NCBI RefSeq assembly: GCF_001427305.1
Contig: NZ_LMFZ01000034.1
Location: 1-64,000, forward strand
Direction: 5' to 3'
Length of the DNA stretch: 64,000 bases
Source of the DNA: Duganella sp. Root1480D1
Lineage (GTDB): Bacteria > Pseudomonadota > Gammaproteobacteria > Burkholderiales > Burkholderiaceae_D
In this document: positions 1-64,000 of the stretch, one piece after another
Layout: each line of letters starts with the position of its first letter
Numbering within the stretch: position 1 is the first letter of the stretch
Notes under the pieces: model-generated
Told to the model about the DNA's origin: nothing
The model's database searches: none
What the model saw: the letters and a program-made list of their open reading frames with translations, nothing else
Position numbers and translations under genes: made by a program

Positions 1-225
1 ATTGATCATCATGCCAGTGCCGTTGTAAGAGGCGCTGTACCAGCCGAAGCAGGTGAGTCAGTATTGGCCAGCCCGCGTTCAGGCCAAAAAGAAGCCGTAG
101 CTTCCGCAGAATCATGCGCAGGTTATGGCCGCAACCGCACAGCAGTGCATGGAAGGCGTCGCCGTCCGCGCCTTTCAACCAATTGCGCCGTAACCTGCCG
201 TCGTTCTTCATGTGGCCGATTGCCC
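1..225 (-). pseudogene. IS5-family transposase, C-terminal fragment (runs off left edge)
   Basis: Read on the minus strand from about position 225 to the window edge, one frame gives AIGHMKNDGRLRRNWLKG, then GDAFHALLCGCGHNLR and KLRLLFGLNAGW. This is the conserved C-terminal signature of IS5-type DDE transposases, (V/A)IGHMK-D-RL-RN-LKG-GD--HA-L-G-GHN. The N-terminal two thirds, with the first catalytic aspartates, are absent: upstream of about 225 the DNA instead matches an integrase-like gene in another frame. The 3' end lies outside the window. It cannot encode a working transposase and marks an insertion-sequence scar. The family call is firm; the exact IS is not known. Confidence 0.8.
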
Positions 226-407
226 GAGAAATTGCGAGGACGGGCCCTGAAGCCAAGCTGATGGAGAAGTACGAAGATGCGGAAGATGCCTTGCCTGCGC
301 GCGCTACGCGTCGCGTGCGAAACGACCTTCTCCCGATCCTTGTGCCGCTCATTGTGGCGATCAACAATCTCCGCGAGCTCCCTCTTCCAATAGTCCTCTT
401 TGCTCAT
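225..407 (-). pseudogene. Tyrosine-recombinase/integrase-like protein, N-terminal fragment
   Basis: A start with a strong ribosome site (GAGGAGAG, 3-4 bases before ATG at 407) opens a frame beginning MSKEDYWKRELAEIVDRHNE and continuing through KDREKVVSHATRS to an HQLGFRARPRNF segment. I read this as the N-terminal SAM-like arm of an integrase-domain protein of the kind carried by integrative elements, from memory of the family. After about 60 residues the frame runs into the IS5 transposase fragment, so the catalytic R-H-R-Y domain is missing. Its place near a tRNA gene fits a former site-specific element. The family call is moderate because only the non-catalytic arm remains. Confidence 0.55.
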
Positions 408-425
408 TGCTCTCCTCCTCAACAC

Positions 426-1604
426 TCAGGGCCGGCCGTCCGCACATCGCACGCAGCAAGGCACCTACCCTTCCTCAACCGGGCTAAACGTGTCCCACCA
501 ACAGGCAGTGGAGCTGTCACCGGCGTGCCTGCGTCATACCGAATACTCGTTGGGGCTACTGCTTCCACGGCACCCGCCCAACAGCGGTGCCGCGAATGGA
601 TAAATGTTTGCCGAAGCGTGGTCTCGTAAAAATGCAGATGCGGCTGGCCAGTGGATTTCGCCCCCTGTATCAGCCCCTGCTTCCAGAGCAGGCAGTGCGA
701 CGCATCGCGTAACAAAGTCATGTGTGTGTCGGCCAGATCGGCATCGCGACACGAAATCCTTCCCTCTCATGGTTATCCCCGCCCCTTCCACCGGGGCGCT
801 TCATGAGGTCGAACGTAATAAGCTGGGCGGACCCGAAAGTCCTGCCCCCAGCAGATCACCGCGAGCGGTGGCCGAGCGACTGAGGGAATGAGTCTGAAAA
901 CCGAGCCGTCAAGCAGCTCCATTGCTCCGGGACTTGCCCAGGGCAACACGACGCACGGTGCGCCAGATCGCGAAAGGCAGCAATGCCAGTTCGCGCGAAC
1001 GAGGATTACAACGTCGAAGAAGATCGGAGTAGAGAACTTGCGCTATCGCCCACCATGAAGGTTGGGCCAGCCAGCGCGCAGACCGGGAAAACGGTCACGT
1101 CGAAAACGACACTTGGGATAGGCAGGTCACGACTGCAACGGGCGATATCGCCGCCACCGCCGCATTCAGAACGCGATGTTCTTGGAAGCGGGTCCAGACA
1201 GTGTCCACAGAATAGGAAAGGATTTCGCCGATGTCAAGGCTTGCGGCACGGGCGAAAAATTGTAGATTGAGGCCCAAATTAATGTGTAATCGCACGTATG
1301 CGAAGTTCGCCCCTATGAAACGCGCGAAAGTAGGATACCTCTGATTGTAGCGAGGCCCATATTTTCCTCGTCGAGGCGATTTCATTCAAGGGAAAGCTTC
1401 AAGCCCAGAACGCCTCCAATTGAACCCGTGACGCGCAATCGCACGCCCACGTCTACAACTTTGCGAAGCGCTCATCTCCAATTCAAACTGGCCTTAAACC
1501 GGATTCAATTCCACGACAAAAGGTCCCGGCAAACGCGTGGCTTTCGTGTGGAACCGCTGCCCGCACTCCATTAATGTGACGCTTTAACGGCAAAGGAGTA
1601 GCGC
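426..1604. other. No recognisable gene; probable decayed accessory DNA
   Basis: No frame in this 1.2 kb stretch gives a protein I recognise on either strand. The open frames are short, mutually overlapping, lack convincing ribosome sites and have irregular composition. It lies between the integrase fragment and a truncated ParM-like fragment, so it is most simply read as degraded mobile-element DNA. I see no RNA gene, array or long repeat in it. Confidence 0.5.
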
Positions 1605-1715
1605 ATGGATCCCATAGTCAGGGCTGTCGATGTTGGCCGCGGCAACACAAAGTACATCGCAGATATCAAGAATGGGGACCATGCATTTAAATGCGTTGCA
1701 CAACATTTGACATGA
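1605..1715 (+). pseudogene. ParM/StbA-like actin-type segregation protein, N-terminal fragment
   Basis: ATG at 1605 is preceded by AAAGGAG at a proper distance. It opens a frame starting MDPIVRAVDVGRGNTKY and then IADIKNGDHAFKC, ending at TGA after 36 codons. The segment RAVDVGRGNTK matches the phosphate-1 loop at the start of ParM/StbA actin-like ATPases of low-copy plasmids and integrative elements. The rest of this roughly 300-residue family is missing, and I could not follow it convincingly in other frames downstream. It is therefore a remnant of a plasmid-maintenance or element-maintenance gene. The assignment rests on one short motif. Confidence 0.5.
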
Positions 1716-1991
1716 ATTGGCATGCCGCCTAAATTGCAATTGCAGTAGCTGGCCCTGTCGAAACTGGCGAGCACTCGATCACGAACTTGCACGACAATGA
1801 ACGCCATCAAGCGTACGAGCAACCGAAGCGTGTGCAGGTCTCCCTTCGGCTAAATGCCGCCTGTATCTGTTCCGAGCGACCTACTTACTAGCGGCCACGC
1901 TCGTCGATAATTCCCTTCGCCTCGATTTCACGCCATGGACTGGCATACCGGTCGGCGCGTTTCATTCTCCAATTTCGCTAAAGGAGCAACT

Positions 1992-2231
1992 ATGCCAGAC
2001 AACGTGTCTTATTCGCGTATCACGATCCCTCCTGGCTTGGCGGAGGTGGCCCAGGGACGCGATTACATCAGAACGGAAGAATTCGCGCATGCCATGTGCC
2101 GCGCGGTGGCGACCGTGCACAAAAACCATTGCATGACCGGCGAGTGCTTTGGTGTTCGGCCAGTCAAGCGCGGGAAACTGCTATTGTGGCCAGTGGCGGC
2201 CGTGGCTCAAGCGCTAACCATTGGCAACTAG
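1992..2231 (+). CDS. Small excisionase/AlpA-like DNA-binding protein (79 aa)
   Basis: ATG at 1992 has AAAGGAG six bases upstream, so I prefer it to an in-frame ATG at 1935. The 79-residue product has a central segment EEFAHAMCRAVATVHKNHC followed by ECFGVRPVKRGKLLLWPVA and an alanine-rich end. That pattern (a helix ending in a pseudo-recognition helix, then a basic wing and W-P-V) is typical of small winged-helix proteins found with integrases in proteobacterial islands, probably excisionase or regulatory factors. It is the only apparently intact gene in the decayed strip beside tRNA-Arg. A hairpin at 2284-2316 lies downstream. The DNA-binding role is inferred. Confidence 0.6.
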   Translation: MPDNVSYSRITIPPGLAEVAQGRDYIRTEEFAHAMCRAVATVHKNHCMTGECFGVRPVKRGKLLLWPVAAVAQALTIGN

Positions 2232-2283
2232 CACCCAACCGCACGCTCTGGGGGGCACGCAAGCCCTCCCCAAAATTGGAAAA

Positions 2284-2316
2284 AGGCGGTACCGAACTGA
2301 TAGTTCTGTACCGCCT
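2284..2316 (-). terminator. Rho-independent terminator, probably of tRNA-Arg
   Basis: The sequence forms a 9-bp stem AGGCGGTAC/GTACCGCCT with a second inner stem GAAC/GTTC. On the minus strand it is followed by a run of five T (A run at 2280-2284). It lies downstream of tRNA-Arg and could also end transcription of the small gene at 1992-2231 from the other side. Confidence 0.65.
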
Positions 2317-2471
2317 CTTCGTTTGCCTCTTCAGATTTGCGTCGGAAGTCGTTCGATCATGCTTTGCAATGCCAGACGAAGCATTTCCCGAATTTGCCTA
2401 CGCAGTGCCTACGCAAGGCGATTTTGCTACATTTTGCAATGCACAAATTCGACGTAAGCAATTGATTTTAT

Positions 2472-2548
2472 TGGTCTGCCCTGCAGGAATCGAACCTGCG
2501 ACCCTCGGCTTAGAAGGCCGATGCTCTATCCAACTGAGCTAAGGGCAG
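2472..2548 (-). tRNA. tRNA-Arg (anticodon TCT)
   Basis: The minus strand folds into a standard 77-nt cloverleaf with encoded CCA at 2472-2474. The acceptor stem is CTGCCCT/AGGGCAG, the anticodon stem-loop TCGGC-CTTCTAA-GCCGA gives TCT, and the T arm is GCAGG-TTCGATT-CCTGC. The D arm GCTCAGTTGGATAGAGC is intact. The decayed mobile DNA begins on its 3' side, as expected where an integrative element used the tRNA 3' end as its attachment site. Confidence 0.97.
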
Positions 2549-2583
2549 AGTCGCGGGCGATGCAGTAATGCCATGCCGCAAAT

Positions 2584-2612
2584 GAAAAGCGGGTTGTCCG
2601 AAGACAACCCGC
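2584..2612 (-). terminator. Rho-independent terminator after tRNA-Pro
   Basis: The stem GCGGGTTGTC/GACAACCCGC (10 bp, TTCG tetraloop on the minus strand) is followed on that strand by TTTTC. It sits between tRNA-Pro and tRNA-Arg, so the two tRNAs are probably not one simple transcript, or read-through is partial. Confidence 0.8.
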
Positions 2613-2624
2613 TCGAGAATTTCC

Positions 2625-2701
2625 TGGTCGGAGTACAAGGATTCGAACCTTGGACCCCCTGCTCCCAAAGCAGGTGCGCTACCGGGCTGCGCTACACTCC
2701 G
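2625..2701 (-). tRNA. tRNA-Pro (anticodon TGG)
   Basis: The minus strand gives a 77-nt cloverleaf with encoded CCA at 2625-2627. The acceptor stem is CGGAGTG/TACTCCG (one G-T pair), the anticodon stem-loop CCTGC-TTTGGGA-GCAGG gives TGG, and the T arm is CAAGG-TTCGAAT-CCTTG. It lies downstream of glmM on the same strand. Confidence 0.97.
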
Positions 2702-2755
2702 ATAAACGAATAATACCCCGGCGAGGCATCATCCGTCAATGTCGCGGCGGCAACT

Positions 2756-4108
2756 TTATGCTGCGAGAGCCGTTTCAACTTTATCGGCGATGCGGCGGGC
2801 CATGCTCTGGGCCTTCTCGGCGTCGCGGGCTTCGACCATGACGCGGATCAGCGGCTCGGTGCCGGAGGCGCGGATCAGCACGCGGCCAGTGTCACCGAGC
2901 TCGGCTTCCACCTTTTCTTTTTCCGCGACCATGGCGGCGTTCTTCTGCCAATCGAAACCGGCTGGCACGCGTACATTGATCAGGGTTTGCGGAAACAGCG
3001 TGACTTCGCCGGCGATCTCGGCCAGGGTTTTGCCGTTGCGCTTGAGCGCCGACAGCACCTGCAGCGCGGAGATGATGCCGTCGCCGGTGCTGTGCTTGTC
3101 CAGCGCCAACAGGTGGCCACTGCCCTCGCCGCCCAGGATCCAGCCTTTTTCCTGCATCACTTCCAGCACATAGCGGTCGCCCACCTTGGCGCGCGCGAAG
3201 CCGATGCCCTTCTGTTTCAGCGCCACTTCAATCGCCATATTGGTCATCAGGGTGCCGACGGCGCCAGCCACGCCGCCGTTGGCCACGCGGTCCATCACCA
3301 TTACGTACAGCAGCTCATCGCCGTTATACAGGCGGCCAGTGGCGTCGCACATGATCAGGCGGTCAGCGTCGCCGTCCAGCGCGATGCCGAGGTCGGCTTT
3401 GTGCTCGAGTACGGCAGCAGCCATGGCTTTCGGGGCGGTAGCGCCAACGCCGTCATTGATGTTCAGGCCATCAGGCTTGTTGCCAATGGCGACCACTTCC
3501 GCGCCCAGTTCGTGGAACACGTGCGGGGCAATGTTGTAGGCGGCGCCGTGGGCGCAGTCGACTACCACCTTCAGGCCGCGCAGGTCCAGCTCGTATGGGA
3601 AGGTGCTCTTGCAGAATTCGATATAGCGGCCCTGCGCATCGTCCAGGCGGCGCGCGCGGCCCAGTTTTTCCGGCGACACGCATTCCATTGGCTGCTCCAG
3701 CATCGCTTCGATATCGAGCTCGACTGCATCGGGCAGCTTGGTGCCCTGGTCGGAGAAGAACTTGATGCCGTTATCCTGGAACGGGTTATGCGATGCCGAA
3801 ATCACCACGCCGGCTTGCAAGCGCAGGGCGCGGGTCAGGTAGGCAATAGCCGGGGTCGGCATCGGGCCGGCCAGCTTGACGTCGACGCCAGCAGCCGAGA
3901 AGCCTGCTTCCAGCGCGGCTTCCAGCATATAGCCGGAAATACGGGTGTCCTTGCCGATCAGGACGGCTGGCCGGGAGGTCCCCGTCGCGGCAGTCTTGGC
4001 CAGCACCTTGCCTGCGGCATAGCCGAGGCGCATGACGAAGTCGGGGGTGATCGGAGCCTGGCCCACCAGGCCACGTACACCATCGGTACCGAAATATTTG
4101 CGTGCCAT
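2756..4108 (-). CDS. glmM: Phosphoglucosamine mutase
   Basis: Converts glucosamine-6-phosphate to glucosamine-1-phosphate for UDP-GlcNAc, the precursor of peptidoglycan and lipopolysaccharide. The 450-residue protein starts [13 protein letters not shown]. An ATG at 4147 would add 13 unrelated residues, whereas 4108 has GGAAGAG upstream and matches family length. The phosphoserine loop [14 protein letters not shown] is near residues 101-114, the metal site DGDADR near 245, the sugar loop GEGSGH near 330 and the phosphate loop [11 protein letters not shown] near 415. It follows folP by 20 bases in the conserved rlmE-ftsH-folP-glmM order, so it is probably co-transcribed with it. Confidence 0.97.
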
Positions 4109-4128
4109 ATTGTGTTCTCTTCCTTTTC

Positions 4129-4953
4129 TTAATGCGCCGCCTGCCACACCCGAAGTGCGTCGACGGTCTCAGCTACATCATGCACCCTGACGATCTGGGC
4201 ACCATGCGCCACTGCTGCCAGCGCGCCGCCGATACTGCCTGCCAGGCGCTGCTCGACGGGCTTGCCGGTGATGGCGCCGATCATCGACTTGCGCGACAGG
4301 CCTGCCAATAAAGGGACACCCAGTTCGGCAACCATCTGCTTGCCGGCCTTCAGCAGTGCGTAATTGTGTTCAACCGTTTTACCAAAACCGAAGCCTGGGT
4401 CAATCCACAGGCGCTCCTTGTCGATGCCTGCCGCCGTCAGGACGGCAATGCGCTCAGCCAGGAAATCCGTAACTTCACGCACGACGCCATTGTACTCGGG
4501 GTTGGATTGCATTGTTGTCGGATTGTTAAGCATGTGCATTATGCACAACGCACAATCGCTATCTTTGACAGCTTCGATTGCGCCGGGAGCGCGGAAACCG
4601 TTTATATCGTTGATCATGTCGACCCCGGCCAGTACTGCTTCACGCATGACTTCCGGTTTATAGGTGTCGACGCTGACCGCCTTGCCGCAGTCGCGCAGGG
4701 CAAAAATCAAGGGCATCACGCGGCGCAGTTCTTCATCCAGTGTGACTGCAGGGGCGCCGGGACGGCTGCTCTCCCCTCCGATGTCGATGATGTCGACGCC
4801 GTCGCGGATCATCTGTTCGGCGTGCGTGATGGCGTAATCGAGGCTGGCGAACTGGCCGCCATCGCTGAAGGAGTCGGGCGTGGCGTTGAGGATGCCCATC
4901 ACCAGCGCGCGGCTGGTGGGAAAATTGAAGCGGCCGAACTTGTGTTGGGGCAT
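4129..4953 (-). CDS. folP: Dihydropteroate synthase
   Basis: Condenses para-aminobenzoate with 7,8-dihydropterin pyrophosphate in folate synthesis; it is the sulfonamide target. Motifs seen are [15 protein letters not shown] near the start (pterin/pyrophosphate site), [14 protein letters not shown] and GLSRKSMIG near the C-terminus. I place the start at 4953 ([12 protein letters not shown], 274 aa), the usual length. The frame stays open upstream to 5067, but that extension is encoded by the palindromic repeat at 4968-5124 and is not family sequence. The repeat separates folP from ftsH and may affect read-through between them. Confidence 0.95.
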
Positions 4954-4967
4954 GTGTACGGAGACCT

Positions 4968-5124
4968 TAAACCGGTAAATCAGGGTCAGACCCTGATGTG
5001 CGGGCGTCCGGGGCTGGTTCCGAGCTGTTGACTTTCGACGAAGGCCAAGGACTACAACCAACACCACCGACGGATGATATGACAGGGTCTGACCCTGTGG
5101 GTCAGACCCTGGTTTACCGGGTTT
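4968..5124. repeat. Composite GTCAGAC-core palindromic repeat (REPIN-like), copy 1
   Basis: The ends are AAACCGGTAAA and its imperfect inverse GTTTACCGGGTTT. Inside each end lie small hairpins built on GGGTCAGACCC or GGGTCTGACCC (for example ATCAGGGTCAGACCCTGAT near 4978-4996 and 5080-5112). The middle (about 5000-5075) is not palindromic. Similar elements lie at 22269-22370 and 43116-43259. This copy sits between ftsH and folP. Confidence 0.75.
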
Positions 5125-5133
5125 GGAATGACG

Positions 5134-7020
<1,887 letters not shown>

Positions 7021-7174
7021 GAAAACTCCTTGGATGCGCAAGCGCACCAGTTACCTGTAGCAGAAATTCGATTTTACTCGTTAAACCCGGGCCGTGCTAC
7101 AAACCGGCCCTATGGTGCACACTCCTGCGCAGGATATGTGGGTTTTTCCAGCTAAATCAAGGGCCAAAATGGCA

Positions 7175-7822
7175 TTATTCCACTGGATTTTTGAGCCCGC
7201 GGCCCAATAAGAAAATTTCAGACGATTTATCGCGGCTGGCCTTCGGTTTTTTCTGCACCACGGTCTTGAATTCGCGCCGGAATTTCTCGACGATCTGGCT
7301 GAATCCCAGGTCCTTGAAACACTTCACCAATAAAGCGCCACCTGGTTTCATATGATGCTGGCTGAACTCAATGGCGATATCGATAAGGTCTTCCATACGG
7401 GCGGCATCGGCCACCGCAATACCCGATAAATTGGGCGCCATATCGGACAGCACAAGGTCCGCCTTGCGGCCTTGCAGCACTTCGGCCAATTGGTCGAGGA
7501 TTTCCTGCTCGCGGAAGTCGCCCTGGATGAAATGCATGTCGGCAATCGGCTCCATCGGCAGGATATCCAGGCCGATCATGGTGCCGTTGATGCCCCCGCC
7601 CTCTTTCCCCGCCAGTTTGCGGCGCACGTATTGGCCCCATGAGCCAGGAGTGCAACCCAGGTCGACGATCACCTGGCCGGGCTTGACCAGCCTGGCGTCT
7701 TCATCAATCTCTTTCAGCTTGTAGGCTGCCCGGGCACGGTAGCCGTCGCGCTGGGCGGCCTTCACATACGGATCGTTAATATGGTCGTGCAACCAGTTTT
7801 TGTTTAATTTGTTCTTAGCCAT
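7175..7822 (-). CDS. rlmE: 23S rRNA (uridine-2552 2'-O) methyltransferase
   Basis: Methylates the ribose of U2552 in the A loop of 23S rRNA late in 50S assembly, using S-adenosylmethionine. The 215-residue length is usual. The cofactor motif [12 protein letters not shown] is near residues 54-65. The catalytic K-D-K-E set is recognisable: a lysine in AAYKLKEI, the aspartate in [12 protein letters not shown], and the lysine in GALLVKCF. It heads the rlmE-ftsH-folP-glmM group and is divergent from yhbY, with 43 bases between the two starts, a pairing common in proteobacteria. Confidence 0.96.
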
Positions 7823-7865
7823 TAGCGTAGAATACTGCCTTTAAGAGAACTATCCAAAAATAACT

Positions 7866-8327
7866 ATGCTGAACCTTACCCCTGCCGAACGCAGTGTCCT
7901 GCGCGCCGAAGCCCATGGCCTGAAGCCTATCGTCCTCGTCGGCGAATCCGGCCTGACCCCTGCCGTGATGAAGGAGATCGAGCTCGGTCTGGACTCCCAC
8001 GGCCTGATCAAGGTGCGCGTTTTCGGTGATGACCGCGAAGCCCGCGTCGAAATGTACGAAACCATCTGCGAGAAGACCGGCGCCGCGCCAGTGCAGCACA
8101 TCGGCAAGCTGCTGGTGCTGTATCGCCCGAAAGTCGATGCCGAGAAGTCCTCCACCGGCAAGGCCGGCAAAGGGATGCGCATGGTGACCATCGTCAAGCC
8201 AAGCGCTTCCGGCACCAAGAAGCCATCCGTGAGCAAGGTCCTGCTGAAGGGTAACGAGCGCGTTACCGCCGGCGGCACCATCAAGCGGGTCAAGAAGAAA
8301 GTCGGCACCAAGAAAACCGTTGCATAA
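7866..8327 (+). CDS. yhbY: YhbY-family CRM-domain RNA-binding protein
   Basis: A small RNA-binding protein associated with the pre-50S ribosome. Residues 1-97 form the CRM (KH-like) domain, with the expected PIVLVGESGLTPAV and LVLYRPK segments. The protein is 153 aa, about 55 longer than the E. coli form, because of a lysine-rich tail ending KRVKKKVGTKKTVA, which may give extra RNA affinity. It is divergent from rlmE, another ribosome-maturation gene. The stop codon merges with the palindromic repeat at 8329-8392. Confidence 0.92.
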   Translation: MLNLTPAERSVLRAEAHGLKPIVLVGESGLTPAVMKEIELGLDSHGLIKVRVFGDDREARVEMYETICEKTGAAPVQHIGKLLVLYRPKVDAEKSSTGKAGKGMRMVTIVKPSASGTKKPSVSKVLLKGNERVTAGGTIKRVKKKVGTKKTVA

Positions 8328-8328
8328 A

Positions 8329-8392
8329 AAATGGGGACGTACCCCATTTATTGAGCAATTAGTTTCCTAAAAAATGGGGTACGTCCCCATTT
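8329..8392. repeat. Paired AAATGGGG...CCCCATTT palindromes
   Basis: Two 21-base palindromes are placed head to head: 8329-8349 (AAATGGGGACGTACCCCATTT with its centre ACGTA) and 8372-8392 (the same with centre TACGT), separated by 22 bases. They fill the gap between the convergent genes yhbY and the DUF4149 gene and overlap the sequence next to both stops, so they probably act as a two-way terminator. A single copy of the same palindrome lies at 16795-16815. Confidence 0.85.
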
Positions 8393-8393
8393 T

Positions 8394-8810
8394 TTACGCC
8401 TGGCGCACCAGCAGCCAGGCTGCCAGCAGGCTCTGCACCAGGTAAATTGTGCTGGAAATGCCATGCAGCTTGCCGAAGCTGCCGTCGCCGGAAACTTTCG
8501 CTGCTGCCATCATCGGCTGCAGGCCAAAGTGGGAAACCACCGTGCACATCACCATCGCCACTACGATCAGCAGCACCGAGCGGCGGCGCTTTGGCGTCCA
8601 GTCGCGGGTACCGAAGAACAGCAGCACGCCCATGGCTGCACCGCAGCCCAGCGACAGCATCGCTTCGGCATGGAATATCAGCCCCGCAATCGAGCCGGCC
8701 AGCACGCGGTCCAGTGACGCAAACAGGGTCGGAGCTACCAGGTAGCCGACCGCCCACAGGCTGCCGGCCCACAAGGCGGCCACCAGCAGGCGAACCTTAG
8801 CCAGCATCAT
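8394..8810 (-). CDS. DUF4149-family membrane protein
   Basis: A 138-residue protein with about four transmembrane helices: LLVAALWAGSLWAVGYLVAP, a segment around AEAMLSLGCGAAMGVLLFF, VLLIVVAMVMCTVV, and a last helix SSTIYLVQSLLAAWLLV. The pattern matches small inner-membrane proteins of the DUF4149 family (TMEM205-like), whose function is not known to me. Its ATG overlaps the greA stop by one base (TGATG), so it is probably translated by coupling to greA. Its end abuts the paired palindromes at 8329-8392. Confidence 0.8.
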   Translation of the reverse strand: MMLAKVRLLVAALWAGSLWAVGYLVAPTLFASLDRVLAGSIAGLIFHAEAMLSLGCGAAMGVLLFFGTRDWTPKRRRSVLLIVVAMVMCTVVSHFGLQPMMAAAKVSGDGSFGKLHGISSTIYLVQSLLAAWLLVRQA

Positions 8811-9286
8811 CAGACGTAGCGGACTTCGAGAATTTCGTATTCGCGTGGGCCGGATGGGGCCTGCACTTCCACCACGTCGCCGGCGTACTTGCCGATCAGG
8901 GCGCGGGCGATTGGCGAGGTGACGGACACCTTGCTCATTTTCAGGTCGGCTTCGTCGGTGCCGACGATCTGGTAGCTCACTTTGGAGCCCGATTCCAGGT
9001 CTTCCAGGTCCACGGTGGAGGCGAACACCACGCGGCCTTCGGCATCCAGGGTGGTCGGGTCGACGATCTGGGCCGAGCTCAGCTTGCCTTCCAGTTCCGC
9101 GATACGGCCTTCGACGAAGGCCTGGCGCTCCTTGGCGGCATCGTATTCAGCGTTTTCGGACAAATCACCGTGCGAACGCGCTTCGGCGATAGCATCGATG
9201 ACAATGCGGCGCTCCTTGGTCTTGAGCTGGTGCAGCTCTTCTTTCAGGAGTTCGGCGCCGAATTTAGTCAGTGGAACGGTATTCAT
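8810..9286 (-). CDS. greA: Transcription elongation factor GreA
   Basis: Binds the secondary channel of RNA polymerase and stimulates cleavage of backtracked transcripts. The 158-residue length is standard. The N-terminal coiled coil carries the tip acidic residues in DLSENAEYDAAKERQ (about residues 41-55), and the C-terminal FKBP-like domain contains SPIARALIGKYAGD. It lies downstream of carB, as in many Burkholderiales, but a terminator at 9309-9351 separates them. Confidence 0.97.
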   Translation of the reverse strand: MNTVPLTKFGAELLKEELHQLKTKERRIVIDAIAEARSHGDLSENAEYDAAKERQAFVEGRIAELEGKLSSAQIVDPTTLDAEGRVVFASTVDLEDLESGSKVSYQIVGTDEADLKMSKVSVTSPIARALIGKYAGDVVEVQAPSGPREYEILEVRYV

Positions 9287-9308
9287 GTCAGTCTCTGGTC
9301 AAATTGCT

Positions 9309-9351
9309 AAAAAGCACAGAGCCCGCGCCATGCTTCAGCGCGGGCCCTGTG
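9309..9351 (-). terminator. Rho-independent terminator after carB
   Basis: On the minus strand a 14-bp stem CACAGGGCCCGCGC/GCGCGGGCTCTGTG with a 9-base loop is followed by CTTTTTA. It lies 32 bases past the carB stop and just before greA, so greA is likely to have its own promoter or to depend on read-through. Confidence 0.85.
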
Positions 9352-9382
9352 GTTATATTGTCAAGCGTACTACTGTGTAGCC

Positions 9383-12601
<3,219 letters not shown>

Positions 12602-13765
12602 TTATTTCTTCTCCGCGGCATTCATCATGTTGATGAAGCGGTCAAACAGGTAGGCGACGTCGGTCGGGCCAGGCGATGCTTCAGGGTGGCCCTGGAAGCA
12701 GAATGCCGGCACGTCGGTGCGGGCGAAGCCTTGCAGCGAATTGTCGAACAGCGACACGTGGGTCACGCGGCAGTTGGCCGGCAGCGTGTCCGCGTCCACG
12801 GCGAAGCCGTGGTTCTGCGAGGTGATCATCACCTTCTTGCTGTCCAGGTCCTGCACCGGGTGGTTGGCGCCGTGGTGGCCGAACTTCATCTTCAGGGTCT
12901 TGGCGCCGGAAGCCAGTGCCATGATCTGATGGCCCAGGCAGATGCCGAACACCGGGATCTTCTTCTCCATGAAGACTTTGGTCGCTTCGATCGCGTAATC
13001 GCATGGCTCAGGATCGCCAGGACCATTGGACAGGAATACGCCGTCCGGGTTCAGCGACAGCACGTAGGCAGCGGAAGTCTGCGCCGGCACCACGGTTACT
13101 TTGCAACCGCGCGAAGCCAGCATGCGCAGGATATTGCGCTTGACGCCGAAGTCGTAGGCCACCACGTGGAATTTAGGGTCAGCTACCTTGCCATAGCCTT
13201 TGCCCAGCTCCCACTCGGTTTCGGTCCACTCGTACACTTCCGGCACGGTGACGACTTTGGCCAGGTCCATGCCAGCCAGGCCAGGGAAGCTGCGCGCCAG
13301 TTCCAGTGCCTGCTGCACGGATGGCTCGTTGCCCTGCACGCCGGTCACGATGGCGCCGGCTTGTGCGCCTTTCTCGCGCAGCACGCGGGTCAGCTTGCGG
13401 GTGTCGATACCGGCGATGGCGACGATGTTCTCGGCCTTCAGGTAGTCCGTCAGCGATTGGCTGGAACGGAAATTCGAGTGGATCAGCGGCAGGTCGCGGA
13501 TGATCAGGCCTGCGGCGTGGACTTTGGCAGCTTCGACGTCTTCGGTATTGATACCGTAGTTGCCGATATGCGGGTAAGTCAGGGTGACGATCTGGCGGGA
13601 ATACGATGGATCGGTCAGGATTTCCTGATAACCCGTCATGGAGGTATTGAAAACGACTTCGCCCGTCGTGTGACCGGCAGCGCCAATGGAAATACCTTTA
13701 AAGATTGTTCCGTCGGCTAGTGCCAGGATGGCTGGAACGGCTGGGCCAGAAAAAAATGGCGGCAA
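12602..13765 (-). CDS. carA: Carbamoyl-phosphate synthase small subunit (glutaminase)
   Basis: Hydrolyses glutamine and passes ammonia to CarB. A class-I glutamine amidotransferase domain carries the nucleophile in [13 protein letters not shown] and the histidine/glutamate pair in [12 protein letters not shown]. The start is a TTG. The open frame reaches a TTG at 13771, but AGGAG touches it directly; the TTG at 13765 sits six bases after AGGAG and gives 387 aa beginning [10 protein letters not shown], so I prefer it. A consensus-like promoter is at 13909-13937, leaving a leader of about 135 bases with a long-range inverted repeat. Confidence 0.94.
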
Positions 13766-13785
13766 GGGCAACTCCTGATTAAGTT

Positions 13786-13882
13786 ACCGTAGCGACGCCA
13801 CTCAGACAACCCACGGGTGTACGGGCGCAATGCCGGGCTCGCGGGTCAGATGATGATGGATGTGTGAGGTAGGCGCTACGGT
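13786..13882 (-). promoter_or_regulatory. Structured carA leader (long-range inverted repeat)
   Basis: A 9-base inverted repeat, ACCGTAGCG at 13786-13794 and CGCTACGGT at 13874-13882, would close about 80 bases of the carA leader into one structure. The downstream arm ends about 15 bases before the AGGAG ribosome site. This may tune translation or transcription of carAB. It is inferred from sequence only. Confidence 0.4.
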
Positions 13883-13908
13883 CGAATGGTAATTGGCTAA
13901 ACCTTTGA

Positions 13909-13937
13909 ATTATAACCTAAAGTTCCCTCGCCGGCAA
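13909..13937 (-). promoter_or_regulatory. Sigma-70 promoter of carAB
   Basis: On the minus strand TTGCCG (13937-13932) and a perfect TATAAT (13914-13909) are separated by 17 bases. The predicted start is near 13902. The -35 element lies just past the stop of the upstream gene (13953). Confidence 0.8.
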
Positions 13938-13952
13938 GCCCCTGCCGGCACA

Positions 13953-14594
13953 TCAGTGGCCTTGGCGCAGGGCTTCGGCCAGGCGCGGCACCAGCGCCGC
14001 ATGGCGTTTATGCAGGAACAGGTAGAGCGGCACTTCTTCCAGCGGCGGCAGCAATTGCAGCAAGTCCGGGTCATGTTCCTGCATCGCCCTCACCTCCTGA
14101 TTGCTGCGGCCCATTACGGCAATATCGCAGCCGCCGGCCTTCAGCATGCGCAGCAGGGAGGCGTCATTGTCCAGGCGCTGCCGCGGCAGGCCGGCAGTAC
14201 GCTCCTCCGTAAAGTTATAGCCGCGCCGCACGCACACTGTATGGCCGCGCAACGACTTCCAGCCGAGCGACACATCGATCTTCTTATAGGAATAGGCGGT
14301 CGGCGCGTACAGGTAGACCGGTTCCGGCACCGCCACCAGTTGCGCATAGGCGCTGGCAGCCAGCATGGTGCGTCCAATGGCGCCATCCAGCTTGCCTTCA
14401 TTTGCCAGCACCATGCCGCGCTCGGCCGGCATGGCGCGCATCTGCACGCGCACACCGGCGCGCCTGGCCGCTGCCTCGACGGTTCGCCATGCCTCAAGAT
14501 GGGCCGGCGTATCCGGAATCACGAAGAGCTGCAAGTCCTGGCCCCGCAGTGGCGCCGAAACCAGCGCGCACAGCAAGGTGGCCAGGACTTTCAT
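13953..14594 (-). CDS. Periplasmic solute-binding-like protein (family 3), tandem copy 2
   Basis: A 213-residue protein with a signal peptide (MKVLATLLCALVSAPLRGQ), resembling family-3 amino-acid-binding proteins in reduced form. Recognisable stretches are the VPEPVYLYAPTAYSYKK strand, SLRGHTVCVRRG (hinge) and GGCDIAVMGRSN. It is a diverged tandem duplicate of the gene just upstream (14596-15282), one base away, sharing ERxxVLANEG, LLRMLKAGGCD-like and PLY-LHK-HAALVP segments. No permease or ATPase gene is nearby, so a sensing or orphan binding role is as likely as transport. The ligand is unknown. Confidence 0.75.
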   Translation of the reverse strand: MKVLATLLCALVSAPLRGQDLQLFVIPDTPAHLEAWRTVEAAARRAGVRVQMRAMPAERGMVLANEGKLDGAIGRTMLAASAYAQLVAVPEPVYLYAPTAYSYKKIDVSLGWKSLRGHTVCVRRGYNFTEERTAGLPRQRLDNDASLLRMLKAGGCDIAVMGRSNQEVRAMQEHDPDLLQLLPPLEEVPLYLFLHKRHAALVPRLAEALRQGH

Positions 14595-14595
14595 G

Positions 14596-15282
14596 CTACT
14601 CCCCTTCGCCGAGCAGCTTATGCAGGGTGCCGTCGGCCCGCATCTGCTTCAGGGCCGCTGTTACCTTCGGCACCAGGGCCGCATGGCTCTTGTGCAGGTA
14701 AATATACAGGGGCATGACTTCCATCGGCGGCAACAGCCGCTGCAACGGCGGCTCCGCCGCCATGGCAGCACGTGCCAGGGCGTTATTGCGCTCCATGACA
14801 GCAACATCGCAGCCGCCAGCGGCCAGCATGCGCAGCATGGTCGCTTCGTCGGCCAGCACCTGGCGCGTCAAGTCCTTGGTGCGCTGGTCAGTCTGGCGCA
14901 GGCCGCGCCGGATGCATACCGTGTGCGAGCGCAGGGACTCCCAGCCGCCCGTTACGTCGAAACGTTTGTACGCAAACGCCGTTGGCGCGTATTGGTAGAT
15001 CGGTTCAGGTACCTGGACCAGGTTGGGATAGGTTTTTTCGAGGCCGGAGGAGCGGCCTACATCGCCGTCGGTGCTGCCTTCATTGGCCAGCACGGCCGAG
15101 CGTTCGGGCGACACTTCGCGCACCACCGCCGTGATGCCAGCCCGCTGGAAAGCGATTTCCGCCGCTTTCCACAGGTCGGCATGGGTGGTGCTGCGTTGCA
15201 TGACGGAGAGCTGCAGCTCTTCGGCATGCAGCGGCATCGACAGGATGATTGGGCAAAACACCAAGGCAACCGGCAGTCTCAT
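14596..15282 (-). CDS. Periplasmic solute-binding-like protein (family 3), tandem copy 1
   Basis: A 228-residue protein with a signal peptide (about residues 1-20, ending PLHA). It is the first of two tandem homologues; shared segments include SPERSAVLANEG, VQVPEPIYQYAPTAFAYK, SLRSHTVCIRRGLRQ and LPPMEVMPLYIYLHKSHAALVP. Compared with full family-3 binding proteins it is slightly short. Its stop and the next start are one base apart, so the pair is an operon. There are no transporter genes beside it. The ligand is unknown; the close pair may recognise related ligands or form a heterodimer (inference). Confidence 0.75.
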   Translation of the reverse strand: MRLPVALVFCPIILSMPLHAEELQLSVMQRSTTHADLWKAAEIAFQRAGITAVVREVSPERSAVLANEGSTDGDVGRSSGLEKTYPNLVQVPEPIYQYAPTAFAYKRFDVTGGWESLRSHTVCIRRGLRQTDQRTKDLTRQVLADEATMLRMLAAGGCDVAVMERNNALARAAMAAEPPLQRLLPPMEVMPLYIYLHKSHAALVPKVTAALKQMRADGTLHKLLGEGE

Positions 15283-15331
15283 AACTCCCCCTTGCCTGTA
15301 TTCTAGGAATATCTTGCCTCAATTGCAAGAC

Positions 15332-15736
15332 TTAAGCCAATGCAGCAATACCAGCCTTGGCGATCTGTGCATCTTCGCTGGATTTCACGCCCGACACGCC
15401 AACGGCGCCGATGGTATGGCCGTCCACCACGATATTCACGCCGCCCTCCAGCGGGGCTTCCACCATCGGCACGCCGACGAAGGAAGTACGGCCGCCATTG
15501 ATCATGTCTTCGTAAATCTTCGTTTCGCGGCGGCCCAGCGCCGACAGGCGTGCCTTGGCGGGGGCGATATGGGACGACAGCGGCGCCGCGCCATCCAGGC
15601 GCTGCAGCCACAACAGGTGGCCGCCATCATCGACAATGGCAATGGTGACCGCCCAGTTGTTCTTGATTGCTTCCGCTTCGGCGGCAGCGGCGATTTTCTT
15701 GATGTCGTCCAGGGACAGCACTGGCTTGGTGATCAT
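15332..15736 (-). CDS. GlcG/HbpS-family protein
   Basis: A 134-residue single-domain protein of the GlcG/HbpS (DUF336) family. Characteristic segments are AVTIAIVDDGGHLLWLQRLDGA, ETKIYEDMINGGRTSF, and the glycine-rich end EGGVNIVVDGHTIGAVGVSG. Some members bind haem or act with glycolate or corrinoid pathways; the role here cannot be told from the neighbours, a patatin-like lipoprotein upstream and the binding-protein pair downstream. No signal peptide is seen, so it should be cytoplasmic. Confidence 0.85.
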   Translation of the reverse strand: MITKPVLSLDDIKKIAAAAEAEAIKNNWAVTIAIVDDGGHLLWLQRLDGAAPLSSHIAPAKARLSALGRRETKIYEDMINGGRTSFVGVPMVEAPLEGGVNIVVDGHTIGAVGVSGVKSSEDAQIAKAGIAALA

Positions 15737-15765
15737 TCTCTCGTTTCCTCGTTAAGCGATTTTTA

Positions 15766-16746
15766 TTATGGGGCCGGGGTTTCGCGGCGCGCCTTCAGCT
15801 TCTGCTTCAGTTGCGCCATGACGGCCAGGGTTGCCCGCTCGCCCGCCTGCATGGCGCCCGAACGGTTGGTGAATTCGGCCGAACCCATCTTGCCCAGCGG
15901 CGGCTGGATCACGATGTCGGCATCGCGCAGTTCGAGCTGGTTGATGCGCTGGCCCATGATGGAGAAAGTCTGCATGATGACCTCCAGCGAAGAATTGGTG
16001 GCCTGCGCCTCGGCCTGGGTCGAGATGTTCACCGCGATGACGAACTCCGCCCCCATCTCTTTGGCAAAGCGTACCGGCACCGGCGCCACCAGGCCGCCGT
16101 CGACGTAGGTATGGTCGCCGATCTTCACCGGCTGGAACACGCCCGGCACGGCCGAACTGGCGCGCACCGCCATGCCGGTATTCCCGCGCTGGAACAGGAT
16201 AGGCTGGCCGGTCTTCAGGTCCGATGCCACGGCGCCGAACGGCATTTTCAGCTTCTCGATGGTGACATTGTGCACCGCCTTGTTGACGAAGGCTTGCAGG
16301 GCCTCGCCTTTCAGCACGCCGGAAGACTTGCCGAACAGCGGCAGCGCCCAGTCGGAAATCGCCGATTCATCCAGGTCGACAGCCATCTTCTGCAGTGTCT
16401 TGGCATCGTTACCGGCCGCGTACAGCGCGCCGACCACGGAACCGGCGCTGGTGCCGACCACGATGTCCGGCACGATGCCCTGCGCCTCCAGCGCCTTGAT
16501 CACGCCGATGTGGGCGAAGCCGCGCGCGGCACCGCCGCCCAGGGCAAGGCCGATCTTCACCTTGCGCTGGACCGGCGCCACCGGCGGCACCACGGCAGCC
16601 TGCGCCGGTGGCTCGACAGTAACCAGCGGCACGTCGGTCGATTTGATCGGCGGTGGCAGTTCGGTGGAGACGGTAGTAGGGGAAGTCTGGCACCCGGACA
16701 GCGCGGCGGCGGCCAGGATGGCAAAAGCGAAACGTTTCAAGTGCAT
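15766..16746 (-). CDS. Patatin-like phospholipase lipoprotein (RssA-like)
   Basis: A 326-residue protein with a lipoprotein signal: the lipobox LSGC puts the lipidated cysteine at residue 19, followed by a proline-rich linker to about residue 60. The patatin domain has the oxyanion loop GGGAARGFAHIGVIKAL (70-86), the nucleophile GTSAG (Ser100) and the catalytic aspartate in DGG (Asp216), so the Ser-Asp dyad is complete. It is expected to be a membrane-anchored lipid acyl hydrolase facing the periplasm. It lies downstream of phoR, with a palindrome and hairpin between them, so it is probably a separate unit. Confidence 0.9.
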   Translation of the reverse strand: MHLKRFAFAILAAAALSGCQTSPTTVSTELPPPIKSTDVPLVTVEPPAQAAVVPPVAPVQRKVKIGLALGGGAARGFAHIGVIKALEAQGIVPDIVVGTSAGSVVGALYAAGNDAKTLQKMAVDLDESAISDWALPLFGKSSGVLKGEALQAFVNKAVHNVTIEKLKMPFGAVASDLKTGQPILFQRGNTGMAVRASSAVPGVFQPVKIGDHTYVDGGLVAPVPVRFAKEMGAEFVIAVNISTQAEAQATNSSLEVIMQTFSIMGQRINQLELRDADIVIQPPLGKMGSAEFTNRSGAMQAGERATLAVMAQLKQKLKARRETPAP

Positions 16747-16755
16747 GTAGTGGTT

Positions 16756-16785
16756 AATCTGCTCGTTTTTTTAGGCGAGCAGATT
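16756..16785. terminator. Hairpin between phoR and the patatin gene
   Basis: A 10-bp stem AATCTGCTCG/CGAGCAGATT encloses a T-rich loop. It lies in the gap after phoR together with the palindrome at 16795-16815. There is no T run beyond the stem on the minus strand, so terminator function is tentative. Confidence 0.45.
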
Positions 16786-16794
16786 TTACCTAAT

Positions 16795-16815
16795 AAATGG
16801 GGACGTACCCCATTT
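16795..16815. repeat. Single AAATGGGG...CCCCATTT palindrome
   Basis: A 21-base palindrome identical to the one at 8329-8349 (centre ACGTA), placed seven bases past the phoR stop. It is followed on the plus strand by a T run, so it may also act as a terminator. Confidence 0.85.
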
Positions 16816-16821
16816 TTCTTC

Positions 16822-18135
16822 TTAGGCGGCCTGAGCAGGCTCGATGGTGGTCGAAGCCAGCGACTTCGGCAGGCTGACCGTAAAGGTACTGCCCTGCCCT
16901 GCCTCGGAGCTGATATTCAGCTTGCCGCTGTGGCGCAGCAGCACGTGCTTGACGATGGCCAGGCCCAGGCCGGTGCCCTGGGTTTCGCGCGAACGGCTCT
17001 TGTCGACGCGGTAGAAGCGCTCGGTCAGGCGGGAGATATGCTCGGGGCTGATGCCGATGCCGGTGTCCTGTACCTGGAATTGCACCCCGCTTGGCGTATC
17101 TTCCCAGCGCAGGCGGATCGCGCCGCCGGCAGGCGTATAACGCACCGCGTTCGAGGCCAGGTTGCCGAAGGCGCTATGCAATTCGTCCATATTGCCCATG
17201 ACGTCGCCGCCGTGCACGTCCAGCGAGATCTCGTGCTTGCCGCCGGAAAGCGCGCGCGCTTCGTGCAGCACCTGCTCCAGGAGCGCAGGGATATTCACAT
17301 GCTGCGGCCGCATCGGATGGTCGACCGACTCCAGGCGCGACAGGGTCAGCATGTCCTCGATCAAATGCTGCATGCGGTGGCTTTGCTCGGTCATCAGCTT
17401 CAGGTGGGCGGCACGGGTTTCCGCATCCAGCTCCATCGACGCGGCGATTTCCAGGAAGCCGGCGATCACCGTCAGCGGCGTGCGCAGTTCGTGCGAGGCG
17501 TTGGCGATAAAGTCGCGGCGCATCATTTCGGCGCGCTGGGTCTCGGTAATATCGTGCGTGACCAGGATCTGGCGGCGGTTTTCGAACGGAATGATGTGCG
17601 CCACCAGCTTGCGGCCGCGGAAATTCAGCGTCAGCGGCTGGTCGTAGCGGCCCAGGATCAGGTAATCCATGAAGTCCGGACTGCGTACCAGGTTGGTCAC
17701 CCGCATGCCCTTGTCCCGTGATTGCTGCAGGCCCAGGTGCTCTTCGGCCGCCGGGTTGCACCATTCGAGAAACAGCACGTCGTCCATGATCACCACGCCG
17801 TCCGGCAGCAAGTGCATGGCCTGGCGGAAGCGCGCCAGCCACTCCGTCAACTCGGCCTGGTTCTTTTCGTCGTCGCGGCGCAGCCGGTACAGGCGGGAAA
17901 AAATATTGGTCCACTCGCCCCAGCCGTCCGGCAGGCGGCCCGATTCAGGCTTGTCCAGCCATTCACTGAGCTGGTAAAGATATTTGAGCTGGATGAAGAC
18001 CGCTGCCAGTACGCCGGCAAAAGCCGTGACAATGCCGGCCGGCAGGCCGAACCACCACCACATCAAGCCTGCCCCGGCAAGCAAAAAGCCCAGCCTGATG
18101 GCGACCGGCACCCAGAACACTACTTTTGGATTCAT
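16822..18135 (-). CDS. phoR: Phosphate-regulon sensor kinase PhoR
   Basis: The membrane histidine kinase that phosphorylates PhoB when phosphate is scarce. The start at 18135 (MNPKVVFWVP, 437 aa) overlaps the phoB stop by four bases (ATGA). N-terminal transmembrane segments lie at about 5-48. A PAS domain is at about 100-195, the HisKA phospho-acceptor His215 in ANASHELRTPL, and the ATPase domain has DTGIGI and GTGLGLAIVKHVL. As in other PhoR proteins there is no large periplasmic sensor domain, consistent with signalling through PstSCAB and PhoU, whose genes are directly upstream. Confidence 0.96.
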   Translation of the reverse strand: MNPKVVFWVPVAIRLGFLLAGAGLMWWWFGLPAGIVTAFAGVLAAVFIQLKYLYQLSEWLDKPESGRLPDGWGEWTNIFSRLYRLRRDDEKNQAELTEWLARFRQAMHLLPDGVVIMDDVLFLEWCNPAAEEHLGLQQSRDKGMRVTNLVRSPDFMDYLILGRYDQPLTLNFRGRKLVAHIIPFENRRQILVTHDITETQRAEMMRRDFIANASHELRTPLTVIAGFLEIAASMELDAETRAAHLKLMTEQSHRMQHLIEDMLTLSRLESVDHPMRPQHVNIPALLEQVLHEARALSGGKHEISLDVHGGDVMGNMDELHSAFGNLASNAVRYTPAGGAIRLRWEDTPSGVQFQVQDTGIGISPEHISRLTERFYRVDKSRSRETQGTGLGLAIVKHVLLRHSGKLNISSEAGQGSTFTVSLPKSLASTTIEPAQAA

Positions 18136-18824
18136 GGCTTCTCTGTGAGCATATATCCCACGCTGCGCACCGTCTTGATCAGGTGCTCGGCATCTTTCAG
18201 CGCCTTGCGCAGGCGCAGTACATGGACATCCACCGTGCGCTCCTCGATCACCACATGGTCGCCCCATACCTTGTCCAGCAACTGGCTGCGCGAAAACACG
18301 CGCTCCGGGTGAGCCATGAAGAACTTGAGCAGCTTGTATTCGGCGTGGCCGATGTCGATCTTGTTATCGTTCATCGACACCGTGCAGCTTACCGGATCCA
18401 GCACCACCGGGCCAGCCTTGAGCTGGGTTTCGGCCAGTTCCGGGCTCTTGCGGCGCAGCAGCGCGCGGGCGCGGGCCAGCAGCTCGCGCGGCGAAAACGG
18501 CTTGGTGATGTAGTCGTCGGCGCCGCCGTTCAAGCCGGCCAGCTTGTCCTCTTCCATGCTCTTGGCTGTCAGCATGATCACCGGCACGGCGGCGAAGTGA
18601 CGGTCGCCGCGGATGCGGGCCAGCAGGCGCAGGCCGCTCTGGTCCGGCAGCATCCAGTCCAGCAGCACCAGTTGCGGGGTGCGGGTTTGCATGACTTCCC
18701 ATGCCTCCTGCGTGGATTGCGCCACCACGCAGTTCCAGCCCGCTTCGCGCAGCGAGAACCTCACCAGCTCAACGATCGCCGGTTCATCTTCAACAATCAG
18801 TACAGTCGTTTTGTCGGATGCCAT
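18132..18824 (-). CDS. phoB: Phosphate-regulon response regulator PhoB
   Basis: An OmpR-type response regulator (230 aa). The phospho-acceptor is Asp56 in LVLLDWMLPD, with acidic residues VEDE at 11-14 and the switch lysine in MLTAKSMEEDK. The C-terminal winged helix carries the recognition part SQLLDKVWGDHVVIEERTVDVH. It abuts phoU without a gap and overlaps phoR by four bases. Candidate PhoB boxes are present in front of both pstS and ppk1 in this window. Confidence 0.97.
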   Translation of the reverse strand: MASDKTTVLIVEDEPAIVELVRFSLREAGWNCVVAQSTQEAWEVMQTRTPQLVLLDWMLPDQSGLRLLARIRGDRHFAAVPVIMLTAKSMEEDKLAGLNGGADDYITKPFSPRELLARARALLRRKSPELAETQLKAGPVVLDPVSCTVSMNDNKIDIGHAEYKLLKFFMAHPERVFSRSQLLDKVWGDHVVIEERTVDVHVLRLRKALKDAEHLIKTVRSVGYMLTEKP

Positions 18825-19523
18825 TTATTTGTTTGCTTCTTGGGTCGCTCCGTGGGAATGGCGGATATCCCTGCCTTCCACCACGTAGATCACGTATTCG
18901 GCGATATTCTTGGCGTGGTCGCCGATGCGCTCAATGGCCTTGGCCACCCACATCGTGTCCAGCGCCGCCGAGATTGTACGCGGATCTTCCATCATGAAGG
19001 TAATCAGGTTGCGCATAATCGAGCGGTACTCATGGTCGATCACTGCATCTTGCGCGATCAGCTCGAGCGCCGCCTTTTCGTCGCCGCGCGCGAAGGCGTC
19101 CAGCGCGTCGTGCAGCAGGTCGCTGGTGGCGGTGGCAATGGTGCGCACCATTTCATAGTGGTTCAGGGTGACGGCGCCGCGTCCGTGCAGGGCCTTGGTA
19201 ATGCGCGCGATCTTGGCAGCTTCGTCGCCGATGCGTTCCAGGTCGGTGATCACCTTCAGGGTCGCCATCACGGTACGCAAGTCGTTGGCGGTCGGCTGGC
19301 GCTTGACGATCAAGTGGCTGCACTGGTCATCCAGCTGCACTTCCAGCTGGTTGACGTTCGCGTCTTCGGCAATCACGCGCTCGGCGCGTTCCAGGTTGCC
19401 GATGCGGAAGCAAGTCATCGCATCCAGGAACATGGTCTCGACCATGCCGCCCATCAGCAGCACTTTGGAGCGGATGCCTTCGAGTTCGGTGTCGTAAGCT
19501 TTGGAGGAATGTTCGCCCATCAT
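18825..19523 (-). CDS. phoU: Phosphate transport regulator PhoU
   Basis: A cytoplasmic helical protein (232 aa) that links the PstSCAB transporter to PhoR and damps phosphate uptake. Two PhoU repeats each carry metal-binding helices, seen as DLERIGDEAAKIARI in the first half and ERIGDHAKNIAEYVIY in the second. It starts 24 bases after pstB, with GAGAGAAG upstream, and ends directly against phoB. The Met-Met start leaves one residue of uncertainty. Confidence 0.96.
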   Translation of the reverse strand: MMGEHSSKAYDTELEGIRSKVLLMGGMVETMFLDAMTCFRIGNLERAERVIAEDANVNQLEVQLDDQCSHLIVKRQPTANDLRTVMATLKVITDLERIGDEAAKIARITKALHGRGAVTLNHYEMVRTIATATSDLLHDALDAFARGDEKAALELIAQDAVIDHEYRSIMRNLITFMMEDPRTISAALDTMWVAKAIERIGDHAKNIAEYVIYVVEGRDIRHSHGATQEANK

Positions 19524-19547
19524 AATGTCTTCTCTCTCTTTTTCTGA

Positions 19548-20312
19548 TTAGCCAAAGCGGCCGGTGATGTAGTCCTGGGTCTCTTTGCGCACAGGATTCA
19601 TGAAAATCTGGTCGGTCTCGCCGAATTCCACCAGTTCGCCCAGATACATATAGGCGGTGTAATCGGAACAGCGCGCCGCCTGCTGCATATTGTGGGTCAC
19701 GATGGCGATCGTGTAGTCTTCTTTCAGCTCGGAGATCAGCTCTTCGATCTTGGAGGTGGAAATCGGGTCCAGTGCGGAAGTCGGCTCGTCCAGCAGCAGG
19801 ACGTCCGGCTTCACCGCCACGCCGCGTGCGATGCACAGGCGCTGCTGCTGGCCGCCGGACAGCGACAGGCCGCTCTTGGTCAGCTTGTCCTTCACCTCGC
19901 CCCACAGCGCGGCTTTTTTCAGCGCCCATTCGACGCGCTCGTCCATCTCGCCTTTCGACAGGTCTTCGTACAGGCGCACGCCGAAGGCGATATTGTCATA
20001 GATCGACATCGGGAACGGGGTCGGCTTCTGGAACACCATGCCCACTTTGGCGCGCAGCATGTTCACGTCCAGCCCCGCTTCCAGGATGTTGTGGCCGCGG
20101 TAGCGGATGGCGCCTTCGGCGCGCTGGCCCGGGTACAGGTCGTACATGCGGTTCAGGGTGCGCAGCAGGGTCGATTTGCCGCAGCCGGACGGGCCGATGA
20201 AGGCGGTCACCTTCTTCTCGTGGATGTCCAGGTTCACATTGTGCAGGCTGCGCGTCTTGCCGTAGTAGAAGTTCAGGCCGGAGATTTCAATGATTTTGCT
20301 AGCTTGGGTCAT
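19548..20312 (-). CDS. pstB: Phosphate ABC transporter ATPase PstB
   Basis: The ATPase of the high-affinity phosphate importer (254 aa, usual). Walker [10 protein letters not shown], signature [13 protein letters not shown] and Walker [13 protein letters not shown] are complete, with the switch histidine in [12 protein letters not shown]. It follows pstA by 12 bases and precedes phoU. Confidence 0.97.
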
Positions 20313-20324
20313 GATCTGTACTCG

Positions 20325-21182
20325 TTATTTTGGTGCTTTTTGCGCAAACACGGTGCGCGACAGGATGTTCAGTGCCAGGACGCTGAAGGTCACGATCAAG
20401 GCGCCGCCCCAGGCCAGGTCACGCCAGTTGTCGAAGGCGCTCATCGCATAATTGTTCATAATCACCGGCAGATTCGCGATCGCCTGGTTCATGTCGGAAC
20501 TAAAGAACTGACTGTTGAAGGCAGTGAAGAGCAGCGGTGCAGTTTCGCCTGCGATGCGCGCAACCGCCAAAAGCACACCAGTCATCACACCAGCCTTCAC
20601 TGCACGCAGTCGCACCAGCATCGCTACTTTCCAGCGCGGCGCGCCCAGGGCATATGCAGCCTCCAGCAAGGAGTTGGGCACCAGCTTGAGCATATTGTCG
20701 GTGGTTCGCACCACTACCGGGATCGCGATCAGCGCCAATGCGAGCGAACCGGCATAGCCGGAAAAGTGCTTCACCTTATCTACGTAGATCGCCCAGATAA
20801 ACATACCAATCACGATCGATGGCGCCGACAACATTACGTCAGTCACAAAGCGAGTCACCTGCGCCATTTTGCTTTCTTCGCCATATTCGGCCAGGTAGGT
20901 GCCAGCCAGAATGCCAATCGGGGTAGCGACCAACGTCGATACACCGACCATCATCAGACTGCCGACGATCGCATTGCGCAGACCGCCGCCGACCGCATCT
21001 GGGATTGGAGTGTCTGCCACGAATATGTCCAGGTTAATCGCCGAAAAACCTTTGGACAGGAGCGTAGCCAGGATCCACAGTAAGGCGATCAGACCGACCG
21101 ACATTGCACTGACTGACAACAGCATGCCGACACGATGCCAGAACAGGCGTTTGCGGTACACGGGATTCTTTGCTGCGTTCAT
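20325..21182 (-). CDS. pstA: Phosphate ABC transporter permease PstA
   Basis: One of the two membrane subunits of the phosphate importer (285 aa) with about six transmembrane helices. The coupling-helix region LEAAYALGAPRWKVAMLV (EAA-like loop) contacts PstB. The first base of its stop-start junction overlaps pstC (shared position 21182), so the permeases are translationally coupled. Confidence 0.96.
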   Translation of the reverse strand: MNAAKNPVYRKRLFWHRVGMLLSVSAMSVGLIALLWILATLLSKGFSAINLDIFVADTPIPDAVGGGLRNAIVGSLMMVGVSTLVATPIGILAGTYLAEYGEESKMAQVTRFVTDVMLSAPSIVIGMFIWAIYVDKVKHFSGYAGSLALALIAIPVVVRTTDNMLKLVPNSLLEAAYALGAPRWKVAMLVRLRAVKAGVMTGVLLAVARIAGETAPLLFTAFNSQFFSSDMNQAIANLPVIMNNYAMSAFDNWRDLAWGGALIVTFSVLALNILSRTVFAQKAPK

Positions 21183-22201
21183 TATTTCACGCCCTCCTTG
21201 CGGGACATACTCAACAACATCAACTTGGCGGCGGACAGCACAATAAATGTAATGACGAACAGGATGAAGGCCAGCGCATACAGGGAAGAAATGTGCAGCC
21301 TGCTTGTGGCTTCAGCAAATTCATTGGCCAGCGTCGAGGTGATGCTGGCACCGGCCGCAAACAGTGACGGCTTCAGGGAGTTAGCGTTACCGATGACGAA
21401 CGTCACCGCCATGGTTTCCCCGAGGGCACGTCCGAGGCCAAGCATGACACCACCCACCACGCCGGTTTTGGAGTAAGGCAGGACCACCTTACGCACAACT
21501 TCCCAGCGCGTGCAGCCTAACCCATATGCGGATTCCTTGAGCACAGCCGGGACGATTTCGAACACGTCACGCATTACCGAAGAGATGAAAGGAATGATCA
21601 TGACGGCCAAAATAATCGACGCGGTAAGGATGCCAATGCCCATGGTTGGACCTTTGAACAGTACGCCAATCCAGGGCAGCGACCCGAGAGTCGCTTTCAA
21701 AAACGGCTGGACATAATCGCCAAACAGTGGCGCAAACACAAACAGGCCCCACATGCCATAAATAATGGACGGGATGCCGGCCAGAAGCTCAATCGCCGTC
21801 CCCAGAGGGCGGCGCAGCCAAACCGGACACACTTCAGTAAGAAACAGAGCAATGCCGAAGCTGACTGGAAACGCAATCAACAGAGCCAATGCTGACGTGA
21901 CCAAGGTGCCGTAAATGGCGATAGCAGCGCCGAAGTTGTCGTTGACCGGATCCCATTCGACGGTGGTAAAGAATGCTGGCCCAAAGTGTTCGAAGGCTGG
22001 CCAGGCACCAATCGCAAGGTAAACGATGATGCCCGCCAGGACCAGCAGCACGGTCAGAGCGAACAGCATTGTGATTTTGTGGAAGAACCAGTCCTGAATG
22101 CGCTGCTTGCGCACGGCGGACTGCATGGCAGCTACGGAGGCACTCATGGTGGCGGGTTCCGATAACTGGAGGGGAGATGGTGAGGTGATTTCTGCACTCA
22201 T
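21182..22201 (-). CDS. pstC: Phosphate ABC transporter permease PstC
   Basis: The partner permease of PstA (339 aa) with a cytoplasmic N-terminal extension of about 45 residues, then about six transmembrane helices. The EAA-like loop is [21 protein letters not shown]. It is separated from pstS by 176 bases that contain a composite palindromic repeat (22269-22370). That arrangement could let pstS be expressed more strongly than the rest of the operon. Confidence 0.96.
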
Positions 22202-22268
22202 GATTTATATTTTGGTTAGCTAACCGGGGTGGCCTTTCTTCAAGCCACCCCGCTTAACCTCCTCTTTC

Positions 22269-22370
22269 AAACCGGTACTTCAGTGTCTGACCCACAGGGT
22301 CAGACACTTGACCTGCGGCTGCTGCGGGCTAGTGTCAGACCCTGCGGGTCTGACACTGGTTTACCGGTTT
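22269..22370. repeat. Composite GTCAGAC-core palindromic repeat (REPIN-like), copy 2
   Basis: The ends AAACCGGTA (22269) and TACCGGTTT (22362-22370) are perfect inverses. Inside are two 12-bp hairpins, AGTGTCTGACCC/GGGTCAGACACT and AGTGTCAGACCC/GGGTCTGACACT, each with a 3-base loop. It fills the pstS-pstC gap and may act as an attenuator or an RNA stabiliser for the pstS message. Confidence 0.85.
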
Positions 22371-22377
22371 CAGAAGA

Positions 22378-23421
22378 TCAGTTCAGCGGCTTGCCCGAAG
22401 CATCTTTCAGATTAGCTTTCCACGAAGCCTGCACCAGTTTCACCACCGAGTCCGGCAGCGGCACGTAGTCCAGTTCGGTAGCAGCAGCGTCGCCATTCTT
22501 GAACGCCCAGTCAAAGAACTTGATCACTTCCTTGCCCTTGTTCGCATCAGCCTGCTGCTTGTGCATCAGGATGTAGGACACGCCGGTGATTGGCCAGGAA
22601 GTCTTGCCAGCCTGGTCGGTCAGCACCACGCCGAAGCCTGGGGTCTTGGTCCATTCCGCATTGGCAGCAGCAGCCTTGAAGTTGTCGTCGTCAGGCTGCA
22701 GGAAGGAACCGTCCTTGTTCTTCAGCTGGGTGTGAGCGATCTTGTTCTTCTTGGCGTAAGCCCATTCCACGTAGCCGATCGCGCCCTTGATACGCTGTAC
22801 GTTGGCGGCAACACCGTCGTTGCCCTTGCCGCCCACGCCGGTTACCCATTTAACTGCGGTGCCGGCACCGATCTTGGTCTTGAACTCAGGGTTCACTTTC
22901 GACAGGTAGTCAGTGAACAGGAAGGAAGTGCCGGAGCCGTCAGCGCGGTGCACCACGGTGATTTCAGCAGCTGGCAGCTTCACGCCAGGGTTCAGGGCGG
23001 CGATGGCCGGATTGTTCCATTCGGTGATCTTGCCCAGGTAGATGTCAGCCACAACCGGGCCGGTCAGTTTCAGTTGGCCAGGAGCGATACCGTCCAGGTT
23101 CACCACGGTCACCACGCCACCCATGATGGCTGGGAACTGCATCAGGCCGTCAGCATCCAGCTCTTCCGCTTTCAGGGGCATGTCGGACGCGCCGAAATCG
23201 ACAGTCTTGGCTTTGATCTGCTTGATACCTGCGCCAGAGCCCACGGACTGGTAGTTCAGGCCGTTGCCGGTGGATGCTTTGTAGGCTTCAGCCCACTTGG
23301 CGTAGATCGGGTAAGGGAAAGTTGCGCCTGCGCCGGTCATGTCCGCTGCGAAGGCGGTCGAGAACGCCATTGCCGCCGAAGCGCCAACAACGAAGGAGGT
23401 CAACAACTGTTTCATGCGCAT
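22378..23421 (-). CDS. pstS: Phosphate-binding periplasmic protein PstS
   Basis: The substrate-binding component of the phosphate importer (347 aa). The start at 23421 (MRMKQLLTSF) has AAGGACC eight bases upstream; upstream in-frame starts lie in the promoter region. The signal peptide spans about residues 1-25 (ending AFA). Phosphate-binding loops are visible: GAGATFPYPIYAKW near the mature start, QSVGSGAGIKQI, and HRADGSGTSFLFTDYL. A PhoB box with a matching -10 lies upstream at 23461-23494. Confidence 0.97.
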   Translation of the reverse strand: MRMKQLLTSFVVGASAAMAFSTAFAADMTGAGATFPYPIYAKWAEAYKASTGNGLNYQSVGSGAGIKQIKAKTVDFGASDMPLKAEELDADGLMQFPAIMGGVVTVVNLDGIAPGQLKLTGPVVADIYLGKITEWNNPAIAALNPGVKLPAAEITVVHRADGSGTSFLFTDYLSKVNPEFKTKIGAGTAVKWVTGVGGKGNDGVAANVQRIKGAIGYVEWAYAKKNKIAHTQLKNKDGSFLQPDDDNFKAAAANAEWTKTPGFGVVLTDQAGKTSWPITGVSYILMHKQQADANKGKEVIKFFDWAFKNGDAAATELDYVPLPDSVVKLVQASWKANLKDASGKPLN

Positions 23422-23460
23422 ATCAAAGGTCCTTTTCAGGGGTTGGGTTGAATGCTGCGC

Positions 23461-23494
23461 AGTGTATGACGTCAATATGACAGCTTTATGACAC
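23461..23494 (-). promoter_or_regulatory. PhoB box and promoter of pstS
   Basis: On the minus strand three 11-base repeats run TGTCATAAAGC, TGTCATATTGA, CGTCATACACT. The second TGTCAT is followed by exactly 10 bases and then TACACT (-10 at 23466-23461), the standard spacing of PhoB-activated promoters. The predicted transcript start is about 33 bases before the pstS ATG. Confidence 0.88.
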
Positions 23495-23516
23495 GTCAAA
23501 ATTAAGTGTAGGACAA

Positions 23517-23549
23517 GGTCACAAACTTGTCATATTTCTCAAATATACT
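23517..23549 (+). promoter_or_regulatory. PhoB box and promoter of ppk1
   Basis: GGTCACAAACT (23517-23527) and TGTCATATTTC (23528-23538) form a two-repeat Pho box. TGTCAT is followed by exactly 10 bases and TATACT (-10, 23544-23549), the same spacing as at pstS on the other strand. Transcription would start about seven bases after the -10, that is at the ppk1 ATG itself. Confidence 0.75.
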
Positions 23550-23556
23550 AATAGTT

Positions 23557-25623
23557 ATGAAAACAGCATTCCTAGATCGGGAGCTGTCACAGTTGGCGTT
23601 CAACCGCCGCGTGATGGCCCAGGCAGAAGACGCCACCATCCCTGTGCTTGAACGATTGCGCTACCTGTGCATCGTCAGCAGCAACCTGGATGAGTTCTTT
23701 GAAGTCAGGGTCGCCAGCCTGCTGGCCGCCGCCAGTGTCGATGGCGACCTGGCCACCCACCCTGCCCTGGCGGCCACGCTGGAACGGGTCAGCAACGAGT
23801 GCCATGAACTGGTCAAGCGCCAGTACGAAATATTCAACACGGCAGTGTTGCCGGAAATGAAAGCCCAGGGCATCCACATCGTGCGCCACAGCCAGCGCAA
23901 CGAAGCCCAAAGGGCCTGGGTCAAGGATTACTTTGACCGCGAAGTACGCCCCCTGCTGACGCCGATCGGCCTCGATCCGGCCCACCCCTTCCCACAAGTA
24001 GTTAACAAGAGCCTCAATTTCATCGTCGCGCTGAGCGGCAAGGATGCCTTCGGACGCGGCACCGCCATCGCGATTGTGAAGGCGCCGCGCGTGCTGCCGC
24101 GCGTGATCCGTCTGCCCGACCACCTGTCCAAAGAAGGCGGCGTGTCGTTCTGCCTGCTGTCTTCCGTCATCCACGCCCATATTTCGGAGATGTTCGCCGG
24201 GCGCGACGTGATGGCCTATTCCCAGTTCCGGGTCACGCGCGACTCCGACCTGTGGGTCGATGAAGATGAAGTAAAGAACCTGCGCCAGGCGCTGAAGGGC
24301 GAGTTGCAGGGCCGCGCCTATGGCCGCTCGGTGCGGATCGAGGTGGCCAAGAACTGCCCGCCCGAGCTGTCGCAATTCCTGCTCGACCAGTTCAGCCTGG
24401 ACCAGAGCCGCCTGTACCGCGTCGATGGCCCGGTGAACATGGTGCGCCTGAACGAAATCGTGGAGCAGGCGCGCCGTCCCGAACTGCGCTTCCCGCCCTT
24501 CATCGCCGGCGTGCAGGCCAAGACCGTCAACAACGACATTTTCGCCACCATCCGCAAGCACGACATCCTGCTGCACCATCCCTACCAGAGCTTCCAGACG
24601 GTGATCGACTTCATCCGCAGTGCGGCACTGGACCCGGCCGTGGTGGCGATCAAGCAGACTGTCTACCGCACCGGCATGAACTCGGACCTGATGGAAGCGC
24701 TGATTGCAGCGGCCCGCAGCGGCAAGGAAGTCACGGTGGTAGTGGAGTTGATGGCGCGCTTCGACGAAGAAGCCAATATCAACTGGGCCGACAAGCTGGA
24801 ACAGGCCGGCGCGCAAGTGGTATACGGCGTGGTGGGCCTGAAGACCCATGCCAAGATCGCCCTGGTGATTCGCCGCGATGAAGGCGGCCTCGGCTTCTAC
24901 GCTCACCTCGGCACCGGCAACTACCACCCGACCACGACCAAGTTCTACACCGACTTCGGCATCCTGACCTGCGAGCCGCAACTGGGCCGCGACGTCAATG
25001 AAGTGTTCATGCACCTGACCAGCCTGACCAAGCCGCAGCGCATGAACCATATCTGGCTGGCGCCTTTTGCGTTGCAGGACCAGATCATCAAAGCGATCCG
25101 GAATGAGGCAAAAATCGCGAAATCCGGGCGTCCGGGCCGGATTATCGCTAAAATCAATGCATTAACCGATGAACCGGTGATCCGGGCGCTGTATGCCGCT
25201 TCGAAAGACGGGGTCAAGATCGACCTGGTCGTGCGCGGCGCCTGCACCCTGATGCCGGGCGTGCCGGGACTGTCCGAGAACATCCGGGTGCGCTCCATCA
25301 TCGGCCGCTTCCTTGAACATAGCCGCATCTATTACTTCCGCAACGACCTGGCCCACGACGTCATGCTGGCCAGCGCGGACTGGATGAACCGCAACCTGCT
25401 GCGCCGCATTGAAGTGGCGTTCCCGGTCCTTGACCGGAGCCTGAAACGGCGCGTGATTGCGGAAGGTTTGACGCCTTACCTGAAGGACAACTCCAACGCG
25501 TGGGAGCTGGATTCGCACGGCCAGTATCACCGCCGCAAGCCGCGCGCCAAGCAGAAGGCCTTCAGCGCCCAGCAGCATTTGATGGGCTTACTCGGTACGC
25601 CGGCCGATGCGCCGTCGGATTGA
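23557..25623 (+). CDS. ppk1: Polyphosphate kinase 1
   Basis: Makes inorganic polyphosphate from ATP at the membrane. The start at 23557 (MKTAFLDRELSQLAFNRRV, 688 aa) matches family N-termini; an in-frame TTG at 23527 lies inside the Pho box. No ribosome site precedes the ATG, and the -10 TATACT ends seven bases before it, so the mRNA is probably leaderless. The phosphorylated-histidine region is VVGLKTHAKIALVIRR, the second catalytic histidine is in GRFLEHSRIYYFRN, and HLGTGNYHPTTTKFYTD is conserved. It is divergent from pstS and 21 bases before sixA. Confidence 0.97.
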   Translation: MKTAFLDRELSQLAFNRRVMAQAEDATIPVLERLRYLCIVSSNLDEFFEVRVASLLAAASVDGDLATHPALAATLERVSNECHELVKRQYEIFNTAVLPEMKAQGIHIVRHSQRNEAQRAWVKDYFDREVRPLLTPIGLDPAHPFPQVVNKSLNFIVALSGKDAFGRGTAIAIVKAPRVLPRVIRLPDHLSKEGGVSFCLLSSVIHAHISEMFAGRDVMAYSQFRVTRDSDLWVDEDEVKNLRQALKGELQGRAYGRSVRIEVAKNCPPELSQFLLDQFSLDQSRLYRVDGPVNMVRLNEIVEQARRPELRFPPFIAGVQAKTVNNDIFATIRKHDILLHHPYQSFQTVIDFIRSAALDPAVVAIKQTVYRTGMNSDLMEALIAAARSGKEVTVVVELMARFDEEANINWADKLEQAGAQVVYGVVGLKTHAKIALVIRRDEGGLGFYAHLGTGNYHPTTTKFYTDFGILTCEPQLGRDVNEVFMHLTSLTKPQRMNHIWLAPFALQDQIIKAIRNEAKIAKSGRPGRIIAKINALTDEPVIRALYAASKDGVKIDLVVRGACTLMPGVPGLSENIRVRSIIGRFLEHSRIYYFRNDLAHDVMLASADWMNRNLLRRIEVAFPVLDRSLKRRVIAEGLTPYLKDNSNAWELDSHGQYHRRKPRAKQKAFSAQQHLMGLLGTPADAPSD

Positions 25624-25644
25624 AGCCTGCAAACGGGAGCAAGC

Positions 25645-26112
25645 ATGGACCTGATCTTGTGGCGCCACGCCGAAGCCGAACCAGCCCAGCCCGGCCTGGA
25701 CGACCTGGAACGCACACTCACGCCGAAGGGACACAAGCAGGCGCGCCGCATGGGCCAATGGCTGGATTCGGTACTGCCGGAAAATTGCCGCATCCTGGTC
25801 AGTCCGGCCACACGCACGGTGCAGACCGTGGCGGGGCTTGGCCGCAAATACAAGATCCATCCCGACCTGGCGCCTGGCGCCGATGCCAGCGATATCCTGA
25901 AAGCGGCCAACTGGCCATCGTCCAAAGAAGCGGTGCTGGTGGTCGGCCACCAACCGACCCTGGGCCAGGCCGCAGCCTTGCTGATGACGGCAGAAGACAG
26001 CGATTGGGAGATGAAAAAAGGCGCCGCCTGGTGGTTTGTGCAGCGTGAAGCGGACGATCCATCCAGCTTCTATCTCAAAGCGGTGATGCAGCCTGACCTC
26101 GTTACGAAATAG
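25645..26112 (+). CDS. sixA: Phosphohistidine phosphatase SixA
   Basis: A small histidine-phosphatase-superfamily enzyme (155 aa) thought to dephosphorylate phosphohistidine on signalling or phosphotransfer proteins. The RH catalytic motif is LILWRHAEAEP at the N-terminus, further conserved parts are LTPKGHKQARRMG and SPATRTVQT, and the second histidine is in VLVVGHQPTLGQ. It follows ppk1 by 21 bases, an arrangement often seen, and is probably in the same PhoB-controlled transcript. Confidence 0.92.
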   Translation: MDLILWRHAEAEPAQPGLDDLERTLTPKGHKQARRMGQWLDSVLPENCRILVSPATRTVQTVAGLGRKYKIHPDLAPGADASDILKAANWPSSKEAVLVVGHQPTLGQAAALLMTAEDSDWEMKKGAAWWFVQREADDPSSFYLKAVMQPDLVTK

Positions 26113-26207
26113 ATCTTTCGGCTGGGCTTGTAATTGCCACTTTGGATGCTAGAGTTTAATTGTATCAACTCTAGGGAGCAGCCCCCGGAAACGTCGGCTG
26201 GTTTGTT

Positions 26208-26324
26208 ATGTGGGTATTGTTCACCATGGGCATCTTCGGCGCCATGATCGCGTTAATCGCGTTCGAAATTGTCGCTGAATATCGCGGCGGACATCATAGG
26301 TTGGTCGACCGCTACCACGAGTAG
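26208..26324 (+). CDS. Possible small single-span membrane protein (38 aa)
   Basis: A 38-codon frame gives one hydrophobic helix (about residues 3-21, ALIAFEIVAEY following FTMGIFGAMI) and a charged, histidine-rich tail ending HHRLVDRYHE. The ribosome site is weak. I do not recognise a family. The hydrophobic-then-charged design and the lack of any other gene between sixA and fliD favour a real small membrane protein, but chance cannot be excluded. Confidence 0.35.
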   Translation: MWVLFTMGIFGAMIALIAFEIVAEYRGGHHRLVDRYHE

Positions 26325-26401
26325 CATTGCGCTTCTGCAGAAGCGAGGCTCCGCAGCAGATCCTCAGGGATTCTGGTGTCGGGGCCTTCAGTCTTTTTGG
26401 G

Positions 26402-27712
26402 TCAGGCGAACAGGTCGAAGAGCGAGGAAGTGCCGCCCAGTTGCTCGTCCTGCGTGTAAAGACGCACCAGTGCCTGCGCCTGCACGGTCAGCATTTGCGC
26501 CATGGAGGATTTGCGGCTTTGCAGGGTATCGACTTCACGGTCGGCCTGCGCCAGCGCGCGCGACACGACGCTGCGCTCGCCGCCCAGGCTTTCAAGGCGC
26601 GAACCGAGGGCGTCGGCCAAGCCCCTGCCCTCGTTGGTGAAGACCTTGGTCACCGCATCGGGATTGGCGTCGATCGCCGCGTTCAGAATGCCACTATCCA
26701 GTTTCAGGCGGCCATTCGTATCGATCGACAAGCCCACATTGGCAAGCGCTTCGGTGCTGCCACCCGCCGAACGCACGAGCTGGTCCAACTGGGTACGCAC
26801 CTGGCCCAGTGCCGGATTGCCGCGTAGCGCGCCTTTGCCAAGGTTATCCAGGCGCTCCTGCAGGGCGTTGAAGCCTTTCACGAAAGCTTCCACATTCTTG
26901 GCGATCTGGCTGTTGTCGCGCGCGACGGTGACTGTGGCAGCGCCTTCGTCGGCCAGGTTGAGGGTGACGCCCTCGATGGCCGACTCCACATTGTTGTCGG
27001 CGCTCTGGATGGTCTTGCCGTCGACAGTCAGGATGGCATCCTGCGCCGCCTGGGTTTGGGTCGCCTGGCTGAACAGGCTGCGGATCGTGGTGTCGCCGGC
27101 TACGGTGATGTTGAGTTTGTTTGCCTCGCCGCTGGCACTGCGCAGCTGCAGCGCCGTGCCGGTGCTCGAGCGCACCAGGCTGGCATCGTAACCCGCATCC
27201 TTGAGTGCATCGGCGATGCCCTGCAGCGTGTTGTTGCGGCTATCGATGGTGACGGTTTTGCTGCTGTCGCCGGTACCAATCCGTATCACGGTCGGCGAGC
27301 CGGTACCAAGCCGCGTATCGGCGCTCTGCGCTTCGGGACTGAGGAGAATTTGCTGCTGGGCCAGTTGGCTGACCTTGACTTCATGCGAGCCGATCGCTGC
27401 CGATGCATTGGTGGTCACACCCAGTACGCCGCTGGCCGAACTGCTGCCCCGGGTGCTGAAGCCAGTGCCTGCCAGGCTCTCTGCAATGTCCTGGAAGACC
27501 GAAAGTGCCGATTGCAATTGCCCCAGGCCCGAGAATCGCGCCTGGGTCAGGCTGATGCTTGCGTTAAGCTTGGCGGCAGCGCTGCGCTGCGGCGCCAATG
27601 TCTGTTCGACGCGGGCCAGCACGGCTTCCGACGGCGTGCCCACGACGCTGGCATTCCCCAAGCCCAGCGAGGTCCCGTACATCGTGCTTAGCAAGCTGCT
27701 CACATAGTCCAT
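26402..27712 (-). CDS. fliD: Flagellar filament cap protein FliD-like
   Basis: A 436-residue FliD/HAP2-type protein, the cap that guides flagellin folding at the filament tip. FliD_N covers about residues 20-120 (KLNASISLTQARFSGLGQLQ then SHEVKVSQLAQQQ). The central variable part follows, and FliD_C reaches the end, with VEAFVKGFNALQERLDNLG and a coiled-coil ALAQADREVDTLQSRKSSMA. No other flagellar structural gene is in the window, so it is outside a flagellar cluster. It starts nine bases after a PilZ-domain gene and is probably translated by coupling, as no strong ribosome site is seen. Confidence 0.88.
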   Translation of the reverse strand: MDYVSSLLSTMYGTSLGLGNASVVGTPSEAVLARVEQTLAPQRSAAAKLNASISLTQARFSGLGQLQSALSVFQDIAESLAGTGFSTRGSSSASGVLGVTTNASAAIGSHEVKVSQLAQQQILLSPEAQSADTRLGTGSPTVIRIGTGDSSKTVTIDSRNNTLQGIADALKDAGYDASLVRSSTGTALQLRSASGEANKLNITVAGDTTIRSLFSQATQTQAAQDAILTVDGKTIQSADNNVESAIEGVTLNLADEGAATVTVARDNSQIAKNVEAFVKGFNALQERLDNLGKGALRGNPALGQVRTQLDQLVRSAGGSTEALANVGLSIDTNGRLKLDSGILNAAIDANPDAVTKVFTNEGRGLADALGSRLESLGGERSVVSRALAQADREVDTLQSRKSSMAQMLTVQAQALVRLYTQDEQLGGTSSLFDLFA

Positions 27713-27721
27713 ATGACCAGT

Positions 27722-28042
27722 TTAGCGCATGAACTTGGTTATTGCTCCGGCTGCTTCGTTATCGAGTGGCGCGAAGGTAAAACCGATCTTGAACTCGTCA
27801 CCGCTGAAAATGCAATTGTTGACCTTGCCACGCGTGTTGACGATTTGCGGCTTGCCATCGACAAGCATCTCGAACACGACCTGGCCGTTAGCCCCGACCT
27901 GCACCTTATGTTCGGAGGTCAGGGAAATGCCCGCCAGGCCGAGGTCGAAAGTACGCGCTGCCATCGGGCCGCCGCCATCCATCACAATCATTGCCCGTAC
28001 CCGCAGGATCTTGCGCGCGCCTTGTCTTGAATCTAATAACAA
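27722..28042 (-). CDS. PilZ-domain protein (predicted c-di-GMP binding)
   Basis: A 106-residue single PilZ domain. The arginine motif is at the N-terminus (ARKILRVRAMI) and the second motif is DLGLAGISL, a variant of D-x-S-x-x-G with glycine in place of serine. The only usable start in frame is TTG at 28042 with GGATAAG upstream; the first ATG would cut off the arginine motif. It lies 66 bases after radA and nine bases before fliD, suggesting a c-di-GMP input to flagellar function. Affinity for c-di-GMP is uncertain because of the serine change. Confidence 0.75.
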   Translation of the reverse strand: MLLDSRQGARKILRVRAMIVMDGGGPMAARTFDLGLAGISLTSEHKVQVGANGQVVFEMLVDGKPQIVNTRGKVNNCIFSGDEFKIGFTFAPLDNEAAGAITKFMR

Positions 28043-28108
28043 TTTCTTATCCGGTTTCTGGTTGGAATCGAGCCTGTTATTGTAGCCAATATTTCGTAAA
28101 AATCTATA

Positions 28109-29485
28109 TTACTGGAGCTCGCGCAAGCGGTTAAAGGCATCGTCGATGCGCTCGACCGCGATGATGGTCATGCCTTCGATCGGCTGCTTGGGCGCATTGG
28201 CCTTCGGGATCATGGCGATCGAGAAACCAAGCTTGGCCGCCTCGCGCAGGCGTTCCTGGCCGCGCGGCGCCGGGCGGATTTCGCCGGCCAGGCCTACTTC
28301 GCCAAAGACCACGAAGCCGTTCGGCAGCGCCTTGTTGCGCATCGAGGAGTTAATCGCCATCAGCACGGCCAGGTCGGCTGCCGGTTCGGTAATCTTCACG
28401 CCGCCCACGGCGTTGATGAAAACATCCTGGTCGAAAGCCGCGATGCCGGCGTGGCGGTGCAGCACTGCCAGCAGCATGGCCAGGCGGTTCTGCTCCAGGC
28501 CGACAGACAGGCGGCGCGCGTTGGGCAAGTGGCTGGTGTCGACCAGTGCCTGCACTTCCACTAGCAGCGGCCGCGTGCCCTCTTGTGTGACCATGACGCA
28601 GGAACCGGGTACCTGGTTCTCATGCGAAGACAGGAACAGCGCCGACGGGTTCGAGACCCCCTTCAAGCCCTTTTCCGTCATCGCGAACACGCCCAGCTCA
28701 TTGACCGCGCCAAAACGATTCTTGATGGCGCGCACCAGGCGGAAGCTGGAGTGGTTGTCGCCCTCGAAGTACAGCACGCAGTCAACAATGTGCTCCAGCA
28801 CGCGCGGTCCGGCCAGCGAGCCTTCCTTGGTAACATGGCCGACCAGGATGATGGTGGTGCCGCTCATCTTCGCCATGCGGGTCAGTTGGGCCGCGCATTC
28901 GCGCACCTGCGCCACCGAGCCGGGCGCCGAAGCCAGCGCATCGGAATACAGGGTCTGGATCGAGTCGATCACTGCCACCTGCGGCTTCAGGTCGGCCAGC
29001 GTGCCGAGAATTTTCTCCAGCTGGATTTCAGCCTGCAGCTTGAGGTCTTTGGCATCCACCGCCAGCCGCTTGGCGCGCAGCGCGATCTGGGCGCCGGATT
29101 CTTCGCCACTGACGTACAGCACGCTCTTGACCTTGGACATATTGGCCAGCGCCTGCAGCAGCAGGGTCGACTTGCCGATACCGGGGTCGCCGCCGATCAG
29201 TACCACGCCGCCCGCCACCAGGCCGCCGCCCAGCACGCGATCGAATTCTTCAATGCCGGTGCCAAAACGCGGCACGTCCAGCGCTTCGATATCCTGCAGC
29301 GACAAGACCGGCGCGGTCTGCGCCAGCGACTGGTGCTGGGCCTGCGAGAAGCGGTTGGCGCCAGCGGCTTCGATCACCGTCTCCACCATGGTGTTCCACT
29401 GCTGGCAGGACGAGCACTGGCCGGTCCATTTGCTGCTGATGCCACCGCATTCGCTGCAGGTGTAATTGGTCTTTGCCTTGGCCAT
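28109..29485 (-). CDS. radA: DNA repair protein RadA
   Basis: A RecA-related branch-migration helicase acting in recombination (458 aa). The N-terminal zinc finger is C-SEC-GGISSKWTGQC-SSC, Walker A is GGDPGIGKST, the RadA-specific KNRFG motif occurs in IKNRFGAVNELGVF, and the C-terminal third is Lon-protease-like. It follows alr by four bases, so alr-radA-PilZ-fliD reads as one operon. Confidence 0.96.
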   Translation of the reverse strand: MAKAKTNYTCSECGGISSKWTGQCSSCQQWNTMVETVIEAAGANRFSQAQHQSLAQTAPVLSLQDIEALDVPRFGTGIEEFDRVLGGGLVAGGVVLIGGDPGIGKSTLLLQALANMSKVKSVLYVSGEESGAQIALRAKRLAVDAKDLKLQAEIQLEKILGTLADLKPQVAVIDSIQTLYSDALASAPGSVAQVRECAAQLTRMAKMSGTTIILVGHVTKEGSLAGPRVLEHIVDCVLYFEGDNHSSFRLVRAIKNRFGAVNELGVFAMTEKGLKGVSNPSALFLSSHENQVPGSCVMVTQEGTRPLLVEVQALVDTSHLPNARRLSVGLEQNRLAMLLAVLHRHAGIAAFDQDVFINAVGGVKITEPAADLAVLMAINSSMRNKALPNGFVVFGEVGLAGEIRPAPRGQERLREAAKLGFSIAMIPKANAPKQPIEGMTIIAVERIDDAFNRLRELQ

Positions 29486-29489
29486 CTGC

Positions 29490-30578
29490 TTACGCCTCGA
29501 CCACGTGCACGCGTGGCGCCAGGGCGCACATCAATTCATAGCCGATGGTGCCGGCGGCCGTTGCCACCTCATCGATCGGCATGTCCTCGCCCCACAGCAC
29601 CACCTTGCTGCCGACACGGGCGTTCGGCACACCGGTCAGGTCGACGGTCAGCATGTCCATCGACACGCGGCCGACCAGGCGGGTGCGCACGCCATCGACC
29701 AGGACCGGCGTATCGACCGGCGCGTGGCGCGGGTAGCCATCGGCATAACCGCAGGCCACCACGCCGATGCGCATGGTTTGCTCGGCCTTGAAGCGGCTGC
29801 CGTAGCCGACATAGTCGCCAGGCCCGATTTCCTGCACGCCGATCAATTCGCTGGCCAGGGTCATGGTCGGCTTCAGGCCGAATTCCTCGGCAGTCTTGCC
29901 GCCGGGGCTGCCGCCATACAGCATGATGCCGGGGCGAATCCAGTCCGTCGCCAGGCCGGCGCCCAATTCCGGCATATGCAGGATGCCGGCCGAGTTGCAC
30001 AAGCTGCGCGGGCCAGGCAGTCCGGCCGTGCCCTCGTTAAAGCGGCGCACCTGCTCCGCCAGCGGCATGCAGGGGTGGTGCAGTTCGTCGGCGTTGGCGA
30101 AGTGGGTCATCAGGGTAATGGTGCCAACGTGCGGGATGGCGCGCAGGCGGGCATGGACGGCGGCGTATTCTGCCGGCTTGAAGCCGAGGCGGTTCATGCC
30201 GGTATTCATTTTCAGATGCACATTGATTGAGCGTGCCAGCGCGGTGCGCTCCAGCATTTCCAACTGCTCGATGCAGTGAAGCGCGCCTTCAATACTATGT
30301 TCCGCCATCGACAGCAAGTCGGCAGAGTCGAACCATCCCTCTAAAAGCAGGATCGGCTTGCTCCAGCCAAGTTCGCGCAGGCGCACCGCGTTATCCGGCT
30401 CGATCAACGCCAGGCCATCTGCTGCGGCGAAACCGCGCATGCCGCGCTCCAATCCGTGCCCGTAGGCATTGGCTTTGACGACACCCCAGGCTTTGGCACC
30501 CGGCGCGCAAGCTTTGGCACGCGCCAGGTTATGTTGCATTGCAGCGAGATGGATGTGCGCGACGATTGGCCTAGGCAT
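29490..30578 (-). CDS. alr: Alanine racemase
   Basis: A PLP enzyme (362 aa) making D-alanine for peptidoglycan. The PLP lysine is in VVKANAYGHG (Lys35) and the catalytic tyrosine in GDYVGYGSRF. The start at 30578 (MPRPIVAHIHLAAM) suits the family. It is divergent from the lplT-like pair, with 126 bases between them, and leads the alr-radA operon. Confidence 0.96.
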   Translation of the reverse strand: MPRPIVAHIHLAAMQHNLARAKACAPGAKAWGVVKANAYGHGLERGMRGFAAADGLALIEPDNAVRLRELGWSKPILLLEGWFDSADLLSMAEHSIEGALHCIEQLEMLERTALARSINVHLKMNTGMNRLGFKPAEYAAVHARLRAIPHVGTITLMTHFANADELHHPCMPLAEQVRRFNEGTAGLPGPRSLCNSAGILHMPELGAGLATDWIRPGIMLYGGSPGGKTAEEFGLKPTMTLASELIGVQEIGPGDYVGYGSRFKAEQTMRIGVVACGYADGYPRHAPVDTPVLVDGVRTRLVGRVSMDMLTVDLTGVPNARVGSKVVLWGEDMPIDEVATAAGTIGYELMCALAPRVHVVEA

Positions 30579-30645
30579 GTCAAAAACCAGCAGAATAAGA
30601 AAGCAGCATTCTACCTTTTGCGCCTGCCGGACGCTGGTCCAATTC

Positions 30646-30674
30646 TTGGGAAACCTTACTTTCCATGGTATAAA
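30646..30674 (+). promoter_or_regulatory. Sigma-70 promoter of the lplT-like pair
   Basis: TTGGGA (30646-30651) and TATAAA (30669-30674) are spaced by 17 bases. The predicted start is about 24 bases before the ATG at 30705. This is a moderate match to consensus. Confidence 0.6.
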
Positions 30675-30704
30675 GCATCCCGAGATAATTATCTGGCGTC
30701 CTGA

Positions 30705-31967
30705 ATGAATCGTGGTTTCTATACCATCATGGCCGCGCAGTTCTTTTCGTCACTGGCAGACAATGCGCTGCTGATCGTGGCAATCGACCTGCTGCTGACC
30801 ATGCAAGCTCCGGCATGGGTGACCCCATTGTTGAAGCTGACTTTTGTGCTGTTTTACGTGCTGTTGGCAGCATTTGTGGGCGCTTTCGCTGATGCCCTGC
30901 CGAAAGGTCGGGTCATGTTCATTTCCAACCTGATCAAGATCTTCGGCTGCGCACTGATCTTCTACCATGTGCACCCGCTGGCCGCCTATGCCGTGGTCGG
31001 TTTTGGCGCGGCTGTATATTCTCCGGCCAAATACGGCATCCTGACCGAACTGCTGCCGCCGGAAAAACTGGTGGTGGCCAATGGCTGGATCGAGGGCCTG
31101 ACCGTCAGCTCCATCATCTTCGGCATTGCCATGGGCGGCGCCCTGATTGGCGGGCCGGTCGCTGCTGCGCTGCTGCACTTCGATATGCCGGGCATCGAAA
31201 CCGGCCTGGATACGACGGCTGAAATTGCACTGGCGGTGGTTGGCGTAACTTACCTGCTGGCGGCCCTGTTCAACCTGCGCATTCCGGACACCGGCTATGT
31301 TTACGAGCACCAGGAGCGCAACCCGCTGCGCCTGATCACCGAATTCGCCGGTTGCTGCAGCATCTTGTGGCGCGACAAGCTGGGCCAGATTTCCCTGGCC
31401 GTGACCACCCTGTTCTGGGGTGCCGGCGCAACCCTGCAATTCATCGTGCTGGAATGGGCCAAGCAATCGCTGGGCATGCCACTCAACAAGGCAACCAGCA
31501 CCATCGCTATCGTAGCGGTAGGCGTGGCAATTGGCGCCGGCATGTCGGCGCGCTTCATCACGCTGCGCAAATCGCTGTCGGTGGTGCCACTGGGCGTTGC
31601 CATGGGCATCATCGTGATGGGCATGATCTTCGTGCACGACGTGCGCCTGGCCTATCCCCTGCTGCTGCTGGTGGGTTTCCTGTCGGGTTTCTTCGTTGTG
31701 CCAATGAATGCGCTGCTGCAGCATCGCGGCCACGTGCTGATGAGCGCTGGCCACTCCATCGCAGTACAGAACTTCAACGAGAACCTGTCGATCCTGACAA
31801 TGCTTGCGGTGTATTCCCTGATGGTGAAACTGCACCTGAGCCTGAATACCATCATCGTCTTGTTTGGCCTGTTCGTCGCCGGCTCCATGCTTGGCATCAT
31901 GCGACTGCATGCGGCCAACCAGCGCCAGCATGACTCGCTCAGCCTGATCGGGGAGCATAAGCACTAA
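30705..31967 (+). CDS. lplT: Lysophospholipid transporter LplT-like (MFS), first tandem copy
   Basis: A 420-residue major-facilitator protein with about 12 helices, matching LplT, which flips lysophospholipids (mainly lysophosphatidylethanolamine) from the outer to the inner leaflet for re-acylation. Segments seen are FYTIMAAQFFSSLADNALL at the start, AFADALPKGRVM and YSPAKYGILTELLPPEKL. No acyltransferase (Aas) gene is adjacent here. A second gene of exactly the same length follows after three bases and is very similar throughout, so this is a tandem duplication. Confidence 0.88.
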   Translation: MNRGFYTIMAAQFFSSLADNALLIVAIDLLLTMQAPAWVTPLLKLTFVLFYVLLAAFVGAFADALPKGRVMFISNLIKIFGCALIFYHVHPLAAYAVVGFGAAVYSPAKYGILTELLPPEKLVVANGWIEGLTVSSIIFGIAMGGALIGGPVAAALLHFDMPGIETGLDTTAEIALAVVGVTYLLAALFNLRIPDTGYVYEHQERNPLRLITEFAGCCSILWRDKLGQISLAVTTLFWGAGATLQFIVLEWAKQSLGMPLNKATSTIAIVAVGVAIGAGMSARFITLRKSLSVVPLGVAMGIIVMGMIFVHDVRLAYPLLLLVGFLSGFFVVPMNALLQHRGHVLMSAGHSIAVQNFNENLSILTMLAVYSLMVKLHLSLNTIIVLFGLFVAGSMLGIMRLHAANQRQHDSLSLIGEHKH

Positions 31968-31970
31968 GCA

Positions 31971-33233
31971 ATGAAACGAGGTTTCTACACCATTATGGCG
32001 GCGCAGTTTTTCTCGTCGCTCGCCGATTCTGCGTTGCTGATCGTCGCAATCTACATGCTGGGAACCATGAAAGCACCGGCGTGGATGACGCCGATGCTGA
32101 AGGAAACCTTCGTCCTGTTCTATGTGCTGCTGGCCGCCTTCGTCGGCGCCTTTGCCGATGCCCTACCCAAGGGCCGCGTCATGCTGGTCGGGAACATGAT
32201 CAAGATTTTCGGTTGCGGCCTGTTCTTCTATAACGTGCACCCGTTGGCCGCCTATGCTGTTGCTGGCTTGGGCGCCGCAATCTATTCCCCTGCCAAGTAC
32301 GGCATCCTCACCGAACTGCTGCCACCTGAAAAACTGGTGGCCGCCAACGGCTGGATCGAGGGATTGACCGTGAGCTCGATCATCCTTGGCACCGCGCTGG
32401 GCGGGGCCCTGATCGGCGGCCCGGTCTCGGCCGGATTGCTGGCCTTTGACATGCCAGGCATCGACACCGGCTTCGAGACGGTCAGTGAGATCGCGCTGGC
32501 CTGCGTGGGCGTGGTCTACCTGCTGGCGACCATGTTCAACCTGCGTATTCCGGACACCGGTTACGTCTATCCGCGGCAAGAGCGCAATCCATTCCGCCTG
32601 ATCCGCGATTTCGCGGACTGCTGCGGCATCCTGTGGCGCGACAAGCTGGGCCAGATTTCCCTGGCTGTCACCACCCTGTTCTGGGGTGCAGGCGCCACCT
32701 TGCAGTTCATCGTGCTGGAATGGGCCAGGCAATCGCTGGGCATGCCGCTGAATAAGGCCACCACCACCGTTGCCATTGTCGTGGTTGGGGTAGCGCTTGG
32801 CGCCGTCATGTCCGCGCGCTTCATTACCTTGCGCAAGGCGCTGTCGGTAATCCCGCTCGGCATCGCGATGGGCGTGATCGTGATGTCGATGATTTTCGTG
32901 CACGACCTGCGCATTGCTTACGTCCTGCTGCTGGTGGTCGGCGCGCTGTCGGGCTTCTTCGTCGTGCCGATGAATGCGCTGCTGCAGCACCGCGGACACG
33001 TTCTGATGAGCGCCGGGCATTCGATCGCGGTGCAGAATTTCAATGAGAACCTGTCCATCCTGACCATGCTGGCCTTCTACGCCATGATGGTGAAGCTGGG
33101 CCTGGGCCTGAACACGATCATCGTATTATTCGGCTTGTTCCTGGCAGGATCGATGCTGGCCATCATGGCACTGCACGCCGCCAACCAGCGCAGGCAGGAT
33201 TCACTCGGCCTGATCGGCGAGCATCCTCATTAA
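31971..33233 (+). CDS. lplT: Lysophospholipid transporter LplT-like (MFS), second tandem copy
   Basis: The second 420-residue LplT-like transporter, aligning with the first without gaps. Identical blocks include GFYTIMAAQFFSSLAD, YSPAKYGILTELLPPEKL, WRDKLGQISLAVTTLFWG and LMSAGHSIAVQNFNENLS. Differences cluster in the helices (for example AIDLLLTMQ versus AIYMLGTMK), which may change substrate preference. Translation is probably coupled to the first copy (three-base gap). Its stop overlaps the convergent DUF1853 gene by four bases. Confidence 0.87.
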   Translation: MKRGFYTIMAAQFFSSLADSALLIVAIYMLGTMKAPAWMTPMLKETFVLFYVLLAAFVGAFADALPKGRVMLVGNMIKIFGCGLFFYNVHPLAAYAVAGLGAAIYSPAKYGILTELLPPEKLVAANGWIEGLTVSSIILGTALGGALIGGPVSAGLLAFDMPGIDTGFETVSEIALACVGVVYLLATMFNLRIPDTGYVYPRQERNPFRLIRDFADCCGILWRDKLGQISLAVTTLFWGAGATLQFIVLEWARQSLGMPLNKATTTVAIVVVGVALGAVMSARFITLRKALSVIPLGIAMGVIVMSMIFVHDLRIAYVLLLVVGALSGFFVVPMNALLQHRGHVLMSAGHSIAVQNFNENLSILTMLAFYAMMVKLGLGLNTIIVLFGLFLAGSMLAIMALHAANQRRQDSLGLIGEHPH

Positions 33234-34207
33234 GAGGGCAATGCCCCGTCACTGCGGCGCGCCTGGGCCCGGGCGCGCCAGTCGTCCGGCACCACAAAGC
33301 CGCGCTCCGTTTCTTCCAGCCAGCCGCCTGATTCCTGCACAGTCGCGACCAGCACTGGGCTTGGGTCGGTGACGAATTTCTGCGCCAGGACGTCCAGCAA
33401 TGCCGCGCGCGTGAGCGGTGCCGGCGTGGGCGCACTTTCGCTGCGCGCGGCAGGCGTGCGCAAGGGAGCCAGCCATTGCAGACGCGGCATCACGATGAAT
33501 TGCTCGCCTTGCGCGGCCGCCTGCTCGCTGTGCGTGCGCCAGTGGCCGCGGCAGTGGTCGGGCGAAATGCCATCGATTTGCGGCGCTGGCTCGGTGGCGT
33601 GGTAGAACAGCCAGCCCTTGACCAGGGCCTGGGCTTTGGTGACCGGTGCCGGCGCGACCTGTTGCGCGATGGGGTGCTGCGAGAGCTGCAGCTGGGCGTT
33701 GAAGATCTTGCGCATCTTCAGGCCCAGCGTGTCGGCCAGGTTGGGGCCAACCAGGCGATTGTAATTTCCGGTGTCGGGGTCGCCATCCAGCAGGTAGAAC
33801 TTGGTGGCAAACTCAATGTGGAGCAGGTTTGCGCTGCCTTCCTCGCGCAGCAGGAAGTCGAACTCGCCGATGGTGCCGTTCCTGCCGTCGCGGACTTGCA
33901 GGCCGTGGGCGGCCAGCGCGCCGTGCTGGGCGAAGTAGAAGGCCATCAGCTTTTCGGCGTACAGTCCAAGGCGCGAGTAAAAACGGTTGCCGAGGGCGGC
34001 ATCCAGCGGCGATGGGTCTGCGTCGAGATCATCCAGCCAGTTGGCCACGGCAGGGGAGATGGGGCCCAGCGTGGCTATCTTGCCTTGCCAATGCGAGCTA
34101 TCCGGGTCCAGCAGGTCGGGCGAGTCGAGCAGCCAGGCCAGCGCGCGAACGTGGGGCCGCGCTAGGTGGCCCCATTTGCGGTGGAATGTCCTAGCGTCGG
34201 CCGGCAT
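33230..34207 (-). CDS. DUF1853-family protein
   Basis: A 325-residue cytoplasmic protein of the DUF1853 family, recognised by the aromatic-rich N-terminus, RLGLYAEKLMAFYFAQHGAL, GTIGEFDFLLRE and HIEFATKFYLLDGD. The E-F-D...E-F-x-x-K arrangement resembles the PD-(D/E)XK nuclease fold; that link is inference and activity is unknown. It overlaps the upstream UDG-family gene by 17 bases and closes the tsaB-rimI-UDG operon. Confidence 0.85.
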   Translation of the reverse strand: MPADARTFHRKWGHLARPHVRALAWLLDSPDLLDPDSSHWQGKIATLGPISPAVANWLDDLDADPSPLDAALGNRFYSRLGLYAEKLMAFYFAQHGALAAHGLQVRDGRNGTIGEFDFLLREEGSANLLHIEFATKFYLLDGDPDTGNYNRLVGPNLADTLGLKMRKIFNAQLQLSQHPIAQQVAPAPVTKAQALVKGWLFYHATEPAPQIDGISPDHCRGHWRTHSEQAAAQGEQFIVMPRLQWLAPLRTPAARSESAPTPAPLTRAALLDVLAQKFVTDPSPVLVATVQESGGWLEETERGFVVPDDWRARAQARRSDGALPS

Positions 34208-35492
34208 GGGCGGCTTTGGCCAGGCACAAGTCCTGCCATGCCCTGGCCTTTTCTTCCGGCTTTTTCAGCAGGTCGGCCGGGTGATAGGTGGCAACGACCG
34301 GCACGCTGTCGTGTAGCATGATGCGGCCGCGAGCGGCACCTCCGAGCAGGCCTTTGCCGGTCGTATGGCCGAAGGCGACGATGACTTTGGCCTGCGTCAG
34401 TTCCAGCTCGCGTTGCAGGTATGGGCGGCAAGCTTGCAGTTCTTCGCCGCTTGGCGCGGCGGGGGCGTAACACTTCACCAGGCTGGTGAGGTAGGCACCC
34501 TTTTCCGTCCCCTGCCCAACCGCCTTCAGCATATTGTCGAGCAGGTAGCCGGGGGCGCCGGCGAACTGGTAGCCTTCCGTGTCCTCTGCCTGGCCTGGCG
34601 CAGTGTCCAGCGCGATCCAGGTCGCCTGTTCGTCGCCACGGCCCGGGACAGCCTGCTGGCGGGTTTCGCATCGGCCGCAGCGGGTGCAAGCGCCGATTGC
34701 CGCTTGCAGCGCGGGCCAATCCATTTGGGCGATTTGCTCGTCCGTTGCGCGGCCAGTGTCTGGCGTGCGGGGCGTTGCTTGTTCGGCGCGCGGCGCGGAG
34801 GCTTGCTCGTCGTCGAACCAGGATGGCGGTTCGTCCATCGGGAGATCGTCGTAGGCTGGCATTTCGTCTGCCTTGGCTGCCGGCGGGGCGCTGGCGGAGC
34901 GCGATTGCATTGGCGCGGGCCTCGCCACGGGGGCCGGGCGTTGTGGCGGCGCTTCGGCGGGCTGCTCGGGGGCCGCCACTTTCTTGCGCTGCGGTTTGTA
35001 TTCTGGCGTTGGTGCGTCGTCAAACCAGGACATGTCCTCCCCAGTCGAAGCGATGCTTGGCGTACCGGGCACGCGCGTCGGTGCAGCCGGAGCCGCTTGC
35101 GTATCGGGCCCGGACGGCGAGTGCGTGGCCTGGCGGACGTCTGCCGCCACCGCAGGCGGCGCGGTAGCAACACGCGCGGCAGCTGCTGCTGCCGGCAATT
35201 GGGAGCCGTCAGCGCGCTGCGGTGCTGCGGAAGCTTGCCGGGCCGCGGGCGGTTGCTGGCTGGTGGACTGATGCTGGCTGGCGGCGGGCGCGTATTGTGC
35301 TGGCGCCTGGACAGGATGCGCATCGGGGAGCGCTTCATCGGCAGGCGTCAGCGGTATATGCGCGGGCTCGGCGCCGGGCGCGGAAACGAAGGCAGCATCG
35401 GCATCCTCAGCCGAGACCGCGCGATGACGCAGGCGCCACTGCGGCCCCACGCCCATCTCCTCCAGGAACACTGCAGAACGGCGATCACTCAT
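34191..35492 (-). CDS. Uracil-DNA glycosylase family protein with long disordered N-terminus
   Basis: 433 residues. Residues 1-250 are low complexity (proline, alanine, glutamine) and contain two SWFDD motifs (about 155-159 and 224-228). Residues 255-430 are a family-4-type UDG domain with iron-sulfur cysteines C269, C272 (and C275), C341 and C355. The catalytic motif, usually GEAPG, reads DTAPGQAED (296-304), and the late motif is HPADLL, so activity may differ from standard enzymes. The start overlaps the rimI stop by four bases. Family-4 enzymes remove uracil from DNA; here the operon partner RimI modifies ribosomal protein S18. Confidence 0.85.
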   Translation of the reverse strand: MSDRRSAVFLEEMGVGPQWRLRHRAVSAEDADAAFVSAPGAEPAHIPLTPADEALPDAHPVQAPAQYAPAASQHQSTSQQPPAARQASAAPQRADGSQLPAAAAAARVATAPPAVAADVRQATHSPSGPDTQAAPAAPTRVPGTPSIASTGEDMSWFDDAPTPEYKPQRKKVAAPEQPAEAPPQRPAPVARPAPMQSRSASAPPAAKADEMPAYDDLPMDEPPSWFDDEQASAPRAEQATPRTPDTGRATDEQIAQMDWPALQAAIGACTRCGRCETRQQAVPGRGDEQATWIALDTAPGQAEDTEGYQFAGAPGYLLDNMLKAVGQGTEKGAYLTSLVKCYAPAAPSGEELQACRPYLQRELELTQAKVIVAFGHTTGKGLLGGAARGRIMLHDSVPVVATYHPADLLKKPEEKARAWQDLCLAKAAHAGRR

Positions 35493-35962
35493 AGTCCAAA
35501 ACGCATCACGATAGCGTCCTCGCGAGTTGAATCAGCAGCAGGATAATACCCCTTGCGGCGGCCGATTTCGGCGAAGCCATAGCGCTGGTAGATTTCCAGT
35601 GCGCGAACATTGGAAGGCCGCACTTCCAGCAAAATCGACTCCATCCCCAGCCCGCGCGACAAGGCGACAGCCTGGTTCACCAGCAAGCGCCCCACGCCAC
35701 GTCCCTGCCAGTTGCGCGATACGGCAACGTTCAGCAGGTGCGCCTCATCGACTATCCCCATCACCAGGAAATATCCCATCAACTGGCGATCCTGCGCGCG
35801 CAGTACCCAGGCGTGATATCCCTGCGACAGCGAATCGGAAAAATTAGTGCGGCTCCACGGATAGGGATAAACCTGCTGCTCCAGCGCCACGACCTCATCG
35901 AGGTCACTTTCCTGCATCGGCTCGTAAATAAGCCGGGCCAGATCCCATAACTGATGCATCAT
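35489..35962 (-). CDS. rimI: Ribosomal protein S18-alanine N-acetyltransferase
   Basis: A GNAT acetyltransferase (157 aa) that acetylates the N-terminal alanine of ribosomal protein S18. The acetyl-CoA loop is RNWQGRGVGRLLV and the C-terminal part is VRPSNVRALEIYQRYGFAEIGRRKGYYP, both typical of RimI. It overlaps tsaB and the UDG-family gene by four bases each. The tsaB-rimI pairing is widespread. Confidence 0.95.
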   Translation of the reverse strand: MMHQLWDLARLIYEPMQESDLDEVVALEQQVYPYPWSRTNFSDSLSQGYHAWVLRAQDRQLMGYFLVMGIVDEAHLLNVAVSRNWQGRGVGRLLVNQAVALSRGLGMESILLEVRPSNVRALEIYQRYGFAEIGRRKGYYPAADSTREDAIVMRFGL

Positions 35963-36657
35963 GCCTGCGACGCCTTCATTTCTTCACGTTCCGCCTTGGT
36001 GTAGGCGACCTTGTTGCGCAGGTACAGCGGCTGCGCCTGCGCGGCCGGTACGGCATGGCCGGCGGCGAAAGCGGCGCGCCCCAACTGCGCGATTTGCACT
36101 GCGTGCGGCATGATCGCGCCATCCGCTCCCTCGGCAAAGGCCTTGCCCGCGAATGCCTCGGCATAGGCGGCAAAGCCGTTGCCGCAAGCGCGCGCCGGTC
36201 CCGCCGGTGCCACGCCGGCAGGCGCCGACAAGGCCGGCGGCAGGAGCGCGACCGGCTGGCCGCCGTCAAAGCGGTATTGGGCCCAATAGACTTCGTTCAT
36301 GCGCGCATCGAGCACGGTCAGGACTTGATCCGAGCCGTGGCGTTCGCGGCAAGCCAGTGCCATGGCGTCCAGCGTGACGACAGGCAGCAGCGGCAGGCCG
36401 GCGCCAAAACCCAGGCCCTGGGCGATGCCGCAGGCGGTGCGCACGCCGGTAAATGAACCGGGGCCGGCGCCATAGGCGATAGCGTCGCAATCGCGCAGGA
36501 CAATGCCTGCCTCCGCGAGCAATTCCTGGATCATGGGCAGCACTGCCTGGGAATGGGTGCGCACGCCGGACGATTCGCGGAAAGTCACACGCTCCCCGCG
36601 CAGCAAGGCGCAGGAAGCCATTTCAGAGGATGTTTCGATTGCAAGAATGGTAGCCAT
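35959..36657 (-). CDS. tsaB: tRNA threonylcarbamoyladenosine synthesis protein TsaB
   Basis: Partner of TsaD in making t6A37 in tRNAs reading ANN codons. The start at 36657 (MATILAIETSSEM, 232 aa) is chosen over an open extension to 36801 that lacks family features. The ASKHA-fold segments LAIETSSEMASCALL and YGAGPGSFTGVRTACGIAQGL are clear. It is divergent from the thioredoxin-like gene, with 40 bases between them, and heads tsaB-rimI-UDG-DUF1853. Confidence 0.95.
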   Translation of the reverse strand: MATILAIETSSEMASCALLRGERVTFRESSGVRTHSQAVLPMIQELLAEAGIVLRDCDAIAYGAGPGSFTGVRTACGIAQGLGFGAGLPLLPVVTLDAMALACRERHGSDQVLTVLDARMNEVYWAQYRFDGGQPVALLPPALSAPAGVAPAGPARACGNGFAAYAEAFAGKAFAEGADGAIMPHAVQIAQLGRAAFAAGHAVPAAQAQPLYLRNKVAYTKAEREEMKASQA

Positions 36658-36697
36658 GGCCGGTATTTTACCCTGTGGGCATGTACAATAGCACCCC

Positions 36698-37123
36698 ATG
36701 CACAGCACTACCCTACATGCCGACAACCGCGCCGAAGTGGCCGCCGCGCTGGCGCAGGACCGCCTGGTCGTGGCCTGCCTGTGCGCCGCCTGGTGCGGCA
36801 CCTGCGCTTCCTACCGCGCGGTTTTCGAGGAACTGGCAAGCCGCCACCCTGACAAATACTTCCTGTGGGTCGATATCGAAGACCACGCGGACCTGGTCGG
36901 CGACCTCGATGTCGAGAACTTCCCTACCCTGCTGATCCAGCGCCATGAACATGTAGCCTTCTTCGGCACCATGCTGCCCGACCCGAACGTGGCGCATCGC
37001 CTGATCGAAACCCAGGCCGAGCTGTCCGACCAGGAACTGGCGCGCCAGGCGGCGTCCACGACCGAACGCCGCCAATGGCAGCAGGAATGCAACCTGCGCG
37101 CGCTGTTGGGCCAGCGCAGTTAA
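36698..37123 (+). CDS. Thioredoxin-like protein
   Basis: A 141-residue cytoplasmic thioredoxin-fold protein with redox motif WCGTC (Cys33, Cys36) and the cis-proline in FPTLLI (Pro76). A C-terminal extension of about 35 residues (QAELSDQELARQAASTTERR) is probably helical. Both active residues of a thiol-disulfide reductase are present; the substrate is unknown. Its stop overlaps the convergent hydroxylase gene by four bases. Confidence 0.88.
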   Translation: MHSTTLHADNRAEVAAALAQDRLVVACLCAAWCGTCASYRAVFEELASRHPDKYFLWVDIEDHADLVGDLDVENFPTLLIQRHEHVAFFGTMLPDPNVAHRLIETQAELSDQELARQAASTTERRQWQQECNLRALLGQRS

Positions 37124-39387
37124 GCCAACTTCAACGGCAGGCTGCGCAAGCGCTGGCCGGTCAGCGCGAACACCGCGTTTGCCACGGCCGGCGCGATAGG
37201 CGGCGTGGCAGGTTCGCCAACACCCTCCGGCGGCTCGCCGCTCAACACGATCACTGTCTCCACCAGGGGCACCTCATTCATGCGCAGCACCGGGTAGTCG
37301 GCGAAATTGCTTTGCACGACCTTGCCGTCCTTGATGGTGATCTCGCCGCCCAGTGCCGCCGACAGGCCATAAACCACGCCCGACTCAACCTGCTGCGCAA
37401 TGATGTTCGGATTGACGGCAATGCCGCAGTCGATTGCACACACCACGCGGTGCACGCGGATCTGCTTGTCCTGCACCGACACTTCCGCCACTTGCGCGAC
37501 GATGGCGCCAAACGACTGGTGCAGCGCCACGCCATGCGCACGCCCTTCAGGTGCCTTGCCAGCCTTGGAGATGGCGGCATTCAGCACGGCCAGGTGGCGC
37601 GGATGGTTCAGCAGCATGGTGCGGCGGAATTCCACCGGGTCCTTGCCGGCCGCGCTGGCCATTTCGTCGACAAAGCTCTCTTTGAAGAAGGCATTTTGCG
37701 AATGCCCCACCGAGCGCCAGTTACCCAGCGGGACGGCACTATCGACCACCACGTGGTTGATCTGCTGGTTCGGGATCTCGTACTGCATGTCGTACACGCC
37801 TTCGGCAGTCGAGCGATCAGGCCCTGCGCCGGGCAGGCGCAAGTTGCGCTTGGTGAACTGGTGGGTCAAAGCGCCGCCAGCCGTCTTGGCCTCCCAGGCG
37901 ATGATGTTGCCGGCCCCGTCGAGCCCCGCCGTCATGCGCGCCATGGCCGCAGGACGGTAGACGTCGTGGGTAGTGTCGTCTTCGCGGCTCCAGATCACCT
38001 GCACCGGCAGGCCCTTGGCTTCGCGCGCGATGGCCACCGCCTGCGCCACCATGTCCATTTCCAGGCGGCGGCCAAAGCCGCCTCCCAGCAGGTATTCGTG
38101 CAGGATGACGTTGGCTTCGCTGACGCCGCCAACGCGCGCAGCTGCGGCGCGGGCAAACGTCGGCGCCTGGGTGCCAACCCATACCGTGACCTTGCCATCC
38201 TTGACCTGGGCCGTGCAGTTGATCGGCTCCATGCAGGCGTGTGCCAGGTAAGGCACCCGATAGACCGACTTGATGGTGCGCAGCGCACTGGCCGCCTGCG
38301 CCATGTCGCCGCGCTTGTGGTAATTGTCGCCGTCTTCCGCCTCGATGGCATTCGTCAGCGAGGCATAGATCGCTTCGCTGGACAGCTTGGCATTGGCGCC
38401 ATCTTCCCAACGGATGGGTAGCGCGGCAGCGGCCTGCCTGGCCTGCCAGTAGCTGCGCGCAAGGACGGCAACGCCGGCCCCGGCACCGTAATTTTCTTCG
38501 ATGGCGTTGGAAAAATCGATCACCGACAACACACCCGGCATTTTCACCACTTCGCCCGGCGTAACGCCCGCCACCTTGCCGCCCACCACCGGCGACATGC
38601 GCACGGAGGCATACACCGTCCCCTCCGGGCGCACGTCGATGCCATACGTCGCCGTGCCTTCCGACTTGATGCGGGAATCACGGCGCGGCACGCTGGTGCC
38701 GATCAGGCGGAAACTGTGCGGATCTTTCAACGTCACCTTGCCCGGCTGTCCCAGCGCAGCGCGCGCGGCGACCACGCCATAAGCAACTGACTTCTTGCTG
38801 ATGTCGTGATACAGCACGCCATTCTCGGCGCGCACCTGCTCCGGCGGCACCTTCCATTGCTGCGCGACTTCGGCGACCAGCATGGCGCGCGCCGTGGCGC
38901 CGGCCTCGCGCATCGAACTCCATGCATCCTTCACGCTGGACGAGCCGCCGGTAATCACAATGCCCATCTCGCGTGCCACCTTGCCCAGCATCCAGCTCGA
39001 TAACTCCTTCGACCTGCCCGTATCGTCCGGATGGAATGGCAACGTTTCGCGCATCACAGCCAGGTTGGCGTAAATCTTGTCGGCGGGCGCCTGGATCAAC
39101 TTGATCGCATCCAGGCTCACGTCCAGTTCTTCCGCCACCAGCATCGACAGTGCAGTGTGCACGCCCTGCCCCATTTCCGCGCGCGGCATGGCCAGCTGCA
39201 CGCTGCCGTCAGGGGCAATGGCGATCCAGCCGTTCAGGGCGACGGCGCCATTTTCAAGCGGCAGCGGGGCTTGGCCGCGCACGCGCTGGCGCGGCGGCAT
39301 CACGCCCCAGCCAACCACCATGGCCCCGGCGACGGCGACGCCGCTCAGCAGGAAATGGCGGCGGGAAATCTTCTTCGGTTTGAGCAT
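37120..39387 (-). CDS. Molybdopterin-binding hydroxylase large subunit (isoquinoline 1-oxidoreductase beta-like)
   Basis: A 755-residue protein of the xanthine-dehydrogenase superfamily. The twin-arginine signal SRRHFLL near residues 8-14 points to periplasmic export as a folded cofactor protein. Typical cofactor segments are LPRAEMGQGVHTALSMLVAE-like near the N-terminus, GGGFGRRLEMD, and the terminal GVGEPATPPIAPAVANAV holding the expected catalytic glutamate. The family needs a small [2Fe-2S] subunit, often followed by a cytochrome c, but none lies next to it: the neighbours are a thioredoxin-like gene and a GGDEF/EAL gene. Its substrate, probably an aldehyde or N-heterocycle, is unknown. 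Confidence 0.88.
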   Translation of the reverse strand: MLKPKKISRRHFLLSGVAVAGAMVVGWGVMPPRQRVRGQAPLPLENGAVALNGWIAIAPDGSVQLAMPRAEMGQGVHTALSMLVAEELDVSLDAIKLIQAPADKIYANLAVMRETLPFHPDDTGRSKELSSWMLGKVAREMGIVITGGSSSVKDAWSSMREAGATARAMLVAEVAQQWKVPPEQVRAENGVLYHDISKKSVAYGVVAARAALGQPGKVTLKDPHSFRLIGTSVPRRDSRIKSEGTATYGIDVRPEGTVYASVRMSPVVGGKVAGVTPGEVVKMPGVLSVIDFSNAIEENYGAGAGVAVLARSYWQARQAAAALPIRWEDGANAKLSSEAIYASLTNAIEAEDGDNYHKRGDMAQAASALRTIKSVYRVPYLAHACMEPINCTAQVKDGKVTVWVGTQAPTFARAAAARVGGVSEANVILHEYLLGGGFGRRLEMDMVAQAVAIAREAKGLPVQVIWSREDDTTHDVYRPAAMARMTAGLDGAGNIIAWEAKTAGGALTHQFTKRNLRLPGAGPDRSTAEGVYDMQYEIPNQQINHVVVDSAVPLGNWRSVGHSQNAFFKESFVDEMASAAGKDPVEFRRTMLLNHPRHLAVLNAAISKAGKAPEGRAHGVALHQSFGAIVAQVAEVSVQDKQIRVHRVVCAIDCGIAVNPNIIAQQVESGVVYGLSAALGGEITIKDGKVVQSNFADYPVLRMNEVPLVETVIVLSGEPPEGVGEPATPPIAPAVANAVFALTGQRLRSLPLKLA

Positions 39388-39397
39388 GGCTCCCTCT

Positions 39398-42300
39398 TTA
39401 TGGCAGCCAGCGCTGCAGCAAATCGTCCGGCATCACCGGACGGCTGTAATAGAAACCCTGCGCCTGGTTGCAACCGTGGCGCAGCAGGAAGGCCGCCTGC
39501 TGTTCCGTCTCCACGCCTTCGGCGATGACGGACAGGTTCATGCTGCGGCCCAACTGGATAATGGCGATGGCGATCGCTTCATCATTGACGTCGGTCGAGA
39601 TGTCCTTGATGAAGGAGCGGTCGATTTTCAGTGTCTGCACCGGCATCTGCTTCAGGTAGGCCAGGGACGAGTAACCAGTACCGAAATCGTCGATCGCCAG
39701 CGAAACCCCAACCGCGTGCAGGTCATTGATGAAGCCCAGCGCATCGCCCGTGTTCATGATCACCGACTCCGTGACCTCAAGCTGCAGGCGGTGCGGCTCC
39801 AGGCCGGTTTCGCGCAGGATGTCGGCCACCATGGTGACCATGCTGCCGCGCTCGAACTGCTTGGCTGACAGGTTGACCGCAATCTTCGGCACGTGCAGCC
39901 CGGCCTCCTGCCAGCGCACCATCTGGCGGCAGGCTTCATACAGCACCCACTGGCCCAACTGGCTGATGAAGCCCGTGTCCTCGGCCAGTGGAATGAAGCG
40001 ATTCGGCGGCACCAGGCCCAGTTCCGGATGGTTCCAGCGCACCAGCGCTTCCACTCCCAACAGCTTGCCTGAATCGATTTCGACCTGCGGCTGGAAGTTC
40101 AGGAACACTTCCTCTTTCTCGATGGCGCGGCGCAAATAGGTTTCCAGGCGCAGGCGTTCGACACCCTCGCCCGACATGGAAGGCTGGTAGAAGCGGTAGC
40201 CGTTGCGGCCACGCGCCTTGGCCTGGTACATCGCCACGTCGGCGTTACGGATCAGCATATTCAGGTCGCTGGCATCGGTCGGGAACACCGAGACCCCAAT
40301 CGAGCAGGTCACGAACAATTCATGGCCCGCCACCATGAATGGGTGCTCGAACATGGTCACCAGCTTTTCGGCCACCTGGCCGGCGCCGTACTGCCCTTCG
40401 ACGTCTTCCAGCAGAACGATGAACTCATCGCCACCAAGGCGCGCCAGGGTATCGCCTTCGCGCAGTTTCTCCGACAGCGCGTGCGCCACCTGTTTCAGCA
40501 GCTCGTCGCCGATGTGGTGGCCCAGCGTGTCGTTGACGTTCTTGAAGCGGTCCAGGTCAATGAACAGCAGCGCCAACTGCTCATTACCGCGCACGGCGCG
40601 CTGGATGGCATGCTGCAGCCGGTCGTGGAACAGCAAGCGGTTCGGCAACTGGGTCAACGCGTCGTGGTGCGCCAGGTGGTCCAGCTTTTCCTGCGACTCC
40701 TTGACCAGGGTGATGTCGCTGAACACCCCGACATAGTGGGTAGTCAGGCCGCGCGTATCGCGCACGGCGGTCAATGTCAGCCACTCCAGGAACAATTCGC
40801 CGCTCTTGCGCATGCTCCAGATTTCGCCGCGCCAGTAGCCGTGTTCCACCAGCTCTTTCCACAGTTCAGCGTGGAAGCCTTCGTCATGGCGGCCGGAACG
40901 CGTCAGGCCAACGTCGTGGCCCAGCGCTTCGATTTCGGTGTAGCCCGTGATCTGCGTGAAGGCCGGATTGACGGCCACGATGGTGCCCTTGTCGTCGATC
41001 ACCATCACGCCATCGGCAATATGTTCCAGCACGGTAGCCGACAGGCGCAGTTTTTCTTCCGCTTCCTTGCGCGCGCTGATGTCGGCGTAGACCCAGATCG
41101 AGCCTTCGTTCGGGCGGTTCTGGTCGATGGCGCATCCGGACACCATGCACCAGAACAGCGATCCGTCCTGGCGGCGGTAATTGCGTTCTTCGCTGAAGTA
41201 TTCGCCGTTGCCCAGCGTTGAATACTGGCGCGCACCGGCCGATTCGAAATCGAAGGTAGTCGGGAACACGATGGCAGTGGAAGCGCCGATCATCTGGCCC
41301 GGCTCGTAGCCGAACAACTCTTCGCAGCGGCGATTGACCGAGACAATGGTCCGGTGGCGCACGAACATCACGCCGAACATCACGTTATCCAGGATCGCGC
41401 TCTGCTCCGCCAGCAGGCCTTCGATACGCATTTCATTGTGCTTGCGCTGGCTGATGTCGGAGATGATGCCGTCCACCCAAGGCGCCCCGCCCGCCTCCGC
41501 CGCCTGCGGCTGGCCATTTTCGGCCACCCAGCGCTCGGTGCCAGTGGAATCCATGATGCGGTATTCGATTTCGTAGGGTTTGCCGTCCTGGATCGCCTGC
41601 ACCACTACGCGGCGCTGGCGCTTGCGGTCTTCCGGGCAGATCAGGTTGGCCCAGGCATGCGTGGTGCTGCGCATGAATTGCGCGGCCGAATAGCCGGAGA
41701 TCTCTTCGATCGCGTCCGACACGAAATCGATCGGGCCATCGGGGCGGAAGCGGAACACGGCGCCCGGCACCTGGGTCACGATGGTACGGAAGCGCTCCTC
41801 GCGCTGGGCGATGTCTTCGAACAGATGCTTGATCGCCACCCGCATCTGGTCCAGCTGGCCGGCCAGGCGGCCCAGTTCATCGCTGCCGCTCAGCTCCATG
41901 CGGGTTTCGAAATCGCCGTGCGACAGGCGGTCGGAAAAGCGCATCAGCTTGCGCAAGGGCTTCAGCAGGCGCTGGTTCAGGAACAGCACGATCAGCAGCA
42001 GCGACACGGTGAGCTGGGCCGCCAGCACGAAGACGTAAGAGAGCTGCTTCTCGCGCAGTTCCTGCTGGCTGCGGGCATCGTCCATCTCGACCATGATCTT
42101 GCCGATCTTTTCGCCGCGCACCATGATTTCACGCTCGGCCCGCACCACGTTGCCGATGGCGCGCTTGGGCGCTTCCACGTGCATGAACTGGGTGTCGGCC
42201 TGGCCGGTGACCTGTACCTGCAGCACCGAACGGTCGCGCATCACGGATTCGACCAGTGAGTGGGCCGATTCCGCATTCATATTCCACAGGGATTCCTGCA

Positions 42301-42514
42301 TGCCGAGGGCCAGGATGTCGGCGTTGCGTTGCAGGGATTCGTTCAGGGCGGTCTGGGCGGACTTCTGTTCGTGCACGCCGATCAGCAGGTAGGAGCCGAT
42401 AATCGCAGGAATGACCAGGCCGCCGAAAACCACCAGTAACAAGGCGCCATAAATCGACAGCCCATACAGTGCGCTCAGGCGGGACCTTAATTTGTTATAA
42501 AAATTCCGAGCCAT
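39398..42514 (-). CDS. Membrane PAS-GGDEF-EAL cyclic-di-GMP signalling protein
   Basis: 1038 residues. Transmembrane helices at about 18-46 and 158-180 enclose a periplasmic sensor of about 110 residues. A HAMP domain (180-235) and three PAS domains follow (about 242-360, 372-485, 490-605). The GGDEF domain has an intact GGDEF motif (694-698) and an inhibitory RxxD site five residues before it (685-688). The EAL domain starts near VEALVRW (821-827) and keeps DDFGTGYSSL. Both synthesis and breakdown of c-di-GMP are therefore possible. It lies 10 bases upstream of the hydroxylase gene, so they may be co-transcribed. Confidence 0.95.
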   Translation of the reverse strand: MARNFYNKLRSRLSALYGLSIYGALLLVVFGGLVIPAIIGSYLLIGVHEQKSAQTALNESLQRNADILALGMQESLWNMNAESAHSLVESVMRDRSVLQVQVTGQADTQFMHVEAPKRAIGNVVRAEREIMVRGEKIGKIMVEMDDARSQQELREKQLSYVFVLAAQLTVSLLLIVLFLNQRLLKPLRKLMRFSDRLSHGDFETRMELSGSDELGRLAGQLDQMRVAIKHLFEDIAQREERFRTIVTQVPGAVFRFRPDGPIDFVSDAIEEISGYSAAQFMRSTTHAWANLICPEDRKRQRRVVVQAIQDGKPYEIEYRIMDSTGTERWVAENGQPQAAEAGGAPWVDGIISDISQRKHNEMRIEGLLAEQSAILDNVMFGVMFVRHRTIVSVNRRCEELFGYEPGQMIGASTAIVFPTTFDFESAGARQYSTLGNGEYFSEERNYRRQDGSLFWCMVSGCAIDQNRPNEGSIWVYADISARKEAEEKLRLSATVLEHIADGVMVIDDKGTIVAVNPAFTQITGYTEIEALGHDVGLTRSGRHDEGFHAELWKELVEHGYWRGEIWSMRKSGELFLEWLTLTAVRDTRGLTTHYVGVFSDITLVKESQEKLDHLAHHDALTQLPNRLLFHDRLQHAIQRAVRGNEQLALLFIDLDRFKNVNDTLGHHIGDELLKQVAHALSEKLREGDTLARLGGDEFIVLLEDVEGQYGAGQVAEKLVTMFEHPFMVAGHELFVTCSIGVSVFPTDASDLNMLIRNADVAMYQAKARGRNGYRFYQPSMSGEGVERLRLETYLRRAIEKEEVFLNFQPQVEIDSGKLLGVEALVRWNHPELGLVPPNRFIPLAEDTGFISQLGQWVLYEACRQMVRWQEAGLHVPKIAVNLSAKQFERGSMVTMVADILRETGLEPHRLQLEVTESVIMNTGDALGFINDLHAVGVSLAIDDFGTGYSSLAYLKQMPVQTLKIDRSFIKDISTDVNDEAIAIAIIQLGRSMNLSVIAEGVETEQQAAFLLRHGCNQAQGFYYSRPVMPDDLLQRWLP

Positions 42515-42601
42515 TCAGCGGGTCTGGTGGAAAAGATTATCCAGCAGCAATTATGCACGTAACTTGCTATCATCGCCACTCTATCTCAGAGGAGTTTCCC
42601 T

Positions 42602-43117
42602 ATGTCGTTTTCTATGTATTCCGCTTCGATTCCAGTGTTCCGCCAGATCCTCGGCAGCCTGCTGACCATCCTCGACAAGGCCGAGGCACATATCGAAGAA
42701 AAGAAGATTGATCCCAATGCCCTGCTGCAGTTCCGTTTGTTCCCGGATATGCTCCCGTTTACCCGTCAAATCCAGATTGCTGCGGACTTCGCCAAGGGTG
42801 CCGGCGCGCGCCTGGCAGGTGCGGATGTGCCGGCATACGAAGATACTGAAAAGACCATTGGTGAACTAAAACTGCGCATCCAGCGCACGCTGACCTTTTT
42901 GGACTCGCTGCCGCGCCAGGCGATTGAGGATTCTGCGCAACGTTCGGTAACTACCGGTAGCGGCGAGAAGGCCAAGCAGTGGGTGGGGCAGGAGTATTTG
43001 ATGCATTATGCACTGCCGCATTTCACTTTCCATGCGACGACTGCGTACAACATCCTGCGCCATAATGGGCTGGAGATTGGGAAGAAGGACTTTATTGGGT
43101 CGTGGAAGGCGGAGTAA
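42602..43117 (+). CDS. DUF1993-family protein
   Basis: A 171-residue helical protein of the DUF1993 family (DinB-like four-helix fold). Characteristic parts are FRQILGSLLTILDKAEAH, RLFPDMLPFTRQIQIAADFA and the conserved end MHYALPHFTFHATTAYNILRHNG. The histidines there could bind metal as in DinB proteins, but function is unknown. A clear AGAGGAG ribosome site precedes the ATG. Its stop merges with the composite repeat at 43116-43259. Confidence 0.88.
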   Translation: MSFSMYSASIPVFRQILGSLLTILDKAEAHIEEKKIDPNALLQFRLFPDMLPFTRQIQIAADFAKGAGARLAGADVPAYEDTEKTIGELKLRIQRTLTFLDSLPRQAIEDSAQRSVTTGSGEKAKQWVGQEYLMHYALPHFTFHATTAYNILRHNGLEIGKKDFIGSWKAE

Positions 43118-43259
43118 ACCCGGTAAACCTGGGTCTGCCCCCCAGGGTCAGACCCAGTCTACGCGACGGCTGCGGGGCTGGTTCGCCGCACAACCGAAAC
43201 CCGAACTTCCAGACCGTAGGGTGTCTGACACTGCGGGTCAGACACCGGTTTACCGGTTC
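43116..43259. repeat. Composite GTCAGAC-core palindromic repeat (REPIN-like), copy 3
   Basis: The ends AAACCCGGTAAACC and GGTTTACCGGTT are imperfect inverses. The left unit contains CTGGGTCTG...CAGACCCAG and the right unit GGTGTCTGACACTGCGGGTCAGACACC. About 70 bases between them are unstructured. It fills the gap between the convergent DUF1993 and DUF1289 genes. Confidence 0.8.
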
Positions 43260-43457
43260 TCAGGAATTCCGCCGCGGATACCCCTGCGCCAGAATCCGCT
43301 GCCAAACCATCTCCTTCTCCTCCGCACTCATCGCCACCCAGTGCGCGACTTCGATATAAGTCCGCCCGCACCCGCGGCAAATATCGTCAAAGGTAGTCGA
43401 GCAAACCGCCACGCAAGGCGTATCCGGCCGCTCGGGAGCTTTATCTTCTGCCATCAC
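43260..43457 (-). CDS. DUF1289-family small cysteine-rich protein
   Basis: A 65-residue protein with the DUF1289 pattern: C-VAVC followed by CRGCGRTYIEVAHWVAM, then a short helix EEKEMVWQRILAQ. Four cysteines (CxxxC...CxxC) suggest metal binding. It overlaps the DUF1415 gene by four bases. It may start one Met later at 43454. Function is unknown. Confidence 0.85.
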   Translation of the reverse strand: MMAEDKAPERPDTPCVAVCSTTFDDICRGCGRTYIEVAHWVAMSAEEKEMVWQRILAQGYPRRNS

Positions 43458-44014
43458 TTCACCTGCAAACCCAGCTTGTCCCAGCCGTCATGGCCGAGTT
43501 TCTCCATGGTCTCGATATTCTTCTCAAAGATATCGGCCGCCTCCGGGAACGCCGCCACGGCCTTATCAATCGACGCCTCGCGCAGCAAATGCAAGGTCGG
43601 GTAAGGCGAACGATTGGTGTAGTTGGAAATATCGTTCTTGTCGGTATCCGCAAACTGGTAATCCGGGTGGAAACTGGCCACCTGCAGCTCGCCTTCAAGC
43701 TTCAGCTCTTCCAGAGCCGCATCCGCCACATCCAGGAATTCGTTGTAATCCTCGAAATCCTGCAGCACCAGCGGGTGGATCAGCAAGGTCGTATCGACCA
43801 CTTCCGGGTCTTCTTCCGCCAGGAATTCCAGTTCCTTGATCAAGTCTTCCAGCAATTCCTCAGGCGAGGAAGCCTCCGACACCACATAACGCACCTGCTT
43901 CTTCACATGCACGGCTTTGGCGAAGGGGCACAGGTTCAGGCCGATCACGGCCTTTTCCAGCCACTGCTCGGTTGCCGCGATAACGGCTTCGTAATCCACT
44001 CGGGTGTTGCTCAT
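43454..44014 (-). CDS. DUF1415-family protein
   Basis: A 186-residue protein of the DUF1415 family, recognised by QWLEKAVIGLNLCPFAKAVH at the N-terminus, TTLLIHPLVLQDFEDYNEFLDVAD, and YTNRSPYPTLHLLREASI. The conserved GLNLCPFA cysteine and the histidines invite a catalytic or metal role, but none is established to my knowledge. It is followed by the overlapping DUF1289 gene, so they form a two-gene operon. Confidence 0.88.
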   Translation of the reverse strand: MSNTRVDYEAVIAATEQWLEKAVIGLNLCPFAKAVHVKKQVRYVVSEASSPEELLEDLIKELEFLAEEDPEVVDTTLLIHPLVLQDFEDYNEFLDVADAALEELKLEGELQVASFHPDYQFADTDKNDISNYTNRSPYPTLHLLREASIDKAVAAFPEAADIFEKNIETMEKLGHDGWDKLGLQVK

Positions 44015-44186
44015 TTATACATCCAAAAATCGTTATCCAAGACACCAATTATATAGCTTGATCGACATAATTATCCAAGAAAATCAGTCACATAGCGAAT
44101 TTTTCCTTGACTCGACAGGGTTTCAACCCTACACTCCGGCCTTAGATAGTCCGCCCTTTGTTTCCACAAGACAACTGCGAAACGCT

Positions 44187-45497
44187 ATGCAAGAACGAAT
44201 TAAAAGTACTGTCCTGATCGCCCTGGCGCTGAGCGCCGCGCTCCCGGCAGCCTCCTCCCTGGCATCGACCGACACCGCGAAATCCGTGGTGCTGCAGCCT
44301 GCCGTGGAAGAATACAAGGAAACCGACGTCTGGGGCCGCATCCGCTCCGGCTACGCCATTCCCGACGTGAACAACGCCCTGGTCGCCAAGCATGTGAAAT
44401 GGTACGCCGACCGCCAGGATTACCTCGACCGCACCACCGCACGCGCCTCGCTCTACCTCTACCACGTGGTGGAAGAGCTGGAAAAGCGCGGCATGCCGAC
44501 CGAGCTGGCTCTGCTGCCTTTCATCGAATCCGCCTTCAACCCGCAAGCCCTGTCGACCGCCAATGCGGCCGGCCTGTGGCAGTTCGTGCCGGGCACCGGC
44601 CGCGACTACGACCTGAAGCAGAACGCCTTCAAGGATGACCGCCGTTCCGTGCTGGCCTCGACCGATGCCGCCCTGAGCTACCTGCAGCGCCTGTACACCA
44701 TGTTCGGCGACTGGCACCTGGCCCTGGCCGCCTACAACTGGGGTGAAGGCAATGTGCAGAAAGCCGTCCAGCGCAACCGCGCCGCCGGCAAGCCGACCGA
44801 TTTCGACAGCCTGGCTGAACTGATGCCAGCCGAAACCCGCAACTATGTGCCGAAACTGCAGGCGGTAAAGAATATCGTCGCCAACCCGTCGCAATACGCC
44901 GTGCACCTGCCGGTGATCGACAATGAGCCGTATTTCACTGCGATCGACAAGACCCGCGATATCGACCTGGCCCTTGCCGCCAAGCTGGCCGAAATCTCGG
45001 TCGACGAATTCAAGGCCCTGAACCCGCAATTCAAGAAGCCTGTCATTACCGGCAACGAGCAGACCAAGATCCTGCTGCCGACCGAGAATGCCGCCAAGTT
45101 CACTTCCAACCTGGCCTCGTGGACTCACGCCCTGTCGAGCTGGACCACCCATAAGATCTCCAGCGCCCGCGAAAGCATCGCTTCCCTGGCCCGCCGGTTC
45201 GGCACCACCCCGGATGCCATCCGCCAGGCCAACAACATCCCGCAGAAATCCGTGCTGAAGGCCGGCTCGACCATTCTGGTACCGAATATTTCCGCTTCGG
45301 CGGCTGGCAGCGACATTTCGACCGACGTGATCGAGAACGCCGTCATGGCCGTGGAAAACGAACGTCCGGGCCCAAAACGCAGCAACTACCGTCAAGCTTC
45401 CTCATCCCACGGCGAATCCAAGCCTGCTGTCAGCATGGTCAAGGCACGCGTCAAGCGTGACGAAGCTGGCAAATCGAAGTCCCGCCGCAGCAATTGA
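44187..45497 (+). CDS. mltD: Membrane-bound lytic transglycosylase (MltD-like)
   Basis: Cleaves glycan strands of peptidoglycan with formation of 1,6-anhydro ends. The start at 44187 (MQERIKSTVLIALALSAALP, 436 aa) begins a signal peptide; an upstream in-frame ATG at 44004 adds unrelated residues and overlaps the divergent gene. The SLT domain has the catalytic glutamate in LPFIESAFNPQALS and the motif AAGLWQFVPGTGRDY. One LysM-type repeat lies near the C-terminus (ESIASLARRFGTTPDAIRQAN...LVPN), followed by a basic tail. E. coli MltD has two LysM repeats; here only one is clear. Confidence 0.92.
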   Translation: MQERIKSTVLIALALSAALPAASSLASTDTAKSVVLQPAVEEYKETDVWGRIRSGYAIPDVNNALVAKHVKWYADRQDYLDRTTARASLYLYHVVEELEKRGMPTELALLPFIESAFNPQALSTANAAGLWQFVPGTGRDYDLKQNAFKDDRRSVLASTDAALSYLQRLYTMFGDWHLALAAYNWGEGNVQKAVQRNRAAGKPTDFDSLAELMPAETRNYVPKLQAVKNIVANPSQYAVHLPVIDNEPYFTAIDKTRDIDLALAAKLAEISVDEFKALNPQFKKPVITGNEQTKILLPTENAAKFTSNLASWTHALSSWTTHKISSARESIASLARRFGTTPDAIRQANNIPQKSVLKAGSTILVPNISASAAGSDISTDVIENAVMAVENERPGPKRSNYRQASSSHGESKPAVSMVKARVKRDEAGKSKSRRSN

Positions 45498-45593
45498 ACG
45501 TATTGCCAACCCGCTACCCCTTGCCAAACTTGCAGGGGTAGCGTCGGCACGTTTACAATCCCGTTCTTGCGGTATAACCCCATTGGAGTAGAT

Positions 45594-46385
45594 ATGGCTT
45601 TCTTGCAAGGCAAAAAAATCCTGATTACTGGCGTCCTGTCCAACCGTTCCATCGCTTACGGCATCGCTAAAGCTGCCCACCGCGAAGGCGCCGAACTGGC
45701 TTTCACCTACGTTGGCGAGCGCTTCAAAGACCGCATCACTGAATTCGCTGCCGAATTCGGCAGCAATCTGGTCTTCGACTGCGACGTGAGCAGCGACGAA
45801 CAAATCGCCAACCTGTTCACCGACCTGGCCAAGAGCTGGGACAGCCTGGACGGTTTCGTGCACGCCATCGGCTTCGCCCCGCGCGAAGCGATCGCCGGCG
45901 AATTCCTGGACGGCCTGACCCGCGAAAACTTCCGCGTGGCCCACGACATTTCGGCTTACAGCTTCCCGGCCATGGTGAAAGCCGCCCTGCCGCTGCTGAA
46001 GCCTGGCTCCTCCGTGCTGACCCTGTCCTACCTGGGCGCAGTTCGTGCGATTCCTTACTACAACACCATGGGCCTGGCCAAGGCATCTCTGGAAGCTTCC
46101 GTGCGTTACCTGGCTGAGAACCTGGGTCAGCACGGCATCCGTTCGAACGGCATTTCCGCCGGCCCGATCAAGACCCTGGCTGCTTCCGGCATCAAGGACT
46201 TCGGCAAGCTGCTCGGCTTCGCCGCCGGCCATGCCCCGCTGCGTCGCAACGTGACCATCGAAGAAGTGGGCAACGCCGCGGCCTTCCTGCTGTCGGACCT
46301 GTCGTCCGGCATCACCGGCGACATCATGTACGTCGACGGCGGCTTCTCGCACGTGATGGGCCTGAACTCGAGCGATTACGAGTAA
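45594..46385 (+). CDS. fabI: Enoyl-[acyl-carrier-protein] reductase (NADH)
   Basis: Last step of the fatty-acid elongation cycle; target of triclosan. The start at 45594 ([14 protein letters not shown], 263 aa) has GGAG eight bases upstream. The cofactor loop [15 protein letters not shown] is typical of FabI, and the active-site tyrosine and lysine lie in [17 protein letters not shown] terminator follows at 46404-46428. It stands alone downstream of mltD. Confidence 0.97.
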
Positions 46386-46403
46386 TCCTCGCCTTGCCCA
46401 CTA

Positions 46404-46428
46404 AAAGCCGCCTCAAGGCGGCTTTTTT
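46404..46428 (+). terminator. Rho-independent terminator after fabI
   Basis: A 9-bp stem AAAGCCGCC/GGCGGCTTT with a TCAA loop is followed by a T run. It lies 18 bases past the fabI stop. Confidence 0.9.
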
Positions 46429-46457
46429 ATTTGCATTCACGCGAGCCCGTCGGCGGT

Positions 46458-46596
46458 AATTCGGGGTCAGATCTGTCATTTGGACACGCAAGCCATTTCT
46501 TTAACAAATCTCAATACGGAAAATCGCCTGTTCTGGCGTATTGAGATAAATCAAAGGCTATGTTTGCGTGTCCAAATGACAGACCTGACCCCGAAT
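46458..46596. repeat. Long nested palindrome with GGGGTCAG ends
   Basis: Arms of 34 bases (46458-46491 and 46563-46596, one mismatch) begin AATTCGGGGTCAG and contain TCTGTCATTTGGACACGCAA. Inside is a second inverted repeat ATCTCAATACG/CGTATTGAGAT (46508-46518 and 46537-46547). The element lies between fabI and the sigma factor and has no coding capacity. It is MITE-like or REPIN-like. Confidence 0.85.
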
Positions 46597-46676
46597 TTCA
46601 CTGGCTTGCGCAGAATCAACGAATTGACTAAAGTTAGCGCCTTGATTCTGCATACTCAGAAACCGCCCGCTCCCGC

Positions 46677-47213
46677 ATGCCCATCGAGCAATCCGACGAC
46701 GAATTGATGTTGCGTTACCGCGATGGAGAGCTGTCGGCCTTCCAGGAGCTGTATCGCCGCCATAGCCGCGGCTTGTACCGCTTCCTGGCCTGGCGCAGCG
46801 GGCGCACCGAGTGGGCTGACGAGGTGGCGCAGGAGACCTGGCTGGCGGTGCATCACGCCCGCACACGCTATGCTGCACAAGGCAGCTTCCGCAGTTACCT
46901 GTTCCAGATCGGCCGCAATCGCCTGGCCGACATGCAGCGCCAGCCCGATATCGACGATTGCGGCGACATCCGCCTGGTGCAGGATTCGGCCGAGACCACC
47001 GCGCTGGAGCGCCAGCAGAATCTTGCCCTTCACGCTGCCATCCGCCTGCTCCCGTCCGAACAGAAGGAAGCCCTGGTGCTGCAGCACTTCAGCGGCTTGA
47101 GCATCGATGAAATTGCGCTGGTGGTTGCTGCACCGGCGGAGACAGTGAAAAGCCGCCTGCGCTATGCCATGCGTAAGCTGCGCGAGCAATTCAAGCAGGA
47201 GGAGACGGTATGA
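46677..47213 (+). CDS. RNA polymerase sigma factor, ECF type
   Basis: A 178-residue ECF sigma factor. Region 2 is seen as LYRRHSRGLYRFLAWRSG...EVAQETWLAVHHAR (residues about 25-65), and region 4 as LPSEQKEALVLQHFSGLSIDEIALVVAAPAETVKSRLRYAMRKLR (about 121-165). No strong ribosome site precedes the ATG. Its last bases overlap the next gene (ATGA), which encodes a membrane protein that is probably its anti-sigma partner. The controlled genes are not known; the convergent VIT-domain gene is a neighbour candidate. Confidence 0.93.
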   Translation: MPIEQSDDELMLRYRDGELSAFQELYRRHSRGLYRFLAWRSGRTEWADEVAQETWLAVHHARTRYAAQGSFRSYLFQIGRNRLADMQRQPDIDDCGDIRLVQDSAETTALERQQNLALHAAIRLLPSEQKEALVLQHFSGLSIDEIALVVAAPAETVKSRLRYAMRKLREQFKQEETV

Positions 47214-47944
47214 CGCCAGTGGACAAGGACGATTTCGAAGACGCGGACCTGGCGCGCCGCCTGGCATCCTTGCCGCAGCCGGAACCGTCGGCAGAACTCG
47301 ACGCGGCCATCTTCGCGCAAATCGAGAAGAACCTGGCGCCCGGCCCTGCCGCAGCCAACGATCCCGCCGTTGACGCCCCGCGCCCAAAAATCAAACACCG
47401 CTATCGCGCACCGCTGGCGTTTGCCGCCAGCCTGGCCGGCATCGCCATCCTGCTCCCGGTCTGGCGCAGCTACCAGCACCAGGAATTGCAGCCGGTGGAA
47501 GTACGAATCGTGCCCGAGGAAATGCCGGCCTCGCCTGTGCCAATGATAAGCCGCGACGAAGCCGCCCCCTCCGATATAAAACGCGAGCCGGCCATCGTTG
47601 CAGCCAAGCCGGCAGCGCCTGTACCGCAAGTCGAAATGCCTATGCAAGCACCGGAAGCGCCTGCCGCCGCAGCACTGCCGCCGCCCCCCCCGGCACCAGC
47701 ACCTGCGCCGGCCGCAACTCCGCGCGTGCCTGCACCGGAAGTCGATGAACTCGATGCTCCGCGCAAAGCTGCGGCACGCTCGCTGGAGGCAGAAAGCCCG
47801 AAAGACTGGCTGCAAGCGATCGAGCGGATGTTCGATGCCGGCGACACGGATTCAGCCGCCGAGCAGTGGAAGCGCTTCCGCAAGGCTCACCCGGACTATC
47901 CAGTGCCGGATAGCCTGGCGAGCCGCCTCAATGCCCTGAAATAG
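47210..47944 (+). CDS. Membrane protein, probable anti-sigma partner
   Basis: A 244-residue protein with a cytoplasmic N-terminus of about 60 residues, one transmembrane helix (about 64-83, YRAPLAFAASLAGIAILLPVW), and a periplasmic part that is rich in proline and alanine (about 110-185) before a helical end (WLQAIERMFDAGDTDSAAEQWKRFRKAHPDY). The four-base overlap with the sigma gene and this topology suggest an anti-sigma factor; the zinc motif HxxxCxxC of ZAS-type anti-sigmas is absent, so this is inference. Confidence 0.65.
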   Translation: MTPVDKDDFEDADLARRLASLPQPEPSAELDAAIFAQIEKNLAPGPAAANDPAVDAPRPKIKHRYRAPLAFAASLAGIAILLPVWRSYQHQELQPVEVRIVPEEMPASPVPMISRDEAAPSDIKREPAIVAAKPAAPVPQVEMPMQAPEAPAAAALPPPPPAPAPAPAATPRVPAPEVDELDAPRKAAARSLEAESPKDWLQAIERMFDAGDTDSAAEQWKRFRKAHPDYPVPDSLASRLNALK

Positions 47945-47946
47945 CC

Positions 47947-50790
47947 TTACTTCGGCTTTACCTCGAATTCGCCGACCAAAATGGAACTGCCCTGCTCCTT
48001 CAGGCGCAGGGTAACCATCTTGTCGTCCGCCTTCTGCGTGCCGAAGCCCGTAGTGAAATGAAGCTGTAGCGTAGTCGCTCCGGTGACAATCTGCTGCGCG
48101 CTCCCATAGTAATTGACCTCGATGCGATAAATACCTGGCTTGGCGTTACGCAGCATGAATTCCTCCGGCCCATAGCCGCCAGTGAAGTCGCGCGACATGC
48201 GGCCGCCCTGGTAAGTCAGCTGATAGCCGTAATACGCGCGCTCGCCGTCAGGATCGATTACGTGCAAGTCCATATCGCTGTTGTCCGCATCCCAGGTCAG
48301 CACCACGCGCAAATCCACCGGCAGGTTACGCAACAGGCGTGAATCCATGCCGCGTGTATTGAGCGTGCGGCCGGCAGCTTTGCCCCGGGCCACGATCGAA
48401 TTCAGCTCGGCCAGCGCAATCAACTCCACCTCGGCAAAACGCCCGTCCCAAGGCCGCAGTACCACCTGGTACAGTTGCTCGATTGCGCGCTGCTCCTGGC
48501 CGCTGGCGGCAAGGGCCAGCCCCAGGTCGCGGAACGATTGCGGCTCTTCTTCCGCCATTTCTTGTACCCGCTCCAGCAATGGCACGGCCAGCCGTGGAGC
48601 ACCCGCCTCCATCAGGCGGTAAGCCAGTACGCGCAGCACGTGCCGGTTCTCCAGCTCCATCTCGGCCAGGTTGGACAACACCCGGAGGCCCAGGTCGCGC
48701 TGGCCGCGCTCCAACATCAACCCTGCCACGTCCAACAGGAAGGCACTGCTGCCCGTGTGCGACGGGCGCTCGTCAAGGTAGATGCGGTACATATCGCCTG
48801 CCGCCGCCTTGCGCATGCGCGCAGTATAGGCAGCATCGGGCTGCCACGCCTTCAACCTGATGCTTGCACCGCCGTTGATCCGTTTATCGGCTGGAATATC
48901 CAGCTCGTCGACCATCATTGGTGCGGCTGCCGCAGGCGCCACCGGGCGCGCAGCCATCATCGGTGATGGCGCAGGTGGCGGCATTGCTTCCATCATCGGG
49001 GCCTCGACAATGCGCATATCGGCCATGGCCTCCTTCTTCGCTGCAGGCGGGTGTTTTTTTGGGAACGGTTTCTCCCACCACGCCACCTTGGCCTGGAACT
49101 CCTGCACCACGTTGTCCAGCTGTTTTACGCGCTCTTTAGTGAGCTGGATACGGTTCTCCGCCTTCATTTTTTCGAAAGCAGCGCGGTATTTTTGGGGTGG
49201 CGCCACGTCGTGCCGCACATAGTCTTCCAACTGCTCGAGCACCAGAAGCGAAGTCTCGCGGGTGGGTAAGCCAAACTCCAGCCCAAGGCGCCGGATCGCC
49301 GCGCGATTGAGTTCATAGTTGCCCTCCAATTGGGCAATGCGACGGTTGGCCCACCACCATGCGGCCAGCGGATGGGGGGCGCTCTTGTCGCTGGCAGGAT
49401 CAATGGACACTTCGTATTTCCTGCCCTGGTTGTCCAAGGTCACGACCAGCGGCTCTCTGCCCCGAACCTTACCCGCCACGCGCAGCAGGCCTGCCTGCAC
49501 CTGGCTTTCATCCACCACCACATCGCCGGCCAGCATGCCGGTGGCACCAGTCACCCTGACGCCATCGGTAAGAAGTTCTTGCGATGCATGATGGGCGTCG
49601 ACCGGATCGATGGCAATATGCCGGCCGCCATTTGCATTGGCCCAAGCCGCCAGGCGTACAATATCAGCGCCAGCACTGGAACTCAGGGTGAACAGGCGGC
49701 GGCCCTTGGCAAGCTGCGGGAACGCGCCCACGCCGTAGTTGCGCAAGCCATCGCTGAACATCAGGTATTCGTCGACGTCGGGCTGCGGCTGCCAGTCCGC
49801 GAGCGCGCTGGCGCCGTCATAGATAGTCGATTCCAGCTCTTCAATCAAAATGCCGGACTGCCCCTTTGCCAGCTTGATCACTTTGACCGGCTCCGCCTTA
49901 TCGCGCAGGCGCACCAGGCGTACCTCGACATTGCCCGCGGCCTCGAGATAACTAGCCAGTACACGCATCTCCGCTTTCAGGGCGCGATGTGCGCCGGAAC
50001 TGGAGCTATCCCAGAGCAGGCCAACCACTCTTGGCAATGTACGTTGCTTGCGTTCGGCGGGCACAGGCACCTCGGCCAGGAAATATTGTTGGCCATTGAA
50101 CTCCTCCACATAAGTCTTAGGCTTGTCCTGCGCGGCAGGCACCCGCAGCAGGATTTCTCCTTTCGCCTTGGCGACTTCCATCTGCCAGCCACCACTCTCG
50201 GCGCGGGCAAAGTGGTCCGGCAGGCCGATGGCGACCGGAGCCTCTTCGCTTGCCATAACACGCACATCCAGCGCCACGGGGATGCTGAAGTGCTTCAATG
50301 GCAGCCGATAACTCCAGTTTTTCTGCTGGCGCACCAGCATTGCGGCGTACTTCAGTTCCACCGTTCGCGTGCCCTTGCCCGGGATCGGATAAATGCGCAG
50401 CTTGAAGTTGTTGCCCTGCGTTTGTTCCAGCAAGGCAGGATCTATGCGGCGCCGTTCTTCCGCTTCCAGTATCTGCCGTCCGCGCTCTTTCTCGATCGGC
50501 ACCGCCGGGCGCAGTTCGCCGCCGACATCCAGCGCAAAGCCTGTTACCTGCTGGGCCTCACCAAGCGGGAATTGCAGGTCGCCCTCAAGCTGGCGCGTGT
50601 TCGGGTTGTAGAACACCAGCTTGACCGTCGTTTCCGCCATGCCGCCCGAAATCACGGTCTGCATGGCCGCACTTTGCACGCGAACCGGCGCTTCGCTGCC
50701 CGTCGTATTGGACCTGATTAATGGGGGTATTTGCGCCATGGCCGCGCCGCTAGCCAACATGCACAGCACCAGGATGAGTCTCGCCAACAT
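47947..50790 (-). CDS. VIT and DUF2135 domain protein, von Willebrand-like
   Basis: A 947-residue exported protein. The start at 50790 (MLARLILVLCMLASGAAMAQ) has GGGAG upstream and a signal peptide of about 20 residues. A VIT domain covers about 30-160 (LEGDLQFPLGEAQQVTGFALDVGG), a VWA-like region about 250-420 (VVGLLWDSSSSGAH resembles a MIDAS loop with D-S-S-S), and a C-terminal DUF2135 domain has VVLTWDADNSDMDLHVIDPDG. The middle contains a methionine- and proline-rich linker. It is convergent with the sigma/anti-sigma pair, two bases away. It probably acts in surface or periplasmic adhesion or assembly; function is not established. Confidence 0.85.
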   Translation of the reverse strand: MLARLILVLCMLASGAAMAQIPPLIRSNTTGSEAPVRVQSAAMQTVISGGMAETTVKLVFYNPNTRQLEGDLQFPLGEAQQVTGFALDVGGELRPAVPIEKERGRQILEAEERRRIDPALLEQTQGNNFKLRIYPIPGKGTRTVELKYAAMLVRQQKNWSYRLPLKHFSIPVALDVRVMASEEAPVAIGLPDHFARAESGGWQMEVAKAKGEILLRVPAAQDKPKTYVEEFNGQQYFLAEVPVPAERKQRTLPRVVGLLWDSSSSGAHRALKAEMRVLASYLEAAGNVEVRLVRLRDKAEPVKVIKLAKGQSGILIEELESTIYDGASALADWQPQPDVDEYLMFSDGLRNYGVGAFPQLAKGRRLFTLSSSAGADIVRLAAWANANGGRHIAIDPVDAHHASQELLTDGVRVTGATGMLAGDVVVDESQVQAGLLRVAGKVRGREPLVVTLDNQGRKYEVSIDPASDKSAPHPLAAWWWANRRIAQLEGNYELNRAAIRRLGLEFGLPTRETSLLVLEQLEDYVRHDVAPPQKYRAAFEKMKAENRIQLTKERVKQLDNVVQEFQAKVAWWEKPFPKKHPPAAKKEAMADMRIVEAPMMEAMPPPAPSPMMAARPVAPAAAAPMMVDELDIPADKRINGGASIRLKAWQPDAAYTARMRKAAAGDMYRIYLDERPSHTGSSAFLLDVAGLMLERGQRDLGLRVLSNLAEMELENRHVLRVLAYRLMEAGAPRLAVPLLERVQEMAEEEPQSFRDLGLALAASGQEQRAIEQLYQVVLRPWDGRFAEVELIALAELNSIVARGKAAGRTLNTRGMDSRLLRNLPVDLRVVLTWDADNSDMDLHVIDPDGERAYYGYQLTYQGGRMSRDFTGGYGPEEFMLRNAKPGIYRIEVNYYGSAQQIVTGATTLQLHFTTGFGTQKADDKMVTLRLKEQGSSILVGEFEVKPK

Positions 50791-50869
50791 GATTACTCCC
50801 TTCAAAGTGAACGCTTCTGAACAGGAATCGGGCTGGCGCGAAAATAGGGGTTAAACGAACGAGAATAAT

Positions 50870-50909
50870 TTGACAACGCAAAAAAGTGAGACTAAAGTGA
50901 TATCACTTT
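50870..50909 (+). promoter_or_regulatory. Promoter and palindromic operator of the SPFH operon
   Basis: TTGACA (50870-50875) and TAAAGT (50893-50898) are spaced by 17 bases. A perfect 16-base palindrome AAAGTGATATCACTTT (50894-50909) covers the -10 and the expected start, and a further half-site AAAGTGA lies at 50883, 11 bases upstream of the one at 50894. Repression by a dimeric regulator is likely; the ribbon-helix-helix gene of the same operon is the obvious candidate. Confidence 0.75.
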
Positions 50910-50932
50910 GATTTAACCCTCCTGGATGGATC

Positions 50933-51793
50933 ATGAACCGAACCGAAAAGCCGTTTTCGTCTTACAGTGGTTACCTGGCGCTGACCGTCGTAGTTTTGCT
51001 GGCGATCTTTGCCTTCCTGATGCTGCGTGGATTCCAGCCACTGCTGGCAGCAGTGAGCGTGGTGGTGGCCGTATTTCTGGCGCCCGGGCTGTATATGCTG
51101 CAGCCAAACGAAAGTGCCATCCTCACCCTGTTCGGCCAATACATCGGCACCGACCGCAGCGAAGGCCTGCGCTGGGCCTTCCCGCTGTACCGCAAACAGC
51201 GGCTGTCGCTGCGTGCCCGCAACCTGAATGCGCCGACGCTGAAGGTGAACGACAAGCGCGGCAATCCGGTGGAGATTTCCGCCGCCATCGTCTGGCGCGT
51301 GCAGGATACGGCGCAGGCCATCTTCGACGTGGACGATTTCGAGCGTTACGTGGCCGTGCAGGCAGAAGCGGCAATCCGCCACCTGGCTTCGCGCTACGCT
51401 TACGATGACGGCGAAGACCTCTTGAAAGGCGAAATGACGCTGCGCTCCGGCATGGACGAAGTGTCGCTGGCCTTGCGCAGCGAACTGCAGGAACGCTTCA
51501 AGGCAGCCGGCGTGGAGACTGTCGACGCCAAGCTGACCCACCTCGCCTACGCTCCGGAAATCGCGCAAGTCATGCTGCGCCGCCAGCAGGCCGAAGCCAT
51601 CGTCAGCGCCCGTTCCCGCATTGTGCATGGCGCCGTCAGCATGGTCGAATCGGCACTGATTGCCCTGGCCGAGCGCGAGATCGTCGAACTGGACGCGGAA
51701 CGCAAGGCGGCGATGGTCAGCAACCTGCTGGTGGTACTGTGCTCGGATAAAGAGACCCAACCTATCGTCAACACAGGCACCCTGTATAACTGA
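50933..51793 (+). CDS. SPFH/Band-7 domain membrane protein
   Basis: A 286-residue protein with two N-terminal transmembrane helices (about 13-30 and 34-54), followed by an SPFH domain: [36 protein letters not shown], and [22 protein letters not shown] helical region ends [26 protein letters not shown]. Such proteins form oligomeric membrane microdomain scaffolds and often partner proteases. It is followed after six bases by a ribbon-helix-helix gene and preceded by a palindromic operator. Confidence 0.88.
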
Positions 51794-51799
51794 GTCAAG

Positions 51800-51991
51800 A
51801 TGGCTAGCCCCGGCAAAAAAGCCTTTCCCCTGAGGATAGACCCGGCGTTGTGGGATGAACTGCAACGCCTGGCCGCCCAGGACCTGCGCAGCGTGAACGC
51901 GGAAATCGAGTTCCTGCTGCGCGAGGCATTGGCGCGCCGGGGCATCAAGCCAAAGCCGCCGCGCGGTAAGACCACGAATGATGAAGACTAG
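51800..51991 (+). CDS. Arc/HicB-like ribbon-helix-helix DNA-binding protein (63 aa)
   Basis: A 63-residue protein whose core [40 protein letters not shown] is a classic ribbon-helix-helix: the strand (FPLRID) contacts DNA and the two helices dimerise. A basic tail follows. It begins six bases after the SPFH stop, so the two are one operon, and the palindrome AAAGTGATATCACTTT over the operon promoter is a fitting target. No toxin gene follows, so a toxin-antitoxin role is unlikely. Confidence 0.85.
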
Positions 51992-52087
51992 GCGAAAGTT
52001 GAGAGAAGTGGGAGGGTTAGCCCCAGCCTTGTCGAGCTCTACACAGGCCCGTTCGATGATGAAACAACCGACGCGACAAAGAAATTA

Positions 52088-52513
52088 ATGATCGAGAGAT
52101 TTGATGAATACATTGAAGTCCCGTATTCGCCGGACTTTTGGTATGACGTCGGGCTACCCCATGCTTCATGCCTCGCGGATCAATTTCAGTGCATAGATTG
52201 GCAACAACTGAGTGCTCTGATTAGTCAGCGCCCTGACGAATGGAAGATTCGTTGCGCAGAAGCGATCGACCCGTACCAGAATGAGCAAGCCGCGAAGCTT
52301 TTAATCTCTCTTCTGACAGTCAATAACGGCGACATTATCGTTGCGGCTGCCAGCAGCCTACGAACCTTTGATGGTCTGCCGTCTCTGCTTGCGCCGGGCG
52401 ATCTAGCGCGAGTACGAAACTTAATCGCCACCGCTTCGGCCCCCGTCAGGATGGTATTGCAGGATTTCCTTCGCCGGGCCGAGCCCGTACTCCCAACAGC
52501 TTCGCCAAAGTAG
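52088..52513 (+). CDS. Protein of unknown function (141 aa), HEAT-like or immunity-like
   Basis: I do not recognise the family. The N-terminus is acidic and aromatic (FDEYIEVPYSPDFWYDVG), and the middle WKIRCAEAIDPYQNEQAAKLLISLL then IIVAAASSLRTFD looks like helical repeats. Codon use is less GC-rich than in its neighbours, suggesting recent acquisition. The design recalls small cytoplasmic immunity proteins, but no toxin gene is adjacent. A weak purine-rich site (AAAGAAA) precedes the ATG. Confidence 0.6.
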   Translation: MIERFDEYIEVPYSPDFWYDVGLPHASCLADQFQCIDWQQLSALISQRPDEWKIRCAEAIDPYQNEQAAKLLISLLTVNNGDIIVAAASSLRTFDGLPSLLAPGDLARVRNLIATASAPVRMVLQDFLRRAEPVLPTASPK

Positions 52514-52849
52514 GTCTCGCTCACGACACCGCCGCTAAAAGATGCAATATTGCTCTGCCGCAAACCCAAACGAAAGCTACCGCGCGGCCGCGATTCCATG
52601 TATAATTCACCGCTTGTGCGCTGCAACACATCAACGCAGCTGAAAATAACAACACAAATAGCAGCTTCGCGAAACTATCTGCCGCATCCCTGAACTTTGG
52701 ATGCCGCCTAAAAAGCCCTTCCGCCCTGTGTGTCGTCATCAATGACACCGTCCCGGCGCAAAGCTTTTGTGCCGAAATTTCTATACAAAATAGAGTCGTT
52801 TCGTTTTGGTTTTAGCGTAGCTTTTTTTCGCTTTTTACGAAAGATATAC
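52514..52849 (+). promoter_or_regulatory. Long upstream region of the DEAD-box helicase gene
   Basis: This 336-base gap contains no gene I can support. A TATAAT at 52601-52606 would start a transcript with a leader of about 240 bases. The last 60 bases are U-rich (for example GTTTCGTTTTGGTTTTAG, then a CTTTTTTTCGC run) before the ATG. Long leaders are usual for cold-induced or autoregulated RNA helicase genes. No good -35 is seen for that -10. Confidence 0.45.
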
Positions 52850-54559
52850 ATGACTTTTGAAGCACTTGGTCTCCACACGTCCATCCTCAACGCACTGACC
52901 GAAGCCGGCTATACCGCGCCGACTCCAGTCCAGCAGCAGGCAGTGCCTGCCGCGATCGAAGGCAAGGACCTGTTGGTTTCCTCGCAAACCGGCTCCGGCA
53001 AGACCGCGGCCTTCATGCTGCCATCGCTGCACCGCCTGGCCAGCGCGCCGTATGCCGGCTCCGGCAAGACCGCAGCGCAGGAAGCCCAGTCGGCGCGCGC
53101 CCGCGGCGAGCGTCCGCGCTTCCGCCCTGCCCAGCCAAAAATGCTGGTGTTGACCCCTACCCGTGAACTGGCCCTGCAGGTCACCACCAACACCACCAAG
53201 TACTGCTCCAACCTGCGCCACATCAAGTCGGTCGCAATCCTGGGTGGCATGCCTTACCCGAAACAGATGCAACTGCTGGCGAAGAATCCGGAAATCCTGG
53301 TCGCCACCCCAGGCCGCTTGATCGACCATATGGACCAGGGCAAGATCGACTTCTCGCAACTGGAAATCCTGGTACTGGACGAAGCCGACCGCATGCTGGA
53401 CATGGGCTTCATCGAAGACATCGAGAAGATCGTCGCCGCTACCCCTGATTCGCGCCAGACCATGCTGTTCTCGGCGACCCTGGACGGCGTGGTGGGCAAT
53501 ATGGCCCGCCGCATCACCAAGGCCCCGCTGGTCATCCAGATCAACACCGCGACCACCAAGCACGAAAACATCGCACAGCGCGTGCACTTCGTGGACGACC
53601 TGTCGCACAAGAACCGCCTGCTGGACCACCTGCTGCGCGACGAAACCATGGACCAGGCAGTGGTCTTCACCGCCACCAAGCGTGACGCCGACACCATCGC
53701 CGACCGCCTGAACATCGCCGGTTTCTCCGCCGCTGCACTGCACGGCGACATGCACCAGGGCGCGCGCAACCGCACCCTGGACGGCCTGCGCCGCGGTAAC
53801 GTGAAGGTGCTGGTTGCAACCGACGTGGCAGCACGCGGCATCGACGTGCCGAACATCACCCACGTGTTCAACTACGATCTGCCTAAGTTCCCTGAAGATT
53901 ACGTGCACCGCATCGGCCGTACCGGCCGTGCCGGCCGTAACGGCGTCGCCGTATCGCTGGTAAATCACGCGGAAAACATGCTGGTGCGCCGCATCGAGCG
54001 CCTGACCCACCAGCCGATCCCGGTTGAAGTGATCGAGGGCTTCGAGCCTAAGCGTGCAGCGCCTTCGCGCTCCGCTTCGCGTCCAGGCTGGAAACCAGGC
54101 GACGGCCGTAACGCCAAGCCAGGCCAGCGTTCGTTCTCCAATCCTCGTTCGGAAGGCGGGCACTATCGCAGCGAAGGCAATCCGTTCGGTGGCGAACGCA
54201 AAGAAGGCGGCTACCGCAATCGCAATGAAGGCGGCTACCGCGCTGAAGGTGCTTCCCGTGGCGAACGTTCGGAAGGCGGTTTCCGCAGCGAGCGTCCTGA
54301 AGGTGGCTACCGTAACCGCAACGAAGGCGGCTTCCGCCCGGAGCGCCCGGCCGAAGGCGGTTTCCGCAACCGTGCTGACGGTGGTGGCTTCCGTTCCGAA
54401 GGCGGCTTCCGCGCTGAGCGCCCTGCAGAAGGCGGCTTCCGCAAGGAAGGCGGTTTCCGCGAGCGCGGCGAGAGCAATTTCCGCAACCGCGATCGCGATG
54501 CCGGCGGCTTCAAAGGCCCGCGCACCGATGCACCGCGCCGCCCATGGGGCGATCGCTAA
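52850..54559 (+). CDS. rhlE: RhlE-type DEAD-box RNA helicase
   Basis: A 569-residue helicase that remodels RNA and ribosome precursors. The start at 52850 (MTFEALGLHTSILNAL) is chosen over an open extension of 40 residues without family similarity. Motifs: Q motif TPVQQQAVPAAI, I SQTGSGKT, II LDEADRMLDMGF, III FSATL, V VATDVAARGID, VI HRIGRTGRAG. The C-terminal tail (about residues 430-565) has roughly a dozen EGG(F/Y)R-type repeats rich in Gly, Arg and Asn, an RNA-binding, phase-separation-prone tail (inference). A terminator follows at 54575-54612. Confidence 0.95.
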   Translation: MTFEALGLHTSILNALTEAGYTAPTPVQQQAVPAAIEGKDLLVSSQTGSGKTAAFMLPSLHRLASAPYAGSGKTAAQEAQSARARGERPRFRPAQPKMLVLTPTRELALQVTTNTTKYCSNLRHIKSVAILGGMPYPKQMQLLAKNPEILVATPGRLIDHMDQGKIDFSQLEILVLDEADRMLDMGFIEDIEKIVAATPDSRQTMLFSATLDGVVGNMARRITKAPLVIQINTATTKHENIAQRVHFVDDLSHKNRLLDHLLRDETMDQAVVFTATKRDADTIADRLNIAGFSAAALHGDMHQGARNRTLDGLRRGNVKVLVATDVAARGIDVPNITHVFNYDLPKFPEDYVHRIGRTGRAGRNGVAVSLVNHAENMLVRRIERLTHQPIPVEVIEGFEPKRAAPSRSASRPGWKPGDGRNAKPGQRSFSNPRSEGGHYRSEGNPFGGERKEGGYRNRNEGGYRAEGASRGERSEGGFRSERPEGGYRNRNEGGFRPERPAEGGFRNRADGGGFRSEGGFRAERPAEGGFRKEGGFRERGESNFRNRDRDAGGFKGPRTDAPRRPWGDR

Positions 54560-54574
54560 GCTTTAGCGTGCAAT

Positions 54575-54612
54575 AAAAAAGGCCGCCCGGGCAACCTGGC
54601 GGCCTTTTTCTT
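54575..54612 (+). terminator. Rho-independent terminator after rhlE
   Basis: The stem GGCCGCC/GGCGGCC (54581-54587 and 54598-54604) is flanked by A6 upstream and a T run downstream, so it could act in both directions. It lies 15 bases past the rhlE stop. Confidence 0.9.
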
Positions 54613-54662
54613 TTGTACGTTACCGAACGGAGCAGCCTTCAAAAGGGCGCGACACTGCGCCC

Positions 54663-55562
54663 ATGAGAATAATCCTGATTGCCCTGTTGATAACCAGCAC
54701 GGGCGCGCATGCGGACCAGGACTCGCCCTCCCCAACCGTGCGCGCCCAAGTGCTGCTGGACCGGGCCAACTTCTCCGGCGGCCAGATCGACGGCGCGGCC
54801 GGCGGCAATATGCGGCAGGCCCTGGTCGGCTTCCAGCGGGCGCACAACCTGCCGCTGACCGGCAAGCCGGATAACGCAACCCTTGCCGCGCTTGACGATG
54901 GCCAGCCAGTGCTCACTGAATACACCGTGACCGATGCCGACGTCGCCGGCCCGTTCGAGCCAGTGCCGGAGGAAATGGCCGACAAGGCGAAATTGCAGGC
55001 ACTGGGCTATTCCTGCGCCGCCGAAGCACTGGGAGAACGCTTCCACGCCAGCCCCGCCTTGCTGCGCAAGCTCAATCCCGGCAAGGACATCGAGCAGGCG
55101 GGCACGCAAATCATGGTGCCCAATATCAGTGGCGAACGGCCCTTGCCGAAAGCGGCCCGCCTGGTGGTGGACCGCAGCGACAGCACGGTGACCTTGCTTG
55201 ATGCGGGTGGCAAGGTGATCGCTCAAATGCCGGCCAGCACCGGCAGCGAGCATGACCCTCTGCCCATCGGGCAATGGAAAGTGAATGGCGTGGCACGCAA
55301 TCCGCCCTTCCACTACAACCCGCAATTGTTCTGGGATGCGCGGCCTGGCGAGACCAAGGCCACCATCCCGCCCGGACCGAACAACCCGGTCGGCGTGGTG
55401 TGGATCGACCTGTCGAAAGACCACTACGGCATCCATGGCACACCGGAACCGGGCAAGATCGGCAAGACGCAGTCGCACGGCTGCATCCGCCTCGCCAACT
55501 GGGACGCAGCACGCGTCGCTGATGCGGTGGGACCGGGAACGCCAGTCGTGCTTCAGGAATAA
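54663..55562 (+). CDS. L,D-transpeptidase with peptidoglycan-binding domain
   Basis: A 299-residue exported protein (signal peptide about 1-17). An N-terminal peptidoglycan-binding domain covers about 25-75 ([20 protein letters not shown] then [18 protein letters not shown]). The YkuD domain covers about 165-298 with catalytic histidine and cysteine in [20 protein letters not shown]. It forms 3-3 crosslinks or attaches proteins to peptidoglycan. An M23-family gene follows after 10 bases with a strong ribosome site, and an M15-like gene converges on it, so three cell-wall genes lie together. Confidence 0.93.
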
Positions 55563-55572
55563 GGAGGCTGCC

Positions 55573-56367
55573 ATGAGACCCATAGGCGCATTCGGCACCC
55601 TGATTGTCGGCACCGTCCTTGGTGCCGGGGGTACGCTGCTGTTGCTTAGCCGCGTACCGCTTGATAACCGCGAAACCGCGGCCATTACGATTCCCGGCGA
55701 CCGGCCGGCGCCAGTGCCGCCAACCGTCCCGGCGACACCGCCCGTCATCGAGCCTGGGGCAACGGTGCCGGCTCCCGCACTCACGCCGGCCCAGGCGGCG
55801 CCGGCCGAGCAGCCGCGCACGGCAAGCACCGCGGCTCCAGGCATTCCCGGCGCAGGCAAGGCGTCCGGCGATTCGCTGGCCGGCATGCAGCCGATGGAGG
55901 CCAGCGGCACCGGAGGCCTGGTGGCCAGCGGCGGCGGCGCTTCGCTGCTGATTCCTGTGGCAGGCGTGAAGCCGGCGCAAATCCAGGACACCTACAGCCA
56001 GCCGCGCGGGTCGGAGCGCATGCACGAAGCGCTCGATATCCTGGCTCCGATCGGCACACCGGTCTACGCCGTGGCAGACGGCAAGATCGCCAAGCTATTC
56101 AACAGCAAACCTGGCGGCCTGACGATCTACCAGTTCGACCCGAGCGAAAAATACTCTTACTACTACGCTCACCTTGACCACTACGCCACTGCGCTGAAGG
56201 AAGGCCAACAGGTCAAGCGCGGCGATTTGATTGGCTATGTGGGTGCCACCGGCAATGCGGATCCCGCTGCGCCGCACCTGCATTTCGCCATGTTTGAACT
56301 GCTTCCGGAGAAGAACTGGTGGCAGGGCAAGCCCATCAACCCTTACCCATTGCTTAGTCACCAGTGA
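55573..56367 (+). CDS. M23-family peptidase (LysM-less), membrane-anchored
   Basis: A 264-residue protein. AAGGAGG lies seven bases before the ATG at 55573. An N-terminal hydrophobic helix (about 6-27) is followed by a proline/alanine-rich stretch to about residue 125, then the M23 domain with the zinc ligands HEALD (H and D) and PHLHF. It is a predicted zinc endopeptidase for peptidoglycan crosslinks, anchored to the inner membrane. It is co-transcribed with the L,D-transpeptidase, and its last 10 bases overlap the convergent M15-like gene. Confidence 0.9.
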
Positions 56368-56894
56368 CGCACGCGGCCCGTGTCCATGTGCACGAACTGT
56401 GACGTCGGGTAGTAACCGACGCCACCGCCCTTCAACGCCAACGCGGCCTTGTGCAGTCGCTCCAGCTCGCGCCCTGGAATGCGCACGTCGATGGCTTTCC
56501 CTTCGATGTGCATGCTGTGCTTTGCCACCCCGCCGCTGGCCTCGGCCAGCATCTGGTTGGACTCAGGAGACCGGTAGCCGGAAATCACATGGATCACTTC
56601 ATGGTTGCTGAACTGCGCACTGACGCGCTCGAGCAGCAGAATGAGCTCGGGATCGATGCTGGCGACCTTGTCGTTGCGGTGGTCGCGCAACAGGTGGTTG
56701 ATGTCCTGCAGCGCCTCGGGAATGAACTGACCTTCGGCCCAGAACATGGTGCGCAGGGTTTCGCCGGTATGCGTGTTGTAGAAGCGCAGGCTGCGTTCAT
56801 GCGGCGCCGCAATGGCGGCGCGCGCCATCGCCGGCAGCGCCAAAGCCGATGCCACCGCCACGGAACTCTTGAGGAATGATCGACGGTTGTTCAT
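56358..56894 (-). CDS. DUF882/YcbK-like M15 peptidase, Tat-exported
   Basis: A 178-residue protein with a twin-arginine-type signal ([10 protein letters not shown], then a hydrophobic stretch to about residue 29). The M15-like metal site is visible as [13 protein letters not shown] and [10 protein letters not shown], with [12 protein letters not shown] before it. This is the YcbK family, predicted murein endopeptidases or binding proteins. It overlaps the M23 gene by 10 bases at their 3' ends. Confidence 0.9.
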
Positions 56895-56955
56895 GACTGT
56901 AGTCTAGCGCTGACTTCGATTAGAAGTTTTTATGGCGCGCGGCAAGAAGTTTCGA

Positions 56956-56973
56956 TATACTTGATTACTCAAG
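56956..56973 (+). promoter_or_regulatory. Promoter -10 and inverted-repeat operator of the marR gene
   Basis: TATACT (56956-56961) overlaps the inverted repeat CTTGATTACTCAAG (56960-56973, 5-base arms). The position suits self-repression by the MarR protein encoded 20 bases downstream. The -35 is weak. Confidence 0.5.
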
Positions 56974-56992
56974 CACTTTTCAATGAATAGTC

Positions 56993-57418
56993 ATGGATAA
57001 CGCACTCGAATTCTGTCTGCGCCTTGCGCGCGCCCACGCCACCATCATTCGCCGCCTGGACACGGTCCTGGGCGGCCACCATGGCCTGAGTTTCAGCGAC
57101 TTCACGCTGCTGCAAAGCCTGGCCAACGCTCCCGGCGGCCGCCTGCGCCGCGTCGACCTGGCCGACCGCCTGGGATTAACCGCGTCCGGCGTCACCCGCA
57201 CCCTGCTGCCACTGGAAAAAACCGGCTGGGTCGCGCGCCAGGCCGACGAACGCGATGCACGCGTCGGTTATGCCGTCATCACGGCAGCTGGCCACGCGCT
57301 GCTCGACAACGCCCAACGCACCGCCACCGAATACGCCGCAGACTTGCTGCGGCATTCGAAGGATGAAGAACTGGCGCCGTTGAACGCCGTTCTCGCCAAC
57401 CTGATCGGACCCCAATAA
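56993..57418 (+). CDS. MarR-family transcriptional regulator
   Basis: A 141-residue winged-helix regulator. The recognition region is RRVDLADRLGLTASGVTRTLLPLEKTGWV and the wing is ERDARVGYAVIT. It overlaps the MFS gene by one base (TAATG), the usual layout for a regulator that controls its adjacent efflux gene. An inverted repeat over the -10 is a candidate operator. Confidence 0.92.
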   Translation: MDNALEFCLRLARAHATIIRRLDTVLGGHHGLSFSDFTLLQSLANAPGGRLRRVDLADRLGLTASGVTRTLLPLEKTGWVARQADERDARVGYAVITAAGHALLDNAQRTATEYAADLLRHSKDEELAPLNAVLANLIGPQ

Positions 57419-58677
57419 TGACTCCCCATCCAAGCCTGAAAACCAATGCCAATTTCCGCTGGTTGCTCAGCGGCGGCATCCTGTCCATGTTGGGCGACCA
57501 ATTCACCCTGATCGCCCTGCCCTGGCTCGTCCTGAAGCTGACCGGCGACCCGCTGTCGCTTGGCCTGGTGCTGGCCCTGCTGGGCGCCCCGCGCGCCATC
57601 TTCATCCTGATCGGCGGCGCCGTGGTTGACCGCTATTCGCCAAAACGCGTGCTCATGCTGACCAAGCACGCCAGCGCCTTGCTGGTGGGTGCGCTGGCAG
57701 TGCTCACGTTTACTGGCGCGGCCACGCTGCCGCTGGTGTATGCGCTGTCGCTCGGCATCGGCCTGGCCCAGGCGTTTGCTTATCCGTCCGGCAGTTCGAT
57801 CATGCCGCGCACCATTCCGCCGGAGCTGCTGCAAGCCGCCAATGGCGCCACCATGGGCGTGCGCCAGGCCGGCATGCTGGCCGGGCCTTTGCTGGCCGCG
57901 CTGCTGCTGGCCATCGGCGACGCGGGCGATGCAACTGGCGGCATGCGTGCGCTTGGCCTTGCCTTCGCGTTCGACAGCCTGAGTTTCATGCTCTCCGCAT
58001 GGACCTTGTCGCGCGTGGTGACGCTTGGAGGAGCTACGCCGCCGGTGCCGCAAAATGTGCTGCATGCCGTCGGCGAAGGCTTGCTGGCGGTGTGGCGCGA
58101 CTTGGAAATGCGCACCTGCTTCGCCTATTGGGGCCTGGTGTCGGTGCTGATCGGCGGCACCATGCAGGTGGCCCTGCCTGTGCTGGCGAAGGAACGCCTG
58201 CACGACGGCGCAGCCTTCGGCATGCTGATGGCCGCCCACGGCGCCGGCATGCTGGCGGGCATGGCTTTCTCCAGCATGACCGCCAGGTACAACGCCGGCA
58301 AGCCGGTGCGCATTGGCCTGCTTGCCTTGTCGGTCGACGCAATGGCGGGCCTGCTGATCATGCCGCTCGGCCTGATCACTGCGGGCTGGCAAGGCGGCTT
58401 GCTGCTGCTATCGCTCGGCGCCCTGGTAGGCCTGGTGCAGGTGGCCGTGTTCACCTGGATCCAGAAGCGTGTCCAGCCGCAGATGATGGGGCGCATCATG
58501 AGCATCTTCATGTTCATCCTGTTCGGCCTGGCGCCGTTGTCATCGGCGGCAACCGGATGGATCATGCAAAGCGCGACCTTGCCGCAAATGTTCTTTGGCG
58601 GTGGCGTGATACTGGTGGTTTGCGCTACGCTTGCGTTGCTGTTCACGCCAATGCGCCGCATCGCAACCGCTTCTTAG
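57418..58677 (+). CDS. MFS transporter
   Basis: A 419-residue major-facilitator protein with about 12 helices and the loop motif GGAVVDRYSPKRVLM (between helices 2 and 3, typical of MFS drug-efflux-like transporters). It starts on the marR stop codon, so the two are coupled, and a LysR gene follows after 10 bases. The substrate is unknown; a small toxic compound sensed by MarR is the natural guess. Confidence 0.9.
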   Translation: MTPHPSLKTNANFRWLLSGGILSMLGDQFTLIALPWLVLKLTGDPLSLGLVLALLGAPRAIFILIGGAVVDRYSPKRVLMLTKHASALLVGALAVLTFTGAATLPLVYALSLGIGLAQAFAYPSGSSIMPRTIPPELLQAANGATMGVRQAGMLAGPLLAALLLAIGDAGDATGGMRALGLAFAFDSLSFMLSAWTLSRVVTLGGATPPVPQNVLHAVGEGLLAVWRDLEMRTCFAYWGLVSVLIGGTMQVALPVLAKERLHDGAAFGMLMAAHGAGMLAGMAFSSMTARYNAGKPVRIGLLALSVDAMAGLLIMPLGLITAGWQGGLLLLSLGALVGLVQVAVFTWIQKRVQPQMMGRIMSIFMFILFGLAPLSSAATGWIMQSATLPQMFFGGGVILVVCATLALLFTPMRRIATAS

Positions 58678-58687
58678 GATCACGTAC

Positions 58688-59650
58688 ATGGAAACAAAAT
58701 GGCTGGAAGACTTTATCTCGCTGGTTGAAACGAATAGCTTCAGCCGCTCCGCACAACTGCGCCACGTAACGCAGCCTGCGTTTTCGCGGCGCATCCAGTC
58801 GCTGGAAAACTGGCTGGGCATGGACTTGATCGATCGCACCTCCTACCCGACGCGCGTGACGCCGGCGGGGCTGGTGTTCTACGAGCAGGCGCTGGAAATG
58901 CTCAGCCAGATCAACGGCGTGCGCGAGCTATTGCGCGGCAAGCGGGCGGCGGCGCAGAACAGCATCGACCTGGCGGTGCCGCACACGCTGTCGCTGACCT
59001 TCATCCCGAAATGGATCACGCAGCTCGAAGAAGAATTCGCGCCGATCAATTCGCGCCTGATGGCGCTGAACGTGCACGATGCGGTGCTGCAGTTGGTGGA
59101 AGGCGGCTGCGACCTGCTGCTTTGCTATCACCATCCGCGCCAGCCGGTGCAGCTAGATCCGGGACGCTACGACATGCTGGTGCTGGGGCGCGAGGCGTTG
59201 CGCGCCTATGCGCGCTGCGACAAGGCGAAGCAGCCGGAGTTCGTACTGCCGGGGCGGAAGACTTCACCCCTGCCCTTCCTTTCCTACACCACCAATGCCT
59301 ATCTCGGTCGCATGGTTGACCTGATCATGTCCGATGCGAAGCAGGCTTTGCATCTTGAGACGCACTACGAAACCGATATGGCGGAAGGCTTGAAGATGAT
59401 GGCGCTGGAGGGACGCGGGATTGCGTTCCTGCCTGAATCTGCGGTGACGCGCGAGGTGAAACAGAAGCTGCTGGCGCCAGCCGATGGCGGACGCGCGGAG
59501 TGGGAAATCGAGATGGAGATTCGCCTCTATCGCGAGCGGCCAAGTACGGCAAGGCCCGGGAAGGCAATCGTGGCGCGGCTTTGGGAGCATTTGGCGGAGC
59601 GCCAGAAGCCGGCTTCGGCGAAGCGGCGCGTACCGGCTTCCGACCGCTAG
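58688..59650 (+). CDS. LysR-family regulator, HypT/YjiE-like
   Basis: A 320-residue LysR-type regulator starting METKWLEDFISLVETNSFSRSA at 58688. The helix-turn-helix runs about residues 8-55 (TQPAFSRRIQSLENWLGMDL). The N-terminus METKWL-DF and the overall pattern resemble the hypochlorite-responsive HypT group rather than the metabolic LysRs. It is 10 bases after the MFS gene on the same strand, unusual for a LysR that controls a divergent target. The effector is unknown. Confidence 0.85.
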   Translation: METKWLEDFISLVETNSFSRSAQLRHVTQPAFSRRIQSLENWLGMDLIDRTSYPTRVTPAGLVFYEQALEMLSQINGVRELLRGKRAAAQNSIDLAVPHTLSLTFIPKWITQLEEEFAPINSRLMALNVHDAVLQLVEGGCDLLLCYHHPRQPVQLDPGRYDMLVLGREALRAYARCDKAKQPEFVLPGRKTSPLPFLSYTTNAYLGRMVDLIMSDAKQALHLETHYETDMAEGLKMMALEGRGIAFLPESAVTREVKQKLLAPADGGRAEWEIEMEIRLYRERPSTARPGKAIVARLWEHLAERQKPASAKRRVPASDR

Positions 59651-59702
59651 ACCCAGGTTTCCCGGTTCTGTAGTTTTAGTTCATGGAAGTGCCAAAAAGA
59701 CA

Positions 59703-59725
59703 GGTTATGCAAATTTTGCATAACC
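59703..59725. promoter_or_regulatory. Perfect 11-bp palindrome upstream of gdhA
   Basis: GGTTATGCAAA and TTTGCATAACC flank a single central T. The position, about 85 bases before the gdhA start and upstream of the likely promoter (a TAAGAT lies near 59766), suits an activator or repressor site such as an Lrp/AsnC- or LysR-type regulator. The regulator is not known. Confidence 0.6.
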
Positions 59726-59807
59726 GAATGCGCACTCGGCATTGGCCTCGGCAATTGCACAGGAATAAGATTCGCCGCGTTACCGAACAACCTGAGCGAG
59801 TCACACA

Positions 59808-61091
59808 ATGACCAACCACGCCTTGCCGTCTTACCTCAACGCTGAAGATCTCGGTCCTTGGGGCCAGTACCTGAAACAAATTGACCGCGTCACCCCTCAC
59901 CTGGGCGGCCTGTCCCGCTGGGTAGAAACCCTGAAGCGCCCTAAGCGCATCCTCGTTGTCGACGTTCCGATCGAACGTGACGACGGCTCGATCGCCCACT
60001 ACGAAGGCTATCGCGTTCAACACAATATGTCTCGCGGCCCTGGCAAGGGTGGCGTGCGCTTCCACCAGGATGTCACCCTGTCGGAAGTGATGGCCCTTTC
60101 GGCATGGATGACGGTGAAAAACGCCGCCGTCAACGTGCCATACGGTGGCGCAAAAGGTGGTATCCGTGTCGATCCAAAGACCCTGTCCAAAGGTGAACTG
60201 CAGCGCCTGACCCGCCGCTACACCAGCGAGATCAGCCTGATCATCGGCCCAACCAAGGATATCCCGGCACCGGACGTCAACACCAACGAACAGGTGATGG
60301 CCTGGATGATGGACTCTTACGCCATGATCGAAGGTAACCTGTCGACCGGCGTTGTCACTGGCAAGCCAATCTCGATGGGCGGTTCGCTGGGCCGTCGTGA
60401 AGCAACCGGCCGCGGCGTGTTCGTGACCGGCCGTGAAGCGGCTGCAAAGCGCGGCGTGGCAATCCAGGGCGCACGCATTGCAATCCAGGGCTTCGGCAAC
60501 GTGGGCGGCATCGCTGCCAATATGTTCGCGGAAGCTGGCTCCAAGATCATCGCCGTGCAGGATCACACCGGCACCGTGGTGCACCAGGGCGGCCTGAACG
60601 TGGCTGAACTGCACAAGCACGTAGCCGAAACCGGCGGCGTTGCTGGCTTCCCAGGCGCAGAAGCGACCCAGGACCGCGATTCCTTCTGGGGCATCGAGTC
60701 CGACATCCTGGTACCGGCAGCACTGGAACAGCAGATCACCGCCAAGAACGCAGGCCAGATCCGCACCAAGATCATCCTGGAAGGCGCCAACGGCCCAACC
60801 ACTCCTGAAGCGGACGACATCCTGAACGACAAAGACATCCTGATCGTTCCGGACGTGCTGTGTAACGCCGGCGGCGTGACCGTGTCCTACTTCGAATGGG
60901 TGCAGGACTTCTCCTCCTTCTTCTGGAGCGAGGAAGAAATCAATGCACGCCTGACCCGCATCATGCAGGACGCGTTCAACTCCGTGTGGGAAGTGTCGCA
61001 AGAGAAGAAGGTTTCGCTGCGCACCGCAACCTTCATCCTGGCCTGCACCCGCGTGCTGGCTGCCCGCGAAGTTCGTGGCCTGTACCCTTAA
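59808..61091 (+). CDS. gdhA: Glutamate dehydrogenase
   Basis: Interconverts glutamate and 2-oxoglutarate with ammonia. The 427-residue length and the motifs [15 protein letters not shown] (substrate lysine) and [19 protein letters not shown] (nucleotide loop) fit the Glu/Leu/Phe/Val dehydrogenase family, NAD-type. A palindromic site lies upstream and a terminator downstream, so it is a single-gene unit. A malic enzyme gene follows. Confidence 0.95.
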
Positions 61092-61132
61092 TCAAAAATC
61101 AAGCCGGGCGCCCGCGTAGCGCCCTGCAGCTT

Positions 61133-61172
61133 ACGCCCGCACAGGCTACACTGCCTGTCGCGGGCGTTTTTC
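61133..61172 (+). terminator. Rho-independent terminator after gdhA
   Basis: The stem ACGCCCGC-ACAGG/CCTGT-C-GCGGGCGT (one bulge) is followed by TTTTT. It lies about 40 bases past gdhA and just before the malic enzyme ribosome site. Confidence 0.8.
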
Positions 61173-61196
61173 GCAGAACATAAGGAGAAGCACAGA

Positions 61197-62429
<1,233 letters not shown>

Positions 62430-62431
62430 TT

Positions 62432-62506
62432 AAAGTCGGGGTCAGCTCCGGCAATCGGACAAATCGCTGCGCGATTTGTCCGATTGCCGGAGCTGACCCC
62501 GACTTT
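62432..62506. repeat. Perfect 75-base palindrome with GGGGTCAG arms
   Basis: 36-base perfect arms with a 3-base loop (TGC at the centre), starting AAAGTCGGGGTCAG. It fits exactly between the stop codons of the convergent malic enzyme and DUF885 genes and can act as a two-way terminator. Its ends resemble those of the element at 46458-46596, but the inner sequences differ. Confidence 0.9.
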
Positions 62507-64000
62507 CATTTGTGGCGGGCGGCGATCCAGTCGTCCACCACACGCTCCAGCACCGTCATCGGCAAGGCGCCATGGCTCAGGACTTCGTGGTGGAATTCCT
62601 TCAGGTCGAACTTGTCGCCCAATTCAGTGCGCGCCTTCTCGCGCAAGCCGAGGATCGACAGCATGCCCACCTTGTAGGCCAATGCCTGGCCCGGTGAAAC
62701 GATGTAGCGCTCAACTTCCGCCGTTGCCTCCTGTTCGGCCATGCCGGCATTTTCCATCATGTATTCGATGGCCTCTTCGCGCGACCAGCGTTTGTAGTGG
62801 ATGCCGGTATCGACCACCAACCGCGCGGCGCGCATCATGTCGTCGCGCAGGCGCCCCAACTGGTCCAGCGGATCCGGCGTCAAGCCCATTTCAGAAGCCA
62901 GGCGCTCCGCGTACAGTCCCCAGCCTTCCTGGTATGCCGAAAAACTGATCACGCGGCGGAAAAACGGCACACCCTTCATCTCCTGCGCCAGCGATACCTG
63001 GAAATGGTGGCCCGGCATGACTTCATGGAAGACCGTGCTGCGCATGCCGAACTTCGGCGTGTCTTTCAGTGAGCGCATGTTTGCGTAGAACACGCCCGGC
63101 CGCGAGCCATCCATAGCGCCGGGTATGTAGTAGGCAGTCGGCGCCGTCGCCGCGGATTCCACGGGAGCGGCCCGCACCTCGATTGCCGCCTTGGGATGCG
63201 TGAGGAAAACGCCGGCCAGCTTTTCGTCCGCTTCCTTCATGATGGCGCGATACTCGGCCAGCATTTCCTTGCGCCCGTCTTCGGTATCGGGATAGCGGTA
63301 CTTCGGATCACGCTGCAGCTGTAGCATCCGCTCACCAACGCTGCCCTGTTGCAGCCCGATCTGGCGCAGCAGCCGGTCCATGATGCCGGTGAGACGGTCG
63401 ACATCGGCCAGCCCCAATTCATGCACCCGCTGCGGTGTCAGGTTGGTCGAGGTATGGAAACGAACGCACCAGGCGTAGTATTCGTCGCCGTTCGGCAGCG
63501 ACCACGCGCCGTCGTTGGAATGCACGCGGCCTTGCAGCTCGACGAAATGGCGAATCAATTCGGCATAGGCCGGGTAGACGCTCTTCTGGATCGCCTCGGC
63601 CACGCCTTGCAGCAATTCGTTACGCACTTTCTCGCTCATATCCGACAGCGGAATCGCATCGAGCTTGGCCTTGAAGCTGGTGTACAGCATGTTCTCGCGC
63701 GCCGGCCGGCCAGCGAAGCCGTGCATCTGCAACAGCACCTTCTCGACCAGGAATTGCGGCGGCAGGATGCCTGCCGCTTGCTGCGCGCGCAGGCTCTCGA
63801 TCAATTGCTCGAACTTGCGCGGGAACTTCTGCAGGCGGGAGATATAGCTTTCTGCTTCGCTGCGGTTACTGACGCGATGCACGTCGTTCATGAATTCAGG
63901 CAGCGCGCTTTGCAGACCATGCACCTGGTTGACAGGGAATTCGTGAAGCTGGAAGCGCTCGCCTTCCGCCACGGTGCTCAGGTAATAGTGCAGCGTGTCG
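62506..64000 (-). CDS. DUF885-family protein, C-terminal part (5' end outside window)
   Basis: An uncharacterised family with a peptidase-like metal motif, seen here as FHEVMPGHHFQVSLAQEM (HExxxGH). Other conserved segments are YYIPGAMDGSRPGVFYANM, YQEGWGLYAERLASEMGL and the end DWIAARHK. The frame is open to the window edge without a start, so at least 498 residues are present and the N-terminus, probably including a signal peptide, is missing. A GTG at 63972 is an internal valine, not the start. The stop touches the palindrome. Confidence 0.88.
   Translation of the reverse strand, partial: DTLHYYLSTVAEGERFQLHEFPVNQVHGLQSALPEFMNDVHRVSNRSEAESYISRLQKFPRKFEQLIESLRAQQAAGILPPQFLVEKVLLQMHGFAGRPARENMLYTSFKAKLDAIPLSDMSEKVRNELLQGVAEAIQKSVYPAYAELIRHFVELQGRVHSNDGAWSLPNGDEYYAWCVRFHTSTNLTPQRVHELGLADVDRLTGIMDRLLRQIGLQQGSVGERMLQLQRDPKYRYPDTEDGRKEMLAEYRAIMKEADEKLAGVFLTHPKAAIEVRAAPVESAATAPTAYYIPGAMDGSRPGVFYANMRSLKDTPKFGMRSTVFHEVMPGHHFQVSLAQEMKGVPFFRRVISFSAYQEGWGLYAERLASEMGLTPDPLDQLGRLRDDMMRAARLVVDTGIHYKRWSREEAIEYMMENAGMAEQEATAEVERYIVSPGQALAYKVGMLSILGLREKARTELGDKFDLKEFHHEVLSHGALPMTVLERVVDDWIAARHK

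Follow-up and report, generated by a model that had tools for sequence, protein, structure and literature searches.

A predicted leaderless ppk1 behind one of two opposed Pho-box promoters in Duganella

The polyphosphate kinase gene ppk1 of Duganella sp. Root1480D1 is well supported as a leaderless gene lying behind a Pho-box promoter. In the reading considered probable here, the intergenic region that ppk1 shares with pstS holds two opposed promoters activated by PhoB, the former leader of ppk1 has been deleted, and the Pho promoter of this gene now faces a new ATG, from which a leaderless RNA would be made. The window analysed is a stretch of 64,000 nucleotides (contig NZ_LMFZ01000034.1, positions 1 to 64,000) from a host genome of 6.6 Mb, which is close to that of Duganella sp. 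Root336D2 (L002; ppk1 product 97% identical, and the ppk1 promoter arranged in the same way). The pstS (minus strand) and ppk1 (plus strand) genes are divergent, with 135 bp between them. The features of the locus are listed below; the promoter elements were read directly from the sequence, and the names pstC, pstA and pstB (19548..22201, minus strand) are presumed from sequence features and gene order.

16822..18141, minus strand: phoR, sensor kinase, start provisional (Pfam PhoR, HisKA, HATPase_c)
18132..18824, minus strand: phoB, response regulator (Pfam Response_reg and Trans_reg_C; the name phoB comes from the context)
18825..19523, minus strand: phoU (Pfam PhoU)
19548..20312, minus strand: open reading frame, presumably pstB
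20325..21182, minus strand: open reading frame, presumably pstA
21182..22201, minus strand: open reading frame, presumably pstC
22378..23421, minus strand: pstS, encoding a phosphate-binding protein (MRMKQLL...); ribosome site AAAGGA (Pfam PBP_like_2; the name comes also from the operon context)
23461..23466, minus strand: pstS -10 element TACACT, 10 nt past the Pho box
23477..23493, minus strand: pstS Pho box TGTCAT-N5-TGTCAT, repeats at 23493-23488 and 23482-23477
23517..23533, plus strand: ppk1 Pho box GGTCAC-N5-TGTCAT, with GGTCAC at 23517-23522 and TGTCAT at 23528-23533
23544..23549, plus strand: ppk1 -10 element TATACT (TACACT in the sister species)
23557, plus strand: predicted transcription start, the A of the AUG and eighth nucleotide after the -10, from the position of the -10 and the 6-7-nt spacing in relatives and host
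23557..25623, plus strand: ppk1, polyphosphate kinase 1, 688 aa, start ATG 23557 (Pfam PP_kinase_N, PP_kinase, PP_kinase_C_1, PP_kinase_C)

The identity of PPK1 is given by its N-terminal, middle and two C-terminal PPK domains, all four Pfam models scoring above their cut-offs; the host also encodes a PPK2. Both strands of the intergenic region carry two TGTCAT-like direct repeats with an 11-bp period, as in PhoB-type promoters. On the ppk1 side, TGTCAT is followed by 10 nt, TATACT, a further 7 nt (AATAGTT) and the ATG at 23557, and on the pstS side 39 nt separate TACACT from the ATG at 23421. A preliminary description of this DNA had reported back-to-back Pho boxes with -10 elements at 10 nt, that of ppk1 ending 7 nt before the ATG, and the sequence matches it base for base. 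In the ppk1 box GGTCAC, the first repeat, is degenerate; on the pstS side there is a weaker third repeat (ACGTCAT), which overlaps both the -10 element and the gap before it. The phoA gene of E. coli is an example of a Pho box with a 10-bp gap. A sigma70-like match directed towards pstS (ATGACA-17-TACACT, 23533-23505, minus strand) overlaps the Pho box of ppk1; in L083 the second hexamer of this match is lost.

The conservation of these promoters has been followed in 231 distinct ppk1 upstream regions kept from 276, after removal of 12 loci that were copies or pattern hits (L001 and L178-L188) and then of rows with an identical upstream. Besides named loci, the sample of the Oxalobacteraceae consisted of 139 family genomes with a match, 30 of them present as loci and 100 retrieved; G107 and G108 were left out, together with the split or partial matches of G094, G116, G119, G158, G159, G172 and G175. 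For the genus, the sample was of 74 genomes, 30 as loci and 40 retrieved, with G035, G055, G062 and G073 left out. Pho box and -10 element together reach the threshold score of 17 in 211 of the 231 distinct upstreams of the family, 20 falling below it, and the gap between them is 10 nt in 210 of these 211 (7 to 13 allowed). The pstS gene faces ppk1 in 184 of the 231; in this arrangement the pstS-side box scores at least 17 in 172 of 184, with a gap of 10 nt in 172/172 (8 to 12 allowed), and in 170 of the 184 distinct divergent regions this score is reached by both boxes. The ppk1 box is also carried by seven named Herbaspirillum loci (L050, L053, L055, L057-L060). Among other families of the order, 27 loci were checked out of 90 genomes with a match; the best of them were three loci with degenerate boxes and scores of 17.0-17.3, and the claims made here are confined to the Oxalobacteraceae.

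The distance from the -10 element to the ATG behaves differently. Conservation of spacing in relatives, which the preliminary description had offered as a check, holds for the gap between box and -10, while that between -10 and ATG is specific to certain clades. One of the 211 scored upstreams (L273) has no in-frame ATG past the -10, which leaves 210 rows, and ATGs less than 4 nt from the -10 were not counted (three in-frame ones lie at 0-3 nt). The first counted in-frame ATG is found 11 to 235 nt past the -10 in 199 of the 210, and with so many relatives having their ATG at least 11 nt away, being leaderless is not something that ppk1 conserves as a gene. In the remaining rows this ATG stands at 6 nt (3) or 7 nt (8), with zero at 4, 5, 8, 9 and 10 nt; ATGs at 6-7 nt past the -10 are in frame in 11 cases and out of frame in 1. 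The window's clade provides four species with a spacing of 7 nt, their spacers being AATAGTT, ATTAGTT, AATAGCT and ATTCGCT. In the other two lineages the start codon is less certain. A second lineage provides five rows, with the ATG at 6, 7, 6, 7 and 6 nt, and further in-frame starts are listed for three of the five. The third lineage, genus g16, provides two rows at 7 nt, a pair that is doubtful as a leaderless case, since its ATG is preceded by AGGA and followed 21 nt on by another ATG in frame. On a protein tree built from 123 of these 210 rows, obtained by a quick search and with six rows only 18% filled, the leaderless label needs four changes, and well-supported branches force three of the four; the tree is compatible with L085 either joining or not joining the rest of the window's clade. 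Several independent origins of a leaderless ppk1 are likely, though three label changes could also represent one gain and two losses. In ppk1 of the Herminiimonas/Oxalicibacterium type (L043, L048, L189, L191, L214, L219 and L236), the ATG lies 13-14 nt past the -10, and the predicted leader is therefore only about 6 nt.

In leaderless genes of the TA-led kind the -10 stands about 5-8 nt ahead of the start codon, and the 7 nt of ppk1 fall within this range. The seventh base after the ppk1 -10 is a T; the alternative predicted start, G23554, would give a leader of 3 nt. A survey of the host covered 317 open reading frames from 464 kb in 20 stretches, taken at their first ATG and uncurated. Strong -10 hexamers stand 6 nt before this ATG in 9 cases and 7 nt before it in 6. 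The distances of 0-5 nt together account for 4 and those of 8-14 nt for 5, and there are also 5-6 hits at each of the single positions 15, 29, 30 and 32 nt. The fifteen frames with a -10 at 6-7 nt, ppk1 among them, represent some 4-5% of the 317, against 2.88 expected from shuffled upstreams. Two of the 20 stretches, on contig C12, lie at or beside a hit of the one-repeat pattern described below, and that hit is outside the fifteen. Candidates for leaderless genes with a strong -10 6 nt before the first ATG are also seen in the window at 26402-27712, 7175-7822 and 56358-56894 (all minus strand), the first two of which look FliD-like and RlmE-like by eye only. In other bacteria, the accessible parts of the published reports give leaderless starts a similar share in Cupriavidus metallidurans, 4.67% of its mapped primary starts, and for Burkholderia cenocepacia 114 leaderless transcripts (72 + 42), 24 of them tRNAs, the leaderless genes being enriched in transcription regulators. 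Leaderless translation thus looks like something that a minority of genes use in this group, with nothing odd about it; a leaderless ppk1 is for this reason less surprising and can be proposed with more confidence. Given the Cupriavidus and Burkholderia shares, as far as those reports are accessible, it was too strong to expect, as had been done, that ppk1 would be translated in an "unusual" way. The predicted start of the transcript at the ATG itself has gained support from the 7 nt kept in four species, the recurrence of 6-7 nt elsewhere and the excess in the host.

The origin of this arrangement is suggested by the nearest sisters, with ppk1 products 92-93% identical, which have 27-28 nt before their first ATG. 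Relative to them, a net 38-39 nt are missing from the window's clade (as gaps of 35 and 4 in an alignment that is uncertain across this gap). The missing nucleotides contain both sister start codons, and the clade's own ATG aligns with the sisters' leader. A loss within the window's clade explains this more simply than a gain elsewhere, because most other congeners have leaders longer still than the 27-28 nt of the sisters. Among the 65 leadered congeners, 59 have a TADAAT hexamer within the leader (TAGAAT in Rugamonas rubra, L004), its commonest distance from the ATG being 29 nt, and the window's ppk1 has no room for it; family-wide, TAGAAT, TAAAAT or TATAAT occurs in 77 of 182 leaders, compared with 6.9% of shuffles. 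In this host, -10-like hexamers also accumulate about 28-33 nt before the ATG. It may be conjectured that TADAAT is a second, proximal promoter lost in the window's clade. This stays a conjecture because there is no good -35 (16-18 nt upstream of TADAAT, most have at most 2 of 6 matches to TTGACA) and because two of the three sisters also lack the hexamer. Two further observations concern the leaders. A conserved GCTAGAAT-like element, a possible second promoter lacking a -35, is found in those of 59 of the 65 leadered congeners, for example L007 and L014, where it usually stands 29 nt from the ppk1 ATG, and also in Janthinobacterium L016. In the sisters L086, L003 and L088, TAAGAT or TAACAT stands 7 nt before the second ATG, and a proximal promoter there could likewise yield a leaderless RNA.

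The mechanism proposed involves two opposed, PhoB-activated sigma70 promoters that would share the 135-bp region and serve the pst-pho operon in one direction and ppk1 in the other. A net loss of 38-39 nt would have taken the former 5' leader and start codons, and probably a second promoter as well, after which the Pho promoter would face the new ATG of ppk1. The promoter rules and the 6-7-nt peak suggest that the RNA begins on the A of the AUG, or at most 3 nt before it. When phosphate is scarce, phosphorylated PhoB would activate both promoters, and ribosomes would load at the 5' AUG without Shine-Dalgarno contact, in keeping with established knowledge of leaderless mRNAs. Devoid of the proximal promoter-like element, ppk1 would mainly depend on the Pho promoter. 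We infer both the PhoB dependence of ppk1 and the translational effects from sequence.

An unlikely alternative is that ppk1 is transcribed mainly from another upstream promoter into a leadered mRNA, the Pho-driven leaderless RNA being minor. The second -10-like element of 59 of the 65 leadered congeners suggests that ppk1 can have two promoters, and positions 23300-23800 hold two sigma70-like matches, one of them on the plus strand. However, the -10 of this plus-strand match (AATAGT) lies one base before the ATG, so that its RNA would start within the gene, and the match is not kept in L085; on both counts it was rejected as a competing promoter. Moreover, it is the Pho box and its -10 that the clade conserves, and a leadered ppk1 RNA would be without a Shine-Dalgarno sequence.

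As regards the regulator, the two-repeat pattern GTCAY-N5-BGTCAY-N10-TANNNT has 7 matches in the 6.6-Mb genome and 0 when reversed, a count by which a chance Pho box was ruled out. Two of the seven are the pstS/ppk1 pair, two precede alkaline phosphatase and PhoX, and three are without an evident Pho link. A laxer one-repeat pattern followed by an ATG 5-7 nt on gives 4 matches against 1 for its control; being hardly enriched, it indicates that the strength rests on both repeats jointly. With regard to phosphate itself, ppk has been reported as induced by its scarcity in most bacteria (PMC4415409, accessible text). An RNA-seq study of Herbaspirillum seropedicae at two phosphate levels, the one study of this kind found for the family, in its accessible text reports phoB and phoA as up at high phosphate and, among the polyphosphate genes, only ppk2 as induced, also at high phosphate. 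That text gives no support for low-phosphate induction of ppk1, and neither shows nor excludes control by PhoB. This want of plain low-phosphate induction and the three matches without an evident Pho link would suit binding of the repeats by another OmpR-family regulator, with no phosphate control. Such a regulator is nevertheless very unlikely, the same repeats, 11-bp period and 10-nt gap being found before pstS, alkaline phosphatase and PhoX, and phoB and phoR lying within the facing operon.

Concerning the start codon, no ATG of this frame comes between the in-frame stops and ATG 23557, and the only start codon in that interval is TTG 23527. Since PP_kinase_N begins at residue 5 of the protein read from ATG 23557, there is hardly space for a later start, and a mis-called start was rejected on these two points. 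Translation from TTG 23527, which is in frame, or from a later codon would make the coincidence of ATG and RNA start meaningless, but it is highly improbable, as this TTG precedes the -10 and falls inside the Pho box, the PP_kinase_N domain starts at residue 5, and the relatives' ATGs at 6-7 nt are in frame by 11 to 1. The lack of a ribosome site before ppk1, noted in the preliminary description, agrees with an anti-Shine-Dalgarno pairing energy of 0, against -5.3 for pstS, though the measure separates poorly (median -1.6 for leadered ppk1; -3.2 for the window's open reading frames versus -2.8 for shuffles). A missing Shine-Dalgarno sequence is weak evidence for a leaderless gene, given that those of leadered ppk1 relatives are weak too.

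The biological significance of a leaderless ppk1 would be that a small deletion can convert a leadered gene into a leaderless one at its transcription start, seemingly more than once. One genus also provides a natural experiment, in which some of the closely related ppk1 genes have both a leader and a second promoter-like element while others have lost the two, and this contrast makes the effect of leader loss on a starvation gene measurable. It is rather unlikely that the repeated fusion of Pho promoter and ppk1 start is adaptive, by dispensing with leader and second promoter and placing the gene under control specific to leaderless mRNAs (70S loading, IF3, YchF, ppGpp). If this were true, the cell would make polyphosphate kinase selectively under phosphate scarcity, while ordinary initiation declines.

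No description of a leaderless ppk1 was found among the papers listed in the literature searched, most subscription journals being outside its scope; its components, however, have known counterparts. The E. coli ppk has in common the enzyme family, and differs by a long 5' UTR where ppk1 here would have no leader (PMC11237923, accessible text). In E. coli, the accessible texts describe YchF as keeping the PPK product low post-transcriptionally (PMC11237923) and as restraining leaderless translation (PMC8138138). The host has one YchF match above the cut-off, and by analogy YchF is suggestive as a link between leaderless translation and PPK synthesis; given the long 5' UTR of E. coli ppk, the two effects are not the same there. 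PhoB-dependent Pho-box promoters, as described in the accessible text of PMC4415409, likewise have two TGTCA-type repeats 11 bp apart and then a -10; here, in contrast, the ppk1 -10 is 7 nt from the start codon, and pstS retains 39 nt and a Shine-Dalgarno sequence. With TA-led genes (Zheng et al., 2011; PMC3160421, accessible text), ppk1 shares a TANNNT placed some 12 bp ahead of the start codon and an RNA expected to begin at or near the AUG, and it differs from them in that its -10 stands within a Pho-box promoter and the gene encodes a metabolic enzyme, whereas it is transcription regulators that are enriched among the leaderless genes of B. cenocepacia. The ppk1 arrangement is a combination of these known kinds, the Pho-box promoter and the leaderless gene.
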